DNA of 64,000 nt, from the NCBI RefSeq assembly GCF_011751865.2, contig NZ_CP061770.1, positions 2,728,001-2,792,000 on the forward strand. Reading direction: 5' to 3'. This stretch comes from Salinibacterium sp. ZJ70. GTDB lineage: Bacteria > Actinomycetota > Actinomycetes > Actinomycetales > Microbacteriaceae. Below, piece after piece: positions 1 through 64,000 of this stretch; the first letter of the stretch is position 1, and each line of letters opens with the position of its first letter. The notes below the pieces were generated by a model. The model was not told the DNA's origin, ran no database searches, and saw only the letters and a list, made by a program, of their open reading frames with translations. A program made the translations under genes and the position numbers.

Positions 1-227
1 ATCTCGTTCGCGAATGCGTGAGCGGTGATCCGCCCGTCACGGTCGACCACGGCGCGCATGATCGCGGCTCCCCCATACGGCACCTGCACGCGCGCGCCAT
101 CGAAGAGCCAGGTGAGGTTCTCGGGAGTGACGAGCGTGAGGTGCGGGGCGTCATGCGCATCGAGCAGCGAGCGGATTCGAGCGAGCTTCTCGGAACGGTC
201 TCCCGTCACGTCGTTCGGCTGGATCAT
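1..227 (-). CDS. M24-family peptidase (creatinase/Xaa-Pro type), N-terminal part
   Basis: This gene runs off the left edge; only the first 75 codons are visible. The protein opens with MIQPNDVTGDRSEKLARIRS, followed by a stretch containing VTPENLTWLFDG and a GGAAIM segment with a VVDRDGR turn. This is the pattern of the creatinase N-terminal domain that precedes the metal-binding pita-bread domain of M24 peptidases such as Xaa-Pro dipeptidases. The metal ligands lie outside the window, so activity cannot be confirmed. ATG at 227 is chosen because a GGAGCG-like site lies just upstream. A perfect LacI-type palindrome sits 33 bases upstream, which suggests sugar- or substrate-responsive repression. 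Confidence 0.6.
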   Translation of the reverse strand, partial: MIQPNDVTGDRSEKLARIRSLLDAHDAPHLTLVTPENLTWLFDGARVQVPYGGAAIMRAVVDRDGRITAHAFANE

Positions 228-259
228 CGCGCTCCTTCGCTGCGCGGCCAGCGTACCCG

Positions 260-273
260 AGAAAGCGCTTTCT
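260..273. promoter_or_regulatory. LacI/GalR-type operator palindrome
   Basis: The perfect 14-base palindrome AGAAAGCGCTTTCT has the central CG step and AAAGCGCTTT core typical of LacI/GalR-family operators in actinobacteria. It lies 33 bases upstream of the leftward M24 peptidase start and is the only such site I see nearby. No LacI regulator gene is visible in the window, so the controlling protein is unknown. Confidence 0.5.
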
Positions 274-394
274 TGCGAGCGTTCCCCGCGATTCCCTCAC
301 TCGATCCGCGCCGCCGCGCCCGTCCGGTGATTCCGCCGACGGCCGCGATGCCGACCGTGAGCTCACCGGGGCGACGATCGCGCGCGGTCCACCT

Positions 395-1756
395 CTACGG
401 CTGCGGATCGCTCGCGTCGTAGTGGCGGAACGTGGGCTGCAGGCGCACGAGCACGGCGATGATCGCGATGATCGCGAGGCCGCCGACGAGCGGCGGGAAC
501 CACAGCGCGACGAGCGTCGCGAGGGAGCCGGCGATCATGTCGCCCGCGCGCGGGCCGCCTGTGACGACGACGATGAAGATGCCCTGCATGCGGCCACGCA
601 TCTCGTCCGGTGCCGCCGTCTGCAGCAGGGTCGTGCGGAAGATCGCGCTCACCTCGTCGGCGGCGCCGGTTCCCGCGAGCATGACCGCCGCGAGGACGAG
701 CGCCGGGATGTTCACCTGGTCCCACTCGGGCCCCGCGGGACCCAGCCATCCGGCGGCCGTCACGCCGATGACGACACCGAAGCCCGCGGTGAACGCACCG
801 AACACCATGATCGCGCGGCTGATCGCGATGCCGTAGCGACGCACGTGCGCGACGGGACCCGAGAACACGCCCACCAGCAGCACGCCCACCGCGATCGAGG
901 CGGTGAGCAGACCGACGGTGACAGCGCCACCTCCGATGACGATCGCACCGATCGCGGGCAGCAGCACGCCCACGCGACCGAAGCCCATCGCGACGATGTC
1001 GACCAGGAAGCTCATGCGCACGTTCGGCGAGCGCTTCAGGAACTGCAGCCCGTCGCGCAGCGATTCGAGCCCGGGCTTGGCGGTGGCGGTGAGGGGCGGC
1101 AGCTTCGGCAGGCCGAGGATGCCGATGAAGCCCGCAGTGAAGAGCACCGCGTCGACCGCGAACGTGGCCGCGAATCCGGTGGAGGCGACGAGGAGGCCGG
1201 CGATCGCGGGGCCTGTGGTGATCTGCAGACCCATGGCGATGCCGTTGAGGGCGTTCGCGCGCGACACCATGTGCGGCGGGAGGATGCGCGGCGTCACGGA
1301 GGAGCGCGTGGTGCTCGAGATGGTCGATGCGATCGCGTTGAGCGTCGTGAAGACGTAGAACGGCCAGACCGGGGGTCGCTCGACGTAGGCCGCATCGACG
1401 AAGGCGAGCACGACGAGTCCGAGCACCGAGAGCCATGCGACGACGCTCGAGATGAGGAGCACCTTGCGCCGGTCGAACGCGTCGGCGAGCATGCCGCCCC
1501 AGAGGCCCGCGATGATCATCGGAACGAGCGAGATGCCGCCCACGAGGGCGACGGCGAAGGTGTCGCCCGTGATGTCGTAGATCTGAAGACCGACAGCCAC
1601 CATCGTCATCCAGGCGCCGATGCCCGAGATCGATGTGCCGATCCAGAGGCGGCGGAAGACGGGGTAGTCGCGCAGCGGCGTCAGGTCGACGAACCGGCTG
1701 CGGCGGAGGACAGCTTCGTCGGACGCCTCGAGCTCGGGAGCGTCGGGGTTCGTCAT
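395..1756 (-). CDS. MFS transporter, EntS/enterobactin-exporter-like
   Basis: A 453-residue membrane protein with about 11-12 hydrophobic segments. The N-terminal part reads LRDYPVFRRLWIGTSISGIG, then a first helix with MTMVAVGLQIYDITG. The loop GGMLADAFDRRKVLLIS is the MFS A-motif after helix 2. This layout matches the MFS-3/EntS branch, which exports siderophores or other small molecules. The C-terminal tail is short and basic-acidic (RHYDASDPQP). It is a single gene, divergent from the DUF998-like gene to the right. The substrate cannot be deduced. A long open frame on the opposite strand over the same bases is a GC-rich shadow. Confidence 0.8.
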   Translation of the reverse strand: MTNPDAPELEASDEAVLRRSRFVDLTPLRDYPVFRRLWIGTSISGIGAWMTMVAVGLQIYDITGDTFAVALVGGISLVPMIIAGLWGGMLADAFDRRKVLLISSVVAWLSVLGLVVLAFVDAAYVERPPVWPFYVFTTLNAIASTISSTTRSSVTPRILPPHMVSRANALNGIAMGLQITTGPAIAGLLVASTGFAATFAVDAVLFTAGFIGILGLPKLPPLTATAKPGLESLRDGLQFLKRSPNVRMSFLVDIVAMGFGRVGVLLPAIGAIVIGGGAVTVGLLTASIAVGVLLVGVFSGPVAHVRRYGIAISRAIMVFGAFTAGFGVVIGVTAAGWLGPAGPEWDQVNIPALVLAAVMLAGTGAADEVSAIFRTTLLQTAAPDEMRGRMQGIFIVVVTGGPRAGDMIAGSLATLVALWFPPLVGGLAIIAIIAVLVRLQPTFRHYDASDPQP

Positions 1757-1844
1757 AGCCCGTCAAGCCTACGCCGGTAGCTGATGACACGTCAGCGGCC
1801 ACCTGGCCCTTCTGGCGTGCGCCGAACGGGGGCAGGATGAGCGC

Positions 1845-2948
1845 ATGGCCTCCGCCGCGCCGACCCCCCTCGAGCCCCTCCGCACGCGCATCGTCGCGAC
1901 CGCCCGCACGACCGAGTCACGGGCGCTGCTGGTCGCGGCCGCGGCATTCGCGCTCGCGTTCCTCACCGCGATCATCGGCGTGCGCTTCCAATCGCTGCCG
2001 ATCTCCGGGGCCTGGTCGCTCGGAGCGTGGACCTCCGCGGTCGCCGCCATCGCCGCCGCGGCCGCGTTCTGCGTCGGCTACCTGCTGCCCGCGCCCACCG
2101 CGACCCGGCACCTGCGGCCGACGATGCCGCGCTGGCGCCTCACCCTCGACATCTCGGCGCTCGCGCTCGCCCACGGCTTCACAACCCTCCTGCTGCTCGA
2201 GGGACTGTCGATCATCATGGCGCAGGCGTTCCTCGGCGCGGTCGTGTTCCCGTTCAGCTCGATGGTGGTCATCTCCGCCGCCACCGCCATGGCCGCCTAC
2301 ACCTCGTTCCTCTCAGCCGCGGAGATGACGGCGGCGCGCGTCGCGTCCGTGTTCGCCGTCTTCCTCGTGGTGGGCGTGTTCGCCTCGATGCTGTCCACCT
2401 CGGATTCCGCATGGTGGCAGAAGAACATCTCGGCGCTCGGGGCCACCGACGACATCGCGAGCATCGTCTTCACGATCACGCTCGTCGTGGCGGGCGCGGT
2501 GATCACGGCCCTCGCCGACTACCTCGCGGTCGAGCTCGCGGCGAGCGGCATGGCGCGGTCCCCGCGCGATGACGACGAGCGCCGGGAATCGGTGCGCATC
2601 CGGATGATGCGGATCGGGCTCCTCGTGCTCGGCGTCTCGCTCACCCTCGTCGGCGTCTTCCACGTGAACTGGGTGGAGTGGGTGCACAACACGTTCGCCA
2701 CGGCGCTCGTCGTCGTCTTCGCGGCGCTCGTGATCGCGCTGCCGCTGCTCGTCCCACGGATCCCCGCCGTGTTCGTGGCCGTCGGGTATGCGTTCGTCGC
2801 CGTCATCATCGGCGCGAGCCTCTTCTTCGCGTTCGGGATCTACACCCTCACCGCCACCGAGATCGTCTGCTTCGCGCTCGTCATCACGTGGCTCATCGTG
2901 CTCATCCGCAACATCTCCGCGGGAACGGGCGACACGGCCCGCGCCTGA
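1845..2948 (+). CDS. DUF998-like multi-pass membrane protein
   Basis: A 367-residue integral membrane protein with about nine hydrophobic helices at roughly residues 28-45, 58-78, 100-125, 130-150, 158-178, 205-225, 250-270, 283-330 and 335-360. A small polar loop (SDSAWWQKNISALGATDD) follows the fifth helix. The W-x3-NISALG signature is characteristic of the DUF998 family, whose function is unknown. The gene is solitary: it diverges from the MFS gene and converges with only two spare bases on the transglutaminase gene. No catalytic residues can be proposed. Confidence 0.65.
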   Translation: MASAAPTPLEPLRTRIVATARTTESRALLVAAAAFALAFLTAIIGVRFQSLPISGAWSLGAWTSAVAAIAAAAAFCVGYLLPAPTATRHLRPTMPRWRLTLDISALALAHGFTTLLLLEGLSIIMAQAFLGAVVFPFSSMVVISAATAMAAYTSFLSAAEMTAARVASVFAVFLVVGVFASMLSTSDSAWWQKNISALGATDDIASIVFTITLVVAGAVITALADYLAVELAASGMARSPRDDDERRESVRIRMMRIGLLVLGVSLTLVGVFHVNWVEWVHNTFATALVVVFAALVIALPLLVPRIPAVFVAVGYAFVAVIIGASLFFAFGIYTLTATEIVCFALVITWLIVLIRNISAGTGDTARA

Positions 2949-2950
2949 CG

Positions 2951-3796
2951 CTACGCCTCGCGCGTGATCTCGACGGTGACGAACAGGCGCGAACTCGACG
3001 GACCCGCGTAGACGCCGCGCAGCGGGGTGACATCCGTGTAGTCGCGGCCGCGGCCCACGATCACGTGGCGGTCGGCGATGTCGATGCGGTTGGTGGGGTC
3101 GAAGCCGTGCCAGCGTCCGCAGTACCACTCGACCCAGGCGTGGGATTCGCCCACGACCGTCTCGCCGATCGCGGCATCGGGCTTCGGGTGCAGATACCCC
3201 GAGACGTAGCGCGCGGCGATGCCGACCGAGCGCAGGGCGCCGATCGCCAGGTGGGTGATGTCCTGGCAGACGCCCTTCTTCTGAGTCCACGCCTCGGCGG
3301 CCGTCGTGTGCACACCGGTGACCCCCGGCATGTACTCGATGCGCTCGCCGATCGCGGTGCAGATCGCGTGCGCCGCCGCGCACGGATCGCCGGCCGCCTG
3401 CATGATCGCGGCGGCGAGCTCCACGACCTCCTGAGGCGGTCGTGTGCGCGCCGTCTGGGCGAGCTGCTCGATGTAGGTGGTGGCGCGGGCCGTCTCGCGT
3501 GAGAGCTCATCCCAGGCGAGACCCGGCTCCGCCGCCTCCCGATGCCGCACCTCCACGAGGCTCGTCGCGGTGAGCGAGAGCTCGGCGTGCGGGTGCAGGA
3601 TCTCGAAGCCCGAGACGCGCGTCCCCCAGTAGTCGACATAGCTGTGGGTGCTCGAGATGGGCGAGATCTCGAGGTTCGAGTAGAGCACGAGCTGGCCATC
3701 GCTCGAGGCGGGGAGCATGCGCACCTCGTTGTACGAGGCGGTCGCCTCGCCCTCGTACTGGAAGCCGGTGGCGTGCCGGATGCGCAGGCGATTCAT
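2951..3796 (-). CDS. Transglutaminase-like cysteine protease family protein
   Basis: A 281-residue protein with an N-terminal beta domain (RIRHATGFQYEGEATASYNEVRM) of the bacterial transglutaminase N-terminal family. A transglutaminase core follows, with a visible catalytic triad: Cys177 in KKGVCQD, His219 in GESHAWVEW and Asp233 in HGFDPTN. The start at 3796 overlaps the alpha-E stop as ATGA. It is the last gene of a three-gene operon (ATP-grasp, alpha-E, transglutaminase) that is widely conserved in bacteria and thought to make or modify a peptide or peptide-like product. The product is unknown. The order and overlaps imply translational coupling. Confidence 0.9.
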   Translation of the reverse strand: MNRLRIRHATGFQYEGEATASYNEVRMLPASSDGQLVLYSNLEISPISSTHSYVDYWGTRVSGFEILHPHAELSLTATSLVEVRHREAAEPGLAWDELSRETARATTYIEQLAQTARTRPPQEVVELAAAIMQAAGDPCAAAHAICTAIGERIEYMPGVTGVHTTAAEAWTQKKGVCQDITHLAIGALRSVGIAARYVSGYLHPKPDAAIGETVVGESHAWVEWYCGRWHGFDPTNRIDIADRHVIVGRGRDYTDVTPLRGVYAGPSSSRLFVTVEITREA

Positions 3797-4722
3797 GTGG
3801 TCTCCCCCGCCCAGCTCGGGGCCGCGTTCGTCGGGAAGTGGCGGTGGCGGATCGCCTCGGATGCGGCACTCGTGGCGGCCTGCACGGCATCCATCTGGCG
3901 CGGCAGATCGTCGAGGATCTCGGCCATGCCGCGGTATTCGAGCTCGGAGCGGATCTGGCCCAGCTGCCGCAGCGCGTGGTCCGAGACGCCCACGCGATCG
4001 GAGCGGGGTTCGATCTCGCGCAGGCACTGCTCGGCGCGCGTCACCGCGAAGACGATGCTGCGCGGGAAGAGGCGGTCCAGCAGCAGGAACTCGGCAGCGT
4101 TGCGGGCGCTCGGCACACCGCGATAGGTGCGCAGGTACGCCTCGTACGCGCCGACGGAGCGCAGGATCGTGGTCCAGCTGGGGCCGGAGGCCTCGGTGAG
4201 GGAGCGGGTGGCGAGCAGTCGCGCGGTCATGTCGGCGCGTTCGAGGGAGCGACCGAGGGTGAAGAAGCCGTGCGCCTCATCGCGGCTCGTCGACGACTCG
4301 ATGATGCCCACGGCGAGCGCCGCGCGCTCGCGCACCCACGCGAAGTACTCGTGCACCTTCTCCTGGGCGACTTTGCGCGGGGTGCGGGCGAAGGTCGTAT
4401 TGAGGGCCTCCCACAGCTCCGTGGAGACCACCTCGCGTGCGCGACGGGCGTTCTCGCGCGCCGCAGAGAGCGAGTAGGCGATCGAGGCCGGCTGATGGCG
4501 GTCGACGGCGAGGATCGCGAGCACGTCACCGCGGGTGAACTCGGTCTCGTCTGGGGCATCGACCCCCATGAGGGCGAGGAGCGATCGGCACGCGAGATCC
4601 TCGCCCACCCACGGATCCTCGAGCAGCAGCTGCAGGTGCACGTCGAGGATGCGCGCAGTGCCGTCGCTGCGCTCGATGTAGCGGCCGATCCAGAAGAGGC
4701 TCTCGGCGATGCGGCTCAGCAT
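3793..4722 (-). CDS. Alpha-E domain-containing protein
   Basis: A 309-residue largely helical protein beginning MLSRIAESLFWIGRYIERSD, the hallmark opening of the alpha-E (DUF403) family. Further family features are LGRSLERADMTARLL near the middle and LRQLGQIRSELEYR near the end. It always accompanies circularly permuted ATP-grasp and transglutaminase genes, as here. Its role is unproven and may be to scaffold or supply the substrate peptide. The start overlaps the ATP-grasp stop by seven bases, and its own stop overlaps the transglutaminase start. Confidence 0.9.
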   Translation of the reverse strand: MLSRIAESLFWIGRYIERSDGTARILDVHLQLLLEDPWVGEDLACRSLLALMGVDAPDETEFTRGDVLAILAVDRHQPASIAYSLSAARENARRAREVVSTELWEALNTTFARTPRKVAQEKVHEYFAWVRERAALAVGIIESSTSRDEAHGFFTLGRSLERADMTARLLATRSLTEASGPSWTTILRSVGAYEAYLRTYRGVPSARNAAEFLLLDRLFPRSIVFAVTRAEQCLREIEPRSDRVGVSDHALRQLGQIRSELEYRGMAEILDDLPRQMDAVQAATSAASEAIRHRHFPTNAAPSWAGETT

Positions 4723-6341
4723 GCGGCACCTCCGATCTGCTGCTGTTGCTGTTGCTGCTGGTCGCGGCGGGGTGCGTCCTGCGGGTTGTGGTCCCGTGGG
4801 TGGGCGTCGGCGATGATCGGGATGGGGCTCGTCACCGCTGCCTGCTCGGCGACGAGCGACGAGATGGAGGATGCGGCCGTTGCGACCGGATCGACGCCCA
4901 GCACCCAGGTGTCCTTCGAGCCGCCGCCCTGCGAGCTGTTGACCACGAGCTGACCCTCCGGAAGCGCGACGCGCGTGAGCCCGCCGGGCAGAACCCAGAT
5001 GTCGGATCCGTCGTTGACCGCGAACGGGCGAAGGTCCGCGTGACGCGGGCGGAGGCCCTCCTCGACGAGCGTGGGGATGGTCGACAGCTGCACGACGGGC
5101 TGCGCGATCCATCCGCGCGGGTCGAGTTGCAGGCGCACCCTGAGCTCGTCGAGTTGGGCGCGCGACGCGTCCGGCCCCACCACGAGCCCTTTGCCGCCGG
5201 AGCCGTCGACGGGCTTCACGACGAGCTCGTCGAGCCGGTCGAGCACCTCCTCGAGCGCGCCTGGATCCTCGAGCCGCCAGGTGTCGACGTTCGGCAGGAG
5301 GGGTTCCTCGCCGAGGTAGTACCGGATGAGGTCGGGGAGGTAGGTGTAGACGAGTTTGTCATCGGCGACGCCGTTGCCGACTGCGTTCGCGATGGTGACG
5401 TTGCCCAGGCGCGCGGCGAGCATGAGTCCGGGCGATCCGAGCATCGAGTCGGCCCGGAACTGCAGGGGGTCGAGGAACTCATCGTCGACGCGGCGGTAGA
5501 TCACGTCGACGCGCGTCGGGCCTGCGGTGGTGCGCATGTAGACGCGGCCGCCGGCGCAGTAGAGGTCGCGCCCTTCGACGAGTTCGACTCCCATGAGGCG
5601 CGCGAGGAGGGTGTGCTCGAAGTAGGCGGAGTTGTAGACGCCGGGAGTGAGCACGACGACGGTGGGATCGTCGACGCCGTCCGGTGCGGCTGCCCGCAGG
5701 GCGCCGAGCAGCCGCTGCGGGTAGTCGCCGACGGGTCGCACACGCATCGCGTGGAAGAGCTCGGGCAGCGTCTGAGCCATCACCCGCCGGTTCGAGATCA
5801 CGTAGCTCACACCCGAGGGCACGCGCACGTTGTCCTCGAGCACACGCCATTCGCCCTGCTCGTCGCGGATGAGGTCGATGCCCGACACCTGGATGCGCAC
5901 GCCGTTCGTCGGCTCGATGCCGGCGGCCGCACGGTGGAAGTGGTGGGAGGAGCTGATGAGCCCGGCCGGGATGACACCGTCGAGCACTGCCCGCTGGGTG
6001 CCGTAGACATCCGAGAGAAAGGCTTCGAGAGCTCTCACCCGCTGACGGATGCCCGCTTCGACGCGCGTCCATTCGCTCTGCTCGATGACGCGCGGGACGG
6101 CATCGAGGGGGAACGGTCGCTCCTCGCCCGCGAAGTCGAAGGTGACGCCCTGCGCGAGGTACGAGTCGGCGAGCGCGTCGGTGCGGCCCCGCAGCTCCTC
6201 TTTCGTCATGCGGGAGAGGGCGGCGTGGATGTCGCGGTAGGGGGCGCGCGCTGTGCCCTCGGAGGCGAAGAGCTCGTCCCACGGGGCGGCGCCGGTGCGC
6301 CGGATGCCGACGGCACCGTATCCCTCGAACAGGTCTCCCAT
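4716..6341 (-). CDS. Circularly permuted ATP-grasp protein with C-terminal polyglutamine tail
   Basis: A 541-residue circularly permuted ATP-grasp ligase (CP_ATPgrasp families). Recognisable segments are MGDLFEGYGAVGIRRTGAAPWDE at the start, RVLEDNVRVPSGVSYV around residue 170, and VVKPVDGSGGKGLVVGP around residue 410, the ATP-binding glycine loop. It probably forms an amide bond on a peptide-like acceptor, in partnership with the alpha-E and transglutaminase proteins downstream. The tail after about residue 500 is unusual: it is disordered and holds a run of eight glutamines from a CAG/CAA repeat at about 4737-4762, which reads as CTG/TTG on the top strand. ATG at 6341 was chosen because the family consensus begins there. 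Confidence 0.9.
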   Translation of the reverse strand: MGDLFEGYGAVGIRRTGAAPWDELFASEGTARAPYRDIHAALSRMTKEELRGRTDALADSYLAQGVTFDFAGEERPFPLDAVPRVIEQSEWTRVEAGIRQRVRALEAFLSDVYGTQRAVLDGVIPAGLISSSHHFHRAAAGIEPTNGVRIQVSGIDLIRDEQGEWRVLEDNVRVPSGVSYVISNRRVMAQTLPELFHAMRVRPVGDYPQRLLGALRAAAPDGVDDPTVVVLTPGVYNSAYFEHTLLARLMGVELVEGRDLYCAGGRVYMRTTAGPTRVDVIYRRVDDEFLDPLQFRADSMLGSPGLMLAARLGNVTIANAVGNGVADDKLVYTYLPDLIRYYLGEEPLLPNVDTWRLEDPGALEEVLDRLDELVVKPVDGSGGKGLVVGPDASRAQLDELRVRLQLDPRGWIAQPVVQLSTIPTLVEEGLRPRHADLRPFAVNDGSDIWVLPGGLTRVALPEGQLVVNSSQGGGSKDTWVLGVDPVATAASSISSLVAEQAAVTSPIPIIADAHPRDHNPQDAPRRDQQQQQQQQIGGAAC

Positions 6342-6411
6342 GACGCGAGAGTAGGGATGCGATGTTGCGAGCGCGTTTCCGTCGCTTTTCGATCGTCGAC
6401 CAGGGAAAAGA

Positions 6412-6452
6412 GCGACGGCCCGCCATATAGGGGGGACCTGGCGGGCCGTCGC
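6412..6452 (-). terminator. Strong stem-loop with six-C loop and T-rich 3' side
   Basis: A perfect 14-base stem (arms 6412-6425 and 6439-6452) encloses a 13-base loop. On the minus strand the loop contains six consecutive C, and the stem is followed by TCTTTTCCC, so it looks like an intrinsic terminator for leftward transcripts. It lies about 70 bases upstream of the ATP-grasp start, so it would act inside that operon's leader or end a short RNA begun near 6590. A six-C loop recalls the actinobacterial 6C RNA class, but only one such loop is present. Confidence 0.55.
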
Positions 6453-6478
6453 GGAATTCAGGGATTCCCTGAGAGATC

Positions 6479-6514
6479 TCCCGCGGCGGCGACCACCACA
6501 GCGCCGCCGCGGGA
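6479..6514. other. Second GC-rich hairpin in the divergent leader
   Basis: Two 13-base perfect arms (6479-6491 and 6502-6514, core CCGCGGCGGC) enclose a 10-base loop. A small third dyad, TCAGGG-ATT-CCCTGA, lies at 6458-6472 between this hairpin and the terminator-like one. Together they form three stems in 103 bases upstream of the ATP-grasp operon. This arrangement fits a structured leader or small RNA. No coding assignment is supportable here. Confidence 0.45.
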
Positions 6515-6617
6515 ATGTCTCCATGTTAGGAACCGAGGCTGGATGACTCCCCGTAGCCACCTGGGAAAACGTCGGTGATAGTTCACATGTCAACTACTTT
6601 CGGGAGGGACCTTGGAC

Positions 6618-6636
6618 TCAGGTTAGGCTCACCTAA
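6618..6636. promoter_or_regulatory. DtxR/IdeR iron box
   Basis: TCAGGTTAGGCTCACCTAA is a near match to the 19-base DtxR/IdeR consensus TTAGGTTAGGCTAACCTAA. It sits 18 bases upstream of the GTG start of the binding-lipoprotein gene. It should place that gene under iron-dependent repression. It lies in the same divergent region as the stem-loops. Confidence 0.85.
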
Positions 6637-6654
6637 TCCCCGTAGAATGCCGGG

Positions 6655-7773
6655 GTGACCCGACGCGCCCGCACCCGCACCCTCGTCGCCGCCATCGCCG
6701 TGGCAGCCCTGCTCTCGGGCTGCGCCGCGAACGCCGCACCGAACAGCTCCGGACCCGACGCCGACACCGTCGTCGACACACGCCCCCTCTCGGAACTCGA
6801 ACTCCACCCCGACCCCCGCGCAGTCACCGGGGCGACCACTGCGCACATCGCCGACGACCGCATCGTGCCGGTCGTCGAGAACCCCTCGCCCGCCCTGCCT
6901 GTCACCGTCACCTCGCACGACGCGGACGGTGCTCGCGATGTCACCGTCACGAAAGCCGATCGCGTTCTCGCGCTCGATATGGCCGGCTCGCTCTCGGCCA
7001 CGGTGTGGGGCCTCGGCCTCGGCGACCGTCTCATCGGCCGCGACATGACGACCACCTTCCCGGGCACCGAGGATCTGCCGATCGTCACCTCCGGATCCCA
7101 CTCGATCAACGCGGAGGGCGTGCTGGCCCTCCGCCCCGACCTGGTCATCACCGATGGATCGATCGGGCCGCGCGACGTGCTTCAGCAGCTGCGCGAGTCG
7201 GGCGTGACGGTCGTCTTCGTGGAGAACGTCTCGAGCTTCGAGGGCGCCTCCCAGCTCGCGCGCGACGTCGCCGCCGTCCTCGGCGTCCCGGATGCGGGAG
7301 AGCTGCTCGCCGCCCGCATCGCGCAGGAAGTCGACGACACCATCGCGGCGATCCGCGCGATCGCTCCATCCGACCCCGAGAAGCAGCTGCGGGTCGTGTT
7401 CCTCTACATCCGCGGCACCGCGGGGGTCTACTACCTCTTCGGCGAGGAGTCGGGCGCTGACGAGCTCATCCTCTCGCTCGGCGCCCGCGATGTCGCCGGC
7501 GAGCTCGGCTGGCAGGGCATGCGCCCCATCACCGATGAGGCGATCGTCGAGGCAGACCCCGACCTCATCCTCGTGATGAGCCACGGCATCGAGTCCTCCG
7601 GCGGTGTCGACGGACTGCTGCAGGCGAAGCCCGCCCTCGCGCTCACGACCGCCGGCCAGAACAAGCGCGTCGTCGACATGGACGATGGCGTCGTGCTGGG
7701 CTTCGGCCCCCGCTCGGCTGCGGTGCTCGACGCGCTCGCGCGGGCCTTCTACGCCAAGCCCGCCGGCTCCTGA
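6655..7773 (+). CDS. Haem/iron-complex ABC transporter substrate-binding lipoprotein (HmuT-like)
   Basis: A 372-residue lipoprotein. The signal helix ends in the lipobox ALLSGC with Cys23 as the lipidation site. The mature part has the two-lobed class III binding-protein pattern: RVLALDMAGSLSATVWGLGLGDRLIGRD near residue 105, ALRPDLVITDGSIGP near 160, and a C-terminal lobe with FGEESGADELILSLGARDVA. This is the HmuT/BtuF group that delivers haem or ferric complexes to an ABC importer. An iron box directly upstream supports this. No permease or ATPase follows, so it is an orphan that must use a transporter encoded elsewhere. GTG is the start because it directly follows the box and precedes a classical basic n-region. 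Confidence 0.85.
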   Translation: MTRRARTRTLVAAIAVAALLSGCAANAAPNSSGPDADTVVDTRPLSELELHPDPRAVTGATTAHIADDRIVPVVENPSPALPVTVTSHDADGARDVTVTKADRVLALDMAGSLSATVWGLGLGDRLIGRDMTTTFPGTEDLPIVTSGSHSINAEGVLALRPDLVITDGSIGPRDVLQQLRESGVTVVFVENVSSFEGASQLARDVAAVLGVPDAGELLAARIAQEVDDTIAAIRAIAPSDPEKQLRVVFLYIRGTAGVYYLFGEESGADELILSLGARDVAGELGWQGMRPITDEAIVEADPDLILVMSHGIESSGGVDGLLQAKPALALTTAGQNKRVVDMDDGVVLGFGPRSAAVLDALARAFYAKPAGS

Positions 7774-7795
7774 TCTCCCGCCCTGCCGGGTAGAA

Positions 7796-7829
7796 CTACG
7801 GCGTCGCACCTGAGGGAGCGACGCCGTAG
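7796..7829 (+). terminator. Hairpin between binding lipoprotein and receiver-deacetylase operon
   Basis: A perfect 12-base stem (CTACGGCGTCGC and its complement) with a 10-base loop lies 23 bases after the lipoprotein stop. It ends 18 bases before the first ATG of the next operon. It lacks a T tract, so it may be a weak terminator or a leader structure. It separates the iron-regulated gene from the six-gene operon. Confidence 0.45.
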
Positions 7830-7847
7830 GCTCTGGGCAGGGGGAAG

Positions 7848-8912
7848 ATGATGGATCAACACCGCAAGGTTCTCGTCGTCGATGACGATGCGGACGTCGC
7901 GCTCTACGTCAAGACGGTGCTCGAGCGTCGAGGCGGGTGCGTCGTGCGGACCGCAGGCGACGGACTCTCCGGCGTCGCCGCCGTCGCGGAATTCCGCCCC
8001 GACGTCGTCGTGACCGACATCGAGATGCCGGGACTCACCGGCCTCGACTTCATCGCCGCGATCCGTGCCGACCACCCCCGACTCCCCGTGGTCGTGATGA
8101 CCGCGCACGTCTCCGTCGAATACGCCGTCTCCGCACTGCGCGCTCAGGCCGACGAGTTCCTCACGAAGCCGCTCGACTCGGCGCGCCTCGTCGAGGTCGT
8201 CACCCGGCTCGCCGACGAAGGCCGCGCACGCCAGGCCGATGAGCCTCCCGCCCAGCGCGTGCTCGCGATCGGCGCGCACCCCGACGATGTCGAGATCGGC
8301 GTCGGCGGGATCCTCGCCGCCCACCGCGCCGCAGGCGACGAGGTCACGATCCTGACGCTCTCGCGCGGATCCCGCGGCGGCGACGTCGCCGACCGCCAGA
8401 GCGAATCGCTCTCCTCCGCCGAACTGCTCGGCGCGCGCCTCTTCCTGCACGACCTCGTGGACACCGAGATCACGAGCGGCGGCCCCACGGTGCGGCTCAT
8501 CGAGGAGGTCGTCCGCGAGGTCGCCCCCATGATCGTCTACACCCACACCGACCACGACCGCCACCAGGACCACCGCGCCGTGCACGCGGCCACGGTCGTC
8601 GCGACGCGCGCCATCGACACGGTCGGCTGCTACCAGTCCCCCTCCGCGACCATCGACTTCCGCCCCACCCGCTTCGTCGCGATCGACGGCTTCGTGGAGC
8701 GCAAGCTCGAGCTGCTCGCGTGCTTCAGCTCGCAGACCGACCGGCGCAGCTACCTCGACCCCGAGTTCGTGCGCGCGACCGCTCGCTACTGGTCCCGGTT
8801 CGGCGGCGGCACCGAGGTCGAGCCGCTCGAGATCGTGCGCGAGAGCGCCGACCTGTCGACCCCGCGGCGCACCCGCACGGATGCACAGTCGACGCGCGGA
8901 GATCTCCGATGA
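7848..8912 (+). CDS. Response-regulator receiver fused to PIG-L (LmbE-type) deacetylase
   Basis: A 354-residue fusion. Residues 6-122 are a CheY-like receiver: acidic pocket VVDDDAD, phospho-acceptor Asp57 in VTDIEMPG, Thr85 in MTAH and Lys107 in LTKPL, all present. Residues 137-320 are a PIG-L zinc N-deacetylase: His144, Asp146 and Asp147 in IGAHPDDVE, and the downstream HQDHRAVH supplying the third zinc ligand. There is no DNA-binding domain, so the output is enzymatic. PIG-L enzymes remove acetyl groups from GlcNAc-type sugars. The cognate kinase is probably the last gene of the same operon. An AGGGGGAAG site precedes tandem ATGs at 7848 and 7851. The stop overlaps the next start as ATGA. 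Confidence 0.9.
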   Translation: MMDQHRKVLVVDDDADVALYVKTVLERRGGCVVRTAGDGLSGVAAVAEFRPDVVVTDIEMPGLTGLDFIAAIRADHPRLPVVVMTAHVSVEYAVSALRAQADEFLTKPLDSARLVEVVTRLADEGRARQADEPPAQRVLAIGAHPDDVEIGVGGILAAHRAAGDEVTILTLSRGSRGGDVADRQSESLSSAELLGARLFLHDLVDTEITSGGPTVRLIEEVVREVAPMIVYTHTDHDRHQDHRAVHAATVVATRAIDTVGCYQSPSATIDFRPTRFVAIDGFVERKLELLACFSSQTDRRSYLDPEFVRATARYWSRFGGGTEVEPLEIVRESADLSTPRRTRTDAQSTRGDLR

Positions 8913-9898
8913 CGCGCGTGCTCGTCACCGGCGCGGGCGGGGCGGCGGGCGTCGCCGTCATCCGCTCGCTGCTGCACCGCGCCGATGTGACCGTGTTCGC
9001 CGCCGACATGGACGGCTGGGCGGCGGGCATCTACCTCGTCCCCGCCGAACAGCGGCGGCTCGTGGAGCCGGGCCGCGCCGACGGCTTCGTCCCCGGACTC
9101 GCCCGCATCGTCGCCGAGGACCGGATCGACGTCGTCATCTCGACGGTCGACGTCGAGCTCGCGGCCCTCGCCGCCCGCCGCCACGAACTCGCGCCCGCCG
9201 TGCTCGCCGCCCCCTCGGCCGACACCCTCGCGGCGTGCCTCGACAAGCTCGCACTCGCCGAACGCTGCGGCGCGACCGGCCACGCACCGCGCACCGTGCT
9301 CGCCGGACCCGATGCCTCCGCCGTCGACTGGGAGTTCCCCGTCTTCGCGAAGCCGCGCAGCGGCGCGGGTGGGCGCGGCATCCGGATGGTGCCCGACCGT
9401 GCCGCGCTCGACGCCCTCCCCACCGATGACGGGCTCATCGTGCAGGACCTGCTTCCGGGCGACGAGTACTCGGTGGATGTGATCGCCGACGCGAACGGCC
9501 ACGTCGTCGCCGCGGTGCCGCGCACGCGCGAGCGCGTCGACTCGGGCGTCGCGATCGCAGGCCGCACCGTGCACGACGCGGAACTCGAGCAGACCGCGGC
9601 CGACATCGCCCGCGCCATCGGCCTCGTCGGCGTCGCGAACGTGCAGCTGCGCCGCGACCGCGCAGGCCGCGCGAAGCTCCTCGAGGTCAACCCCCGGTTC
9701 CCGGGGGCTCTGCCGCTCACGATCGCGGCGGGCGTCGACATCCCATCGCTCGTCGTCGACCTGTTCACCGGCGTGCCGCTGCCCTCACGGATCGAGTTCG
9801 AGGAACGCGCCGTCGTGCGCTTCCTCGAAGACGTCATCCTCGATCCCGCCGAACTGCTCGTCTCCGAGCACGCCGCCCACCAGGTGGGAGACGCCTGA
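8909..9898 (+). CDS. ATP-grasp ligase of the carbamoyl-phosphate-synthase/PylC-like type
   Basis: A 329-residue protein with a Rossmann-like pre-ATP-grasp domain (MTRVLVTGAGGAAGVAVIRS) and an ATP-grasp fold. FAKPRSGAGGRGI near residue 150 is the glycine-rich ATP loop. DLLPGDEYSVDVIAD near 185 and LEVNPRFPGALPL near 255 carry the magnesium-binding Glu and Asn. Relatives ligate a carboxylate to an amine or amino sugar. In this operon it could attach an amino acid to the sugar or lipid handled by the deacetylase, which is inference. It overlaps both neighbours by a few bases, which indicates co-translation. Confidence 0.85.
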   Translation: MTRVLVTGAGGAAGVAVIRSLLHRADVTVFAADMDGWAAGIYLVPAEQRRLVEPGRADGFVPGLARIVAEDRIDVVISTVDVELAALAARRHELAPAVLAAPSADTLAACLDKLALAERCGATGHAPRTVLAGPDASAVDWEFPVFAKPRSGAGGRGIRMVPDRAALDALPTDDGLIVQDLLPGDEYSVDVIADANGHVVAAVPRTRERVDSGVAIAGRTVHDAELEQTAADIARAIGLVGVANVQLRRDRAGRAKLLEVNPRFPGALPLTIAAGVDIPSLVVDLFTGVPLPSRIEFEERAVVRFLEDVILDPAELLVSEHAAHQVGDA

Positions 9899-10617
9899 TG
9901 CACCCCGAACTGAGCGGCGACTTCCACGTGCACTCGACGTTCTCCGACGACGCCGTCTCGAGCCTGCAGGAGAACGTCGACGCGGCGCACGCCGCAGGGC
10001 TCACCGAGATCCGCCTCGTGGACCATGTGCGCGCGAGCACCACGTGGGTGCCCGAGTTCGTCGCCGCGGTCGCCGCCCTCGATGTGCCTGCGGGGCTCAC
10101 CGTGCACACCGGAGTCGAGGCGAAGATCCTCGACGCGTCGGGGACGCTCGACATCCCGACGGGCGTCGAGGGCATCGACCGCATCCTCATCGCCGACCAT
10201 CAGTTCCCGGGTGCCGACGGCCCCTGGTCTCCCGCGACGACGATCGAGCGGATCGCGAACGGACTCACCGTGGACGACGCTCTCGACCTCCTCATCGGGG
10301 GCCTCACCGGCGCGATGCGGCGCCACCCCGGAAACCAGCTCGCACACTGCTTCTCGATCCTCCCGAAGGTCGGGCTCCGCGAAGACCAGCTGGGCGATGA
10401 GCGCCTGCGCCTGTGGGCGGAGACCGCGGCCGCGACCGACACCTGGGTCGAGGTGAACGAGAAGTGGGCATGCCCCGGCCCCGCCGCTCTCGCCGCGGCC
10501 CGAGCAGCTGGCGTGCGCATCGTGGCCTCCACCGACAGCCACGACTCCCGGGAGGTCGGTCGCTACGACCGTGTCGCACAGCTCCTCGGCGCCGCGGTCG
10601 GCGCAGCGCGCACATGA
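9898..10617 (+). CDS. PHP-domain metal-dependent phosphoesterase
   Basis: A 239-residue PHP protein. GDFHVHSTFSDD near the start supplies His10 and His12. LVDHVRAS, GVEAKILD and TVHTG follow as motif II/III regions, and a C-terminal STDSHDSREVGRYD contributes the last metal ligands. The family hydrolyses phosphate monoesters such as histidinol phosphate, or nucleotide-type substrates. The specific substrate is unknown. The start shares one base with the previous stop (TGATG) and the stop overlaps the synthase start (ATGA), so it belongs firmly to this operon. A role in dephosphorylating a glycan precursor or product is plausible. Confidence 0.85.
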   Translation: MHPELSGDFHVHSTFSDDAVSSLQENVDAAHAAGLTEIRLVDHVRASTTWVPEFVAAVAALDVPAGLTVHTGVEAKILDASGTLDIPTGVEGIDRILIADHQFPGADGPWSPATTIERIANGLTVDDALDLLIGGLTGAMRRHPGNQLAHCFSILPKVGLREDQLGDERLRLWAETAAATDTWVEVNEKWACPGPAALAAARAAGVRIVASTDSHDSREVGRYDRVAQLLGAAVGAART

Positions 10618-12107
10618 TCGATTGGCTCGAGGTAGCGACGACCTCCCTGCAGGTCGTCCTGCTCGCCTTCGTCGCGACAGGGGCGGTGCCGGTCGTGACC
10701 GCCGCTCTCACCTTCCTCGTGGTGCCGCTGCACGCGTTCTTCAACCACAACAAGAAGGCCGACGCCCACTTCCCGAACGTCGCGATCATGGTGCCGGCGT
10801 GGAACGAAGGCAACGTCATCGGAGCGACGATCGACAACCTCGTCGCGCTCGAATACCCCAGCGACCGCGTGCGCATCTATGTGATCGACGACGCCTCCAC
10901 GGACGACACCCCGGATGTGGTGCGCGCGAAGGCCGCGCAGTATCCGGACCGGGTGGTGCTGCTGCGTCGTGAGCAGGGCGGGCAGGGCAAAGCCCACACC
11001 CTCAACCACGGCATCGAGATCGTGCTCGCCGACACCTGGGCGGAGGCGATCCTCATCATGGACGCCGACGTCATCTTCACGCCCACCTCGCTGCGGCGCA
11101 TGGCCCGGCACCTCGCCGACCCGAAGGTCGGCGCCGTGTCGGCCTACATCGCCGAAGGCAGCCGCGACCCGAACTACATGACGCGCTTCATCGCGATCGA
11201 GTACGTGCTCGCGCAGCTCGCCTCGCGCCGCGCCCAGAACGTGCTCGGCGCCCACGCCTGCCTCGCGGGCGGCGCACAGCTGCACTCGCGCGAGAACCTC
11301 GAAGGCATCGGCGGGCGCATCCCCACCGGCAGCCTCGCCGAGGACACCGTCGCGACCTTCGAATCGCAGCTGAACGGCAAGCGCATGGTGTTCGAGCCCT
11401 CGGCGATCGTCCTCGCCGAGGAGCCGAGCACCATCGACGGTCTCTGGAAGCAGCGCCTGCGATGGGCGCGCGGCAACGTCCAGGTCACGAGGATGTACCG
11501 GAAGGTGTGGCTTCGCCCCTCCCGGACGCACAACCTCGGCAGCCTCATCTTCGCGGCGTCGTGGTTCAGCATCTTCCTGCTGCCGTTCGCGATGATCCTG
11601 TCGTCGATCGGACTCGTCGGGCTGCTGCTCCTCGGGAGCGGCCTCTCGAAGCTCGTGTTCGAGCTCCTCTGGATCAGCGCGACCCTCGCCTACCTGTTCG
11701 CGATGATCCTCGGAGTCCAGCTCGACAGACGCGTCGGCCGGATGTCGTGGCGGGAGGCGTTCCTCTTCCCCGGCGCACTGTCGTTCGTCGTGATGCTCGC
11801 GGCGCTGTTCCCCGGCCTCGTCGAGGAGCACATCCCCGCGATGTTCGGCTTCGAGCTGCTGCCGATCGGCCACATGACCCTCACGCTCATCATCTACGCG
11901 TGGATCTCGCTGTCGATGGTGGGCGCGTGGATCGCGCGGGTGGTCGAGAAGCTCCCCGCGGGCCGGTTCCTGTCGCCGTTCCTCATCTACCTCGTCGGCT
12001 ACGGGCCGCTGCTGTGCGCGATCACCGCGGATTCGTACATCAAGGAGTGGAAGAAGGCCGACACCTCGTGGGTGAAGACCGTCAAGACGGGACGAGTGAC
12101 CGCATGA
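10614..12107 (+). CDS. Processive family-2 glycosyltransferase with membrane domain
   Basis: A 497-residue membrane synthase with an N-terminal helix (residues 10-40), a cytosolic GT-A domain and five or six C-terminal helices from about residue 305. All catalytic marks of processive GT2 enzymes are visible: VIDDAST at 90-96, the DAD nucleotide/metal site at 150-152, AEDT at 242-245 as the general-base region, and QRLRW at 280-284. This places it with PgaC/IcaA, hyaluronan and cellulose synthases, which polymerise and export beta-linked polysaccharide. With a small membrane partner immediately downstream and a deacetylase upstream, a GlcNAc-type polymer is a reasonable guess. The product is not identifiable. 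Confidence 0.9.
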   Translation: MIDWLEVATTSLQVVLLAFVATGAVPVVTAALTFLVVPLHAFFNHNKKADAHFPNVAIMVPAWNEGNVIGATIDNLVALEYPSDRVRIYVIDDASTDDTPDVVRAKAAQYPDRVVLLRREQGGQGKAHTLNHGIEIVLADTWAEAILIMDADVIFTPTSLRRMARHLADPKVGAVSAYIAEGSRDPNYMTRFIAIEYVLAQLASRRAQNVLGAHACLAGGAQLHSRENLEGIGGRIPTGSLAEDTVATFESQLNGKRMVFEPSAIVLAEEPSTIDGLWKQRLRWARGNVQVTRMYRKVWLRPSRTHNLGSLIFAASWFSIFLLPFAMILSSIGLVGLLLLGSGLSKLVFELLWISATLAYLFAMILGVQLDRRVGRMSWREAFLFPGALSFVVMLAALFPGLVEEHIPAMFGFELLPIGHMTLTLIIYAWISLSMVGAWIARVVEKLPAGRFLSPFLIYLVGYGPLLCAITADSYIKEWKKADTSWVKTVKTGRVTA

Positions 12108-12253
12108 GCGAGCTGACACGGCAGGACATCGCCCCCACCCGCACCGAGATCCGCGCCGACACCCGGCGCGAATTCCGTCTGCTGCTGAAGGCGGCAGTCG
12201 GGTTCCTCGCGATCGCGGGTGTGATCTGGCTGAGAGTGGAGTTCTTCGAGTGA
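12104..12253 (+). CDS. 49-residue single-pass membrane protein
   Basis: A short protein starting MSELTRQDIAPTRTEIRADT, with a charged N-terminal half and one transmembrane helix (LLLKAAVGFLAIAGVIWLRV), ending in FFE. It overlaps the synthase stop (ATGA) and the kinase start (GTGA), so it is very likely real. Its position directly after a PgaC-like synthase resembles the small PgaD/IcaD accessory subunits. The sequence is too short to assign a family. Tight coupling on both sides suggests one-to-one production with the synthase. Confidence 0.75.
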   Translation: MSELTRQDIAPTRTEIRADTRREFRLLLKAAVGFLAIAGVIWLRVEFFE

Positions 12254-14013
12254 GCCGGCTGACGAGCGTGCGCATGCGCGAGATGCTGGGGCGACAGCGC
12301 ACCCTGTGGTACATCGATTCGACGGGACCCACCCTGCTCATGCGGCAGGCGCCATCTGCGGTCGCACTGATCGTCGGCGTCACGCTCTCCATGGCGCTCG
12401 ACGACCTTCCGTTCACCCCGTTCGCCGCAGCGGGCTTCGGCCTCATCGTCGGCGCGACCATCGTGGCCATCGTCGCGACGCGCGAGCGCATCGCGATCGG
12501 ATGGATCGGGGCCCTCATCCCCATCGCGGACCTCATCGGATTCGGGCTCTTCCGCGCAGGAACGGGCGGAGCGACGTCGCTCTTCGGCGTGTTCCTGCTG
12601 CTCCCGTTGGTGTGGCTCGCAGCGCTCCCCGGATACCGCTACGTCATCATCGTGACCGTGCTCGGCTCGGGCCTGCAGGTGCTCCCGATGCTCACTCACG
12701 CCCCCAGCTCGTCGAGCGAATGGCTGCGCATGGTGATCACGCCCGCCGTCTACGCCGTCATCGCGATCATGATCAACGAGATCGCCCGCAATGGCCGTCT
12801 GCGCACCGCAGAGGCCCAGCAGCTTGCTGCGGAACGGGCCGCCGCGCTGGAGCGCAACCAACGTGTGCTGGAGCAGCTGCAAGAGTCGAAGCAGAACTAC
12901 GGCGAGCTCGTCGAGCTGTTCCGCAGTGTCTGGAATGCGATCACCGCACAGGCGATCATCGGCACCGATCGCGCCGGTCTCATCGTCACCTGGAACCCCG
13001 GCGCCACGATCCTGCTCGGCAGAGAGGATCTCGACACCGAGTACGCGGAGCGCATCGAGGCGTTCTTCCCGCCCTCCGTTCTCGATGGTCTCGCGGGATT
13101 CCCCGAGCACGGAGCGCAGCTCGCCCACGACCCGCTGCCCCCGGGCCTGCGCATGCTCTTCGACGCGGTCGACGCCGGCGCGACGGTCGAGCGCGAGCTC
13201 GACATGCTGCGGGACGACGGCAGCACCGTGCCCGTCCGCCTCGTCATCACGCAGCGCTTCGACGGCACCCGCACGCCCATCGGGTACCTGCTGGTCGCGA
13301 GTGACGAGACGCGCGCGATCGAGGTCGCCCGGATGAAGGACGAGTTCGTCGGCATGATCTCGCACGAGCTGCGCACCCCGCTCAGCTCGATCCTCGGCTA
13401 CCTGGAGCTGTTGCGGGACGACCCCCAGAATCCGCTCACCGAGGAGCAGCAGCAGTTCCTCGGCATCGCCGAGCGGAACGCGGAGCGCCTGCTGCGGCTC
13501 GGCGGCGACCTGCTGTTCACCGCGCAGGTCGAGTCAGGCCACTTCGCCCTGGAGACGCGTGAGGTCGACATCAGCGCGCTCATCGTCGCGGCGGTCGAAT
13601 CGGCGCGGCCCGCCGCCGACACCGCACGCGTGCGTCTCCGGATCGGCGGCTCGCTCGACACCGTGATCGCGCGCGTGGATCCGGTGCGCATCTCGCAGGC
13701 CGTCGACAACCTCGTCTCGAACGCGCTCAAGTTCACCCCGGCGGAGGGTGAGGTCGTGGTGACGCTCTCGCAGAACACCCGCTACATCGTGCTCTCGGTG
13801 CGCGACACCGGCGTCGGCATCCCCGCAGACGAACTCGACCGGCTGTTCACGCGCTTCTTCCGCGCCTCCACCGCCACCCGCAACGCCCTGCCCGGCGTCG
13901 GACTCGGACTCAACATCACGAAGGCCATCGTCACCGCGCACCGGGGCCGCATGGAGGTGTCGAGCGAGGTGGGCGTCGGAACCGAGTTCCGGATGATCCT
14001 CCCGCTCGACTAG
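12250..14013 (+). CDS. Membrane PAS sensor histidine kinase
   Basis: A 587-residue kinase. Residues 35-175 form about six membrane helices. A coiled-coil segment at 183-215 (TAEAQQLAAERAAALERNQ) leads into a PAS domain at about 222-350. The HisKA domain follows with His372 in MISHELRTPLSS. The HATPase domain carries the N box DNLVSNALKF, the G1 box DTGVGIP and the GVGLGL box. No extracytoplasmic loop is large, so it probably senses something in the membrane or through PAS. It is the last gene of the operon whose first gene encodes a receiver, which suggests a self-contained signalling pair. GTG overlaps the preceding stop. Confidence 0.9.
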   Translation: MSRLTSVRMREMLGRQRTLWYIDSTGPTLLMRQAPSAVALIVGVTLSMALDDLPFTPFAAAGFGLIVGATIVAIVATRERIAIGWIGALIPIADLIGFGLFRAGTGGATSLFGVFLLLPLVWLAALPGYRYVIIVTVLGSGLQVLPMLTHAPSSSSEWLRMVITPAVYAVIAIMINEIARNGRLRTAEAQQLAAERAAALERNQRVLEQLQESKQNYGELVELFRSVWNAITAQAIIGTDRAGLIVTWNPGATILLGREDLDTEYAERIEAFFPPSVLDGLAGFPEHGAQLAHDPLPPGLRMLFDAVDAGATVERELDMLRDDGSTVPVRLVITQRFDGTRTPIGYLLVASDETRAIEVARMKDEFVGMISHELRTPLSSILGYLELLRDDPQNPLTEEQQQFLGIAERNAERLLRLGGDLLFTAQVESGHFALETREVDISALIVAAVESARPAADTARVRLRIGGSLDTVIARVDPVRISQAVDNLVSNALKFTPAEGEVVVTLSQNTRYIVLSVRDTGVGIPADELDRLFTRFFRASTATRNALPGVGLGLNITKAIVTAHRGRMEVSSEVGVGTEFRMILPLD

Positions 14014-14025
14014 GGCGCGGCCCGC

Positions 14026-14916
14026 TCAGTCGGTGGGAGGAGCGGGCGGCGCGCCGAGCGCATCGAGCGCCGACCAGAAGCCGTCGTCGATCGTCGCGTC
14101 GACATGCTGCTGCAGCTCACCGAGGCGCTCCACCGAGTTCACACCAACGACGGTCGTGTGGATGCGCGGGTCGCGCATCGAGAAGTGCAGAGCCGCCGCA
14201 GCGGGCTCGACACCCCACTCAGCGCACAGTGCCCGGAACGCGTCGACGTGCGCCAGGAACTCGGCGCTCGGCTCCGAGTAGCCGTAGGTGCGACCGCGGA
14301 AGTTCTCGCCAGCGAGGATGCCGGCCCCGAACGGCGCGGCATTGAACACCGTCATGCCACGCTCGGTCGCGAGGTCGATGAGGTGATCGGCGGCGCGGTT
14401 CACGACGGTGTAGCGGTTGTGCGTGAGCACGACGTCGAACGCATCCGTCTGCACGTACTCCTCCATGAGCGGGACAGTGCCCGCCGCGATGCCGATCGCA
14501 CCGATGCGGCCGTGATCGCGGAGCTTCAGCAGCACCTCGACGGGACCGCCGGGCGCCATCGCCTGGGAGACCGAGATCGTGTAGGGATCGTGCAGCTGGT
14601 AGAGCGGCAGAGTCTCGAGACCGAGGCGCTCGGTGGACTCCTCGAACGAGCGCTTCATCCGCTCGCCGGAGAAGGCACCGGTGACGGGGTCCTGGTCGCC
14701 CTTCGAGAACACGACGTGGCCCTCAGGAAGCCCGCCGAGCTCGAGGATCGCCTCACCGAGGAGGCGCTCGCTCTTGCCGTCGGCGTAGTTGTTGGAGGTG
14801 TCGGCCTGGCGGAACGACGACGTGAGGATGGTCTTCGCGAGGGCGAGATCCGCGCCCGGGCGCTTGCCGAGGCCCGAAGTGCCGATCGTGACAGGTTGCA
14901 GATCGTGGTGGAGCAT
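14026..14916 (-). CDS. Aldo/keto reductase family protein
   Basis: A 296-residue protein of the aldo/keto reductase fold. It starts MLHHDLQPVTIGTSGLGKRP, then QADTSNNYADGKSERLLGEA with the catalytic Tyr in NNYADG, and QLHDPYTIS with the substrate-pocket His. The C-terminal HTTVVGVNSVERLGEL is the NADPH-binding region. It belongs to the group related to D-threo-aldose dehydrogenase. It converges on the kinase operon and is followed on the same strand by the SGNH hydrolase. The substrate is unknown. Confidence 0.8.
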   Translation of the reverse strand: MLHHDLQPVTIGTSGLGKRPGADLALAKTILTSSFRQADTSNNYADGKSERLLGEAILELGGLPEGHVVFSKGDQDPVTGAFSGERMKRSFEESTERLGLETLPLYQLHDPYTISVSQAMAPGGPVEVLLKLRDHGRIGAIGIAAGTVPLMEEYVQTDAFDVVLTHNRYTVVNRAADHLIDLATERGMTVFNAAPFGAGILAGENFRGRTYGYSEPSAEFLAHVDAFRALCAEWGVEPAAAALHFSMRDPRIHTTVVGVNSVERLGELQQHVDATIDDGFWSALDALGAPPAPPTD

Positions 14917-14942
14917 TCCTCCAGAGTAGAGGGGGCGCGCCC

Positions 14943-15554
14943 TCAGCGCTGGAGTGCTCCTTCGGCCGCCTCCCACGCCTCGGCGATGAGCTCCGCCCCG
15001 AGAGGCGTGGGGTGCACGCCGTCAGCCGCGATCTCAGCCGCCCCGTGATGCGCGGCAGCCGTCGTGAGGATGCGATGCAACGGCACGAAGGCGGCCTGGA
15101 ACTCTTCCGCGAGCGAGGCCACCGCGTCGCGCTTGCCCTCCAGGTCGTCCAGCCAGCCGAACTGCTCCTGCGTGATCGGAACGATGAACGGCTCCACGAG
15201 CACCAGACGCGGATTGCCCGCCACCACCGCGCGCTCGAGCAGACCCCGGTAGACGGATTCGAACTGCTTCGCCTCGGTGACGATCCCCTGATCGAAGCGA
15301 CGCAGCGTGTCATTGACCCCGACGTACACCGAGAGAGTCCCCGGGGCGAGCGCGAGGACATCCTGCCCCCATCGCGCGGCGAGGTCGCCGATGCGGTCGC
15401 CGCTCACGCCCCGATTGATGACCTCGCGGCGATCCCCGCGCACCTGCAGGGCCTCCGCCGCGAGCCGCACGTAGCCCAAGCCGAGCCCTTCCGGGTCGTC
15501 GCGGCGATGGGCGTCCGTGATGGAGTCGCCGATGAACACGATCGGTCGAGTCAT
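14943..15554 (-). CDS. SGNH/GDSL-family hydrolase
   Basis: A 203-residue esterase-like protein. Block I IVFIGDSITD supplies the nucleophile Ser11. Block II NRGVSGDRIGDL supplies the oxyanion Gly. Block III YVGVNDTLRR has the Asn. Block V ADGVHPTPLG supplies the catalytic Asp and His. There is no signal peptide, so it acts in the cytoplasm on an ester or acetylated sugar. It is divergent from the alpha/beta hydrolase at 15584 with a 29-base gap. Confidence 0.88.
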   Translation of the reverse strand: MTRPIVFIGDSITDAHRRDDPEGLGLGYVRLAAEALQVRGDRREVINRGVSGDRIGDLAARWGQDVLALAPGTLSVYVGVNDTLRRFDQGIVTEAKQFESVYRGLLERAVVAGNPRLVLVEPFIVPITQEQFGWLDDLEGKRDAVASLAEEFQAAFVPLHRILTTAAAHHGAAEIAADGVHPTPLGAELIAEAWEAAEGALQR

Positions 15555-15583
15555 TCCGCCAGAGTAACGACGAAGATGGACGA

Positions 15584-16216
15584 ATGGATGGCTTGCACCT
15601 CATCGTCCTGCCCGGTGGCGGATATCGCCGCCACGCCCCCCACGAGGGCGAGCCGGTCGCGGAGTGGCTGCGGGGGCTCGGCTTCGAGGCGAGCGTCTTC
15701 GCGTACCCCGTGAAGACCCGCCACCCCGGACCGCTCGATGCCGTGCGCGCCGAGATCCGCCGGGTGCGCGAGGCGGGGGCTGCGCGCGTGGGAGTCGTGG
15801 GGTTCTCGGCCGGCGGTCACGCGGCCGGCATGGCGGCCTTCGCACCCGGTGCGACCCCCGCCGAGCGTGTGGACGTCGCCGTGCTCGGCTACCCCGTCGT
15901 GTCGATGATGCTCGAGGAGCACCGCGGATCCCGGGAGAAGCTCCTCGGGAAGGATGCCTCATGGAGTGAGCGCGCGGCGACATCCCTCGACCTGCTCGTC
16001 ACGGCATCCGCCCCGCCGACCTTCGTGTGGCACACCGCCGACGACGCGGTCGTGCCGGTGCAGCACAGCTACCTGCTGGGCATGGCGCTCGCTGGCAGCT
16101 CGGTGCCACACGAAGCGCACGTGCTGCCGACGGGCACGCATGGGCTGGGGCTCGCCGAAGGTGAGCCCGCGGCTGTGTGGACGGGGCTCTGCGCGGAGTG
16201 GCTCGGGCGACTCTAG
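15584..16216 (+). CDS. Alpha/beta hydrolase (acetyl-esterase/dienelactone-hydrolase-like)
   Basis: A 210-residue cytosolic hydrolase. LIVLPGGGYRRHAPHEGEPV is the oxyanion HGGGY-like loop of acetyl-xylan/lipase-type esterases. GVVGFSAGGHAAG carries the nucleophile serine. The acid lies in WHTADDAVVP and the histidine in PTGTHGLGLAEG. It is a pair with the divergent SGNH hydrolase, and both could de-esterify acetylated carbohydrates. The ATG lies six codons ahead of the first beta-strand. Confidence 0.82.
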   Translation: MDGLHLIVLPGGGYRRHAPHEGEPVAEWLRGLGFEASVFAYPVKTRHPGPLDAVRAEIRRVREAGAARVGVVGFSAGGHAAGMAAFAPGATPAERVDVAVLGYPVVSMMLEEHRGSREKLLGKDASWSERAATSLDLLVTASAPPTFVWHTADDAVVPVQHSYLLGMALAGSSVPHEAHVLPTGTHGLGLAEGEPAAVWTGLCAEWLGRL

Positions 16217-16251
16217 GCGGATCGACGATCACAGTGTCCCTCGACACGGTT

Positions 16252-16310
16252 CCGCGGGCCGAGACAGCCCGCGGCGCTGGCGTCGCGGCGAAGGCCGGAA
16301 ACGGCCTTCG
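16252..16310. terminator. Two hairpins between convergent genes
   Basis: The first stem is CCGCGGGC paired with GCCCGCGG (16252-16259 and 16267-16274). The second is a nine-base perfect stem with a GAAA tetraloop at 16289-16310. They separate the rightward hydrolase from the leftward acyl-CoA dehydrogenase, so a bidirectional terminator is the natural reading. No T tract is present. Confidence 0.5.
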
Positions 16311-16311
16311 C

Positions 16312-17436
16312 TCACAGCTCCAGCGCGCCGAGCACGTTCGCGGCGACCGTCGCGTGCACCGACTCCGTGTCGGAGGGGTGGTAGATGCCCGCGAGCACGT
16401 CCCGCTGCAGGCGTGCGAGCTCACTCGACGAGCGGTAACCGCCTCCGCCCGCGACGCGCATCGCCTGATCGACGACGTAGCGCGCGGTCTCGGTGGAGCG
16501 GTGCTTGAGCCCCGTGAGGTCGCGGAACCAGCGCGGGCCGCGATCCACGAGACCATCCACATCGCGCGCGACCACCTCCAGCTGCGGCGCGAGCGCATCG
16601 AGAGCGAGCGCCGCATCCGCGATGCGCCAGCGGATGTCGGGATCCGTCGCGTAGCTGGCGCCCCCGCGCTGCAGGCTCGTGCGGCGCTGCGCCGCCTCCA
16701 CCGCGAGCTCGAGCGCGCGATCCGCGATGCCCGCGTAGACCGACGCGATGAGCGTCAGGAAGTTCGCGAAGAGCGCGAAGATGAACGGATCCGCGTTCGG
16801 GCCGACAGGCAGGAACCGCACGATCCGCTCATCCGGGATCACGGCGCCCTCGAGCTTCGTCGTGCGCGACTGGGTGGCGCGCATGCCGAGGGTGTCCCAG
16901 TCGTCGAGGCTCGTGACGCCCGCGTCTTCGCGCGTGAGCACGCCGTGCACGAGACGCGGGGCGCCCTCGCCCTCGGTCTGCTTGCCGAAGACGATGAGGC
17001 GCGTCCACGCGGGGGCGAGCGAGGTGAAGATCTTGGTGCCCGTGAAGGCGTAACCGGCCACGGGGGTGTCCACGCGCTCCGCGGTCGTGAGCGAGTCCCA
17101 CATCACCAGGTCGTTGCCGGGCTCGGAGTTGCCGAACGCGAACAGCTCCCCCGCCTCGGCATCCGCGAGGATCCACGCGAGCGAATCATCGCCCCGTTCG
17201 GCGAGCGTGTGCGCGATCCCCACGACGACGAGGTGCATGTTGACGGCGAGCGCCGTCGCGGGCGCGTATGCGGCAAGCAGGCGCTGATCGGCGATCGCCT
17301 GCGAGAGGCTGCGCGGGCGGAGGTAGCCGGCCTCGCGCAGGGCGGCGAGATCCTCGTCGAAGAAGCGGTTCTCGCGGTCGTAGTCGGCGGCACGCGAGCG
17401 GATCCCCGCGAGCAGCTCCTCAGTCAGCACACTCAC
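16312..17436 (-). CDS. Acyl-CoA dehydrogenase family flavoprotein
   Basis: A 374-residue protein of the acyl-CoA dehydrogenase fold. An all-helical N-terminal domain contains VNMHLVVVGIAHTLAERGD. A beta domain contains AGYAFTGTKIFTSLAPAWTRLIVFG and DDWDTLGMRATQSRTTKLEG. The C-terminal helices include GGGGYRSSSELARLQRD. The usual catalytic glutamate is not obvious, and the overall pattern resembles the DszC/flavin-monooxygenase-like and uncharacterised branch. The reaction should not be assumed to be fatty-acid oxidation. It is a solitary gene on its strand. Confidence 0.78.
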   Translation of the reverse strand: MSVLTEELLAGIRSRAADYDRENRFFDEDLAALREAGYLRPRSLSQAIADQRLLAAYAPATALAVNMHLVVVGIAHTLAERGDDSLAWILADAEAGELFAFGNSEPGNDLVMWDSLTTAERVDTPVAGYAFTGTKIFTSLAPAWTRLIVFGKQTEGEGAPRLVHGVLTREDAGVTSLDDWDTLGMRATQSRTTKLEGAVIPDERIVRFLPVGPNADPFIFALFANFLTLIASVYAGIADRALELAVEAAQRRTSLQRGGASYATDPDIRWRIADAALALDALAPQLEVVARDVDGLVDRGPRWFRDLTGLKHRSTETARYVVDQAMRVAGGGGYRSSSELARLQRDVLAGIYHPSDTESVHATVAANVLGALEL

Positions 17437-17490
17437 CCCAGCAGGCTACGCGCCACGTGGCATGGCCGCCGAGACGGGGGCGGTCGCCGG

Positions 17491-18516
17491 TCAGGCGGCG
17501 CCGAGCTGCCGACGCGCCTCATCGATGACGGCGAGCACCTCGATGCTCGTCTGCAGCGGATGCTCGGGAGCCTCCAGACGCCCCTCCGCGATGTGGGACG
17601 CCACGGCCGTCGCCTGGAAGCAGAGGCCGTCGCGCCAGCGGAGCCCGGTCTCGTCCTCCCAGTGGGCGGCACCGCCGCCCGGCCGCTCGATCCGGAAGCC
17701 GCCCTGCGCCATGAACGGCTCCACCGAGATCCGGAGGCCATCGCGCCCCTGCACCTCGCCGAGGATCGGCTGGTCGGTCATCATGCTCGTGAACGAGCTT
17801 CCGGTGACGTCGCCGCCGCGTGCCCAGACGACGCGCGCATCCGCGTCGACGCCCGTGGGGGCGAGCTCGCCCGTCGCGCTCACCGAGTCGGGCGCGCCGA
17901 GGCAGAAGTGCAGCCACCACAGCGTGTAGACACCGAGGTCGAGCAGGCTTCCGCCGCCGAGCGCCGGATCGAATGCGCGGCTCGTGGGGTCGTAGCCGAA
18001 CTGCGCGGCGAAGGTCGCTGACGCCCCGAACGGCTCCCCGATGACACCATCGTCGAGCAGCTGCCGGATCACGGTGGTCTGCGGGATGAAGCGCGACCAC
18101 ATCGCCTCCATCGCGAACACGCCCGCGGTGCGCGCGGCGATCGCGATCTCGGTCGCCTGCTCGGCCGAGACGGCGATGGGCTTCTCGATGAGCACATGCT
18201 TGCCGGCGTCGATCGCGAGCAGCGCGAGCGCGCGGTGCTCCGTGTGGGGCGCCGCGATGTAGACGATGTCGACATCCGGATCCGCGACGAGCGCCTCATA
18301 TCCGCCGTATGACCGGGGGATGCCGTGCTTCGCCGCGAAGGCGGCCGAGCGCTCGGGGGTGCGGGATGCGACCGCGACGACGCGCTGGTCTGTGTTCGCG
18401 TGGAGCGTGGCAACCCAGTCGTTGGCGATCACGCCTGGCGCGAGCACGCCCCACCGCAGAACGGGTCCGCCGCGCAGCGGCACGTGGGTGGGCTCGGGGA
18501 AGCGCGAGAAGCTCAT
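17491..18516 (-). CDS. Gfo/Idh/MocA-family oxidoreductase
   Basis: A 341-residue NAD(P)-dependent sugar-type dehydrogenase. The Rossmann N-terminus reads LRWGVLAPGVIANDW, followed by VVAVASRTPERSAAFAAKHG. The family motif EKPIAVSA sits near residue 115 in HVLIEKPIAVSAEQA. The C-terminal domain contains GGGSLLDLGVYTLWWLHF with the catalytic Asp/Tyr region. It typically acts on inositol, sugar or trans-dihydrodiol substrates. It is followed upstream by a 23-base perfect inverted repeat. Confidence 0.88.
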   Translation of the reverse strand: MSFSRFPEPTHVPLRGGPVLRWGVLAPGVIANDWVATLHANTDQRVVAVASRTPERSAAFAAKHGIPRSYGGYEALVADPDVDIVYIAAPHTEHRALALLAIDAGKHVLIEKPIAVSAEQATEIAIAARTAGVFAMEAMWSRFIPQTTVIRQLLDDGVIGEPFGASATFAAQFGYDPTSRAFDPALGGGSLLDLGVYTLWWLHFCLGAPDSVSATGELAPTGVDADARVVWARGGDVTGSSFTSMMTDQPILGEVQGRDGLRISVEPFMAQGGFRIERPGGGAAHWEDETGLRWRDGLCFQATAVASHIAEGRLEAPEHPLQTSIEVLAVIDEARRQLGAA

Positions 18517-18537
18517 CCCCGCACGCTACCGCCTCCC

Positions 18538-18593
18538 GAGGTGTCAGTTTGTGCCGCCTGGGCTCGCAGGCAGGCGGCACAAACTGACACCTC
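18538..18593. repeat. Perfect 23-base inverted repeat
   Basis: The arms 18538-18560 and 18571-18593 are fully complementary over 23 bases, with a 10-base loop. Each arm contains GTGTCAGTTTGTGCCGCCTG or its complement. It lies between rocD (ending at 18622) and the start of the Gfo/Idh gene, both leftward, so it could terminate rocD. It lacks a T tract, and its length is more like a mobile or REP-type palindrome. It differs in sequence from the two related elements at 22500 and 34678. Confidence 0.7.
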
Positions 18594-18621
18594 AGGTGGG
18601 TGGGGGCGGGCGGGCGGGGGG

Positions 18622-19851
18622 TCAGCGCGCGAGATCGGCGAGCACGGCCTCCAGCTGGTCGACGGCCCAATCGATCTCGTCGGGCTCGATGACGATCGGC
18701 GGGGCGAGCCGGATGGTGGAGCCGTGGGTGTCCTTCGCGAGCACCCCGCGCTCCGCGAGCAGCTCGGCCACGCGCCGCCCCGTCGCGAGCGCGGGGTCGA
18801 TGTCGACGCCCGCCCAGAGCCCTGCGGAGCGCACGGCCACCACGCCATGCCCGCGAAGCGCATCAAGGCGTGCGCGCATCCGCTCGCCGAGTTCGGCGGC
18901 CCGCCGCTGGAACTCCCCCGATTCGAGCAGCTCGACCACCGCGAGGCCCACGGCCGCGGCGAGCGGGTTGCCTCCGAAGGTCGAGCCGTGCTCGCCGGGA
19001 CGCAGCACGCCCAGTACACCCACGTCGCCCACCACGGCGCTCACCGGCACGATGCCGCCGCCGAGCGCCTTGCCGAGCAGGTAGAGGTCGGGCACAACGC
19101 CCGCGTTGTCGCACTGGAAGGTCGCACCCGTGCGCGCGAGTCCCGACTGGATCTCGTCGGCGATGAACAGCACGTTCGCGGAACGGGTGAGGCGGCGCAC
19201 CTCGGCCAGGTAGCCGTCGGGTGGGATGATGATGCCCGCCTCACCCTGGATCGGTTCGAGGAGAACCGCGACGACGTCATCGGTGAGGGCTTCGGCGAGC
19301 GCCTCCGCGTCGCCGTACGGCACCGAGACGAAACCGGGCGTGTACGGACCGAAGTCGTTCCGCGCGTCCGGGTCGTTCGAGAAGCTGATGATGGTGGTCG
19401 TTCGGCCGTGGAAGTTGCCGTCGGCGACGACGATCGTGGCGCGCTCGTGCGGCACGCCCTTCACGCGGTACCCCCACGCCCGCGCGATCTTGATGGCGGA
19501 TTCGACCGCCTCCGCACCGGTGTTCATGGGCAGCGCCATGTCCTTCTCGGCGAGCGCGGCGAGCCGATCGAGGAACGGCCCGAGCTGGTCGTTGTGGAAC
19601 GCGCGGCTCGTGAGCGTCACCCGATCCAGCTGCTCCTTCGCGGCGGCGACGAGCGCCGGATGCCGGTGCCCGAAGTTGAGCGCGGAGTACGCGGCGAGAC
19701 AGTCGAGATAGCGCCGGCCCTCGACATCCGTGACCCACGCGCCCTGAGCCTCCGCGACGACGATCGGCAGCGGGTGGTAGTTGTGCGGGCTGACCCGCTC
19801 CATCTGCTCGACGTATCCGGCGGTGCCGACCGCGATCTCGCGCGCATTCAT
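18622..19851 (-). CDS. rocD: Ornithine--oxo-acid aminotransferase
   Basis: A 409-residue class III PLP aminotransferase. The PLP pocket is seen in PMNTGAEAVESAIKIARAWGYR, FHGRTTTIISFSNDP, and LFIADEIQSGLARTG with the cofactor Asp. LGKALGGGIVPVSAVVG carries the Schiff-base lysine. These are the ornithine aminotransferase signatures. It converts ornithine to glutamate semialdehyde. The start overlaps the ddaH stop (TGATG), forming an arginine-derivative catabolic pair with a divergent Lrp regulator. PutA further right could oxidise the product. Confidence 0.92.
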   Translation of the reverse strand: MNAREIAVGTAGYVEQMERVSPHNYHPLPIVVAEAQGAWVTDVEGRRYLDCLAAYSALNFGHRHPALVAAAKEQLDRVTLTSRAFHNDQLGPFLDRLAALAEKDMALPMNTGAEAVESAIKIARAWGYRVKGVPHERATIVVADGNFHGRTTTIISFSNDPDARNDFGPYTPGFVSVPYGDAEALAEALTDDVVAVLLEPIQGEAGIIIPPDGYLAEVRRLTRSANVLFIADEIQSGLARTGATFQCDNAGVVPDLYLLGKALGGGIVPVSAVVGDVGVLGVLRPGEHGSTFGGNPLAAAVGLAVVELLESGEFQRRAAELGERMRARLDALRGHGVVAVRSAGLWAGVDIDPALATGRRVAELLAERGVLAKDTHGSTIRLAPPIVIEPDEIDWAVDQLEAVLADLAR

Positions 19852-20696
19852 CAGCGCAGCTCCAGCGTGCAGCACTTCACGCCGCCGCCGCCGAGCAGCA
19901 GCTCCGACAGGTCGACGCCGTGCGGCACGTAGCCGCGTTCGCGCAGCGCCGCCTCGAACTCGGCCGCACGGGAGGCGATCACGACGTTGCGTCCGTCGCT
20001 GAACGAGTTGAGGCCGAGCACCGCGGCGTCGGCCTCCCCCACGTGGATCGCGTCGGGGAAGCGCTCCTCGAGGATCGCGCGGCTGCTGTCGTCGAAAGCG
20101 CTCGGCAGGTACGCGACCGCGTCGGGGCCGCCCGCGGAATCGAGCACCGCGAACGCGGTGTCGAGGTGGTAGAACGCGGGATCGACGAGGCGCAGCGTCA
20201 CGACCTCGCGGTCGTAGATGCGGCGCAGCTCCTCGTGGCTTGCGGCGTCGGAGCGGAACCCGGTGCCCGCGAAGATCGTCTCGCCCACCAGCAGGAAGTC
20301 GCCCTCACCCTCATTGGTGGAGACGGGCTCCCGCACCTCGAAGCCAGCCTCAGCGAACCAGCGCATGTAGGCGGGGCCCTCGGGTCCGCGTTCCGGGAAC
20401 TGGAAGCGCGCGCCATATGCGATTCCGTCGAGCACCATCCCGCCGTTGGCTGCGTAGACCATGTCGGGCAGTCCCGGCTCGGGGTCGATGAGCTCAACCT
20501 CGAAGCCGAGCTCGAGGTAGAGCCGGTACAGGGTCTCCCACTGGTCGAGGGCGGTGCCGGTGTCGGTGGGGTTCTCGGGGTGCATCCACGGGTTGATGCG
20601 GTAGCTCACCGTGAAGAACTCGGGGCGGCACATGAGCACGCGGCGCGTCGTCGCGCGGCGCTCGGAACGGGTCGTGGAGGGGTCGACCATGGTCAT
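19851..20696 (-). CDS. ddaH: Dimethylargininase / arginine-deiminase-superfamily hydrolase
   Basis: A 281-residue protein of the guanidino-modifying superfamily. Key segments are YRINPWMHPENPTDT near the start, NEGEGDFLLVG with substrate-binding acids, FYHLDTAFAVLD with the catalytic His, and the C-terminal GGGGVKCCTLELR with the catalytic Cys. It hydrolyses methylated arginine, or arginine itself, to citrulline or ornithine-type products. Coupling with rocD supports this. The start at 20696 (MTMVDP) is preferred, with 20690 as an alternative. It diverges from the Lrp gene across about 100 bases that should hold both promoters. Confidence 0.85.
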   Translation of the reverse strand: MTMVDPSTTRSERRATTRRVLMCRPEFFTVSYRINPWMHPENPTDTGTALDQWETLYRLYLELGFEVELIDPEPGLPDMVYAANGGMVLDGIAYGARFQFPERGPEGPAYMRWFAEAGFEVREPVSTNEGEGDFLLVGETIFAGTGFRSDAASHEELRRIYDREVVTLRLVDPAFYHLDTAFAVLDSAGGPDAVAYLPSAFDDSSRAILEERFPDAIHVGEADAAVLGLNSFSDGRNVVIASRAAEFEAALRERGYVPHGVDLSELLLGGGGVKCCTLELR

Positions 20697-20799
20697 CTCG
20701 CCAGTGTCGCACGCACGCATCCGACAGTTGGCGGCGTCGTCTGCACTATTCCTGCGCATAACTCTGGATCCACACAATGAACCGGCGTACCGTTGCGGC

Positions 20800-21237
20800 G
20801 TGGACAACATCGACTACGGCATCATCGATCTGCTTCGCCAGAACGCCCGTGCCGGATACGGCGACATCGGCGACCGAGTGGGCCTCTCGGCGTCGGCGGT
20901 GAAGCGCCGCGTCGACCGTCTCGTGGCCGATGGCGTGATCCGCGCATTCACCATCCAGGTCGATCCGGCCGTCGACGGCATGGCCACCGAGGCCTACGTC
21001 GAACTGTTCTGCCGTGGCACCGTGGCCCCCGACGAACTCAAGCGCATCCTCTCGCAGGTGCCCGAGGTGGTGGATGCGAGCACGGTCACCGGCGACGCGG
21101 ATGCGATCGTGCTCATCCGCTCGCGCGATATCCCCAGCCTCGAAGACGCCCTCGAGCGCGTGCGCATCGCGCCGAGCGTCGACCACACACGCAGCGCGAT
21201 CGTCCTGACCCGCCTCATCCACCGCAACTACGACTGA
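20800..21237 (+). CDS. Lrp/AsnC-family transcriptional regulator
   Basis: A 145-residue regulator. The N-terminal winged helix reads IDLLRQNARAGYGDIGDRVGLSASAVKRRVDRL. A C-terminal RAM-like ligand domain follows, with VDASTVTGDADAIVLIRSRDIPSLEDAL. GTG at 20800 is the only start that fits the family length. Its divergent position to ddaH-rocD implies that it controls arginine/ornithine catabolism and itself, probably with an amino acid as effector. Confidence 0.9.
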   Translation: MDNIDYGIIDLLRQNARAGYGDIGDRVGLSASAVKRRVDRLVADGVIRAFTIQVDPAVDGMATEAYVELFCRGTVAPDELKRILSQVPEVVDASTVTGDADAIVLIRSRDIPSLEDALERVRIAPSVDHTRSAIVLTRLIHRNYD

Positions 21238-21248
21238 GCACCGCCCCG

Positions 21249-21620
21249 ATGACCGACATCCGCGCCGATATCCGCATCGACCCCCGCTCGACCACGCCCC
21301 CGTTCGAGCAGGTGCGCGTGCAGCTGCTCACGCAGATGCAGGACGGCACGCTGCCCGCGGGCACGCGCCTCGCGCCCGTGAGGCAGCTCGCAGCCGAGCT
21401 GAACGTCGCCGCCGGGACCGTCGCGCGCGCCTACAAGGAGCTCGAGGAGAGCGGAGCCGTCGAGACTCGCGGGCGCGGCGGCACCGTCGTCGCATGGTCG
21501 ACGGATGCGGCCGAGCGGCGCATCGAGATGCTCGCCGCCCAGCTGGCGTCCGCCGCGCGCGAGGAGCGGGTGTCCGCCGCCCGCGCACTCGAGATCGTGA
21601 CGCGCGCGCTCGGCGCCTGA
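21249..21620 (+). CDS. GntR-family (YtrA-type) short transcriptional regulator
   Basis: A 123-residue protein with a GntR winged helix: PPFEQVRVQLLTQMQDGTLPAGTRLAPVRQLAAELNVAAGTVARAYKELEESGAVETRGRGGTVV across residues 20-85. A short helical tail takes the place of a full effector domain, as in the YtrA subfamily. It starts 11 bases after the Lrp stop and may be cotranscribed with it. The targets of YtrA-type regulators are usually adjacent ABC transporters, but none is adjacent here. Confidence 0.88.
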   Translation: MTDIRADIRIDPRSTTPPFEQVRVQLLTQMQDGTLPAGTRLAPVRQLAAELNVAAGTVARAYKELEESGAVETRGRGGTVVAWSTDAAERRIEMLAAQLASAAREERVSAARALEIVTRALGA

Positions 21621-21633
21621 CGCGGCGAGCGCC

Positions 21634-22464
21634 TCAGTGACCGGTGCGGTTCGAATCGACTCCCGCGTCCGGTCCCTGCGACACGGTTCCCAGAGCGACG
21701 AGATCCGTCTCGGTGAGCTCGAAGTCGAACACGTCGAGGTTCTCCCGCATCCGCTCGGGCGACGCCGACTTCGGGATCACGACGAGACCGTTCTGCACGT
21801 GCCAGCGCAGCACGATCTGCCCGGGGGTGCGCCCGTGCGCTTCGGCGATCTGGCTCACGATGGGGTGGTTCAGCACACTCGCGCCGTCGCCGCCGAGCGG
21901 ACTCCACGACGTGGTCACAATGCCGTGGTCCGCGTGGAACGCGCGGTGATCCTCCCGCGTGACGTGCGGGTTCAGCTGGATCTGGTTGACAGCCGGCACG
22001 ATGCGCGTCTCGGCCAGGAGGGTGTCGAGGTGCTCGGGTCGGAAGTTGGAGACGCCGATCGCACGAGCGCGCCCGTCGTCGTGGAGGCGCTCGAAGGTGC
22101 GCCAGGTGTCGACGAAGAGCCCCCGTCCCGGCAGCGGCCAGTGGATGAGCAGCAGGTCGACGTAGTCGGTGCCGAGGCGATCGAGCGCGGCCTCGAGGCC
22201 CCCGACGGCCTTGTCGTCGCCCTGGAACGCGCCGTCGAGCTTCGTCGTGATGAAGAATTCCTCGCGGGGGATGCCGCTTCGGCGGATCCCCTCCCCCACG
22301 CCTGCCTCGTTGCCGTACTTGGTGGCGGTGTCGATGTGCCGGTAGCCGAGCTCGGCGGCTGCGGCCACGGCATCGGCGGCCTGCGCGTCGTCGAGCGGCC
22401 AGGTGCCGAGCCCGACCTGCGGGATCTCGTGACCGGTGTTGAGGGTGATGCCGGGAACGCTCAT
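21634..22464 (-). CDS. Aldo/keto reductase (2,5-diketo-gluconate reductase-like)
   Basis: A 276-residue enzyme with all AKR signatures: TLNTGHEIPQVGLGTWPL, then GYRHIDTATKYGNEAGVGEG with the catalytic Asp and Tyr, LLIHWPLPGRG with His, VSNFRPEHLDTL, and VIPKSASPERMRENLDVFDF for NADPH. It is close to the DkgA/YvgN branch that reduces keto sugars and methylglyoxal. It stands alone on its strand and is followed upstream by a REP-like palindrome. Confidence 0.9.
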   Translation of the reverse strand: MSVPGITLNTGHEIPQVGLGTWPLDDAQAADAVAAAAELGYRHIDTATKYGNEAGVGEGIRRSGIPREEFFITTKLDGAFQGDDKAVGGLEAALDRLGTDYVDLLLIHWPLPGRGLFVDTWRTFERLHDDGRARAIGVSNFRPEHLDTLLAETRIVPAVNQIQLNPHVTREDHRAFHADHGIVTTSWSPLGGDGASVLNHPIVSQIAEAHGRTPGQIVLRWHVQNGLVVIPKSASPERMRENLDVFDFELTETDLVALGTVSQGPDAGVDSNRTGH

Positions 22465-22499
22465 CCCTTCACGCTACGCCCCCTCCGCCCCACCCACGA

Positions 22500-22549
22500 G
22501 GGTCGCAGATGGCCGCAGACACGCCGGATGAAGCGGCCATCTGCGACCC
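22500..22549. repeat. REP-like palindrome, copy A
   Basis: Perfect 17-base arms (GGGTCGCAGATGGCCGC and its complement) flank a 16-base loop containing GACACGCCGGATGA. The same outer GGGTCGCA...TGCGACCCC frame and the same GACACGCCG core occur at 34678-34732. The element lies between the leftward aldo/keto reductase start and the end of putA. The shared loop argues for a dispersed repeat family rather than a plain terminator. Confidence 0.7.
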
Positions 22550-22575
22550 CTCACCCATCAGTGGGCCGGGGGAGG

Positions 22576-25500
22576 TCAGACGGGGAGCGTGATCATCGCG
22601 CGATCCGGGTTGCCGAAGCGGTGCGCCGTGATCGTGACCGACTGCTCACGCAGGAAGGGCAGGAGTTCGATCCGCCCCGCGGCGGTGACCGCACCCGCAT
22701 ACACCGCGACGTCGGGCCGCCCTTGCAGCGCGACCGCGAGGTCACCCGCACGCTCGCCGATGTAGCGGATCCGGGACGGGGTTTCGCCCGCCACACGCGC
22801 GGCGAACGCCGCATCCGATTCGACGATGACGCTCCAGTCGTGCTCGTCGGCGTCGCGCCCGATCCGCAGCGGCACCGCCGAGCTCACGACGAGTTCAGCG
22901 CGCGCGCGCGTCGCCGCGGCCAGCACGCGCACGAGATCCGCGAGAGCGCCTCCCTCGGCGAGGCGCACGGTGACGGAGGCGGGCCGGTACCGCAGCACGT
23001 TGCGCTCGACGCCGAGATCGGAGACGTCGCGCGCGGTGCCGAACTCGGCATCCCATGCCGCGGCATCCGAGTACGCCCCACGACGCACGGCATCGAAGCC
23101 CGCGTAGTCGAGAGACGGCTGGAACGCCTCGATGAGCCTGCGCACGCGCGGTGCGAGCCCATCCAGCCGCAGGTCGCCGTCGGGCTCCGCGCGCACAGGT
23201 CGCCAGTCGCCCATCACGAGGAGAGTGTTGGGCCCTCCCGCCTTCGCACCGGGGCCCACCGACGAGCGCTTCCACCCGCCGAACGGCTGCCGACGCACGA
23301 TCGCACCCGTGATCGGACGGTTGACGTAGAGATTGCCCGCCTGCACGGTGTCGATCCACTGGGCGACCTCGTCGGGGTCGAGCGAATGGATGCCCGCGGT
23401 GAGTCCGTAGTCGACCTCGTTCTGCAGATCGATCGCCTCGGTGAGACTCGCGGCGTGCATGAGGCCGAGGACGGGCCCGAAGTATTCGGTGAGATGGAAC
23501 TCGCTGCCCGCCGCGACGCCATCGCGCACACCGGGCGACCACAGCCGGTCGGTGTCGTCGAGCTGCCGGGGCTTCACGAGCCAGCTCTCCCCCTCGGCGA
23601 GCTTCGTGAGGCCCTGCGCGAGCTTGCCGGATGCGGGCTCGACGAGCGGACCGACCGTCGTCGATGCGTCCTGCGGCCAGCCGACCGCGAGGCTCCTGAC
23701 CGCGTCGACGAGCTGCCGACGGAAGCGCTCCGACTCCGCCATCGACCCCACGAGGATCACGAGCGACGCCGCCGAGCACTTCTGCCCGGCGTTGCCGAAC
23801 GCGCTCGCCACGACGTCCTTGACAGCCGCATCGACGTCCGCGCTGGGCGTCACGATGATCGCGTTCTTGCCGCTCGTCTCGGCGAGCAGCGGCAGATCGG
23901 GGCGCCACGAGCGGAAGAGAGCCGCGGTCTCGTAGGAGCCGGTCAGCACGACGCGGCCGATCTCGGGAGCCGTCACCAGACGCTGACCGAGCTCACCCTC
24001 CTCGACATCGACGAGCGTCAGCAGGTCCCGCGGAACACCCGCCTCCCAGAGAGCCTCGGCGAGCACGGTGCCGCAGCGGCGAGCCTGCGGGGCGGGCTTG
24101 AGGATGACGGCGCTGCCTGTCGCGAGCGCCGCGAGCACGCCGCCGGCGGTGATCGACACGGGGAAGTTCCACGGCGGCGTCACGAGGGTGAGCGGCACGG
24201 GCGAGAACGCAGCATCGCGGATGAGGCCCAGCTCGCGCGCGCGCTCGGCGTAGTAGTGGGCGAAGTCGACCGCCTCGCTCACCTCGACATCCGCTTCGGC
24301 GATCGTCTTGCCGGTCTCGGAGGCCATGACCTCCACGAAGCGCCCGCGGAACACCGAGAGCACCTCGCCCACGCGATCGAGCAGCTCTGCGCGCTCGTGC
24401 GCCGGCACCTCGCCGAAGCGACGCCCCGCGGTGGACGCGGCGGCGATCGCGGCGTCGAGGCGCTCCGGGTCGTCGATCCGGGCCGCTGCGATCGTGTCCT
24501 CGCCGAGCAGGCTCGACGCGGAGCGCTCGAGCACGCTGCTCGCCCACACGCGGTTGGCTCCGAGCGACGGATCGGTGTCGGGTTCGTTGCGGAAGGCCCG
24601 GGGCGTGCGCGGCAGCGGCGGGCTGAGGCGGTTCTGGTAGCGGTTCGGCGGCGGAACTTCGTCATCGAGGTCGGCGAGAGACTCCGCGAACCGCTGTGCT
24701 TCGCGGGCGAACGCGGCCTCGGATTCTGCGAGGTCGAAGACCGCCGACATGAAGTTCTCGTCGCTCGCGTTCTCTTCGAGACGCCGAACGAGGTAGTTGA
24801 TGGCTGCGTCGAACTCGTCCGGGTGCACGACAGGCGTATAGAGGAGGAGTCGACGTGTGTCGGCGCGCACGGCTCGCGCCTGCGCGGTGGCCATGCCGAG
24901 GAGCATCTCGATGTCGACGCGGTGCTCGACCTCGCGGGCGATCGCGAGCTTCCATGCGAACGCGAGATCGAAGAGGTTGTGCCCGGCGACCCCGATGCGA
25001 ACAGCCTCAGTCGACTCGCGCGTGAGCGCTGCCACGAGCATCCGCTTGTAGTTCGTGTCGGTGGCGCGCTTGCTCGGCCAGGTGGCGAGGGGCCAACCGT
25101 GCACGATCGCATCGACCCGCTCCATCGCGAGGTTGGCGCCCTTGACGATGCGCACCTTGATGCCCGCGCCGCCTGCCGCGACGCGACGCTTCGCCCAGGC
25201 CGTGAGCTCCTGGAGCGCCGCGACCGAGTCGGGCAGGTACGCCTGCAGCACGATCCCCGCCTCGAACTGGTGCAGGTCGGGCTGTTCGAGGAGTCGGGTG
25301 AAGACCGCGATCGTGAGATCGAGGTCGCGGTACTCCTCCATGTCGAGGTTGATGAACTTGCGCGTGCGTGAGCGCGCTGCCTGCTCGTAGAGCGGGGTGA
25401 GCTGCTCGACGACGCGCTCGACGGTCTCGTCGAAGCCCCACATCGACAGCTGTGCCGCCACCGACGACACCTTGATGGAGACGTAGTCCACGTCGTCGCG

Positions 25501-26001
25501 TGCGAGCAGTTCGCGGGTGCCCTGCAATCGACGAGCGGCCTCCGCGTTGCCCAGCACGGCCTCGCCGAGGAGGTTGATGTTGAGGCGTGCACCCCGCTCG
25601 TGCAGCCGAGCGAGGGTCTTGTCGAGCTTCTTCGGGGTCGCGTCGATCACGAGGTGCGACACCATCGAGCGCAGCACACGCCGCGCGATGGGGATCACGG
25701 GCCACGGCATGAGCAGCCCGAGGCCCCCGCCGAGCACGATGAGGGCGCGCAGATGCCACGGCAGGAACGTCGGAACCCGGCGCGAGAGCCGTTCGAGGTT
25801 GCGTGCCGCGACCCGCAGATCGTCGGGTCTCACGACACGGTCCACGAATCCGAGGGTGAACTCGAGGCCGACCGGATCCTTCAGAAGTCCCGCGAGGCGA
25901 CGAGCGCTCGGGTCGGACTCGTCGTGCGCGGAGGCCGCGAGCCAGCGCCTCACGAGGGCGATCGTCTCATCGGTCGTGGGCAGATCGGGGGGCACCGCCA
26001 T
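22576..26001 (-). CDS. putA: Bifunctional proline dehydrogenase / delta-1-pyrroline-5-carboxylate dehydrogenase
   Basis: A 1141-residue fused enzyme. The first ~450 residues are the proline dehydrogenase barrel, with RLNINLLGEAVLG, DYVSIKVSSVAAQL, FINLDMEEYRD and VRIVKGANLAMER. Residues ~500-1000 are an aldehyde dehydrogenase: TPPWNFPVSITAGG, LLAETSGKNAIIV with the general-base Glu, and FGNAGQKCSAAS with the catalytic Cys. A C-terminal region of about 150 residues resembles a cap domain. It converts proline to glutamate in the cytoplasm or at the membrane. There is no DNA-binding domain. It also accepts the semialdehyde made by RocD. It is divergent from a MarR-type gene that may regulate it. 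Confidence 0.93.
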   Translation of the reverse strand: MAVPPDLPTTDETIALVRRWLAASAHDESDPSARRLAGLLKDPVGLEFTLGFVDRVVRPDDLRVAARNLERLSRRVPTFLPWHLRALIVLGGGLGLLMPWPVIPIARRVLRSMVSHLVIDATPKKLDKTLARLHERGARLNINLLGEAVLGNAEAARRLQGTRELLARDDVDYVSIKVSSVAAQLSMWGFDETVERVVEQLTPLYEQAARSRTRKFINLDMEEYRDLDLTIAVFTRLLEQPDLHQFEAGIVLQAYLPDSVAALQELTAWAKRRVAAGGAGIKVRIVKGANLAMERVDAIVHGWPLATWPSKRATDTNYKRMLVAALTRESTEAVRIGVAGHNLFDLAFAWKLAIAREVEHRVDIEMLLGMATAQARAVRADTRRLLLYTPVVHPDEFDAAINYLVRRLEENASDENFMSAVFDLAESEAAFAREAQRFAESLADLDDEVPPPNRYQNRLSPPLPRTPRAFRNEPDTDPSLGANRVWASSVLERSASSLLGEDTIAAARIDDPERLDAAIAAASTAGRRFGEVPAHERAELLDRVGEVLSVFRGRFVEVMASETGKTIAEADVEVSEAVDFAHYYAERARELGLIRDAAFSPVPLTLVTPPWNFPVSITAGGVLAALATGSAVILKPAPQARRCGTVLAEALWEAGVPRDLLTLVDVEEGELGQRLVTAPEIGRVVLTGSYETAALFRSWRPDLPLLAETSGKNAIIVTPSADVDAAVKDVVASAFGNAGQKCSAASLVILVGSMAESERFRRQLVDAVRSLAVGWPQDASTTVGPLVEPASGKLAQGLTKLAEGESWLVKPRQLDDTDRLWSPGVRDGVAAGSEFHLTEYFGPVLGLMHAASLTEAIDLQNEVDYGLTAGIHSLDPDEVAQWIDTVQAGNLYVNRPITGAIVRRQPFGGWKRSSVGPGAKAGGPNTLLVMGDWRPVRAEPDGDLRLDGLAPRVRRLIEAFQPSLDYAGFDAVRRGAYSDAAAWDAEFGTARDVSDLGVERNVLRYRPASVTVRLAEGGALADLVRVLAAATRARAELVVSSAVPLRIGRDADEHDWSVIVESDAAFAARVAGETPSRIRYIGERAGDLAVALQGRPDVAVYAGAVTAAGRIELLPFLREQSVTITAHRFGNPDRAMITLPV

Positions 26002-26155
26002 GATGTTGAGAGTAGACGAGGCCACCGCGCACTGTCTGTGCGCGGCACGCGATTCCATTGCGTGGGACCGGGTGTGACGCGCAGGGCCGTCGCCGGATGG
26101 TGAATCATCACAGATTGACGGAAAAATCGTCACTTGACCCGCTATCCTGTCCCGC

Positions 26156-26788
26156 ATGTCCTCCACCACGGACCATTCCCCCGACGAAGCTGGCGAGTCA
26201 CTCATGAACACCTCGCACACCCCCTCCACCGAGAGCGCTCCCGCGCCGACTGCCACCCAGTGGAACGTCTGGCGAGAGTTCTTCCGCGCCGGACGCGAGC
26301 TGAACGCCGCCCTCGACCGCCGCCTCCAGGACGACGTGGGCATCTCCCACCCCGAGTTCCTCGTGCTGATCGCGCTGTGGCGCGCGCCCGACAAGCAGCT
26401 CCGCACCGGCGAACTCGCACACGACCTCAACTGGGAGAAGAGCCGCGTCTCGCACCAGGTGTCGCGCATGGTCAACCGCGGATTCCTCGAGCGCCGCGAA
26501 TGCGTCGACGACGCCCGCGGCGTGTGGGTGGCGCTCACCGACTCCGGCTCGCGCGTGCTCAACGCCTCCGGGCGCGACCACGGCGCCGCGATCACCGAGT
26601 GGTTCCTCGACCTCATGGACGACCACGAGCTCGAGGTCGTCGAGCGGGTGTCGCAGCGCATCCGCGAGAAGCTCATCGAAGCGGGCGTCGCCCCGACGCC
26701 GCGCGCCGGACTCGCGCCCACGACGACCCTCCTCGAGGACACCGCCCTCCCCCGCGAGACGGAGGCGGGCGACACCGACGCATCCTAG
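26156..26788 (+). CDS. MarR-family transcriptional regulator
   Basis: A 210-residue protein whose first ~35 residues are low-complexity and polar. A MarR winged helix follows: DVGISHPEFLVLIALWRAPDKQLRTGELAHDLNWEKSRVSHQVSRMVNRGFLERRECVDDARGVWVALT. The C-terminal tail of 35 residues is disordered. A -10-like TATCCT sits about 12 bases before ATG 26156, and a small dyad GACG...CGTC lies at 26117-26131 in the putA-divergent gap. An internal ATG at 26204 is an alternative start. Control of putA is likely but not shown. Confidence 0.85.
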   Translation: MSSTTDHSPDEAGESLMNTSHTPSTESAPAPTATQWNVWREFFRAGRELNAALDRRLQDDVGISHPEFLVLIALWRAPDKQLRTGELAHDLNWEKSRVSHQVSRMVNRGFLERRECVDDARGVWVALTDSGSRVLNASGRDHGAAITEWFLDLMDDHELEVVERVSQRIREKLIEAGVAPTPRAGLAPTTTLLEDTALPRETEAGDTDAS

Positions 26789-26797
26789 GCTCGCGGG

Positions 26798-28054
26798 GTG
26801 AGCACCGTCCGCCCCGTCGCCTGGAGCCGCCCCGCGCCCGACCGCCGCGGCCGTCTCGTCGACGTCGCTCTCGCCGGATTCCTGTTCCTCGACAGCATCC
26901 TCAGCCAGCAGCTGTACCGCGTCGCTGGGGTGAACGCGAATCCCGCGGATGGCATCACGACGATCCTGCTGCTCGCCGCCGTCACCCTGCCGCTCGCCTG
27001 GCGACGCACGCACCCCGTGGCCGTGGGTGCCGCTGTCTCGATCGCGTTCATCGCGGTGGGCGAGCTCGGGGTGCCCGAGTTCCTGGTGACGAACATCGCG
27101 CTGTTCGCCGCGATCTATGCGATCGGCGCGTGGGAGTCCCGGCGGCGGGTCGCGATGATCGCTCGCGCGGCCATCGTCTCCGTCATGGCGGGGTGGCTCT
27201 TCGTGAGCCTCTTCCGCACGGCCACCGACCCCGATGCCGCTGACGGGCTCTCCCGCGCCGGCGCGTTCTCGCCCCTCGTGGCGTACCTGCTGCTCAACAT
27301 CCTCATCAATGCCCTCTACTTCGGGGGCGCGTGGTGGTTCGGCGAGCGGGCGTTCGCGTCCGCTCGGCAGACGGCCGAGCTCGAGGAGCGCACACGCGAA
27401 CTCGAGGAGGCGCGCGAGCTTGCGGCCTCCCAGGCCGTCGCGCTCGACCGGGTGCGCATCGCGCGCGAACTGCACGACGCCGTCGCGCACCATGTGAGCG
27501 TCATCGGGATCCAGGCGGGTGCTGCGCGCACGGTGCTGACGAGCGACCCGGATGCGGCGAGCGCCGCCCTGCAGACCATCGAATCCACGACCCGCGAGAC
27601 GATCGCCGAGCTGCACGGAATGCTGACGACGCTCCGCGACAGCGACGATTCGCATGTGGCCTCGTTCGGGATCGAGCGCATCGGCGATCTCGTGCACGCG
27701 TCGACCGAGGCGGGCATCCCCACCGCGTTCACGACCGTCGGCGAGCCGGTCTCCGTTCCGCAGATCGCGAGCGTCAACCTGTACCGCATCGCGCAGGAGG
27801 CCCTCACGAACGTGCGCAAGCACGCCGGCCCCCACGCGATCGCCGATGTGCGGGTGCGGTACGGCGCCGACCACGTGGAGCTCGAGGTGTCCAACACGGG
27901 AGGGCCGACCGCGGCCCGCCTGCCCGGCGGACTCGGCCAGCTCGGGATGCGGGAGCGCGTCGCCGCATCCGGCGGCGTGCTCGAGGTGGGGCCGAGAAGC
28001 CGCGGCGGCTACCTCGTGCGCGCCCGCATCCCCCTCCCGGAGGCCGTCTCATGA
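26798..28054 (+). CDS. NarL-type membrane sensor histidine kinase (HisKA_3)
   Basis: A 418-residue kinase with about five membrane helices in residues 25-190 and a short coiled coil (TAELEERTRELEEARELAAS). The HisKA_3 dimerisation domain carries RIARELHDAVAHHVSVIGIQAGAAR, whose first His is the phospho-acceptor. The HATPase domain has RIAQEALTNVRKHA and GGLGQLGMRERVAASGG. It resembles DesK/LiaS-like sensors of membrane state. It is followed with a four-base overlap by its regulator and then by an ABC exporter, the usual drug- or stress-response cassette. Confidence 0.92.
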   Translation: MSTVRPVAWSRPAPDRRGRLVDVALAGFLFLDSILSQQLYRVAGVNANPADGITTILLLAAVTLPLAWRRTHPVAVGAAVSIAFIAVGELGVPEFLVTNIALFAAIYAIGAWESRRRVAMIARAAIVSVMAGWLFVSLFRTATDPDAADGLSRAGAFSPLVAYLLLNILINALYFGGAWWFGERAFASARQTAELEERTRELEEARELAASQAVALDRVRIARELHDAVAHHVSVIGIQAGAARTVLTSDPDAASAALQTIESTTRETIAELHGMLTTLRDSDDSHVASFGIERIGDLVHASTEAGIPTAFTTVGEPVSVPQIASVNLYRIAQEALTNVRKHAGPHAIADVRVRYGADHVELEVSNTGGPTAARLPGGLGQLGMRERVAASGGVLEVGPRSRGGYLVRARIPLPEAVS

Positions 28055-28704
28055 CCCGCGTTCTGCTCGTCGACGATCAGGCGCTCGTGCGCACAGGCTT
28101 CCGGGTGATCCTCTCCGCGCAGCCTGGCATCGAGGTCGTCGGGGAGGCATCCGACGGGCTCGAAGGGGTGACTCTCGCCTTCGCGCTCTCGCCGGATGTC
28201 GTCTGCATGGATGTGCAGATGCCGGGGATCGACGGCCTCGAGGCGACGCGCCGGATCACGGCCGAGCCGGATGCACCCGCCGTGCTGGTGCTCACGACCT
28301 TCGATCGCGACGACTATCTGTTCCAGGCGCTCGAAGCGGGTGCCTCCGGATTCCTGCTCAAGACCTCGAGCCCCGAACAGCTCGTCGACGCGGTTCGCGT
28401 GCTCGCTTCGGGGGACGCGCTGCTGTCGCCCGCGGTCACCCGCCGCGTCATCGAGCGGTTCGCGGCCGTCCCCGCGGCCGCCCCCACGGCGACCGACCCG
28501 GAGGTGGAGGGACTCACCGAACGCGAGGCCGACGTCTTCCGGCTGCTCGCCGACGGCCTCTCGAACGCGGAGATCGCCGAGCAGCTCTACGTGGGCGAGG
28601 CGACGGTGAAGACGCACGTCTCGAACATCCTGCTGAAGCTCGGCGTGCGCGATCGCGTGCAGGCCGTGGTGCGCGCGCACCGTTCGGGCTTCGTGCGCGC
28701 CTGA
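28051..28704 (+). CDS. NarL/LuxR-family response regulator
   Basis: A 217-residue regulator. The receiver domain carries VLLVDDQALVRTGF, the phospho-acceptor Asp in VCMDVQMPG, and LKTSSPEQLVDA. The LuxR helix-turn-helix reads LTEREADVFRLLADGLSNAEIAEQLYVGEATVKTHVSNILLKLGVRDRVQAV. It overlaps the kinase stop (ATGA). Its likely operator is the tandem GC dyad just upstream of the ABC gene at 28710-28740. Confidence 0.93.
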   Translation: MTRVLLVDDQALVRTGFRVILSAQPGIEVVGEASDGLEGVTLAFALSPDVVCMDVQMPGIDGLEATRRITAEPDAPAVLVLTTFDRDDYLFQALEAGASGFLLKTSSPEQLVDAVRVLASGDALLSPAVTRRVIERFAAVPAAAPTATDPEVEGLTEREADVFRLLADGLSNAEIAEQLYVGEATVKTHVSNILLKLGVRDRVQAVVRAHRSGFVRA

Positions 28705-28709
28705 CGCGG

Positions 28710-28740
28710 CTCCCCCTCGGGGAGTCCCCCTCAGGGGGGA
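28710..28740. promoter_or_regulatory. Tandem dyads upstream of the ABC exporter, candidate response-regulator operator
   Basis: Two adjacent imperfect direct repeats are each palindromic: CTCCCC-CTC-GGGGAG at 28710-28724 and TCCCCC-TCAG-GGGGGA at 28725-28740. They start six bases after the response-regulator stop and about 50 bases upstream of the ABC GTG start. A TAACGT element further on could serve as -10. Paired dyads fit binding of a NarL-type dimer pair, though a terminator hairpin is an alternative. Confidence 0.45.
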
Positions 28741-28791
28741 GGCGCGGGTCGGCCCCCGCTCGTAACGTGGTTCTCGACCTGAGGAGGACCA

Positions 28792-29676
28792 GTGCTCGAG
28801 ATCCGAGACGTCACCAAGAGCTACGGCACGAGGCGTGTGCTCGATGGAGTGTCGTTCGATGTGGCCCCCGGCCGCATGACGGGCTTCGTCGGCGGAAACG
28901 GCGCCGGCAAGACCACCACCATGCGCATCATCCTGGGTGTGCTCGACGCCGACAGCGGCAGCGTGACGCTGAACGGCGAACCGCTCGGTCCGCTCGGACG
29001 CCGTCGCTTCGGCTACATGCCCGAGGAGCGCGGCCTCTACCCCAAGATGAAGCTCGCCGAACAGCTCGTGTACCTGGCGCGCCTGCACGGCCTCACCGCC
29101 GAGGATGCGCGACGCAACACCGATGAGCTGCTCGCGCGCCTCTCGCTCAGCGAGCGCGCGGGCGACACCGTCGAGAAGCTCTCGCTCGGCAACCAGCAGC
29201 GCGCGCAGATCGCCGCCGCGCTGGTGCACGACCCCGACGTGCTCATCCTCGACGAGCCGTTCAGCGGCCTCGACCCGATGGCGGTCGACGTCGTCGTCGA
29301 GGTGCTCGCCGACCGTGCCCGCTCGGGCGTGCCCGTGCTGTTCTCGAGCCACCAGCTCGACATCGTCGAGCGCCTCTGCGACGACCTCGTCATCATCGCC
29401 GACGGCACCATCCGCGCAGTCGGCCCTCGCGCCGAACTGCGCGAGCGCCACTCCACGCTCCGCTACCAGCTGCAGACCGACGGCGACGCCGGATGGCTTC
29501 GCGACGTGCCTGGCGTCACCGTGATCGAGGCCGACGGCGGCTACGGGCTCTTCGAGGTCGACGAGATCGGCACCGCATCCGCCGTGCTCCGCGACGCCGT
29601 CTCGCGCGCAGACGTCACCGACTTCTCCCGCCAGCAGCCCACCCTCTCCCAGATCTTCAAGGAAGTGATCCGATGA
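28792..29676 (+). CDS. ABC transporter ATP-binding protein (NatA-like)
   Basis: A 294-residue ATPase. Walker A is GGNGAGKTT, the Q-loop region is RRRFGYMPEERGLYPKM, the signature is LSLGNQQRAQIA (a variant of LSGGQ) and Walker B is VLILDEPFSGLDP, with the switch His in SSHQLD. A ~70-residue C-terminal domain ends in QPTLSQIFKEVIR, typical of NatA/exporter ATPases. A GAGGAGGACC ribosome site precedes the GTG. It is coupled to the permease by ATGA and probably controlled by the preceding two-component system. Confidence 0.92.
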   Translation: MLEIRDVTKSYGTRRVLDGVSFDVAPGRMTGFVGGNGAGKTTTMRIILGVLDADSGSVTLNGEPLGPLGRRRFGYMPEERGLYPKMKLAEQLVYLARLHGLTAEDARRNTDELLARLSLSERAGDTVEKLSLGNQQRAQIAAALVHDPDVLILDEPFSGLDPMAVDVVVEVLADRARSGVPVLFSSHQLDIVERLCDDLVIIADGTIRAVGPRAELRERHSTLRYQLQTDGDAGWLRDVPGVTVIEADGGYGLFEVDEIGTASAVLRDAVSRADVTDFSRQQPTLSQIFKEVIR

Positions 29677-30776
29677 GCGCGTCGACCCGCACCCCCGCTG
29701 TCGCCCAGGCGTACTCGACCCCCGCCATGGTGTGGCTCGTCGCGAAGCGCGAGATCATGGTGCGCCTGCGCAGCGTCGCCTTCCTCGTGTCGACCGGCAT
29801 CATGCTGCTTCTCGTCATCGGATCGGTCGTCGTCGGATCGGTCGTCGCCACCACTGCCGAGCCCGCGAAGGTCGCCGTCGTCTCGGGCGTGCAGCTGCCA
29901 GCTGACCTCGACTTCGACGTCACCAACGTCACCGACCGCGCCGCCGCCGAGGAGCTCGTGCGCGCGGGTGACGTCGAGGCGGCGATCGTGCCCGACAACA
30001 GCCCCGTCGGCTACCTCGTCATCGCCAACGACGCGCCCCCGCTCGGCATCATCCAGTCGCTCAGCGTCATGCCGGACGTCGAGATCCTCGAGACCTCCAA
30101 CGCCGCAGGGTTCCTCGGCTACATCGTGGCGGTCGGCTTCGGAATCGTGTTCTTCCTCTCGGCGATGACGTTCGGCCAGACGATCGCGCAGTCCGTCGTC
30201 GAAGAGAAGTCGACGCGCGTCGTCGAGATCCTGCTCGCCACGATCCCCACCCGCACGCTCCTCGCTGGCAAGATCCTCGGCACCACGATCCTCGCGCTCG
30301 GGCAGGTGCTGCTGCTTGCGGGGCTCGCCATCATCGGCCTCACCGTCACCGGCCAGGATCAGCTGCTGCTGGGGCTCGGGGCGCCCATCCTGTGGTTCGC
30401 CCTGTTCTTCGCGCTCGGCTTCGTGCTGCTGGCCTCGTTGTTCGCCGCGACCGGTGCGATGGTCTCGCGCCAGGAGGACATCGGCTCGACGACCACCCCC
30501 GTGACGATGCTCGTGATGATCCCCTACTTCGTCGTCATCTTCTTCAACGACAACCCTCTCGTCGTCAGCATCATGTCGTACGTGCCGTTCTCGGCACCCG
30601 TCGGGATGCCGCTGCGACTGTTCCAGGGAACGGCCGAATGGTGGGAGCCGATCCTGTCGCTCGCGATCCTCGTCGCGTCCGCGATCGTCGTCATCCTCAT
30701 CGCGTCGCGCATGTACGAGAACTCGCTGCTGCGCCTGGGGCAGCGAGTGAAGCTGACCGAAGCGCTCAAGGGATGA
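29673..30776 (+). CDS. ABC-2 type permease (NatB-like)
   Basis: A 367-residue permease. The first helix is residues 38-60, then an extracytoplasmic domain of ~110 residues (VAVVSGVQLPADLDFDVTNV). Five further helices run from about 155 to 350. The cytosolic motif EEKSTRVVEILLATIPTRTLLAGKILG is diagnostic of the NatB/YhaP ABC-2 branch. With the preceding ATPase it forms an exporter for sodium, drugs or antimicrobial peptides. The substrate is not determinable. Confidence 0.9.
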   Translation: MSASTRTPAVAQAYSTPAMVWLVAKREIMVRLRSVAFLVSTGIMLLLVIGSVVVGSVVATTAEPAKVAVVSGVQLPADLDFDVTNVTDRAAAEELVRAGDVEAAIVPDNSPVGYLVIANDAPPLGIIQSLSVMPDVEILETSNAAGFLGYIVAVGFGIVFFLSAMTFGQTIAQSVVEEKSTRVVEILLATIPTRTLLAGKILGTTILALGQVLLLAGLAIIGLTVTGQDQLLLGLGAPILWFALFFALGFVLLASLFAATGAMVSRQEDIGSTTTPVTMLVMIPYFVVIFFNDNPLVVSIMSYVPFSAPVGMPLRLFQGTAEWWEPILSLAILVASAIVVILIASRMYENSLLRLGQRVKLTEALKG

Positions 30777-30786
30777 GAATGGTGCG

Positions 30787-31851
30787 GTGAGCACACTCCA
30801 CGACACGGCCTTCCGCGGCTTCGCGAGCGACAACTACGCCGGACTCCACCCCGAGATCCTCGACGCGATCACGGCCGCCAACGGCGGGCACCAGATCGCG
30901 TACGGCGAAGACGTCTACACGGCGCGCCTCGCCGACGTGGTGCGCGCCGAGTTCGGCGAGCAGGCCGAGGTGTTCCCGGTGTTCAACGGCACGGGAGCCA
31001 ACGTCGTGGCGCTCACCGCACTCCTCCCCCGCTGGGGTTCGGTGATCGCGACCTCGACCGCCCACATCCACACCGACGAGGGCGGCGCGCCCGAGAAGGT
31101 CGCCGGTCTCAAGCTGTTCGTCGTGCCGACGGCCGACGGCAAGCTCACCCCCGAGCTGCTCGCCACCGAGGCGTGGGGCATGGACGACGAGCACCGTTCC
31201 GAGCCCGCCGCCGTCTCGATCACGCAGACCACCGAGCTCGGCACGCTCTACACGCCGGATGAGGTGCGCGCGATCGCCGACGCCGCCCACGCCGCCGGCC
31301 TCGCTCTGCACATGGACGGCGCGCGCATCTGGAACGCGGCAGCCGCGCTCGGCGTGCCGTTCCGCGAGTTCACCACGGATGCCGGGGTCGACATCCTGAG
31401 CTTCGGCGGCACCAAGATCGGTGCGCTCGGCGTCGAGGCGATCGTCGTGCTCAACCCCTCGCGGGTCTCCGATGTGGTGCGTCTGCGCAAGACGTCCATG
31501 CAGCTGGCAAGCAAGATGCGCTTCTTCAGCGCGCAGCTGCTCGCGCTCTTCGACGGCGTGGGCCTTCGCGCCGCAACCCACGCGAACGAGATGGCCGCTC
31601 GCCTGCGCACCGCGCTCGAGGCGGGTATCTCCGACGGCTCCATCCGGAACCTGTCGTTCAGCCAGGCGACGCAGGCGAACGCCGTGTTCGCGGTGCTGCC
31701 GAACGACGCCGCCGACCGCATCCGCGAGCGCTTCCGCTTCTACGACTGGGACCGCGCGGCAGGTCAGGTGCGCTGGATGACGGCGTTCGACACCACCGAA
31801 GCCGACATCGACGCGTTCGTGGCGGCGATCCGCGAGGAGCTCAGCCGCTGA
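30787..31851 (+). CDS. Threonine aldolase family PLP enzyme
   Basis: A 354-residue fold-type I PLP enzyme of the low-specificity threonine aldolase family. FASDNYAGLHPEILDAI leads. PVFNGTGANVVALTALLPRWGSVI is the PLP-phosphate cup. LALHMDGARIWNAAAALG carries the Asp and Arg, and LSFGGTKIGALGVEAIVV carries the Schiff-base lysine. It cleaves L-threonine or allo-threonine to glycine and acetaldehyde. GTG start, ten bases after the permease stop, so readthrough from that operon is possible. Confidence 0.9.
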   Translation: MSTLHDTAFRGFASDNYAGLHPEILDAITAANGGHQIAYGEDVYTARLADVVRAEFGEQAEVFPVFNGTGANVVALTALLPRWGSVIATSTAHIHTDEGGAPEKVAGLKLFVVPTADGKLTPELLATEAWGMDDEHRSEPAAVSITQTTELGTLYTPDEVRAIADAAHAAGLALHMDGARIWNAAAALGVPFREFTTDAGVDILSFGGTKIGALGVEAIVVLNPSRVSDVVRLRKTSMQLASKMRFFSAQLLALFDGVGLRAATHANEMAARLRTALEAGISDGSIRNLSFSQATQANAVFAVLPNDAADRIRERFRFYDWDRAAGQVRWMTAFDTTEADIDAFVAAIREELSR

Positions 31852-31865
31852 CTCGGCCCGTCGAA

Positions 31866-31880
31866 CCCCGGAATCCGGGG
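31866..31880. other. Small hairpin before the acyl-CoA synthetase
   Basis: CCCCGG-AAT-CCGGGG is a perfect six-base stem with a three-base loop, 15 bases after the aldolase stop and 19 bases before the next GTG. It may be a weak terminator or an operator. A TTATCG just after it could be a -10 element for the ligase gene. Confidence 0.35.
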
Positions 31881-31898
31881 GCGACGTAGGCTTATCGT

Positions 31899-33605
31899 GT
31901 GACCCGCTCACCTGCAGACAAGCCCTGGCTCGACTCCTACGCCCCCGGCGTCCCCCACGATGTGACGGTGCCCGAGGGGTCGCTGTCGAACCTCATCGCC
32001 GAATCCGTCGAGAAATATCCGGACAACGTGGCGCTCGAATTCTTCGGACGCGAGACCACCTACGCGGAGCTCGGCGCGCAGATCCGACGCGCGGCTGAAG
32101 GCCTGCGCCGCCTCGGCGTGAAGGCCGGCGACCGCGTGGCGCTCATCCTGCCGAACTGCCCGCAGCATGTCGTCGCGTTCTACGCGGTGCTGCGCCTCGG
32201 CGCGATCGTCGTCGAGCACAACCCGCTCTACACACCGCGTGAGCTGCGCCACCAGTTCGAGGACCACGGAGCGCGCGTGGCGATCGTGTGGGACAAGGTC
32301 GTGCCGACGCTGCAGGACTTCCCGAGAGACCTCGCGCTCGATGCGATCGTCTCGGTCGACATGACCCGCGCGTTCCCGCTCAAGATGCGCACCCTCCTCA
32401 AGCTCCCCATCGAGAAGGCGCGCCGCAGCCGATCCGAGCTCACGCTCCAGGTGCACGGCACCACCCCATGGGAGAAGCTGCTCGACGGCCCCGAGATCCC
32501 CGAGACCGTTCCGCGGCCCGCTGGCGACAGCATCGCCCTCATCCAGTACACGAGCGGAACGACCGGCCACCCCAAGGGCGCGGTGCTCACCCACCGCAAC
32601 ATGCTCGCGAACGCCACGCAAGCGCAGGCGTGGGTGATGCCGACCCTGGCACGCGACGCGGGCATCTCGGTGCACGCCGTGCTGCCGCTCTTCCACGCCT
32701 ACGGCCTCACGCTGAGCCTCACCTTCGCGATGAGCCTGGGGGCGCGCCTCGTGCTGTTCCCGAAGCCCGACCCGGCCCTCGTCCTCCCCGTCTTCAAGAA
32801 GCGCCCCCCGACGTTCCTTCCCGCCGTTCCGCCCCTGTACGACCGATTCCGCAAGGAGGCAGAGGAGAAGGGCATCTCGCTCAAGGGCATCCAGGTCGCC
32901 ATCTCCGGTGCCATGCCGCTGTCCAAGGAGGTCGTCGAACCGTGGGAGGCCCTCACGGGGGGCTACCTGGTCGAAGGCTACGGGCTGAGCGAGTGCTCCC
33001 CCGTTCTCATGGCGAACCCCATCGCCGACAACCGCAAGGCGGGCACAGTGGGTCTGCCGATCCCCGGAACGGAGCTGCGCGTCGTCGACCCCGACGAGCC
33101 CACGCGCGACGTCGAACCGGGCACGCCGGGCGAGTTGATCGTGCGGGGGCCGCAGGTGTTCTCCGGCTACTGGAACAAGCCCGAGGAGTCGGCGGCCGTG
33201 TTCGTCGACGGCTGGTTCCGCACCGGCGACATCGTCACGGTCGACGATGACGGCTTCGTCACCATCACCGACCGCATCAAGGAGCTCGTCATCACGGGCG
33301 GCTTCAACGTGTCACCGTCGGAGGTCGAGGACACCCTGCGCGCCTACGACGGCATCGCGGATGCCGCGATCGTCGGCATCCCGAACGACCGCGACGGCGA
33401 GCACGTGGTCGCGGCTGTGGTGCTGGAGCCGGGCGCGACCGTCGACACGAAGGCGCTGCGCGCGTGGGCGAAGCAGCAGCTCGCGAGCTACAAGGTGCCC
33501 CGCCGCGTGCATGTGGTCGACGAGCTGCCGAAGTCGATGATCGGCAAGGTGCTGCGCAAGAAGGTGCGCGACGACCTCATCGCGAAGGAGCAGTCGCAGG
33601 ACTGA
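31899..33605 (+). CDS. Long-chain fatty acid--CoA ligase (FadD-type)
   Basis: A 568-residue ANL-superfamily ligase. LIQYTSGTTGHPKGAVLTH is the ATP/AMP P-loop, VEGYGLSECSPV is the adenine-binding A5 motif, DGWFRTGDIVTVDDDGF is the hinge, and PKSMIGKVLRKKVRD carries the catalytic lysine. VVEHNPLYTPRELRHQFED near residue 110 is typical of FadD enzymes. It activates long-chain fatty acids at the membrane for oxidation or lipid assembly. GTG start. It is monocistronic or linked to the following LLM gene. Confidence 0.92.
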   Translation: MTRSPADKPWLDSYAPGVPHDVTVPEGSLSNLIAESVEKYPDNVALEFFGRETTYAELGAQIRRAAEGLRRLGVKAGDRVALILPNCPQHVVAFYAVLRLGAIVVEHNPLYTPRELRHQFEDHGARVAIVWDKVVPTLQDFPRDLALDAIVSVDMTRAFPLKMRTLLKLPIEKARRSRSELTLQVHGTTPWEKLLDGPEIPETVPRPAGDSIALIQYTSGTTGHPKGAVLTHRNMLANATQAQAWVMPTLARDAGISVHAVLPLFHAYGLTLSLTFAMSLGARLVLFPKPDPALVLPVFKKRPPTFLPAVPPLYDRFRKEAEEKGISLKGIQVAISGAMPLSKEVVEPWEALTGGYLVEGYGLSECSPVLMANPIADNRKAGTVGLPIPGTELRVVDPDEPTRDVEPGTPGELIVRGPQVFSGYWNKPEESAAVFVDGWFRTGDIVTVDDDGFVTITDRIKELVITGGFNVSPSEVEDTLRAYDGIADAAIVGIPNDRDGEHVVAAVVLEPGATVDTKALRAWAKQQLASYKVPRRVHVVDELPKSMIGKVLRKKVRDDLIAKEQSQD

Positions 33606-33654
33606 GGCGCAGACGGCGCGCACCAGGAGCCCCGCGCTCACCTAGCCTGGGGGG

Positions 33655-34653
33655 ATGAGATTCGGCATCTTCATCCCCCAGGGCTGGCGCTTCGACCTCG
33701 TCGGCATCGACCCGGCCCGACAGTGGGGCGTCATGCACGACCTCGCGCAGGCGGCCGAGGCGGGCCCGTGGGAGTCGCTGTGGGTCTACGACCACTTCCA
33801 CACGACGCCGGTGCCGAGCGATGAGGCCACCCACGAGGCGTGGACGCTCATGGCGGCCCTTGCGGCCTCCACGAAGCGCATCCGACTCGGCCAGATGTGC
33901 ACGTGCAACGGCTACCGCAATCCCGCGTACCTCGCGAAGGTCGCCTCGACAGTCGACATCATCTCGGGCGGACGCACCGAGATGGGCATCGGCGCCGGAT
34001 GGTACGAGCACGAGTTCCGCGCCTACGGCTACGGATTCCCGGATGCGCCGGAGCGCCTGCGGATGCTGCGTGAGGGTGTCGAGATCATGCACCAGGCGTG
34101 GACGACGGGCCGCGCGACGCTCGACGGCGAGTTCTACCAGGTGGATGGCGCGATCGTGCAGCCGAAGCCGCTGCAGGATGGCGGCATCCCGATCTGGGTC
34201 GCGGGTGGCGGCGAGAAGGTGACGCTGAAGATCGCGGCGCAGTACGCGCAGTACACGAACTTCAACGGCGGCGCGGAGGAGTTCGCCCACAAGAGCGAGG
34301 TGCTCCGCGGCCACTGCGAGAAGCTCGGCCGCGACTTCGACTCGATCACGCGCTCGAGCAACTTCAACACGATCGTGGGAGTCGACAGCGCGGATGTGCA
34401 CCGCCGCGTCGACGCGTACGAGGCGCGCCTGGCGGAGTCGCTCGGCGAGAAGAAGGCGACCGAGATCGCGTCGCAGTACCGGGGTCTTCCGTCGAAGGAG
34501 GGCATGGCCGGCACTCCCGACGAGATCATCGAGGTGCTGCGCGACCGCCAGGCGCTCGGTCTCGGCTACAGCATCCACTACTTCCCCGAATCGGCGTACG
34601 ACCGCTCGGGTGTCGAGCTGTTCGAGAAGACGGTCATCCCCGCCCTCTCCTGA
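33655..34653 (+). CDS. LLM-class F420-dependent oxidoreductase
   Basis: A 332-residue luciferase-like barrel protein. It starts MRFGIFIPQGWRFDLVGIDP, then WESLWVYDHFHTTP, TKRIRLGQMCTCNGYRNPAYLAKVASTVDIISGGRTEMGIGAGWYEHEF and PIWVAGGGEKVTLKIAAQYA, all hallmarks of the F420-dependent branch. It probably reduces or oxidises a small organic substrate using F420 or FMN. A GGGGG ribosome site precedes the ATG. A REP-like palindrome follows downstream. Confidence 0.88.
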   Translation: MRFGIFIPQGWRFDLVGIDPARQWGVMHDLAQAAEAGPWESLWVYDHFHTTPVPSDEATHEAWTLMAALAASTKRIRLGQMCTCNGYRNPAYLAKVASTVDIISGGRTEMGIGAGWYEHEFRAYGYGFPDAPERLRMLREGVEIMHQAWTTGRATLDGEFYQVDGAIVQPKPLQDGGIPIWVAGGGEKVTLKIAAQYAQYTNFNGGAEEFAHKSEVLRGHCEKLGRDFDSITRSSNFNTIVGVDSADVHRRVDAYEARLAESLGEKKATEIASQYRGLPSKEGMAGTPDEIIEVLRDRQALGLGYSIHYFPESAYDRSGVELFEKTVIPALS

Positions 34654-34677
34654 CCGCGGGCCCGCCCCTCCTCCGGT

Positions 34678-34732
34678 GAGGGGTCGCAAATCACCAACGA
34701 CACGCCGTCTGAGCAGTCATTTGCGACCCCTC
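34678..34732. repeat. REP-like palindrome, copy B
   Basis: Perfect 14-base arms (GAGGGGTCGCAAAT and its complement) flank a 27-base interior that contains ACGACACGCCGTCTGA. This core, together with the GGGTCGCA...TGCGACCCC frame, matches the element at 22500. It lies in the gap between the LLM gene and the acetyl-CoA synthetase gene, both rightward. Confidence 0.7.
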
Positions 34733-34857
34733 CACTCGCGGCGGCAACCTGCGCCCGCAACAGGGCGGGGCGCGGGGGCGCCGGCGCGGGCGACCCCGTG
34801 TGACGGAACGTTGCGGGCGGATTCGGGCGGGCGCGGGTGCCGGGCTACCGTCATCGC

Positions 34858-36837
34858 GTGACACAGAACGCACCCATCCACGAGCTGCTGGTCGAGACCC
34901 GGAGCTTCGCTCCCCCGCCCGCGCTCGCGGTGACGAGCAATGTGGCCCCGGATGCGTGGGAGCGCGCTGCCGAGGATCCGATCGCGTTCTGGACGGCGGC
35001 CGCCCGCCGTCTCACCTGGGAGACCCCGTTCACCCGCTCCCTCGACTGGACGCCCGCCCTCGCCGAGGACGGCACGCTGCGGCCCCCGGCGGCCGAGTGG
35101 TTCGCCGATGGCACTCTCAACGTGGCCGTCAACTGCGTGGACCGTCATGTGGATGCGGGGCTCGGCGACAAGGTCGCGTACCACTGGGAGGGTGAGCCGG
35201 GCGACACCCGCAGCCTCACCTTCGCCGAGTTGCAGCGCGAGATCTCCAAGGCCGCCAACGCGCTCCTCGAGCTCGGCGTCGACAAGGGCGACCGCGTGGT
35301 CGTCTACCTGCCCGTACTGCTCGAGACCGTGATCATCACGCTCGCGATCGCGCGGATCGGCGCGATCCATTCGCTCGTCTTCGGCGGGTTCTCGGCCGAA
35401 GCACTGCGCTTCCGTGTCGCCGACACGGGCGCGAAGCTGCTCGTCACGACCGACGGCCAGTTCCGCCGCGGCAAGGCGGTGCCCGTGAAGGCGAACGCGG
35501 ATGCCGCGGTCGACGGGCTCGACCACGTGGAGCACGTGCTCGTGTACCGCCGCACGGGCAGCGACATCGACTGGACCGAGGGTCGCGACGTGTGGTGGCA
35601 CGACGTCGTCGACCGCCAGCCGGAGACGCACCAGGCGGAGGCGTTCCCGGCCGAGACGCCGCTCTTCATCATCTACACCTCCGGCACCACCGGGAAGCCG
35701 AAGGGTCTCGTGCACACTTCCGGCGGCTACCTCACCCAGGCGAGCTGGACCCACTGGGCCGCGTTCGACGCGAAGCCCGACGACGTGCACTGGTGCACCG
35801 CCGACCTCGCGTGGGTCACCGCTCACACCTACGAGCTCTACGGCCCGCTCACGAACGCGACCACCCAGGTGATCTACGAGGGCACCCCCGACGCCCCGCG
35901 CCGCACCCGCCACTTCGAGATCATCGAGCGCTACGGCGTCACCGTCTACTACACGGCTCCCACGCTCGTGCGCACCCTCATGACCTGGTTCCCGGATGGG
36001 GTTCCCGGCGAGTTCGACCTGTCGAGCATCCGCCTCCTCGGCTCGGTCGGCGAGGCCATCAACCCCGAGGCGTGGATGTGGTTCCGCGAGAACATCGGCG
36101 CCGGCTCCGCGCCCATCGTCGACACGTGGTGGCAGTCCGAGACGGGCGCCTCGATCATGGCGCCCATCCCGGGCCTGTCGACCATCAAACCGGGCTCCGC
36201 CACGAAGGCGCTCCCCGGGCTGCGCACGCTCGTGGTCGACGAGAACGGCGATGAAGTTCCTCCGGGCGCGGGCGGCTTCCTCGTGATCCCGGATCCGTTC
36301 CCGTCTCTCGCGCGCACCGTGTGGGGCGACCCGCAGCGCTATCTCGACTCGTACTGGCGCAAGTTCGCGGATCGCGGCTACTTCTTCTCCGGCGACGGCG
36401 CGAAGCAGGATGCGGAGGGCGACATCTGGCTGCTGGGCCGCGTCGATGACGTCATCAATGTCTCGGGCCACCGCCTCTCGACGATCGAGATCGAGTCGGC
36501 GCTCGTCGCGCATCCGCTCGTCGGCGAGGCGGGGGTGACGGCGGCTGCCGACGCGCTCACGGGCGAGGCGATCGTGGCGTTCGTGATCCCGTCTCGCGAG
36601 ACGGGCCCGGATGACGAGGTCGCCGCCGAGCTGCGGCGCCACATCGCGGAGGCGATCGGTCCGATCGCGAAGCCGCGCGACATCCACCTGGTTCCGGAGC
36701 TGCCGAAGACCCGCTCGGGCAAGATCATGCGCCGCCTGCTGCGCGACATCGTCGACGGCCGCCCGCTCGGCGACACCACGAGCCTCCAGGAGCCGGAGGG
36801 CCCGGCGCGCCTCGCGGCGCTGCTAGCAGCCCGCTGA
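34858..36837 (+). CDS. acs: Acetyl-CoA synthetase-type AMP-forming ligase
   Basis: A 659-residue enzyme. IYTSGTTGKPKGLVHTSGGYL is the P-loop, VDTWWQSETGASIMAP is the acetate-pocket Trp motif, GYFFSGDGAKQDAEGDIWLLGRVDDVINVSGHRLSTIEIES is the hinge, and PKTRSGKIMRRLLRD holds the catalytic, acetylatable lysine. AVNCVDRHVDAG near residue 100 is the ACS N-terminal signature. It makes acetyl-CoA from acetate; propionate is an alternative substrate. GTG at 34858 fits the family N-terminus better than the upstream ATG. Confidence 0.9.
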   Translation: MTQNAPIHELLVETRSFAPPPALAVTSNVAPDAWERAAEDPIAFWTAAARRLTWETPFTRSLDWTPALAEDGTLRPPAAEWFADGTLNVAVNCVDRHVDAGLGDKVAYHWEGEPGDTRSLTFAELQREISKAANALLELGVDKGDRVVVYLPVLLETVIITLAIARIGAIHSLVFGGFSAEALRFRVADTGAKLLVTTDGQFRRGKAVPVKANADAAVDGLDHVEHVLVYRRTGSDIDWTEGRDVWWHDVVDRQPETHQAEAFPAETPLFIIYTSGTTGKPKGLVHTSGGYLTQASWTHWAAFDAKPDDVHWCTADLAWVTAHTYELYGPLTNATTQVIYEGTPDAPRRTRHFEIIERYGVTVYYTAPTLVRTLMTWFPDGVPGEFDLSSIRLLGSVGEAINPEAWMWFRENIGAGSAPIVDTWWQSETGASIMAPIPGLSTIKPGSATKALPGLRTLVVDENGDEVPPGAGGFLVIPDPFPSLARTVWGDPQRYLDSYWRKFADRGYFFSGDGAKQDAEGDIWLLGRVDDVINVSGHRLSTIEIESALVAHPLVGEAGVTAAADALTGEAIVAFVIPSRETGPDDEVAAELRRHIAEAIGPIAKPRDIHLVPELPKTRSGKIMRRLLRDIVDGRPLGDTTSLQEPEGPARLAALLAAR

Positions 36838-36892
36838 CCTGAATCGCACGCACGGCGCCCTTCGTCGCACCAGCCGACGCTAGTGTGACGAG

Positions 36893-37630
36893 GTGACCGA
36901 GGAAGAGCTGCCGGGCGGCAACATGACGGCGGTCGTGCGCGTCGGCGACACGGTGCGCCGCGAGGCGGGCCCGTGGACGCCCGCCGTGCACGCGCTGCTC
37001 GACGCCTGGGCCGAGGCGGGCATCGCCGAGTCGCCGCGAGCGCTCGGGTTCGATGAGCGCGGCCGCGAGATCCTGAGCTTCATCGACGGCGACGTGCTCG
37101 CGGATGCGGTGCCGCGGATCCTCTGGTCGGCTCGCGTGCTCGACCAGTGCGCACGGCTGCTGCGGCGCCTGCACGACGCGAGCACGCACCTCGTCGGCTC
37201 CGACCTCGTGTGGCGCGGCCCCGTGCATCCGCCCTTCGAGGTCATCTGCCACAACGACGTCGCCCCGTACAACCTCATCGAGCGCGACGGCGACGTGGTC
37301 GGCATCATCGACGCCGACATGGCCTCCCCGGGCTCCCGGCTGTGGGATCTCGCGTATCTCGTGTACCGCCTCGCCCCCTTCGCCGAGGACGCGGACGGGT
37401 TCGACCCGTCGCTGCATGGCACCGCCGACGAGCGGATGCGCGCGCTCGTCGCCGCGTACGGCGGGAGCTTCGGCGACGACGAGGTGCGCGCGATGATGGT
37501 GCGCCGGCTGGAGCGGCTCGCGGAGTTCACCGATGCCCGGGCCGCCGAAACAGGTCGAGCAGACTTCCTCGATCACGCATCGATGTACCGTCGCGATGCA
37601 GCTCGCCTCGCAGCACGCAACGCCACCTGA
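36893..37630 (+). CDS. Aminoglycoside-phosphotransferase-family kinase
   Basis: A 245-residue protein kinase-like fold. Its catalytic loop is VICHNDVAPYNLIE, with the base Asp, and its metal site is VVGIIDADMASPGSRLWDLAYLV. The N-lobe is short. These are APH/choline-kinase signatures; the substrate may be an antibiotic, a sugar or a metabolite. GTG start. It converges on clpB and is separated from it by a strong hairpin. Resistance should not be assumed. Confidence 0.85.
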   Translation: MTEEELPGGNMTAVVRVGDTVRREAGPWTPAVHALLDAWAEAGIAESPRALGFDERGREILSFIDGDVLADAVPRILWSARVLDQCARLLRRLHDASTHLVGSDLVWRGPVHPPFEVICHNDVAPYNLIERDGDVVGIIDADMASPGSRLWDLAYLVYRLAPFAEDADGFDPSLHGTADERMRALVAAYGGSFGDDEVRAMMVRRLERLAEFTDARAAETGRADFLDHASMYRRDAARLAARNAT

Positions 37631-37641
37631 GCCACGTCACG

Positions 37642-37676
37642 CAGGAGCCCCGGGGTCGTTCACCCCGGGGCTCCTG
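37642..37676. terminator. Bidirectional terminator between the kinase gene and clpB
   Basis: A perfect 14-base stem (CAGGAGCCCCGGGG and its complement) with a seven-base loop is centred between the convergent stops at 37630 and 37689. It is followed by TCAT on the right. It is the strongest terminator-like structure in the window. Confidence 0.75.
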
Positions 37677-37688
37677 TCATGTGCGCAC

Positions 37689-39857
37689 TCAGGCGGCGGG
37701 CGACTCCGGTTCGGCCCGCGTCACCGAGAGCCCATCGCCGAAGCCGTCGAGGTCGACGCGCACGGTGTCGCCGTCGCGGATGTCGCCCGCGAGGATCGAC
37801 TTCGCGAGCCGATCGTCGATCTCATGCTGCATGAGGCGGCGCAGCGGCCGGGCGCCGTACAGCGGGTCGTAACCGCGCTCCGCGAGCCACGCTCGCGCAT
37901 CCGGGGTGACCGCGAGGCTGAGGCGACGCTCCGCGAGGCGACGCTCGAGCCGGTCGACGTAGAGCGACACGATCTGCCCGAGGTCAGCCTCCGACAGCGG
38001 CGCGAACACGACGATGTCGTCGAGGCGGTTCACGAACTCCGGCTTGAAGGCCTGACGCACGAGCTCCTGCACGGCCTCGTGCTTCTTCTCCCAGCTGAGC
38101 TCGCGGTCGATGAGCACCTGGCTGCCGAGGTTCGACGTGAGGATGAGGATCGTGTTGCGGAAGTCGACCGTGCGGCCCTGGCCGTCGGTGAGGCGGCCGT
38201 CATCGAGCACCTGCAGCAGCACGTCGAAGACCTCGGGGTGCGCCTTCTCGACCTCGTCGAGCAGGATGACGGAGTACGGACGCCGGCGCACGGCCTCCGT
38301 GAGCTGCCCGCCCTGCTCGTAGCCGATGTATCCGGGAGGGGCGCCCACGAGTCGTGAGACGGCGAACTTCTCGCCGTACTCAGACATGTCGATGCGCACG
38401 AGAGCCTTCTCGTCGTCGAAGAGGTAGGCGGCGAGCGCTTTCGCGAGCTCGGTCTTTCCGACGCCTGTCGGCCCGAGGAAGAGGAACGATCCGGTGGGCC
38501 GGTCGGGGTCGGAGATGCCGGCACGGGTGCGGCGCACCGCCTCGGCGACGGCGCGCACGGCGTCGCGCTGGCCGATGAGACGCTTGCCGAGCTCGGCTTC
38601 GAGGCCGAGCAGCTTCTCGGTCTCTCCCTGGCGGAGCTTGTCGACCGGGATGCCGGTCCACGCGGCGACGACAGAGGCGATGTCCTCATCCGTCACCTGA
38701 TCGTTGACCATCCGGGGGCCCTGCTGCTCGATCGCCTCAGCCTGCATGAGCTGCTGCTCGATCGCGGGGATCGTCTCGTAGTTGAGCTTGGAGGCGTCCT
38801 GGTAGCGCTGCTCGCGCATCGCGCGGTCCAGTTCGATGCGCGCGTCGTTGAGGCGCGACTTGAGGTTGCCGACGCTGTGCAGGGTGCTCTTCTCGGCCTG
38901 CCAGCGGGTCTGCAGGGCGTCGAGCTGCTGCTCCCTGACGGCCATGTCGGCGCGGAGCTTCTCGAGGCGCTCCTTCGAGGCGGCGTCCTTCTCCTTCTTG
39001 AGCGCGAGCTCCTCGATCTTGAGGCGGTCGACGGCGCGCTTGAGCTCATCGATCTCGACGGGGCTCGAGTCGATCTCCATCTTGAGGCGCGAAGCGGCCT
39101 CGTCGATGAGGTCGATGGCCTTGTCGGGCAGCTGGCGGGCCGTGATGTAGCGGTTGCTGAGCGAGGCGGCCGCAACGAGAGCACTGTCGGCGATCGCGAC
39201 CTTGTGGTGCGCCTCGTAGCGCTCCTTGAGGCCACGCAGGATCGCAACGGTGTCTTCGACCGACGGCTCGCCCACATACACCTGCTGGAAGCGGCGCTCG
39301 AGAGCTGCATCCTTCTCGATGTACTCGCGGTACTCGTTGAGCGTCGTGGCGCCGATGAGGCGCAGCTCGCCGCGCGCGAGCATGGGCTTGAGCATGTTGG
39401 CCGCCGCGACGGAGCCTTCGCCGCCGCCCGCGCCCATGAGGGTGTGCAGCTCGTCGATGAAGGTGATGACCTGCCCGTCGGAGTCGTTGATCTCCTTGAG
39501 CACGGCCTTCAGGCGCTCTTCGAACTCGCCGCGGTACTTGGCGCCCGCCACGAGCGCCGCGAGGTCGAGCGAGACGAGCTGCTTGCCCTTGAGCGAGTCA
39601 GCCACGTCGCCCGCGACGATGCGCTGAGCAAGGCCCTCCACGACCGCGGTCTTGCCGACGCCCGGTTCGCCGATGAGCACCGGGTTGTTCTTGGTGCGCC
39701 GCGTCAGCACCTGGCTGATGCGGCGGATCTCAGAGTCGCGCCCGATGACTGGGTCGAGCTTGCCGCTCTTCGCGATCTCGGTGAGGTTGATCCCGTACTG
39801 CTCGAGGGCGCTCTTGGTCTCCTCCTGGGTGGAGGGTGCGCCCTGCATGTTCGCCAT
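37689..39857 (-). CDS. clpB: ATP-dependent disaggregase ClpB, form lacking the N-terminal domain
   Basis: A 722-residue AAA+ chaperone. NBD1 has Walker [16 protein letters not shown] and Walker [21 protein letters not shown]. The coiled-coil M domain spans about residues 240-360 ([41 protein letters not shown]). NBD2 has [52 protein letters not shown] and the C-terminal [16 protein letters not shown]. ClpB normally has ~850 residues; the ~140-residue N domain is absent here. It resolves aggregates with DnaK. A HAIR operator 19 bases upstream places it under HspR. Confidence 0.93.
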
Positions 39858-39875
39858 TGCTGCTCCGAAGTGAGA

Positions 39876-39896
39876 CTTGAGTTGAGGTGGCTCAAG
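39876..39896. promoter_or_regulatory. HAIR (HspR operator) for clpB
   Basis: CTTGAGT, seven bases, then GCTCAAG. This matches the HspR-associated inverted repeat CTTGAGT-N7-ACTCAAG with one mismatch. It lies 19 bases upstream of the clpB start. HspR is encoded at 43302-43721. Confidence 0.9.
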
Positions 39897-40037
39897 TTTA
39901 GCGAGAGACCTGCGAGATTGCACAAGGACGACTCAGTATTCGTCGAGTTTGCTCCGCGCTGAGCTCGCTCCGCCACGAAGCGCTGAATGGGACCCCGAAC
40001 GGCAGTCGCGGCTGTCCCCCGCTATGGGGCTTCACTT

Positions 40038-40208
40038 TCATCCGTTGGGGAGCGGACGACGGTGCACGACGGTCAGCAAGCGGTTAGCACGGGTGAGGGC
40101 CGTGTAGAGCACACCTTGCCGTCCGAAGTTCTCGGGAAAGTCTGCCGGCTCGACCACGACAACACCGGCGAACTCGAGGCCGCGTGATCTCTCGGGAGGA
40201 ACTCCTTG
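40038..40208 (-). pseudogene. C-terminal remnant of a UvrD/HelD-like helicase
   Basis: On the minus strand, one frame reads ERSRGLEFAGVVVVEPADF followed by LYTALTRANRLLTVVHRRPLP and a stop at 40038. RGLEF-VVVVEP and LYTALTR are motifs V and VI of superfamily 1 helicases and sit about 30 residues apart, as in intact proteins. Upstream of about 40208 the frame no longer shows any helicase motif, and there is no start. This is the tail of a deleted gene, left between the clpB promoter and the GTPase-like gene. Confidence 0.65.
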
Positions 40209-40696
40209 CCCCGCTTGCCCACCAGGCCGCTCGCGCGCTCGCGGGCCGCAGCCCAGTCGGGGCGACGCGGAACGTCGGTGCGCAGGCGATAGGTGGCTAA
40301 GAGGAAGTGGTTCACGAAGCCCGAGCCGCCGACAGTGCCGAGATGGCTCCGGATCGTGCGGATCTGGGTATGGGCGGCGAGCCCGTGGGGCTCATCGAGC
40401 ACCGAAAAGCCGACGTGGCGTCGGCTTCAGAGGTGCGCGTCTATGCGCTGTTCCAGAAGCCCATCCGGGTTTCGATTGCGAGGTGGTTCACTCCCCCGTC
40501 CGGGGAAGTGAGTACACCTTGGCTGAGCGACGACGACGACGACACAAGTGCCCCATCCGTGGGGTTCCAAGCGCCCCCACCTCCTCGCGGCTGGCAGAAG
40601 AGCCATCCCCGCCCGTTCTGGGGCATCCACTGTCGGACGTACGTCAGTACGCTCGACGCGACGGCCCGCGATGTCGCGTCCGATCACCGACCCGTG
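40209..40696. other. Stretch without a supportable gene
   Basis: About 490 bases between the helicase remnant and the GTPase-like gene hold no frame with recognisable protein features. A rightward frame from about 40307 runs into the GTPase gene without a stop, but the ribosome site at 40697-40703 argues against using it. A weak dyad, TCACT-CCCC with GGGG-AGTGA, lies at 40487-40510. The stretch probably holds further debris of the deleted helicase and the promoter of the downstream pair. Confidence 0.4.
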
Positions 40697-40708
40697 AAGG
40701 AGGCCGAC

Positions 40709-41365
40709 GTGCCTTTCCCTCTCATTCCGCTCGCAGTCGGCGCCGTCGCGCTCGTGAGTGGTGCGGTCGTCGCGGGGGCCAAGACGCGCGACGCGCTCGT
40801 CGCGAAGAAGCTCGCGGCGACCCGCGTCGCCATCCTCGGCCGCCAGCACGTGGGCAAGACCGCGCTTCTGACCACACTGCAGAAGCCGAGCGTGACCAAC
40901 GCGCTCCCTGCATCGGCGTCTCCGCTCGGCGGGCAGTTCGAGCTGGAGGTAGACGGTCACCTGGTTCCGTTCACCGTGCCCCGCGACCTGCCGGGAGGCG
41001 CCGGGCTTGGCTACGGGCACTGGAAGACGGCCTTCGACGGCTCGGGAAGCGTCTGGTACTTGTTTCGCGCTGACAGAGTCGCCGCAGGCGACCATGACGA
41101 ACTCGCGGCCATCAAGAGCGACGTCGATGTGCTCGCGAGCTGGCTGACCGGCGGGCATCATCCCTCGGTCATGCTCATCGGCACGTGGGCAGACGCGGAC
41201 CCGGATTGGATGCGCCACCCCCGCGCATTCGCCCGTCGCGTCGCATCCGTCGACGCCATCAAGGTCGCGCTCGTGAAGCTACGCGGCGCGAAGCTCGTCA
41301 TCGGCAGCCTCAGCACCATCGACGACGCCGAACGTCTCCGGCGCGAGATCCGACGCAACCACTAG
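40709..41365 (+). CDS. Membrane-anchored GTPase-like P-loop protein
   Basis: A 218-residue protein. Residues 3-25 form one hydrophobic helix (PLIPLAVGAVALVSGAVVAGA), then a G domain. G1 is GRQHVGKTALLTTLQ at about 47-60. A DLPGG near residue 93 may be the G3 DxxG. GTWAD near residue 155 occupies the G4 (N/T)KxD position with Trp in place of Lys. SLSTIDD could be G5. The family is not recognised. GTG is preceded by AAGGAGG five bases away, which fixes the start. It is followed 36 bases later by a second unknown gene, and the two probably work together. Confidence 0.7.
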   Translation: MPFPLIPLAVGAVALVSGAVVAGAKTRDALVAKKLAATRVAILGRQHVGKTALLTTLQKPSVTNALPASASPLGGQFELEVDGHLVPFTVPRDLPGGAGLGYGHWKTAFDGSGSVWYLFRADRVAAGDHDELAAIKSDVDVLASWLTGGHHPSVMLIGTWADADPDWMRHPRAFARRVASVDAIKVALVKLRGAKLVIGSLSTIDDAERLRREIRRNH

Positions 41366-41401
41366 CGGCTGACGCCGCGCGACCGACCCTACGGAACCGA
41401 C

Positions 41402-42199
41402 ATGACCTCGAACGACAGTCCTCTGCTCCCCCGATCGATCCTCGTCGTCGAGGACGTGACCTACCACGAGATCGCTCGCGATCCGGCGACAGTCCAGCTC
41501 CTCGAGGACGTCGAAGCGATGGTCATTCCGTTCGCCGCCGAGCCCGAACTCAACACGCAGGCCGTCCTCGCAACTCGCACCCTCCTCCGAGAAGCGGGTC
41601 AGCTGGCGCGCGGCGCACTGCTCGTCAGGAATCCTTATCAGGAGCGAGCGTTCGAGTACGCCGACACTGCGATCGAATCCTTCGCGAGTGAAAAATACCT
41701 CGCCTTGGCCAACGTGGCACGACTGCTCGGCGCCACCAGAGTGACGTACGGAGAGGTCAGAGTTGAGGCGACGGACTCGACGTGGATCGCCGGGGCCAAG
41801 GCGAAGGTCGCGATCGGCAAGCTCGACAACGAGACCCGCCGCCGGGTCGAGAAGAAGGTGGAGCGCGCCATCAAGGGCGAGCATGTGTTCGCTGGCGGCG
41901 CCCCGGACACCGATGCAGCTCTCGAGTACATCCGGCGCAGACGACTCGTCACGGACCAGCGACTCAACTTGCTCGTCGAGATGCGGAGCGGCCACAACCT
42001 CATTCACCGGTTCCAGATGATCACCAACGGGCTCAAGGAATCGAACACAAACTTCCGAGCGGCGCTGGAGCTCGCCAATGCCGGTCCCGCCAAGGCGATC
42101 GGCGCCGGAGGGTCGTTCTCGCACACAGCCTCGCGTTTGAGCAGCATCGAGATCACGATCGACATCGAGTTCGGCGAGGCTGCGGCGACGACCCCCTAG
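41402..42199 (+). CDS. Uncharacterised partner of the GTPase-like protein
   Basis: A 265-residue soluble protein, starting MTSNDSPLLPRSILVVEDVT, that I do not recognise. It is mainly alpha-helical, with no signal peptide or membrane segment. A basic patch, LDNETRRRVEKKVERAIKGEH, lies near residue 145 and RRRRLVTDQR near 180. The C-terminus ITIDIEFGEAAATTP looks like a beta-strand. Its stop shares the palindrome CTAG with the stop of the convergent methyltransferase. Pairing with the membrane GTPase suggests an effector or regulator role. Confidence 0.65.
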   Translation: MTSNDSPLLPRSILVVEDVTYHEIARDPATVQLLEDVEAMVIPFAAEPELNTQAVLATRTLLREAGQLARGALLVRNPYQERAFEYADTAIESFASEKYLALANVARLLGATRVTYGEVRVEATDSTWIAGAKAKVAIGKLDNETRRRVEKKVERAIKGEHVFAGGAPDTDAALEYIRRRRLVTDQRLNLLVEMRSGHNLIHRFQMITNGLKESNTNFRAALELANAGPAKAIGAGGSFSHTASRLSSIEITIDIEFGEAAATTP

Positions 42200-43305
42200 C
42201 GCTTCGTCGACGCCGTCACCGTGAACTTCGGCGTGCGCACGACTTGCCGCGTGGGGCCGACGAGGCGCTCGAGAAGCGGGCGGTATCCGAGGTGCGAGTT
42301 CCACACCGCGCGCAGCTCGCCACCCGGCCGGAGTACGCGCCCGGCGTCGGCGAACAGGCGCTCGGCGAGCTCGAGCGTCACCGTCGATCCGCTGTGGAAC
42401 GGCGGGTTCAGCACGACGAGATCGACGCTCGCGTCGGGCAGGAATCCGAGGCCGTCATCCTGATGAACCTCCACATCGACACCGTTCGCGAGCGCCGTGT
42501 CGCGCGTCGAGGCGACGGCGATCTCCGAGACGTCGGACGCGATCACGCGAGCGCTCGGCGCCCGCCGCGCAAGCAGCGTCGCGAGCACGCCGGAGCCGCA
42601 CGCGAGGTCGACGGCGACCGCGAACTCCGGGAGCGAGTCGAAGGTGCCGATGAGCGCCCGCGTGCCGATGTCGAGGTTGGCGCCGGCGAAGACACCGGGA
42701 TGCGCGACGACCTCGACGCCCGCGCCCGCCTCGGCACGCACGGGCTCGGCGAGAGATGACGCCACGGGCCCGGAGGCGATGAGCACGCGGGCCTTCTGGC
42801 GGGCCGGAGCCACGTCGACGCGCTCGAACGCCGCCCCGAGCACCGGGTTCTGGGTGGGCGTCATGTGCTTCACGCGGTTGCCGGCGACAACGACGAGCCC
42901 CGGGGACGCCTGGTGTGCGAGCGCCCGCGCGATCGCGTCGAGGCGATCAAGCGACTTCGGCAGCCGCACGAGAGCGAGGGTCGTCTGCGGGGTGACGAGC
43001 TCCGGAAGCGACACGTGCTCGGGTGCCGCAACCCCGAGCCGCGCGGCATTCGCGGCGAGCGCGCGCCTGGCGATGATCGAATCCTGGTGCACGCGCACGG
43101 CAGACGCACCGAGCGCGGCCGCACCGAGCGCGAGCGCCCCATGCGTGTCATCGACGACGACCACCTCACCGCGCAGCGCGTCCGGAAACCGCTCTGCTGC
43201 GAGATCCAGCAGATAGCGATCGGCGACATCCCACGCGCGCAGATCCTCCGCGCCGATGTCGGGCTCACGGGAGAGCGAGCCGAGCAGCGCGTCGAGGTCG
43301 CTCAC
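42196..43305 (-). CDS. Class I SAM-dependent methyltransferase, RlmG/RsmC-like
   Basis: A 369-residue two-domain methyltransferase. The N-terminal half is a degenerate methyltransferase-like domain (GEVVVVDDTHGALALGAAALGA). The C-terminal half has the SAM site AVDLACGSGVLATLLARRAP and the catalytic VLNPPFHSGSTV, the N-P-P-F motif of N2-guanine rRNA methyltransferases. This architecture matches RlmG/RsmC, which modify 16S or 23S rRNA. GTG at 43305 overlaps the hspR stop (GTGA), so it is transcribed as the tail of the dnaK operon. Confidence 0.85.
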   Translation of the reverse strand: MSDLDALLGSLSREPDIGAEDLRAWDVADRYLLDLAAERFPDALRGEVVVVDDTHGALALGAAALGASAVRVHQDSIIARRALAANAARLGVAAPEHVSLPELVTPQTTLALVRLPKSLDRLDAIARALAHQASPGLVVVAGNRVKHMTPTQNPVLGAAFERVDVAPARQKARVLIASGPVASSLAEPVRAEAGAGVEVVAHPGVFAGANLDIGTRALIGTFDSLPEFAVAVDLACGSGVLATLLARRAPSARVIASDVSEIAVASTRDTALANGVDVEVHQDDGLGFLPDASVDLVVLNPPFHSGSTVTLELAERLFADAGRVLRPGGELRAVWNSHLGYRPLLERLVGPTRQVVRTPKFTVTASTKR

Positions 43306-43721
43306 GACTGCGGGCGCAGCGGACGCCACACGACCAGCTGGTTCTGCTTGCGCACGCGCGTGCCCGCCTTGAGCGAGATGACCTCGCCCTCCGATCCCGC
43401 GGCGAACACGCGGCGGCCCGAGCGAGCGAGCATCTCGTCGGCGAGCGCCGACTCGAGTTCGCGCACGCGGTTCGAGAGCGCGAGCACCTGGTTCTCCAGC
43501 TCCAGGATCCGACGGATCCCCTCCAGATTGAGCCCCTCCGCCGACAACCGCGCGATCTCACGCAGCTGCACGATGTCGCGCATCGAGTAGCGCCGCGACT
43601 GGCCGGGGGTGCGCTGCGGCTGCACGAGCCCCATCCGGTCGTACTGCCGCAGCGTCTGCGGATGCATCCCCGCGAGCTCCGCCGCCACCGCGATCGCGAA
43701 CAGCGGGGTCGACTCGTCCAT
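43302..43721 (-). CDS. hspR: Heat-shock repressor HspR (MerR family)
   Basis: A 139-residue MerR-type regulator. LFAIAVAAELAGMHPQTLRQYDRMGLVQPQRTPGQSRRYSMRDI is the winged helix, followed by a coiled coil (ILELENQVLALSNRVRELESAL) and a basic tail containing RVRKQNQLVVWRP. It represses dnaK and clpB through HAIR operators with DnaK as co-repressor, as established in Streptomyces and mycobacteria. It is the fourth gene of the operon and so autoregulated. Its start overlaps the dnaJ stop. Confidence 0.95.
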   Translation of the reverse strand: MDESTPLFAIAVAAELAGMHPQTLRQYDRMGLVQPQRTPGQSRRYSMRDIVQLREIARLSAEGLNLEGIRRILELENQVLALSNRVRELESALADEMLARSGRRVFAAGSEGEVISLKAGTRVRKQNQLVVWRPLRPQS

Positions 43722-44710
43722 CAGCCTCCGGCCTTCTGGATCAGGTCGGCCCGCGGGTTCTCGTCGGGCAGCGCGGCAGCGAACGCCTGCAGCTTCTTCT
43801 TGGCATCGTGGCTGAGGTGGGCCGGCACCACCACCTGCACCGTCGCGAGCAGGTCGCCGGTGCCCTTCGACGTGGCGACACCACGGCCCTTCACGCGCAG
43901 CACTCGACCGCTCGGCGTACCGGGGGCGACCTTCAGCCGCACCGGCTTTCCGTCGAACGTCGGCACCTCGATCGTGGCGCCGAGCGCGGCCTCGGCGAAC
44001 GTGATCGGCACATCGATGCGCAGGTTCAGCCCGTCGCGCTCGAACACGGGATGCGGGCGCACGCTCACCGTGAGGATGAGGTCACCCGGGTCTCCCCCGT
44101 TCGGGCTCGGCTGCCCCTTGCCGCGCAGCTTGATCTTCTGCCCGTCAGCGACCCCCGCGGGGATCTTCACCTTCGTGGAGGCCCCACCCGGCAGCTGCAG
44201 GGTGACGGTGTCGCCGTGGATGGCGGTCGCGAAGTCGAGCGTCGTCGACGCCGTGATGTCGGCGCCCTTCGTCGGTCCGTAGCGGAAGCCGCCCGGGGCG
44301 CCGCCGAATCCGCCGCCGCCACCACCGAACATCTCTCCGAGCAGATCCTCGAATCCGCCCGCGGAGGCGTAGCTCGCGCGGCCGCGGCCACCACCTGCCT
44401 GGGTGAACATCCCGCCGAAGACGTCGTCGAACCCGCCGGCACCGCCAGCGCCGCCGGAGGTGAACCGTGCGCCGGATCCCATCGCGCGGATCTGATCGTA
44501 TTCAGACCGCTGCTCGGGATCCGACAGCACGGTGTACGCCTCGCTGATCTCCTTGAACCGCGCCTCGGCGGCCGCGTCACCCGGGTTGGAGTCCGGGTGA
44601 TACTGCCGCGCGAGCTTGCGGTACACCTTCTTCAGCTCGGCCTCGGAGACATCCTTCGAAACGCCGAGCACCTTGTAGAAGTCCTTATCGAACCAGTCCT
44701 GGCTGGCCAT
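43721..44710 (-). CDS. dnaJ: DnaJ-type co-chaperone without zinc finger
   Basis: A 329-residue J protein. The J domain (residues 9-75) has the HPD triad at 38-40 in ARQYHPDSNPGD. A Gly-rich linker spans about 85-140 (GGAGGAGGFDD, FGGGGGGFGG). Two substrate-binding beta domains follow directly (KVKIPAGVADGQKIKLRGKG). The four CxxCxGxG repeats of type I DnaJ are missing, so it is a CbpA/type II form, normal for the HspR-operon paralogue. It stimulates DnaK ATPase activity. Confidence 0.93.
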   Translation of the reverse strand: MASQDWFDKDFYKVLGVSKDVSEAELKKVYRKLARQYHPDSNPGDAAAEARFKEISEAYTVLSDPEQRSEYDQIRAMGSGARFTSGGAGGAGGFDDVFGGMFTQAGGGRGRASYASAGGFEDLLGEMFGGGGGGFGGAPGGFRYGPTKGADITASTTLDFATAIHGDTVTLQLPGGASTKVKIPAGVADGQKIKLRGKGQPSPNGGDPGDLILTVSVRPHPVFERDGLNLRIDVPITFAEAALGATIEVPTFDGKPVRLKVAPGTPSGRVLRVKGRGVATSKGTGDLLATVQVVVPAHLSHDAKKKLQAFAAALPDENPRADLIQKAGG

Positions 44711-44732
44711 CGGACTCCCTTCGCACTCGTGG

Positions 44733-45314
44733 TTACTCGGTCGGGGCGACGACCGCGACCTTGGCGGCGCGGATCAGTCGCTCACCGAGCGCGTAACCGA
44801 TCTGGATGACGTCCTTGACGGTGTCGGGCTCGGCCTCGGGGTCGGGCACGTGCACGACCGCCTCGTGGATGTTGGGGTCGAAGGGCTCGCCCACGACACC
44901 CACCCGCCGGAGTCCGTACTTCTCGAACCCTCCGCGCAGCTTCTGCGCGACGATCGCGAGCGCCGACCCCTCTTCGAGGTCGCCGTGCGCGTCCGCCAGG
45001 TCGAGGTCGTCGATCACCGGGATGAGCGAACGGATGACCTCGGCGATGACCGCCTCGCGGTTGGCAGCGCGGTCGCGCTCCACACGGGTGCGGAAGTTCG
45101 CCAGGTCGGCCTGTGCCCGCGCTGCGATCTCGCGGTACTCGGCGACCAGATCCTTCTCGGCATCCGCGAGCAGTGCGAGATCCTCGTCGCTCAACCCGTC
45201 GCCCTCGGTCGGAGCCTGGTCGGCGGCGTGAGCACGGGGCTCGCCCGTCTCGGGATCGATCTTGCGCTTGTCGTTGACGGTGGGCTCTTCGCCCTCGTTC
45301 ATCTCGTCGACCAT
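44733..45314 (-). CDS. grpE: Nucleotide exchange factor GrpE
   Basis: A 193-residue protein with an acidic disordered N-terminus, a long helix (EYREIAARAQADLANFRTRVERDRAA) and a C-terminal beta domain with VVGEPFDPNIHEAVVHV and IQIGYALGERLIRAAKVAVV. These are GrpE signatures. It releases ADP from DnaK. It starts two bases after the dnaK stop and ends 22 bases before dnaJ, in the classic dnaK-grpE-dnaJ-hspR order. Confidence 0.95.
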   Translation of the reverse strand: MVDEMNEGEEPTVNDKRKIDPETGEPRAHAADQAPTEGDGLSDEDLALLADAEKDLVAEYREIAARAQADLANFRTRVERDRAANREAVIAEVIRSLIPVIDDLDLADAHGDLEEGSALAIVAQKLRGGFEKYGLRRVGVVGEPFDPNIHEAVVHVPDPEAEPDTVKDVIQIGYALGERLIRAAKVAVVAPTE

Positions 45315-45316
45315 GA

Positions 45317-47170
<1,854 letters not shown>

Positions 47171-47205
47171 GAGGGGTCTCCTTGATGTTCGGGGAGCGCG
47201 CATAG

Positions 47206-47226
47206 GTTGAGTCGCGCTGTATCAAG
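47206..47226. promoter_or_regulatory. HAIR operator 1 of dnaK
   Basis: GTTGAGT, seven bases, then TATCAAG. It matches the HspR HAIR consensus with mismatches at the outer positions. It lies 36 bases upstream of the dnaK ATG and probably overlaps the promoter. Confidence 0.75.
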
Positions 47227-47257
47227 TTTGCGTCGCCGTTCGCGGGATGTCAATCGG

Positions 47258-47278
47258 GTTGAGTCGTGGTGACTCAAC
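47258..47278. promoter_or_regulatory. HAIR operator 2, shared by dnaK and the divergent gene
   Basis: GTTGAGT, seven bases, then ACTCAAC, a perfect dyad in HAIR spacing. It lies 52 bases from the first HAIR, about five helical turns. It also overlaps the 5' end of the rightward secreted-protein frame, whose expression could therefore also respond to HspR. Confidence 0.85.
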
Positions 47279-48087
47279 TTCACGAGCGCCCGAGCGAGCA
47301 GGCAGGAAGCATCCAGGCTCGCCGACACCCCCTCCTGATCAGCGCTGTCGCGCTCGGGGTGCTCGCGGTTCTGGCAGGCGTCGCGCTCCTGCTGATGCGC
47401 CGCGTGGTGTCGGCTTCCGGGCGCGGCGCAGCGCTCACCGCGCTCGTGCTCGCAGGAGCCCTCGCCCTGACCGGCACGAGCGCGAGCCCCGCATTCGCTG
47501 CCAACCTCGCCGATCCGAGCTGCACGACGGATGTCGCGCCGCCCCCGCCGACACCGACAGTCCCGCCGACACCGACCTCGGCACCGACCCCGCCCGCGTG
47601 CACCACCGACTTCACCATCGACCTCGCCAACCTGCAGCCCGCCTGGGGCCGCGCGCCAAGCGGCGTCAACGGCGTCGCTGGCATCGACGCCGCCATCCGT
47701 GCCGAATTCGCCGAATTCGGCGCGGTCATGCGGCTCACCGAGTACGCCTATCAGGACGCCGTTCTCCGCTGGTTCGACACCGTCGACGGCTCCCGCGTCG
47801 AACGCGGCACGGCGCCGTTCGTCTACACGAACATCGCCTGGACAGAGACGTTCGCCGTGGAGACTGACGTGCTCACTCCTGCCGAACCGATCACGTATGA
47901 CGTGCGCACCATGGCAGAGATCGAGCAGCTCCGGCGCGACTCCGCCGAAGCCGCTGGCATCCTCGACTACACAACCGCGCAATACGAGTGGGCAGTCGAC
48001 AACTCCCGGTTCACGGCCCGCTTCACCATCAGCGCCACCGACCGATGCGGGACGCTGTTCACGCACACCTACGCACTTCGAGACTGA
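47266..48087 (+). CDS. Secreted/membrane protein with Pro-Thr-rich linker, start uncertain
   Basis: A frame of up to 273 codons. Two hydrophobic segments lie near the N-terminus: PLLISAVALGVLAVLAGVALLLM, flanked by RRH and RR, and LTALVLAGALALTGTSASPAFA, which ends like a signal peptidase site. Then come a Pro-Thr linker (APPPPTPTVPPTPTSAPTPP) between two CTTD segments and a ~150-residue domain with no family I recognise. The first segment looks like the C-terminal anchor of a sortase substrate, so the true start may be ATG 47395, which leaves only the signal peptide. GTG 47266 or 47269 would lie inside the second HAIR. Confidence 0.55.
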   Translation: MVTQLHERPSEQAGSIQARRHPLLISAVALGVLAVLAGVALLLMRRVVSASGRGAALTALVLAGALALTGTSASPAFAANLADPSCTTDVAPPPPTPTVPPTPTSAPTPPACTTDFTIDLANLQPAWGRAPSGVNGVAGIDAAIRAEFAEFGAVMRLTEYAYQDAVLRWFDTVDGSRVERGTAPFVYTNIAWTETFAVETDVLTPAEPITYDVRTMAEIEQLRRDSAEAAGILDYTTAQYEWAVDNSRFTARFTISATDRCGTLFTHTYALRD

Positions 48088-48256
48088 CGCGCCTGCCGGG
48101 CTCTCCCGCTGACCCACCACGGCGCGCCCCACTCCGGCCCCCGAACGGGTGTGGCACCTCGTCACGCCAACGGATGTCGCGCGGGGTAGCGTGCACATGT
48201 GGTTCCGGGACAACGGAGTTACCGGAAGTTCAATTCACGGAAGTAGCGTGCGCCTC

Positions 48257-49696
48257 ATGACGGACAACCGCCCTGCAACACCCCCTCCCACGGCACGGAC
48301 CGGCGCCGTGCGCGTCATGGGTCTCGACCTGCGAGAGAACGCGGACGTTCCCCGCCGTCGCATCTTCGCGTGGGCCCTCTGGGATTGGGCGACACAGCCG
48401 TTCAACACGGTGCTGCTCACCTTCGTGTGGGTTCCGCTCTTCCTCACCACCGACTTCTTCCTCGACCCCGCGGTGGTGGCCGCGGCAGACCGCGACGCCG
48501 AAGGCAACATCCTGGGGTGCGACGGGAGCAACTCGCTCAGCGCCTACTGCACCGACCTCGGCAGTCTCGCCGTGCAACTCGGCTGGGGTATCACCGCCGC
48601 CGGAGTCCTGATCGCGCTTCTCGCACCAGTGCTCGGCCAGCGTGCTGACGCGGCAGGTCGCACCAAGCTCTCGCTGGCGGTCTTCACCGGGCTGCTCGTG
48701 CTCGCCCAGCTCGGGATGTTCTTCGTGTCGGCGACTCCCGACATGTTCTGGATGGGCGTCGTGCTGATCGCGATGGGAAGCGTCTTCGGCGAAATCGCCG
48801 GCGTCTCCTACAACGCTCTGCTCGTGTCGGTCTCCACTCCTCGCACGGTCGGCAAGGTATCCGGGTTGGGATGGGGTTTCGGCTACCTCGGCGGCATCAT
48901 CGCGCTCATCGTCATCGTCGCGCTCAACCTCGCGGGCGTGCTCGACTTCGACAACGGATTCAGCTTCCAGCTCATCGCGCTCGGCGGCGCCGTGTGGACG
49001 ATCATCTTCTCGATCCCGATCCTGAAGGCCGTCCCCGAGCCCGAGAAGGTCGGCGGCATCAAGAAGGTCAACTTCTTCATGGGGTACGTCGAACTGGGCC
49101 GCAGCATCGCGCGCCTGTGGAGGGACGCGCGCCACACCTTCTGGTTCCTGCTCGCGAGCGCGGTGTACCGCGATGGCCTCTCGGCCGTCTTCACGTTCGG
49201 CGCGGTGATCGCCGCCCAGGTGTTCGGCTTCAAGTTCATCGAGCTGGTCCTCTTCGGCATCGTGCTCAACCTGGTCGCAGGCGTCTCCACGATCCTCGCC
49301 GGCCGGCTTGACGACAGATTCGGGCCGAAACCCGTCATCCTGGTTGCGATCGGCGGCCTCGTCGTGTGCTGTCTCACTGTGTTCATCGGCGCCGGACTGG
49401 GCAATCTGCTGTTCTGGGTCGCGGGCATCGTGCTGGCTGCGTTCGTCGGCCCCGCGCAGGCGGCCTCCCGCAGCTTCCTCGCGCGCGTCACCCCAGCCGG
49501 CCACGAGGGCGAGGTCTTCGGCCTCTACGCCACGACGGGGCGCGCCACCGGATGGATGGCATCGCTGCTGTGGGGCGTGTTCATCGCCGCCGCCGCCAAC
49601 CAGACGCTCTATGGCATCCTCGGCATCGCCCTCGTGCTGGCCGTCGGGTTCGTGCTGCTCTGCTTCGTGCGCCCGCCCGCGCGCGTGGAGTCTTAA
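48257..49696 (+). CDS. MFS transporter of the UMF1 type
   Basis: A 479-residue protein with about 12 helices. RRRIFAWALWDWATQPFNTVLLTFVWVPLFL is the UMF1 N-terminal signature. APVLGQRADAAGRTK is the A-like loop after helix 2, and a second LAGRLDDRFGPKPVI loop follows in the C-terminal half. Relatives include Atg22-like vacuolar exporters of amino acids. The ATG at 48257 is chosen; an internal ATG after about 22 residues (MGLDLREN) is also possible. It is followed by a MarR regulator 40 bases later. Confidence 0.87.
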   Translation: MTDNRPATPPPTARTGAVRVMGLDLRENADVPRRRIFAWALWDWATQPFNTVLLTFVWVPLFLTTDFFLDPAVVAAADRDAEGNILGCDGSNSLSAYCTDLGSLAVQLGWGITAAGVLIALLAPVLGQRADAAGRTKLSLAVFTGLLVLAQLGMFFVSATPDMFWMGVVLIAMGSVFGEIAGVSYNALLVSVSTPRTVGKVSGLGWGFGYLGGIIALIVIVALNLAGVLDFDNGFSFQLIALGGAVWTIIFSIPILKAVPEPEKVGGIKKVNFFMGYVELGRSIARLWRDARHTFWFLLASAVYRDGLSAVFTFGAVIAAQVFGFKFIELVLFGIVLNLVAGVSTILAGRLDDRFGPKPVILVAIGGLVVCCLTVFIGAGLGNLLFWVAGIVLAAFVGPAQAASRSFLARVTPAGHEGEVFGLYATTGRATGWMASLLWGVFIAAAANQTLYGILGIALVLAVGFVLLCFVRPPARVES

Positions 49697-49712
49697 GGGG
49701 GTTCACCTCCGC

Positions 49713-49736
49713 GCCCTCGCGGTCTAACGTGAGGGC
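49713..49736. promoter_or_regulatory. Candidate operator of the MarR gene
   Basis: GCCCTC and GAGGGC flank 12 bases containing the -10-like TCTAAC. The dyad abuts the ATG at 49737, suggesting a leaderless or very short-leader transcript with autorepression. Support is limited to symmetry and position. Confidence 0.3.
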
Positions 49737-50150
49737 ATGGAGGCACCTCTCGCATACTGGCTCAGCCTGGTCGAGCGCCTGGTGCAGGCACGCATTGCAT
49801 CAGTCCTCGACGAACACGGCGTCACCCGCATCCAATGGCGAGTGCTCACCGTCCTCGAAGAGGCGCCCGCGCCTCTCGCCACCCTGCAGCAGAGCTCCGA
49901 AGGGCTGCCGCCTGCCGACGAAGACGAGACGCCCGAGTCGGCTGTGCTCGAGCTCGTCGAGAGCAGGTGGGTCTCGGGCGACGCCGATCAGTTCGAGCTC
50001 ACAGAGCACGGCTCGGATGCGCTGCGCCGGATGTCGGCGACCGTCGCCGAACTGCGCGCCTCCGCCCTCGCCGGCATCAGCCCCGAGGAGGAGGAGGTGA
50101 TGATCGCCGGACTGCGGCGCATCGCCGAGAACCTCGACGAGTCGCAGTGA
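49737..50150 (+). CDS. MarR-like winged-helix regulator
   Basis: A 137-residue protein. Helices LAYWLSLVERLVQARIASVLDEHGVTRIQWRVLTVLEEAPAPL match the MarR dimerisation and first HTH helices. A wing region contains VLELVESRWVSGDADQFELTEHGSDALRRM. The recognition helix is less typical than in the gene at 26156. It lies immediately downstream of the UMF1 transporter and is a likely regulator of it. Confidence 0.72.
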   Translation: MEAPLAYWLSLVERLVQARIASVLDEHGVTRIQWRVLTVLEEAPAPLATLQQSSEGLPPADEDETPESAVLELVESRWVSGDADQFELTEHGSDALRRMSATVAELRASALAGISPEEEEVMIAGLRRIAENLDESQ

Positions 50151-50236
50151 GCGGCTCGCACGGCCGCCGCTAGGCTGACCGCAGGGTCGCCGCCGGCGAG
50201 CGCATCCGCATCGACCACGTGAGGCAGACACCCCCC

Positions 50237-50767
50237 ATGACGACCGCAGACGCCACCGAGTACGTCATCCTGATGGACAACGACGGCACGCCGATCGGCA
50301 CCGCGCCGAAGGCCACCGTGCACTCCACGAACACGCCGCTGCACTTCGCCTTCTCGTGCCACGTGTTCAGCCCCGCGGGTCGTCTGCTGATGACGCGCCG
50401 CGCGCTCACCAAGGACACCTTCCCCGGCGTCTGGACGAACGCCTTCTGCGGCCACCCTGCCCCCGGCGAGAACGCCGTCGACGCGATCGTGCGCCGCGCC
50501 GAGCAGGAGCTCGGTCTTGCGGTGCGCGACGTCGAGGTCGTTCTGCCGCACTTCCGCTACATGGCGATGGATGCGAACGGCATCGTCGAGAACGAGATCT
50601 GCCCGGTGTTCCGCGCGATCGCCGACGTCGACCCGAACCCCTCGAAGGATGAGGTGGCCGAGTGGGCGTGGGCCGACCCGCTCGCAGTGCGCACCGCCAC
50701 GGAGGCCGCGCCGTTCGCCTTCAGCCCGTGGTTCACCCTGCAGGTGGCTGCCTGGCCGGCAGCCTGA
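50237..50767 (+). CDS. idi: Isopentenyl-diphosphate delta-isomerase, type I
   Basis: A 176-residue Nudix-fold isomerase. HFAFSCHVFSPAGRLLMTRRALTKDTFPGVWTNAFCGHPAPGE carries the substrate Lys/Arg set and the catalytic Cys in TNAFCGHP. AIVRRAEQELGL is the Nudix-like helix. VENEICPVFRA carries the catalytic Glu. It interconverts IPP and DMAPP for isoprenoid synthesis in the cytoplasm. It ends three bases before the stop of dcd, convergently. Confidence 0.93.
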   Translation: MTTADATEYVILMDNDGTPIGTAPKATVHSTNTPLHFAFSCHVFSPAGRLLMTRRALTKDTFPGVWTNAFCGHPAPGENAVDAIVRRAEQELGLAVRDVEVVLPHFRYMAMDANGIVENEICPVFRAIADVDPNPSKDEVAEWAWADPLAVRTATEAAPFAFSPWFTLQVAAWPAA

Positions 50768-50770
50768 GGG

Positions 50771-51376
50771 CTACTCGCCCGGTGCGCCCGCGTCGCTGAT
50801 CGTCACATCCGTGTGCACGAAGTTCTGCCACGAACGCGACGCCGTCGGGCCGCGCTGGCCCTGGTAGCGGTTGCCGTACGGGCCCGAGCCGTAGGGGTTG
50901 TCGACGGGCGAGCTCGTGCGGATGAAGCACAGCTGGCCGATCTTCATGCCCGGCCACAGCTTGATCGGCAGCGTCGCGACGTTGCTGAGCTCGAGCGTCA
51001 CGTGACCGGAGAATCCGGGGTCGACGAATCCGGCGGTCGAGTGGGTCAGCAGGCCGAGTCGCCCGAGCGAGCTCTTGCCTTCGAGGCGCGCCGCGACGTC
51101 ATCCGGCAGCGTCACCAGCTCGAACGTCGAGCCGAGCACGAACTCACCGGGGTGCAGGATGAACGGCTCTCCCGGCTTGGCCTCGACGAGGCGCGTGAGC
51201 TCGGGCTGCTCCTCGGCCGGGTCGATGTAGGGGTACTTGTGGTTGTCGAACAACCGGAAGAAGCGGTCGAGACGCACGTCGACGCTCGACGGCTGGATCA
51301 TGCTGCGATCGAGGGGGTCGAGGCCGATGCGGCCTGCGTCGAGTTCGGCGGCGATGTCGCGGTCGCTGAGAAGCAT
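50771..51376 (-). CDS. dcd: dCTP deaminase (bifunctional dUMP-forming type)
   Basis: A 201-residue trimeric enzyme. [21 protein letters not shown] leads, then [60 protein letters not shown] contains the catalytic Glu and nucleotide-binding residues. The HKYPYIDP insertion and overall form match the actinobacterial enzyme that both deaminates dCTP and cleaves dUTP to dUMP. It keeps dUTP low and feeds dTMP synthesis. Confidence 0.93.
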
Positions 51377-51413
51377 GATCCGAGAGTACCGGTCGGGGGG
51401 AACCGGGCCCGCG

Positions 51414-52019
51414 TCAGCCTTCGAGGTTCGCGCGCATCTCCTTGTAGGTGCCGGTCTCGATTACCTCACCGGTGGCGTCATCGATGAACTCGACCACCAC
51501 GTCGACGTCATCGACGCCCACCCCCGAGAACTGCTGGTAGAGCGCGCCCTGCATGTAGAAGCCGAGAACGAGGAACGCCTCAAACGGCGAGTAGCGGGCG
51601 CCGTCGACCGAGACACGGAAGTGGGTCAGGTCATCGTCGACCTCGACACCCGTCAGGGAGTTGCTGTCGTCCGCGACGAGTTCGTCGACTCCCGCAGCCG
51701 CAGATTCGCGCATCTGCGCGAGCATGTCATCGCGCTGCGCCTTGGTCATCGTGTAGGTGACCGTGTCGCCGGCGACCTTCGCCGCCATTCCCTTCTCGGC
51801 TGCAGCCGCTTCGATCTCCCCGTCGGTCATCGTGTTCTGTGCGTCGAGCAGCGACCGCGCGATGGTGACGTCGACCGTGAAAAGTCCTTCGTCGACCTCG
51901 ACCGCCGCGGAGCCGGAGCCACCATCTCCTGCAGGTGCGGACGGGCCCGCGCAACCGGCGAGAGCGAGCGAGACTGCGAGAACGAACGGCACGGCGAGGG
52001 TTCGGGCGGGGTTCTTCAT
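51414..52019 (-). CDS. Small exported lipoprotein, LptA/LppX-unrelated, unknown role
   Basis: A 201-residue lipoprotein. Its signal is [21 protein letters not shown], a clean lipobox with Cys23. A Gly/Ser/Ala linker follows. The rest is acidic and mixed alpha-beta, with [39 protein letters not shown] and [22 protein letters not shown]. The family is not recognised. AAGGACCCC precedes the ATG at 52019. It is the gene nearest the tRNA and is transcribed away from it. Confidence 0.8.
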
Positions 52020-52139
52020 GGGGTCCTTCTTTCGGGTGAGGGTGAACAGCAAGGTGAGTCGGATGGGAGCGCCCTGCGGAATGCGGTGGATATCCGCTGA
52101 CGCTCTTATAGGCTGTGAGTTGTAGCCGCTTGCGGCTTC

Positions 52140-52210
52140 GGGGCTGTAGTTCAATGGCAGAACTTCTGCTTCCCAAGCAGATAGCGCGGGTTCGATTCCC
52201 GTCAGCCCCT
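52140..52210 (+). tRNA. tRNA-Gly (anticodon CCC)
   Basis: The 71-base sequence folds as a full cloverleaf: acceptor arms GGGGCTG and CAGCCCC, D arm with TTCAATGGCAGAA, anticodon stem TCTGC/GCAGA with loop TTCCCAA giving anticodon CCC, and T arm GCGGGTTCGATTCCCGT. The CCA end is not encoded. A plastic region follows directly. Confidence 0.95.
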
Positions 52211-52226
52211 CAATGTGTGTGTGAGT

Positions 52227-52251
52227 TCTCAAGCTAGTTGAGACTTTTCTC
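52227..52251 (+). terminator. Intrinsic terminator of the tRNA gene
   Basis: TCTCAA and TTGAGA form a six-base stem around GCTAG, followed by CTTTTCTC. It lies 16 bases after the tRNA 3' end. Stem plus T-rich tail fit an intrinsic terminator in this otherwise GC-rich genome. Confidence 0.65.
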
Positions 52252-52331
52252 ACGCAACCTAGACCACCCGCCGGATGAACAGGCGCCGTGGTTGACCTCC
52301 AGCGCTCGTTGAATCGGCCTGACTTTCGTTC

Positions 52332-53258
52332 CTATCGGGAGCCTTGTCCGGCAGGCGCCGGCCGGGCTGATTCCAGGTCAGCGTAGTACGCGTTCTCGGC
52401 CTCGATTGGGGTGCGCATGTCGAGCTCTCCGTGGAGTCGTGAGTTGTTCCACCACCACACCCATTCGAGGGTCGCGAGTTCGACCTGCTCGACGGTGCGC
52501 CAGGGGCCGCGCTGACGGATGAGCTCGGTCTTGTAGAGGTTGTTCACCGCCTCGGCCATCGCGTTATCAAAGCTGTCCCCGACGGTTCCGGTGGAGGGGA
52601 CGGCGCCGAGTTCGACGACCCGGTCGGTGTAGACCATCGCCATGTAGTTCGAGCCGTGGTCGGAGTGGTGGGTCAGCCCGGTGAGGTCGCCGCCAGCGTC
52701 CCACGCGGCCATATCGAGCGCCTGCAGTGGCAGTATCTCGGCCTTGAGCGTGGCGGCGACGTTCCATCCCACGATCCGCCTCGAATAGACGTCGGTGACG
52801 AACGCGACATAGGCGAACCCAGACCATGTCGCGACGTAGGTCACGTCGCAGACCCAGAGCCGGCGCGGGCCGTCGGCCGTGAACCTCCGGTTGACGAGAT
52901 CCTGCGGCAGCGACTGCGTCCGATCAGTCTTCGTCGTGAACACCCGCTTCGACTTCTTCACCCCACGCACCCCGACCAGCCGCATCAGCCGCTCGGTCTG
53001 GTCGCGGCCGATGTCCCAGCCTTGCCGGCGCATCAGCGCATGCATCTTCCGCCGCCCGTAGACGCCGTAGTTCTCCGCATGCAGCCTGGCGACCTCCGGA
53101 ACGAGAAGGTCGTCGCGCAGCTGCCGGGCGGATGGGGCGCGATCTCTCGCGGCGCGGTATCCGCGGGAGGTGAGGAAGCCCTGCACTGCCGGTCGGAGGA
53201 CACGGCAGATGAGCTCGACCCCGAAACGATCCCGGTGCTCGTCGATAAACCGGATCAT
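52332..53258 (-). CDS. IS3-family transposase OrfB (DDE catalytic subunit)
   Basis: A 308-residue DDE transposase. An N-terminal helical region includes YGVYGRRKMHALMRRQGWDIGRDQTERLMR. The rve core has Asp in WVCDVTYVATW, Asp in HHSDHGSNYMAM and Glu in NAMAEAVNNLYKTEL, followed by WWWNNSRLHGELDMRTP. All three catalytic residues are intact. It probably functions as an OrfAB fusion made by -1 frameshifting, since its frame is open back to the slippery run GTTTTTC in orfA. Confidence 0.95.
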   Translation of the reverse strand: MIRFIDEHRDRFGVELICRVLRPAVQGFLTSRGYRAARDRAPSARQLRDDLLVPEVARLHAENYGVYGRRKMHALMRRQGWDIGRDQTERLMRLVGVRGVKKSKRVFTTKTDRTQSLPQDLVNRRFTADGPRRLWVCDVTYVATWSGFAYVAFVTDVYSRRIVGWNVAATLKAEILPLQALDMAAWDAGGDLTGLTHHSDHGSNYMAMVYTDRVVELGAVPSTGTVGDSFDNAMAEAVNNLYKTELIRQRGPWRTVEQVELATLEWVWWWNNSRLHGELDMRTPIEAENAYYADLESARPAPAGQGSR

Positions 53259-53263
53259 CTCGG

Positions 53264-53569
53264 TCAGGGGCGGTCGAGCTCCTTCGCGAAAAACACGCTC
53301 GCAGCCTTGAGGATCTCGTTCGCCTTCCGCAACTCCGAGACCTCCTTCTCCAGCTGCTTGATCCTGGCGACGGCGTCGGTGGTGACGCCGGGCTTGGTGC
53401 CGGCGTCGACCTCGTAGCGGCGCTGCCAGAGCCGCAGCGTCTCCGGGCTCATCCCGAGCAGACCGGCGACGTGACGGACCGCGCTCATCATGTTCGGGTG
53501 CTCCGGCCGCGTCTCCGCGAGCATCCGCAACGCCCGCTCACGCATCTCCGGCGAATACTTCCTGTTCAT
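53264..53569 (-). CDS. IS3-family transposase OrfA (DNA-binding subunit)
   Basis: A 101-residue protein. The helix-turn-helix reads MNRKYSPEMRERALRMLAE, then VRHVAGLLGMSPETLRLWQRRYEVDAG. A leucine-zipper region, RIKQLEKEVSELRKANEILKAASVFFAKEL, follows. It binds the terminal repeats. Near its end the minus strand has GTTTTTC, a likely -1 frameshift site leading into orfB. Confidence 0.95.
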   Translation of the reverse strand: MNRKYSPEMRERALRMLAETRPEHPNMMSAVRHVAGLLGMSPETLRLWQRRYEVDAGTKPGVTTDAVARIKQLEKEVSELRKANEILKAASVFFAKELDRP

Positions 53570-53604
53570 TGAGTTCCATCAATGCTTGAAGAACGGAACG
53601 AAAG

Positions 53605-53985
53605 TCAGGCCGATTCAGCTTGCAATTGGGACAACACGACCTTGTCGTACCCGCTCTTACGAAACAGACGGAGGTTTTGGCTAAGAGCCTGGGTCCAGCT
53701 GATGAGCGGATCCAGATTCTGGAGACGCTGCTCCACACTGTCGTCCGGCTTCGCGGCTTCCATCACCTGCCGCCCCAATGTTGCTCCGAGAACGCGCTCT
53801 GCCTCCAACCAGGTGTCGAGACCATCCCAGTCCGTCAACTCATCGACCAGCGCGATTGAAGCAATGCGAAAGTTCGTGAGGCGAACGCCGATCGGCTCTA
53901 CGGTCGGATCAAATCCAACGAGCCTTTGTACAGCTTCCTGCAGAGAAGACCAGAGTGCGGTTATCGGTGGGCCCTCTTGCGGCTT
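53605..53985 (-). pseudogene. 3' fragment of a gene cut by the neighbouring exporter gene
   Basis: A minus-strand frame runs from about 53985 to a stop at 53605. It contains LWSSLQEAVQRLVGFDPTVE, PIGVRLTNFRIASIALVDEL and WLEAERVLGATLGRQVMEAA. No ATG or GTG occurs in the frame; the only candidate is a TTG at 53838, deep inside. The frame closes just where the exporter gene ends. It looks like the C-terminal ~125 residues of an unknown protein whose 5' part was lost, and its stop overlaps the IS end. Confidence 0.5.
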
Positions 53986-53986
53986 G

Positions 53987-55924
53987 TCAGGATGACCTTA
54001 ACGATACTGCGGGGTCCTGGCGGCTTGCCACGAGTGCCGGCAAAACTGCGCTGAATACCCCGCTCGCGACACCTACTATCAGCGCAGTGGGGATCAGGGT
54101 GAGAGAGAAGGTCGGCTCCCAGTTTCGAAGATTGCATATGAGGAGTATTCCTGCGGCCCCTAGGGAGGAAGCGACGGCGCCTCCGAGCAGGCCGACGCAT
54201 GCGCCCTCCGCCAAAAACTGGCGAGCGATGCTTGCCTTGGTTGCCCCAACTGCTCGTCGAAGACCGATCTCCGTACGTCTTGATTGAACGGAAAGGTACA
54301 TGGTGGCGCTGGCGCTGGCGGTCGCGAGCAGAAGAAGGATCAGCGAGAGGGCAAGCACAAAACCGCCCAGATCGTCGGAGACGCCGACCTGGAGATCCCT
54401 CAGATCTGCGACGGTTTGAATGCCGAACTGACCTGGGTTGGCGGGATCGAGCGCGAGTGGGATCGCATCGGCAACCGCCGCTGGGTATCCCATCTCTGTC
54501 CGAACGACCACCGTCACGCGCAAATTTTCAGCGTCTGCTAGGAGGTCCTTCGAAACGACTACCCAGCTCGAGGACTCTTGAGCAGTTCCGTCTTTGCTAT
54601 CCAGTGTTCCAACGAGGTCGACACGTTGGTGCAATGCTCGGAGCGATGATCCAGTGCCGGGCGAGGCGAGGTCCAGATTGGCGGCTGCGGTCTTTCCTGC
54701 CCAAGCAACGCCGGTTGCGCGGGCGTCGTCGAGCAGTTCGAGTGGTGCTGAGTTCTCTCCGCGATCTACGCCTCTCATCCGGAGGAACGTGCTGTCAGCC
54801 GTGAGGAGGGTCACGGCCCGTTCGGGTTCGGGCTCATTGTCCCAGAATCTCCTGACATGCGCGGTTTCTGCCGGGATGGACGCGAAGAAGCCGACGCTTT
54901 CAACATGCGGGAGTGACTTGATCCGGTTTACAAGTTGATCGAAGCGGGAGTCATCGGCCGCTAGCCACTGCTGTGTGCTCGGTAATGTCACTTGCACTTC
55001 GTTGAGCGCTGCCGCTGTGAGGCGGGACGATACCTGCGTTGCGGCGGATTCGCTGAGTCCGCTCGCTAGAACGAGCCCGCCTATTCCGAGCGCGAATGCG
55101 CCCACGAGCAGCGCTGTGCGAAGTAGGCGGCCGCTCACAGCCGACAGAGCGTCGAGGACGTCGTCCCAAATGCCTTGACCAGGCCGACGTCTCGGAGGTT
55201 GGCTTTTGAAGCGGCTACCTTGTGGCGTGCGACGGTTGCGTGCATCGGAGGCGTCGGCCGTAGCGATTCCATCGTTGATGGTGATGAATCGGTCGGCGTT
55301 AGCCGCTAGATCCAGGTCATGTGTGATCAAGATCACGGTGAGGCCTCGGGCGTTTGCTGCCTTTAGCGATTCCAGGACGAGTTCACCGCTCTTACGGTCC
55401 AGACTTCCCGTGGGTTCGTCGGCCAAGATGATCTCAGGCTCACCTGCGACGGCTCTCGCGATCGCCAGTCTCTGACGCTGCCCTCCCGAAAGTTGGCTTG
55501 CCGTGGCGCGCCAACGGTCCCGGATGCCAAACTCCCCTAGCGCCGCCCACGCTCTTTCTGTTCTCTCTCGTCGGGAAACCCCTCGTGCGCGCAAAACCAG
55601 GGCTGCGTTGTACAAAGCATCACGGTCATCTAGAGCGTGGGCCGCCTGGAAAACGAATCCGATCTTGTCTCCGCGGGTGCGGTCTCGATCGGTTCCAGAG
55701 AATTGCGCAACATCGGTCCCGTCGATCTTGTACGTACCCGAGTCGGCTGTGTCCAGCAGCCCCAGCACGTTCAGTAACGTCGTCTTGCCTGAGCCAGAGG
55801 GCCCGACGATCGCAACAAACTCACCTCTGTAAACGTCAAAGGTGGCTGAACGGAGTCCGACCTCGCCGTTCTCGAACGTACGAGTGAGGTTCGATACAGA
55901 GAGGAGGGGAACTTCGTTGGTCAC
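53987..55924 (-). CDS. MacB-like ABC exporter with fused ATPase and permease
   Basis: A 645-residue protein. Residues 1-~225 are the ATPase: GPSGSGKTTLLNVLG, LSGGQRQRLAIARAVAG, EIILADEPTGSLD and LITHDLDLA. A basic linker follows (ARNRRTPQGSRFKSQPPRRR). The MacB-type permease has a first helix LLVGAFALGIGGLVLASGL, a ~220-residue extracytoplasmic domain, then three helices from about 530. Such machines extrude peptides or lipids mechanically with an adaptor. GTG at 55924 overlaps the adaptor stop (GTGA). Codons are less GC-rich than in flanking core genes. Confidence 0.9.
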   Translation of the reverse strand: MTNEVPLLSVSNLTRTFENGEVGLRSATFDVYRGEFVAIVGPSGSGKTTLLNVLGLLDTADSGTYKIDGTDVAQFSGTDRDRTRGDKIGFVFQAAHALDDRDALYNAALVLRARGVSRRERTERAWAALGEFGIRDRWRATASQLSGGQRQRLAIARAVAGEPEIILADEPTGSLDRKSGELVLESLKAANARGLTVILITHDLDLAANADRFITINDGIATADASDARNRRTPQGSRFKSQPPRRRPGQGIWDDVLDALSAVSGRLLRTALLVGAFALGIGGLVLASGLSESAATQVSSRLTAAALNEVQVTLPSTQQWLAADDSRFDQLVNRIKSLPHVESVGFFASIPAETAHVRRFWDNEPEPERAVTLLTADSTFLRMRGVDRGENSAPLELLDDARATGVAWAGKTAAANLDLASPGTGSSLRALHQRVDLVGTLDSKDGTAQESSSWVVVSKDLLADAENLRVTVVVRTEMGYPAAVADAIPLALDPANPGQFGIQTVADLRDLQVGVSDDLGGFVLALSLILLLLATASASATMYLSVQSRRTEIGLRRAVGATKASIARQFLAEGACVGLLGGAVASSLGAAGILLICNLRNWEPTFSLTLIPTALIVGVASGVFSAVLPALVASRQDPAVSLRSS

Positions 55925-57015
55925 CCGTTTACTCGCACTTCTAGACCGAGTTCGATCTCGGTACCCCGGATGGCTACCCATCCGCCATTGGTCGCGAGTA
56001 TTTCGATGCGTATGGGTGGAGGTGGCGTCGCGTCTCCGCGAGCAGCCGGGAGGAGATAGTACCCATCTGTGTCCTGCCGGATGGCTGTCGCAGGGACCGC
56101 GAGTTCCTCCTCTCCCCCGCCGTCAACGAGCCTCACTTCGACAGTCGTAGCGTCGGGGAGCTGCAGTATCGCTTCGTCGGCGGTTTCGACCACGACATCG
56201 CTGCCGGGCTTTTTTCCATCGCCTCCCGCATCCGGCTCGCCGACGTGTCTGATGACTCCCTCTGCCGTTTCTGCTCCCGCATGAAGAGTTACGGCTTGGT
56301 TCTCGCTTAGGCGGCTGGCGTCGATGACGTCTGCGCGGAATCTCACAGACGGGTCGCTCACGGACATCCGGATCAGCGGCTGGTCTTCTCCAACAGTGGA
56401 CGCGACTGGGGCCGCCTCCGCGACCTGACCAAGCGAGTTGATGGTGAGAAAAGAACGAAACTCGACGTGACCTTTTGGCGCATCAAGATCGCTGTGTCCA
56501 TAGAGCTTGTCAACAGCTGCAAGCGTCTGAGAGTCGATGACACCCGTCACGGTCACGTTGTAACCGATCTCGCGGAGTGAAGATTGGAACGCGGTGACAT
56601 CGTCTCCCCTCATCTTCAGCTCGAGATCGCGGTACAGCGGTGTAACGGGAAAGGCGAAGTATGGGAATCCGGAAACCACGCCGAGTAGGTCGCCGTATTC
56701 AACCCTGTCCCCGACGGCGAGATCTTGGCGCGTCACGATCGAAGGGTCGGGCAGGATGCCTGGAGACAGGGCGATCTCCCTTCCCGCAACAATGGTTCCG
56801 GTGAAGGTTGGAGGTGCTTCCACGATTCGCTTCTCGATTTGCGCGGTCACTTGGATCGGCTCTCGGACTTGGAGCGACTCGCTCAAACGCGGCTGGCTGG
56901 CGACACCGTACCCGGCAAAATAGGACCCTCCCACAGCGAGCAGCCCCACCACGATCAGGCCGGTGAGTCTACGCGGGCGCTCAACAGACCGAGGCTGCGG
57001 GGGACCTTCAGCCAT
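55921..57015 (-). CDS. Membrane-fusion-type adaptor with peptidoglycan-binding domain
   Basis: A 364-residue protein. The N-terminus is cytosolic, with one membrane helix at about 18-38 (GLIVVGLLAVGGSYFAGYG). A lipoyl/barrel-sandwich-like half follows (PTFTGTIVAGREIALSPGI), then a PG_binding_1 domain (LELKMRGDDVTAFQSSLREIGYNVTVTGVIDSQTLAAV). The C-terminal half holds beta domains ending in WVAIRGTEIELGLEVRVNG. This is the usual partner of MacB-like exporters in actinobacteria. It overlaps the lipoprotein gene by eight bases and the exporter gene by four. Confidence 0.88.
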   Translation of the reverse strand: MAEGPPQPRSVERPRRLTGLIVVGLLAVGGSYFAGYGVASQPRLSESLQVREPIQVTAQIEKRIVEAPPTFTGTIVAGREIALSPGILPDPSIVTRQDLAVGDRVEYGDLLGVVSGFPYFAFPVTPLYRDLELKMRGDDVTAFQSSLREIGYNVTVTGVIDSQTLAAVDKLYGHSDLDAPKGHVEFRSFLTINSLGQVAEAAPVASTVGEDQPLIRMSVSDPSVRFRADVIDASRLSENQAVTLHAGAETAEGVIRHVGEPDAGGDGKKPGSDVVVETADEAILQLPDATTVEVRLVDGGGEEELAVPATAIRQDTDGYYLLPAARGDATPPPPIRIEILATNGGWVAIRGTEIELGLEVRVNG

Positions 57016-57884
57016 GGGTGTTGATGTAGGTTTCCGCGAGTTCGAGACGGTGCTGCTTCTTGCTCTTCAACTCGTTGAATGCGGCCTGATTCTCTTTGAT
57101 CAACGGCGCTTCGTAGGAGGCAACGAGATCCCCAAGTGTCCTGGTCAACCCGCTCTCCGTATTGCAGGTGACGACGCTGTAGGAGGCTTTGATCGATTCC
57201 GCGCTCCATTCAGGAACTCCGCGGTCGTCGTAACCTGCGGGGGCGACTTCTTCAACGCCCCATTCGTTTGCGCCGCGTCGCGGGGTTAGGCCGGCCTCTT
57301 CCAGGCAGGTCCAGTAGGACTCGCGGGCGGACTGCCAAGTGGGATCTTGCTGCGCTCGTTCTCGCGCAGTGGTTCGGGTTGAGCTCAGCAGACTGTCGTT
57401 GATTTCCTCGTTTGAAGGAACGAACTCAGCGAGCTCTGGGTCGCTAAGCGCCTCTTCGCCGCAGGCGTAGTAGGCGGACAACCATGTCTCGCCCTCCGAC
57501 TCTGCGAGTGCGGTCAGTTCGGCGTCGTATGAACTAGACGGGAACCCCGCGCCGAATTCGCGAGCGTTCGGCTCAAACCATTGTCCGAAGTCGCGATCAT
57601 CGATCGGTAGATCGCGACTTCCCAGGTCTACAGGGGGGGCGATCAATCCTTGCGCCTCCATGCATTCACCCGATCGGAGCAGGATCGTCAGGTTGATCGT
57701 CTCGAGGTTGAAATGCGAGTCGTAGATGTCGTACTCACTGAGCGGAGTCGAGATCTCGCCGACTGTCTCATCTATGACGGCGCGGGCTGATGTCTCGTTG
57801 GCCCAATCCAGCTTCATCGGTCGGATCAGCTGTGCAGCCGGTAAGGATGAAGGCCGAAGCAAGGAGTGCGCCGATGGTGCGCAC
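57008..57884 (-). pseudogene. Lipoprotein gene with a frameshift between signal peptide and body
   Basis: From GTG 57884 one frame gives MRTIGALLASAFILTGCTADPTDEAG, a perfect lipoprotein signal with lipobox ILTGC, but it hits a stop after 38 codons. The body lies one frame over: LDWANETSARAVIDETVGEI onward for about 268 residues, to the stop at 57008 next to the adaptor gene. The body has four or five cysteines (GECMEAQG, YYACGEEAL, YWTCLEEAG, VVTCNTES). One extra base near 57800-57825 would explain it. It is either a true mutation or a sequence error. The role is unknown; position suggests an accessory of the exporter. Confidence 0.7.
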
Positions 57885-57903
57885 CCCCCGCCCCGAACCT
57901 GAA

Positions 57904-58248
57904 TTACTTGATTCCACTGATGCGATCGTTCCAGTTCTGAGTCAACCCGAGGCCGCTGTTGATGGCGGACAAGGCATTGGCGTTCCCGGTCCAGGAGAAC
58001 GTTCGCCCGGAGCAGTCGGAGTTCTCACAGTAGGTCTCGGCTCCCGTGTTCTTGAGGGAGGAGGCCTTGTCGTTGCGTGCGACCGGGACTCCGTCGGTTC
58101 CCGTCGACGTCGAAGTGTAGGAGGCGCCTGAGTAGTTGTCGTCGTCGTACAACGTGGCGGCATTTGCCATAGCGGCTCCTGACAGTACTAGCGCCGCCGC
58201 CACCGCGGTCGCTGCCAGCCCGCGCTTGAACATGCCTGCTGCGTCCAT
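57904..58248 (-). CDS. Small secreted crystallin / I36-inhibitor-like protein
   Basis: A 114-residue pre-protein. The signal peptide is MFKRGLAATAVAAALVLSGAAMANA, preceded by five optional residues. The ~83-residue mature part begins ATLYDDDNYSGASYTSTSTG and contains ARNDKASSLKNTGAETYCENSDCSG and NWNDRISGIK. The Y-DDxNYSG and ND-ASS patterns, with two cysteines in YCENSDC, resemble beta-gamma crystallin domains and the Streptomyces metalloprotease inhibitor family I36. It may bind calcium or inhibit a protease. It heads the lipoprotein-adaptor-exporter series. Confidence 0.75.
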   Translation of the reverse strand: MDAAGMFKRGLAATAVAAALVLSGAAMANAATLYDDDNYSGASYTSTSTGTDGVPVARNDKASSLKNTGAETYCENSDCSGRTFSWTGNANALSAINSGLGLTQNWNDRISGIK

Positions 58249-58347
58249 GCCTATCCCTGATTTCCATGCCGGCCGCCCGATTTCTCGGGCGACGAAACCG
58301 GTGGCCAGAGGCTAGCAGAGCGGAAGTTCGAGGTTCCATTATTTTCC

Positions 58348-58842
58348 TCAACTATTTGAAGAATCGCGCGATTGTTCGACAGGGACCCGAAGTTCGTGCT
58401 GCAACTTGAGGCGCGCGCGAGCGTGTCTGCTGCGAGCGGTTGCCGCATTCATTCCAAGAGTTGCGCCGCTTCAGAGAGGGTGAAGCCGTCCCAGTAGACG
58501 AGCCTGATGATCTCTTGGTCAGATGGATGGAGCTGGCTGATCGCCGCACGGACCTCCTCCGCCCGCCCATCGTCTTCCTGGACCGCACGGCTGTCGAGAA
58601 GGCTCGTGGGCTTCTGGTGCAACGCATGACGGCGTTGCCAGGTTCGACGACTTTGGGAAGAGCGTTCTACGCGCGATGCCGAACATCCACATCCGAGCCT
58701 CAGTTGGATTCGTCGGCACAGACTCGGCCTTCCGCCAGAGGACCGCAAGCGTCTCGCCAAGAAGATCTGCTGCGTCGTCGTGGCTTGCGACGCGACGGAC
58801 GAAATAGTCGAGGACCGAATCTGCTTCATTTCGGACTAGCCC
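58348..58842 (-). pseudogene. ECF-type sigma factor gene broken by two frameshifts
   Basis: Three frames must be joined to read a sigma factor. Frame one gives LVRNEADSVLDYFVRRVASH, DDAADLLGETLAVLWRKAES and MWMFGIARRTL (region 2). After about 58655 frame two gives RRTWQRRHALHQKPTSLLDS and AAISQLHPSDQEIIRLVYWD, then GFTLSEAAQLLE (region 4). At about 58450 frame three continues GMNAATARSRHARARLKL to a stop at 58348. There is no start codon upstream, because the frame runs into the zinc-ribbon remnant. It therefore looks inactive. It would have been the regulator of the adjacent exporter cluster. Confidence 0.75.
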
Positions 58843-58844
58843 GA

Positions 58845-59114
58845 ACCAGCGGCGGCGGTTGCCCGTTCTGCGCCCACCGGAAGTTGATGCCTGGGTTCAA
58901 CGACTTCGGCACGACCGACCCCGACCTGGCAGCAGAGTGGCACCCCCGGAAGAACCTGCTCGACCCGTCCGACACCATGGGATCCGGTCGACTCTTCTGG
59001 TGGATGTGCACCCGTGCCGGGCACGAAATCCAGCAGACCATCCCGCACCGACGAGCTTCTCGCGGCTGCTCAAGCTACCCGCAGGACGAGAGGGTCAGGC
59101 CCGCAAGCCACTGA
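58845..59114 (+). pseudogene. Remnant of a treble-clef zinc-ribbon protein
   Basis: A rightward frame ends at 59114 and reads GGGCPFCAHRKLMPGFNDFGTTDPDLAAEWHPRKN, then PSDTMGSGRLFWWMCTRAGHEI and GCSSYPQDE. The pattern CPxC-x-R-x4-GFNDL-x2-T-P-x-LAAEWHP, then WW-C---GHE, is one repeat of the probable zinc-ribbon family (DUF4379-like) found in nuclease-associated proteins. The second half of the last CxxC pair is changed (CSSY). No start is visible and the frame abuts the sigma remnant, so this is a fragment. Confidence 0.6.
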
Positions 59115-59123
59115 ACCACCGCC

Positions 59124-59151
59124 AAGGGGCGGGGCGAAAGCCTCGCCCCTT
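59124..59151 (+). terminator. Hairpin with GAAA tetraloop after the zinc-ribbon remnant
   Basis: AAGGGGCG and CGCCCCTT pair, extended by GGC/GCC around a GAAA tetraloop, and are followed by CTTCC. It lies ten bases after the remnant's stop, in the correct direction. The 165 bases from here to 59316 show no gene. Confidence 0.6.
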
Positions 59152-59316
59152 CTTCCGGCCTCGGGCCAAAGTTGTCTCATCTGAAATGCGAAGGCTCGAA
59201 GCACCGGCTTCAATGCACTGCACGTCTCAACAGGGCCAAACGGTCTCATCTAGGACGAGAAACGACACCCTGACGATCACCCCGGTGGCCGGCAGGGCAT
59301 TCGCGTGCCCCGAGGC

Positions 59317-59577
59317 CTACGCGGTGCGTGCCTCGCGGCGCGCGCGGCGGCCCTTCACGAGGCCGTAGCCTCCGATGACGAACCAGAACGCGTTCAGCGT
59401 GACCGAGGGCCACGCCTGGTAGTACGCGGTGTTCACCATCAGGCAGACGGCGCCCAGCAGGTTGAGCACCTGGTACGTCCAGGATGCCGAGTCGAGCTTG
59501 CGCATCGTGAGCAGCCCATATGCGATGAGCAGCGCCACCATGCCCACCCAGCCGACGATGTCGATGACGATCTGCAT
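59317..59577 (-). CDS. Small CBU_0592-like membrane protein
   Basis: An 86-residue protein with three helices: IVIDIVGWVGMVALLIAYGLL, SWTYQVLNLLGAVCLMVNTAYY and VTLNAFWFVIGGYGLV. The tail is basic (KGRRARREART). The pattern YQxLNLxGAxxLxxNxxYY-x-P-x2-LNxFW is that of the CBU_0592 family, whose function is unknown. ATG 59577 is chosen because it begins the conserved first helix. Confidence 0.78.
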   Translation of the reverse strand: MQIVIDIVGWVGMVALLIAYGLLTMRKLDSASWTYQVLNLLGAVCLMVNTAYYQAWPSVTLNAFWFVIGGYGLVKGRRARREARTA

Positions 59578-59706
59578 GTTTACCCCCACGACCACGCTAA
59601 CCGCCGCGAGGAGGCTCGCTGTTCACGGCCGCGGCCCGAAGGCTGCGGCGGAGGCCTCTGGCGCGAGCATTGCTCGCGAGCGCCGCCCGAGCGCGTCACG
59701 TGCCCG

Positions 59707-60243
59707 CTACTTGCCCGCGGGAGTCCGATTCTCTGCCGACACCATCCAGGCGTACTGCTCGAGCTTCTCGATGACGGCGTGCAGCAGGTCGGCGGTCGTG
59801 GGATCCTCCTCGTCGACCTCGTCGTGCACGCCGCGGACCGTGGCCACGACGGCTTCGAGCCGAACGGTGATGAGGTCGATGACGTCGGTCGTCAGCACCT
59901 CACCGGCAGGGAACTCCGGAAGCGTCGTGGTCGCGGCGACGGTGTCGCTGCGCCCGTCCGGGATGGCGTGCAGGGCGCGCATCCGCTCGGCCACCTCGTC
60001 GCTGAAGCCGCGGGCGAGGTCGATGATCTCGTCGAGGATGCGGTGGGTGTCGCGGAAGTTGCGCCCGACCACGTTCCAGTGCGCCTGCTTGCCCTGACCA
60101 GCGAGCTCGATGAGGTCGACCAGCACTTTCTGCATGTCCTCGGTGAGCTTCTTGGAGGCGGTGAAGCCTCCCTCGGCGTTCTGGCGTCGGCTCGTGCGAG
60201 CACCGGCGCCGGCAGGGGTCTTGCGCGTCTTCGTCTCGGTCAT
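59707..60243 (-). CDS. dps: Dps-family ferritin-like DNA-binding protein
   Basis: A 178-residue protein. The N-terminal ~25 residues are basic (TETKTRKTPAGAGARTSRRQ), typical of Dps forms that bind DNA. The four-helix core has LVDLIELAGQGKQAHWNVVGRNFRDTHRILDEIIDLARGFSDEVAERM, carrying the ferroxidase His, His/Asp and Glu ligands across the dimer interface. It stores iron as ferric mineral and shields DNA from peroxide. It is monocistronic. Confidence 0.92.
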   Translation of the reverse strand: MTETKTRKTPAGAGARTSRRQNAEGGFTASKKLTEDMQKVLVDLIELAGQGKQAHWNVVGRNFRDTHRILDEIIDLARGFSDEVAERMRALHAIPDGRSDTVAATTTLPEFPAGEVLTTDVIDLITVRLEAVVATVRGVHDEVDEEDPTTADLLHAVIEKLEQYAWMVSAENRTPAGK

Positions 60244-60339
60244 GCCCAGAACGCTAGATCGGCCCGCGATCGCGAGCGAGGCCCTCGACGGGTTCGCCGC
60301 GACGTGCTACTCGCCTCGCTGAGCCTGGCGCCCCCACGC

Positions 60340-60756
60340 TCACTCTGTAGGCAGGCGGTCCCGATCGTACGTGATGGTCGAGTAGCCGTGCGGCAGTGGA
60401 ACGCCCTCCTCGTCGAGTCCCACGAACACGATCCGCTCGATCGCGAGGATGCGCTGCCGCGTGATCATGTTGCGCACTTCCGCGCGCAGCGTGATCGAGG
60501 TGCGTCCGAACGTCGTCGCCACGATGCCGAGCTCGATGAGGTCGCTCTGGCTCGCCGACGACACGAACTCGACCTCCGAGATGAGCTTCGTGACAGCCCG
60601 CGGGTTGCCGATCTGCACGATCGCATAGATCGCGGCCTCCTCGTCGATCCACCGCAGGAGGCTGCCGCCGAAGAGGGTGCCGTGAGCATTCAGGTCCTCG
60701 GGCTTCACCCAGCGCCGCGAGCGGAACGCGATCTCCGCGTCGACATCACCCGGCAT
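60340..60756 (-). CDS. Hotdog-fold acyl-CoA thioesterase (YciA-like)
   Basis: A 138-residue protein. RWVKPEDLNAHGTLFGGSLLRWIDEEAAIYAIVQIG is the classical hotdog active-site helix: N-x-x-G-x-x-x-GG followed by an acidic residue. TKLISEVEFVSSASQSDLIELGIVATTFGRTSITLR follows. It hydrolyses acyl-CoA esters as a trimer or hexamer in the cytoplasm. Chain-length preference cannot be read. Confidence 0.88.
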   Translation of the reverse strand: MPGDVDAEIAFRSRRWVKPEDLNAHGTLFGGSLLRWIDEEAAIYAIVQIGNPRAVTKLISEVEFVSSASQSDLIELGIVATTFGRTSITLRAEVRNMITRQRILAIERIVFVGLDEEGVPLPHGYSTITYDRDRLPTE

Positions 60757-60842
60757 CGCGCCACCTCCTCGCCGCGTCCGACAGCTTGATCATCACCCCG
60801 GATGGCGCCCGGCCGATACCCCTCCCCGAAGATCGGCGCGCA

Positions 60843-61892
60843 TCAGCCGATGCGGCGCAGCACCTCTGCGACGAACTCCGACGTGCTCGCCGTGCCGCCG
60901 AGATCGCGCGTGCTGACGCCATCGGCGAGGGCACCCTCGAACGCGGCGGTGAGGGCGGCGGCGGCGGCGACCTCACCGAGGTGCTCGAGCATCATCGCTC
61001 CCGCCCAGAGAGCGCCGACCGGGTTCGCGAGCCCCTTCCCCACGATGTCGGGGGCGGTGCCGTGCACCGGCTCGAACATCGACGGCACGGAGCGGTCGGT
61101 GTTGATGTTGGCCGAGGGGGCGATACCGATCGAGCCCGCGACAGCGGCCGCGAGGTCGGAGAGGATGTCGCCGAAGAGGTTCGAGGCCACCACGACGTCG
61201 AGGCTGTTCGGGGCGAGCACGACGCGGGCCGAAAGGGCGTCGATGAGCACACTCTCGAGCTCCACCCCGGGGTGCTGGGCGACCGTCTCGGCGACGACCT
61301 CATCCCAGAACGGCATCGAGTGGATGATCCCGTTCGACTTCGTGGCCGAAACGAGGCGTCCGCTGCGGCTGGCGGCGAGCTCGGCGGCGTACTCGGCGAC
61401 GCGTGCGACACCCCGCCGGGTGAAGAGAGCCTGCTGGAAGGCCATCGCATCGGGGGTGCCGTGGTAGGCGCGGCCTCCGACCTCCGAGTACTCGCCCTCC
61501 ACGTTCTCGCGCACGACCACGACGTCGATGTCGGAGTTGCGGGTGACGCGCGGCTCAACGCCCGGAAGAAGGCGGATCGGTCGGATGTTGAGGTACAGAT
61601 CGAAGGCGCGCCGGATGGGGATCAGCAGCCCCCACAGGGTCACGGCGTCGTCGATGTCAGGGTGGCCGACAGCCCCGAGGAAGATGCCGTCGCCGTCTCG
61701 CAGCTGCTCGATGCCGTCCGCCGGCATCATCGCGCCCTCGGCCAGATAGCGATCCGAGCCCCAATCGCGGTCACGCCAGGTGATGCGGAAGTCGTGGTGA
61801 GCGGCGACGGCGTCGATGCAGGAGACCGCCGCAGGCGTGACCTCCTTGCCGATGCCGTCGCCGGCGATGACGTCGATGGTGTGCGAGCGCAT
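60843..61892 (-). CDS. Tartrate/isopropylmalate-type beta-decarboxylating dehydrogenase
   Basis: A 349-residue enzyme of the isocitrate/isopropylmalate family. DVIAGDGIGKEVTPAAV leads. LNIRPIRLLPGVE and VVVRENVEGEYSEVGG are the substrate-binding segments. NLFGDILSDLAAAVAGSIGIAPSANI is the metal/NAD signature. FEPVHGTAPDIVGKGLANPV closes it. The GRAYHGTP segment suggests the tartrate dehydrogenase/D-malate branch. GAGGAG lies six bases before ATG 61892. As the last gene of the meta-cleavage cluster, it may process a C4 dicarboxylate. Confidence 0.88.
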   Translation of the reverse strand: MRSHTIDVIAGDGIGKEVTPAAVSCIDAVAAHHDFRITWRDRDWGSDRYLAEGAMMPADGIEQLRDGDGIFLGAVGHPDIDDAVTLWGLLIPIRRAFDLYLNIRPIRLLPGVEPRVTRNSDIDVVVVRENVEGEYSEVGGRAYHGTPDAMAFQQALFTRRGVARVAEYAAELAASRSGRLVSATKSNGIIHSMPFWDEVVAETVAQHPGVELESVLIDALSARVVLAPNSLDVVVASNLFGDILSDLAAAVAGSIGIAPSANINTDRSVPSMFEPVHGTAPDIVGKGLANPVGALWAGAMMLEHLGEVAAAAALTAAFEGALADGVSTRDLGGTASTSEFVAEVLRRIG

Positions 61893-61959
61893 GAGAATCT
61901 CCTCGGATGAGTGCGGCCCGGGTTGCAGAGCCCGGGCCGCACATGGTGCTTCGTGGTGC

Positions 61960-62979
61960 TTACGGCGCGAGAAGCGGGTTCTCGAGCCCCGCGACACCGG
62001 TGGTGTCGCGACCGCGGCTGCCAGGGGTGGTGACAATCGGGTCGCCGTACCAGGTGAGCCCCTCGGGGAACTCCTCCGGACGCCACTCGATGGCCTCCCA
62101 GTCCTCATCGAAGATCTGGTAGCCGCCCGCGTACAGCTCCACGCGGTGGTCCGAGCCGGGGTCGTGCACGTACAGGTACATGGCCTGGCCGATGCCGTGC
62201 TTGCCGGGGCCCACGCCGTACGAGACGTCGAGGTCACGGAGCACGTCGGCCGCCGTGAGCACGTCGCTCATGTTCTCCATGTTGTACGCGAGGTGGTGCA
62301 GCTGGCCGATCTTCTCCTCGCGGTTGGCGACGAACGCGATGTCGTGCACCTGCGAGGTGACCGAGGTCCACGAGGCCATGAGGGTCTCAGGGTGGTCGGG
62401 AAGGTAGGCGAACTCGCGACGCTTGAGGCCCAGGTTCTCGCGCGCCCAGCGCTCGGTCTGGTTGATCGTCTGGGGCGAGGTCTGCACGTTGAAGTGGTCG
62501 AGGCGGCGAACGCCCAGTCCACGACGCGTGGAGCTGTTGGAGGGGAGGCGCGACCGGATCTCCTCCGGCGCGTCGACCTTCTCCATGTCGTAGTACAGCT
62601 CGATCGGGTGCGTGCCGCCGGGGAGGAGGAAGCGCACCGCGGTGCCGCGCCCCTTCTCGGTTCCAGCGGGAACTTCGACTGCCTCGACCTCCTGCTTCAG
62701 CAGGTGCTCGTAGAACAGCTCGACGTCCTGCGGACGACGGGTGCGGAACGAGAACGCGTTCACCACATCGGTGTCCTGCTGACGCAGGACCATCGAGTGG
62801 TGGCGCAGCTCTTGGTACGCGCGGAGGTACGCGACGTCGCCGTCGCGCTCCACCTCCTCCATGCCGAGGATGTCGCGGAAGAACCACAGCGACTTCTCGA
62901 TGTCGCGCGTGCCCAGGCTGATCGAGCCAGCGTGGGAGATCCCGGGGCCCGGGTCGTACTGATCAGACAGAAGTGCCAT
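61960..62979 (-). CDS. Extradiol ring-cleavage dioxygenase (catechol 2,3-dioxygenase-like, VOC)
   Basis: A 339-residue two-domain VOC protein. The N-terminal domain begins around GISHAGSISLGTRDIEKSLWFF. The C-terminal domain has the iron triad in correct order and spacing: His162 in RLDHFNVQT, His228 or 229 in GQLHHLAYNM, and Glu281 in HRVELYAGGY. It opens an aromatic catechol ring beside the two hydroxyls, using Fe(II) and oxygen. It lies 32 bases after the hydrolase stop, in one leftward operon. Confidence 0.92.
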   Translation of the reverse strand: MALLSDQYDPGPGISHAGSISLGTRDIEKSLWFFRDILGMEEVERDGDVAYLRAYQELRHHSMVLRQQDTDVVNAFSFRTRRPQDVELFYEHLLKQEVEAVEVPAGTEKGRGTAVRFLLPGGTHPIELYYDMEKVDAPEEIRSRLPSNSSTRRGLGVRRLDHFNVQTSPQTINQTERWARENLGLKRREFAYLPDHPETLMASWTSVTSQVHDIAFVANREEKIGQLHHLAYNMENMSDVLTAADVLRDLDVSYGVGPGKHGIGQAMYLYVHDPGSDHRVELYAGGYQIFDEDWEAIEWRPEEFPEGLTWYGDPIVTTPGSRGRDTTGVAGLENPLLAP

Positions 62980-63011
62980 GATCGCCTTTCTTCATTGAGG
63001 GGGTTGCGAGC

Positions 63012-63887
63012 TCAGCGGTCGCGGAGCAGGAACTCCAGGTGGATTCGGTTGAACTCGTCGGCCTTCTCGTACTGAGGCCAGTGGCCGGCCTCGTCGATGA
63101 CAGCGAGCTCGGCATCGGGGATGAGGCCCGCGATGCGACGGGCTTCGTCGACGGGACCCGAGGGGTCCTTCGTCGTCCACAGCACCATCGCCGGCACCGA
63201 AATGGCGCGCAGGTCGTCGTCGGAGAGCATGTTGCGCTTGCGCGTCTCCAGATCCTGGAGGGCCATGTTCATGCGGCACGCCATCTCCCACTCGGGCTGC
63301 TGGAAGATGCGCTGGCGAACGCGGATGAGGTCGTCGGTCACCATCGTCGGGTCAGCCATCAGCCACTCGAGACGAGCCTTGACGCGCTCCCACGACGGGT
63401 CCTTGGCGGCCTCCATCGAGAGGGTGAACAGACGCTCCATCACGGCGGGGTTCGCCATCGTGCCGCCCATGGTGTTGAGCACGATGCGCTCGACGCGCTC
63501 GGGGTGCAGCTGCGAGAACTTCGCCGTGGTCCAGCCTCCGAGCGACTCGCCCGACATGTAGTACTTCTCGGCACCGAGGGCATCCATCACGCCGTGCACG
63601 TGATCGATGTAGTGCTTGATCTCGAGCGGGTGCTCGGGCTTGGCAGAGTAGCCATGGCCGATGAAGTCGAACGCGAACACGTCGAAGTGCTCGCCGTGCG
63701 CCTGCATGTTCCGGCTGTACGCCTCGGCGTGCCCCGTGATGCCGTGGAGGAGGAGGAGCTTGCGCGGGTTGTCGGGATCACCGGCGCGCAAGTAGCGCGT
63801 TCGGTACCCCCCCGCATCGATGAATCCCTGCGAGAAGCTGGTCTCAACGAGGTCCATCCAGGTGCTCGTATATGGATGCGTCGCCAT
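63012..63887 (-). CDS. Alpha/beta hydrolase of meta-cleavage type
   Basis: A 291-residue hydrolase. LLLLHGITGHAEAYSRNM is the oxyanion loop. MSGESLGGWTTAK carries nucleophile Ser115, WTTKDPSG carries Asp241 and DEAGHWPQYEKADEFNRI carries His269. This is the usual C-C bond hydrolase (2-hydroxymuconate-semialdehyde or HOPDA hydrolase) pattern found next to extradiol dioxygenases. It cleaves the ring-opened product to a dienoate and an acid. An AAAGGCC site precedes the ATG. Confidence 0.87.
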   Translation of the reverse strand: MATHPYTSTWMDLVETSFSQGFIDAGGYRTRYLRAGDPDNPRKLLLLHGITGHAEAYSRNMQAHGEHFDVFAFDFIGHGYSAKPEHPLEIKHYIDHVHGVMDALGAEKYYMSGESLGGWTTAKFSQLHPERVERIVLNTMGGTMANPAVMERLFTLSMEAAKDPSWERVKARLEWLMADPTMVTDDLIRVRQRIFQQPEWEMACRMNMALQDLETRKRNMLSDDDLRAISVPAMVLWTTKDPSGPVDEARRIAGLIPDAELAVIDEAGHWPQYEKADEFNRIHLEFLLRDR

Positions 63888-63927
63888 GAATTGGCCTTTC
63901 TGCTGGCGTGGGAGGGAAGGGATTCGG

Positions 63928-64000
63928 CTACCGGCCCGCGACTGCGGTGACGGTGCCGAGAATGCCGAGATCGGCGGTGTAACTGGTTCCTGCGGTGAAG
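63928..64000 (-). CDS. C-terminal end of a probable 2-keto-4-pentenoate hydratase
   Basis: Only the last 23 codons are inside the window: TAGTSYTADLGILGTVTAV, then a short AGR tail and a stop at 63928. The pattern TA(D)LG-LG-V-V matches the end of MhpD-type hydratases (commonly ADFGALGSV). The gene lies 41 bases upstream of the hydrolase in the same direction, where the next pathway enzyme would be expected. The identification rests on a short stretch plus context. Confidence 0.5.
   Translation of the reverse strand, partial: FTAGTSYTADLGILGTVTAVAGR

Follow-up and report, generated by a model that had tools for sequence, protein, structure and literature searches.

A membrane glycosyltransferase of family GT2, a small membrane partner and an N-deacetylase constitute the common inventory of the PNAG systems pgaABCD and icaADBC and of MatAB of Streptomyces, and de-N-acetylation sets the charge and adhesion of such polymers. 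Acetyl removal of the PIG-L type occurs in the synthesis of GPI and mycothiol; equally, mycothiol and bacillithiol synthesis follow a logic of glycosyltransferase, phosphatase, LmbE deacetylase and ATP-dependent ligase. Response regulators with enzymatic output domains, on the other hand, are represented by PleD, CheB and RssB. For synthase-dependent polysaccharides, PNAG and cellulose among them, discussion centres largely on control by cyclic di-GMP (a topic carried in the title of PMC8461298). The locus analysed here likewise combines a membrane GT2, a small membrane partner and an N-deacetylase, and there is close to an even chance that it encodes a two-component-controlled glycan synthase system which is PNAG-like in its logic, while not being a PNAG operon.

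Six overlapping genes and their products

Six open reading frames, all on the forward strand, span positions 7848..14013 (+) of the window, the whole 64,000-nt stretch of DNA analysed, to which all coordinates refer. Kinase, candidate switch, synthase and the modifying enzymes all lie within less than 6.2 kb of a single operon, which offers a clear genetic handle. The end-to-end overlap proposed in a sequence-only reading was confirmed on the sequence at all positions and junctions, which read ATGA between genes 1 and 2 (8909-8912), TGATG between genes 2 and 3 (9896-9900), ATGA between genes 3 and 4 (10614-10617), ATGA between genes 4 and 5 (12104-12107) and GTGA between genes 5 and 6 (12250-12253). 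The domain identities assigned there are equally borne out by Pfam, except that the PAS domain of gene 6 stays below its cut-off.

Gene 1 (7848..8912, +; 354 aa) encodes a fusion of a receiver (residues 8-118; Response_reg, 103.1 bits) and a PIG-L/LmbE de-N-acetylase domain (residues 139-252; PIG-L, 85.1 bits), as seen by Pfam, in alignments and in an AlphaFold2 model (pLDDT 90.4, pTM 0.71). The receiver possesses the acidic pair D12 D13, the phospho-Asp D57, T85 and K107, and the LmbE/PIG-L signature of HxDD, distal H and the His and Asp of the HxDH loop is complete in the window protein, with H144, D146, D147, H239, D241 and H242 as catalytic residues according to roles mapped from an excerpt of PMC4101496. 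Domains and intact residues thus agree with the proposal of a PIG-L-type deacetylase carrying its own receiver, although the fold alone cannot fix the reaction, because one structure match sharing it, GalB (5cgz), is a hydratase. Of the 50 listed structure matches of gene 1, not one carries a description as receiver-deacetylase, and neither the fusion nor the operon is described in titles and abstract starts among the matches listed from open-licence PubMed Central. Source names of related entries are of the 'response regulator' or 'LmbE ... deacetylase/CheY-like' kind.

Gene 2 (8909..9898, +; 329 aa) codes for an ATP-grasp ligase of the ATPgrasp_Ter / PRK12767 type, as judged from family scores and conserved residues in 67 rows; the best Pfam family is PF15632 ATPgrasp_Ter (106.5 bits, cut-off 29.1), with a weak relationship to PylC (43.2 bits, cut-off 248.3). 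Gene 3 (9898..10617, +; 239 aa) is assigned to the PHP-family phosphoesterases by Pfam (33.8 bits, cut-off 26.4), alignment and a phyletic match with the GT2. Its residues H10, H12, H43, E74, H101, H150, D213 and H215, which we take to include the metal ligands, are invariant in 55/55 rows.

The membrane GT2 of gene 4 (10614..12107, +; 497 aa), characterized by Pfam (Glyco_tranf_2_3, 118.1 bits), NCBIfam, alignment and a structure model, consists of an N-terminal helix (4-41), a GT-A domain, C-terminal membrane/interface helices and a C-terminal tail. The motifs reported earlier as intact were located in the window protein as D92 D93, D150-x-D152, E243 D244 and Q280-x-x-R283 W284, and are invariant in 69/69 rows except for E243 (68/69). 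The tail contains the invariant W486-x-K488-T489-x-K491-x-G493, of which W-x-K-T-x-K, found in 69/69 rows after the last helix (463-479), has the same spacing as the gating-loop motif FxVTxK (PMC10592267, in an excerpt) and may constitute a gating-loop-like motif in an unusual place. The model resembles hyaluronan and cellulose synthases, with the mannosyltransferase PcManGT as closest fold. A place for the GT2 in a characterised non-polymerising clade, named beforehand as a refutation, was not seen: in a quick tree, the system's own GT2s group as a single clade (SH-aLRT 99) apart from PgaC, NodC, BcsA and NfrB, whose reference branches are long. Processivity, as claimed originally, is favoured by the fold and by a TPR protein, putatively of the outer membrane, that Gram-negative relatives possess, but PcManGT is the best fold match; polymerisation by the GT2 is likely.

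Gene 5 (12104..12253, +) encodes a protein of 49 aa for which a single TM segment is predicted, recognized by this prediction and by ORF position in relatives; neither Pfam nor NCBIfam has a match for the window protein. In 55/63 GT2 loci, the GT2 is followed immediately by a short ORF, and 54 of these 55 ORFs carry [D/N]-x-x-x-E; the eight loci lacking such an ORF, of which two are lone Leifsonia copies, are an upper bound, since the codon-score caller used for gene calls in relatives can miss short genes. The pattern suggests that a short membrane protein accompanies this GT2 from actinobacteria to alphaproteobacteria. Gene 6 (12250..14013, +; 587 aa) is, by Pfam and alignment, a membrane histidine kinase (HATPase_c, 100.4 bits; HisKA, 70.0 bits) with a weak PAS domain (PAS_9, 20.9 bits; cut-off 27), and its H372 and N491 are kept in 61/61 kinase rows.

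Distribution and coupling of the genes

GT2 (E <= 1e-60) and PHP (E <= 1e-15) occur in an identical set of 31/299 family genomes, covering 15/85 genera, and in 0/268 others. The receiver-deacetylase is present in all 31 genomes and linked to the GT2 in 26. Identical phyletic sets and conserved gene order rule out a chance neighbourhood, and synteny extends beyond close relatives, where a lack of it had been named beforehand as a refutation: the enzyme set reappears in Cellulomonas, Blastococcus, Frankiaceae and Miltoncostaea, and a histidine phosphatase (His_Phos) takes the place of PHP in the relatives of Rhodospirillales bacterium URHD0017. One or two stand-alone single-domain receivers precede the kinase in 26 of the 31 genomes and are absent from the window and from G022, G026, G165 and G333; the six-gene form is therefore a trimmed version. 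The description of the operon as self-contained was overstated, as it lacks the stand-alone receiver present in most relatives, Pfam assigns a DNA-binding domain to none of the six proteins, and kinase and receiver-deacetylase persist without glycan genes in other genomes.

Presence is patchy even within a genus, with G006, G007 and G008 of eight same-genus genomes carrying the genes and G001-G005 not. By tblastn against 72,556 plasmid records, 854 matched the window GT2 and none covered 80% of it in one place; equally, no record matched the L127 GT2 (E <= 1e-60) or the window PIG-L domain (E <= 1e-25). A plasmid origin was rejected on the lack of a full-length GT2 on these records, with transfer between chromosomes remaining compatible. 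In alphaproteobacterial loci, the putative outer-membrane protein adjoining the GT2 has a signal-peptide-like start, TPR and an amphipathic, aromatic-ended C part, the latter without family match or profile match to the PgaA/BcsC barrels; the likeness to PgaA/BcsC is weak and confined to the TPR part. A relation to the Leptothrix sheath was considered and dropped for lack of evidence.

Two residue/gene couplings connect the fusion with its neighbours. The catalytic residues of the deacetylase are intact in 64/64 complete genes with an ATP-grasp gene in the stretch and broken in 11/18 family genomes without biosynthetic genes. The five receiver residues are all intact in 62/62 loci with a kinase, and at least one is lost in 12/17 loci without, where a locus counts as having a kinase if a kinase-like gene lies at any point of the stretch retrieved and L111, L108 and L122, second copies of G345, G264 and G215, were dropped from the counts. 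In three Blastococcus loci the kinase lies outside the operon, ending about 3 kb upstream in L124. The phospho-Asp column is still Asp in 11 of the 12 decayed receivers and lost in one; being confined to about three lineages (Serinicoccus/Occultella/Pseudactinotalea, alphaproteobacterial loci and G153), these 12 are not independent. Five receivers (L059, L086, L066, L102 and L126) are intact with no kinase in their stretch; of these, L059 has kinase orthologs elsewhere in the genome, the stretch of L086 reaches a contig end, and for L066 and L102 no ortholog was found in the genome at E <= 1e-60. Both couplings support the earlier proposals that the deacetylase belongs to the same pathway and that the encoded kinase acts on its receiver; for a phosphorylation of the gene 1 receiver by the neighbouring kinase, the evidence is the coupling of receiver residues to kinase presence.

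In a deacetylase tree built without L111, L108, L122, L113 and L196, glycan-less fusions branch from within the glycan-bearing ones (SH-aLRT 80 and 95 at the forks), so that the enzyme state looks ancestral. The tree needs two changes of glycan-gene state and five of active-site state. An independent-pairs sign test of PIG-L decay has two pairs and no power; all five breakage events fall in 21% of the tree length (4e-4 if breakage were uniform), an argument made on a quick tree that includes L062 as a long branch, and without L062 four events fall in 15% (6e-4).

A proposed pathway and its rivals

Gene order, phyletic coupling, phosphatase alternation and residue/gene coupling are direct observations. 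On their background, the GT2 and its one-TM partner would make, and probably extrude, a glycan that we infer to be of the GlcNAc type from fold, motifs and the putative TPR outer-membrane protein in Gram-negatives. The product would most likely be an amino-sugar glycan of the cell surface. In the cytoplasm, a building block or primer would lose an N-acetyl group to the PIG-L domain, and onto the amine so exposed, or a similar group, the ATP-grasp enzyme may ligate a carboxylic acid that could be an amino acid. An intermediate would be dephosphorylated by the phosphatase, which is PHP in this operon and His_Phos in certain Proteobacteria. The order of deacetylation, ligation and dephosphorylation is as presumptive as substrate, ligated group and polymer. 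The membrane kinase would phosphorylate the receiver preceding the deacetylase and so set the amount of amino sugar, the direction of this phospho-switch being equally conjectural.

Unlikely, though with appreciable weight, is a glycolipid pathway, in which a non-processive GT2 puts one GlcNAc on a membrane lipid that is deacetylated and dephosphorylated, before the ATP-grasp enzyme acylates the amine to give an aminoacyl-glucosaminyl lipid. The four activities fit the logic of mycothiol and bacillithiol synthesis, and in the distant cousins L043 and L047 a PIG-L protein with a hydrophobic N-terminus (by eye) stands beside ATP-grasp and GT2. Known LmbE-like substrates would agree, as those described by 2014 had GlcNAc or N-acylglucosamine cores (PMC4101496, in an excerpt). 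The nearest GT2 fold is that of PcManGT (6yv7), a Pyrobaculum membrane mannosyltransferase from an archaeal N-glycan context as far as the title of a publication indicates; its solved chain is, however, about 150 residues shorter than the GT2, hyaluronan synthase and BcsA can be aligned to the GT2 along most of the GT2 chain, and the putative TPR protein beside the alphaproteobacterial GT2 does not suit a glycolipid.

Improbable is a predominantly signalling role, with receiver-PIG-L mainly as the signalling protein of the kinase, a sugar ligand bound by the deacetylase domain, a receiver without control over catalysis and a lineage-dependent partnership with the biosynthetic genes. No ATP-grasp, PHP or GT2 was found in 18/49 fusion-bearing genomes, and in 10 of the 11 of these with lost catalytic residues the receiver is intact; the nesting of glycan-less forms within glycan-bearing ones and the retention of catalytic residues in loci whose receivers decay without a kinase, G153 excepted, argue to the contrary. 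The grouping of gene 2 with ATPgrasp_Ter, its best family, makes a soluble metabolite possible; that the genes make a nucleoside-like or sugar small molecule on which the GT2 acts is nevertheless very improbable, as GT2 and partner are predicted membrane proteins.

Returning to the glycan synthase system, it might, more doubtfully and well short of an even chance, stand for an undescribed phylum-spanning class, in which a kinase sets the make-up of an exported amino-sugar polymer by phosphorylating the de-N-acetylase directly and not via transcription or cyclic di-GMP, with a phosphatase interchangeable between Actinomycetota and Proteobacteria and an enzyme-regulator becoming a pseudo-enzyme signalling protein where biosynthetic genes were lost. 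Lineages with kinase and receiver but without glycan genes represent a natural experiment in the conversion of an enzyme into a signalling pseudo-enzyme.

Comparison with known systems

The parallel to PNAG synthesis drawn at the outset holds at the functional level, whereas GT2 score, deacetylase type and partner all differ. The best NCBIfam model of the GT2 is PgaC/IcaA (TIGR03937, 132.5 bits, far below the cut-off of 422.3), the six genes encode no deacetylase domain other than PIG-L and hence none of the CE4 type of PgaB/IcaB, and gene 5 matches neither PgaD/IcaD nor any other Pfam or NCBIfam model; membership in pga/ica was ruled out on these grounds. The PNAG deacetylase is extracytoplasmic, and MatB carries an extracellular CE4 domain (PMC5972031, in an excerpt), whereas here PIG-L is fused to a receiver, and the parallel is only functional partly because a cytoplasmic PIG-L could not trim an extruded chain. 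ATP-grasp, phosphatase and kinase come in addition here. PgaA combines TPR with a barrel, and the TPR protein of alphaproteobacterial relatives has a putative one.

With BcsA and the viral hyaluronan synthase, rows align at 16-19% and 11-13% identity, respectively; in contrast to both, the gating-loop-like motif is located after the last helix and a PilZ domain is absent (Pfam). MshB and BshB of mycothiol and bacillithiol synthesis share the LmbE/PIG-L domain with its HxDD...H site, whereas here the GT2 is a predicted integral membrane protein, the deacetylase carries a receiver and the ligase is of the ATP-grasp type. PleD, CheB and RssB likewise place a receiver before an enzyme domain with a kinase next door and differ in the output domain, which here is a PIG-L deacetylase; a receiver fused to a deacetylase would, if true, be a direct phospho-switch on glycan chemistry.

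The operon and its distribution in the family

The six open reading frames at 7848..14013 overlap end to end on the forward strand, sharing one or four bases at junctions that are exactly those given by the sequence-only reading. By Pfam and NCBIfam the products are, in order, a receiver joined to a PIG-L deacetylase, an ATP-grasp protein (best family ATPgrasp_Ter), a PHP protein, a membrane GT2, a 49-residue protein with one predicted transmembrane segment matching no family and a histidine kinase; the latter had been described as a PAS histidine kinase, of which the kinase stood and the PAS domain matched only weakly, under the cut-off. The top NCBIfam model of the GT2, PgaC/IcaA, reaches 132.5 bits, far under its cut-off of 422.3, and other GT2 matches to it in the genome (2.84 Mb, one contig) are weak (<=27 bits). 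An inverted repeat of 15 bp with a 4-nt gap (7796-7829) ends 18 bases upstream of the operon and could be a leader hairpin or terminate transcription of the substrate-binding-protein gene upstream.

In an evenly drawn family sample of 299 genomes (85 genera), the GT2 (E <= 1e-60) was found in 31 genomes of 15 genera; PHP (E <= 1e-15) has exactly this distribution, present in those 31 and absent from the rest. The receiver-deacetylase (E <= 1e-60) is in 49 genomes, among them every GT2 carrier. In 26 of the 31 GT2 carriers the GT2 gene is linked to that of the receiver-deacetylase: the latter comes first, followed by ATP-grasp, PHP, GT2 and usually the short transmembrane protein, and most loci go on with one or two single-domain receivers and then the kinase. 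The window and genomes G022, G026, G333 and G165 are without stand-alone receivers; G165 has neither a kinase adjoining the operon nor a kinase ortholog in the genome, and in G263 the contig ends within the kinase gene. In G030 (L071:7900-17000), several receiver and kinase genes, or fragments of such genes, lie in an array downstream of the receiver-deacetylase.

Five genomes of one genus carry the GT2 elsewhere with no other operon gene adjoining, the remaining operon genes staying together. Lone GT2 copies were seen at L041:7475-8968, L051:6616-8109, L092-L095 and L114:6935-8452, those of L041, L051 and L114 belonging in the tree to the clade of the operon GT2s. In the five genomes of genus g85 no copy besides the lone gene was found; in G033 the lone gene is a second copy. 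A carbon-nitrogen hydrolase gene immediately precedes the receiver-deacetylase or follows the kinase in L053-L058, L060, L064, L068, L075, L080, L082, L050, L052 and L037, with a class I/II aminotransferase nearby on the opposite strand; these surroundings, perhaps the ancestral cassette site, were not seen around the window operon.

Coupling of residues to neighbouring genes

According to passages of PMC4101496, LmbE enzymes use His-Asp-His as metal ligands and Asp as general base, and alanine mutants of a further His and Asp of MshB retain <=1% activity. Mapped from these passages of the LmbE review, the window deacetylase has the ligands H144, D147 and H242, the base D146 and the further residues H239 and D241. 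ATP-grasp is present in the stretch at 65 loci; 64 of these have all six residues, and the remaining gene (L113) is truncated as called. Eighteen family genomes possess the receiver-deacetylase and lack GT2, PHP and ATP-grasp; one to three catalytic residues are lost in 11 of them (G016, G045, G052, G117, G130, G137, G153, G213, G234, G286, G318) and all are kept in seven, five from one genus. Within genus g38 the site is kept in two genomes with the glycan genes and lost in two without. In a tree of 82 rows these glycan-less forms nest within glycan-bearing ones, with two gene-state and five site-state changes.

Wherever the stretch includes a kinase (62 of 62 loci), the receiver retains all five of its residues; of the 17 loci without a kinase, 12 have lost at least one residue, the phospho-Asp column being changed in one only. 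G165 and G507 are exceptions, with an intact receiver and no kinase ortholog. Of the glycan-less genomes, 16 have their kinase in the stretch read, and every one of these kinases retains the phospho-histidine. So, judged from these couplings, the receiver tracks the kinase and the deacetylase the biosynthetic genes, with the reservation that related genomes are not independent.

Relatives beyond the family and the phosphatase step

GT2s of the operon clade (E <= 1e-50) occur in five of 296 genomes of a class-wide sample, two from the window's own family. Named genome contigs were scanned with a seven-row alignment, and 30 of the best 80 loci kept (L103-L132) are full or partial relatives of 45-56% identity. 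They derive from Cellulomonas, Serinicoccus, Occultella, Pseudactinotalea, Blastococcus, Leucobacter, Leifsonia, Microbacterium, Miltoncostaea, Rhodospirillales bacterium URHD0017, one MAG each of Frankiaceae, Solirubrobacterales and Myxococcales, a MAG labelled Burkholderiales and a small number of further MAGs. In 22 of the 30 the genes run deacetylase, ATP-grasp, PHP, GT2; the others are cut contigs (L106, L107), lone Leifsonia GT2s (L114, L130, L131, the last also cut) and variants (L127, L128, L129). The Frankiaceae MAG has its kinase upstream, and two receivers are joined to its deacetylase. The GT2 occurs in 11 of 76 genomes of URHD0017's order; of the other ten carriers, seven were read, and all contain GT2, short transmembrane protein, receiver-PIG-L and ATP-grasp, with a histidine phosphatase in six and a TPR protein in six. 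Among 185 genomes from the class to which the Burkholderiales-labelled genome belongs, the GT2 was found in that genome alone.

Variant operons at L110:4088-11140, L120:4103-10846 and L123:4091-10840 show a decayed receiver before PIG-L and carry two extra genes (488-606 and 246-250 aa), with no kinase in the stretch; the products of the L110 pair have no Pfam match. A multistep relay is suggested by the Burkholderiales-labelled cluster (L127:1848-8577), where a kinase is accompanied by a separate gene for an Hpt domain. At L044:7038-11382 (also L136, L141), PIG-L and GT2 precede a fusion protein in which ATP-grasp follows an exosortase/archaeosortase domain (TIGR04178, 28.6 bits in L044, cut-off 23), with a WecB-like gene, recognized by eye, downstream; the Actinoplanes loci, compared by gene order alone, agree in that order.

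A PIG-L gene is present at 84 distinct loci; 54 of these have PHP together with ATP-grasp and eight have His_Phos, PHP and His_Phos never co-occurring; three ATP-grasp loci (L136, L141, L195) have neither. A PHP search at E <= 0.001 was positive for the genome of L128 and negative for those of L127 and L129. The alternation is read here as the exchange of one phosphatase for a non-orthologous one at a single step.

Proposed mechanism and comparison with known systems

In the most likely working, the kinase would phosphorylate the receiver and thereby change the rate of the fused deacetylase, ATP-grasp might acylate the free amine left behind, the phosphatase would remove a phosphate from an intermediate, and GT2 and its small partner would polymerise and export the product; the product, the ligated group and the direction of the switch are guesses. 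An ORF of <90 aa lies directly downstream of GT2 in 55 of 63 GT2 loci from actinobacteria to alphaproteobacteria, with [D/N]-x-x-x-E in 54 of the 55 and D-x-R-x-E in 29. Alphaproteobacterial clusters also include a protein of TPR repeats and a C part of about 230 aa, most starting, by eye, like a signal peptide. The C part, without match in the family search, has a beta periodicity like the PgaA barrel in the two proteins measured; six of eight aligned proteins end in Trp, L127 ends in YWR and L201 looks cut or frameshifted. If the C part is a barrel, the cluster would have the layout of known polysaccharide exporters.

Receiver-PIG-L fusions are recorded under names such as 'response regulator' or 'LmbE ... 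deacetylase/CheY-like', so annotation pipelines already meet this architecture; in the open-licence literature searched, no description of the system was found. Lacking any hydrophobic segment, the receiver-deacetylase is expected to work intracellularly, with a precursor or primer as its substrate, in contrast to MatB, whose CE4 domain is extracellular according to passages of PMC5972031. The operon is placed here with the synthase-dependent glycan systems, as a variant with a proposed new kind of control, and outside the PNAG family.
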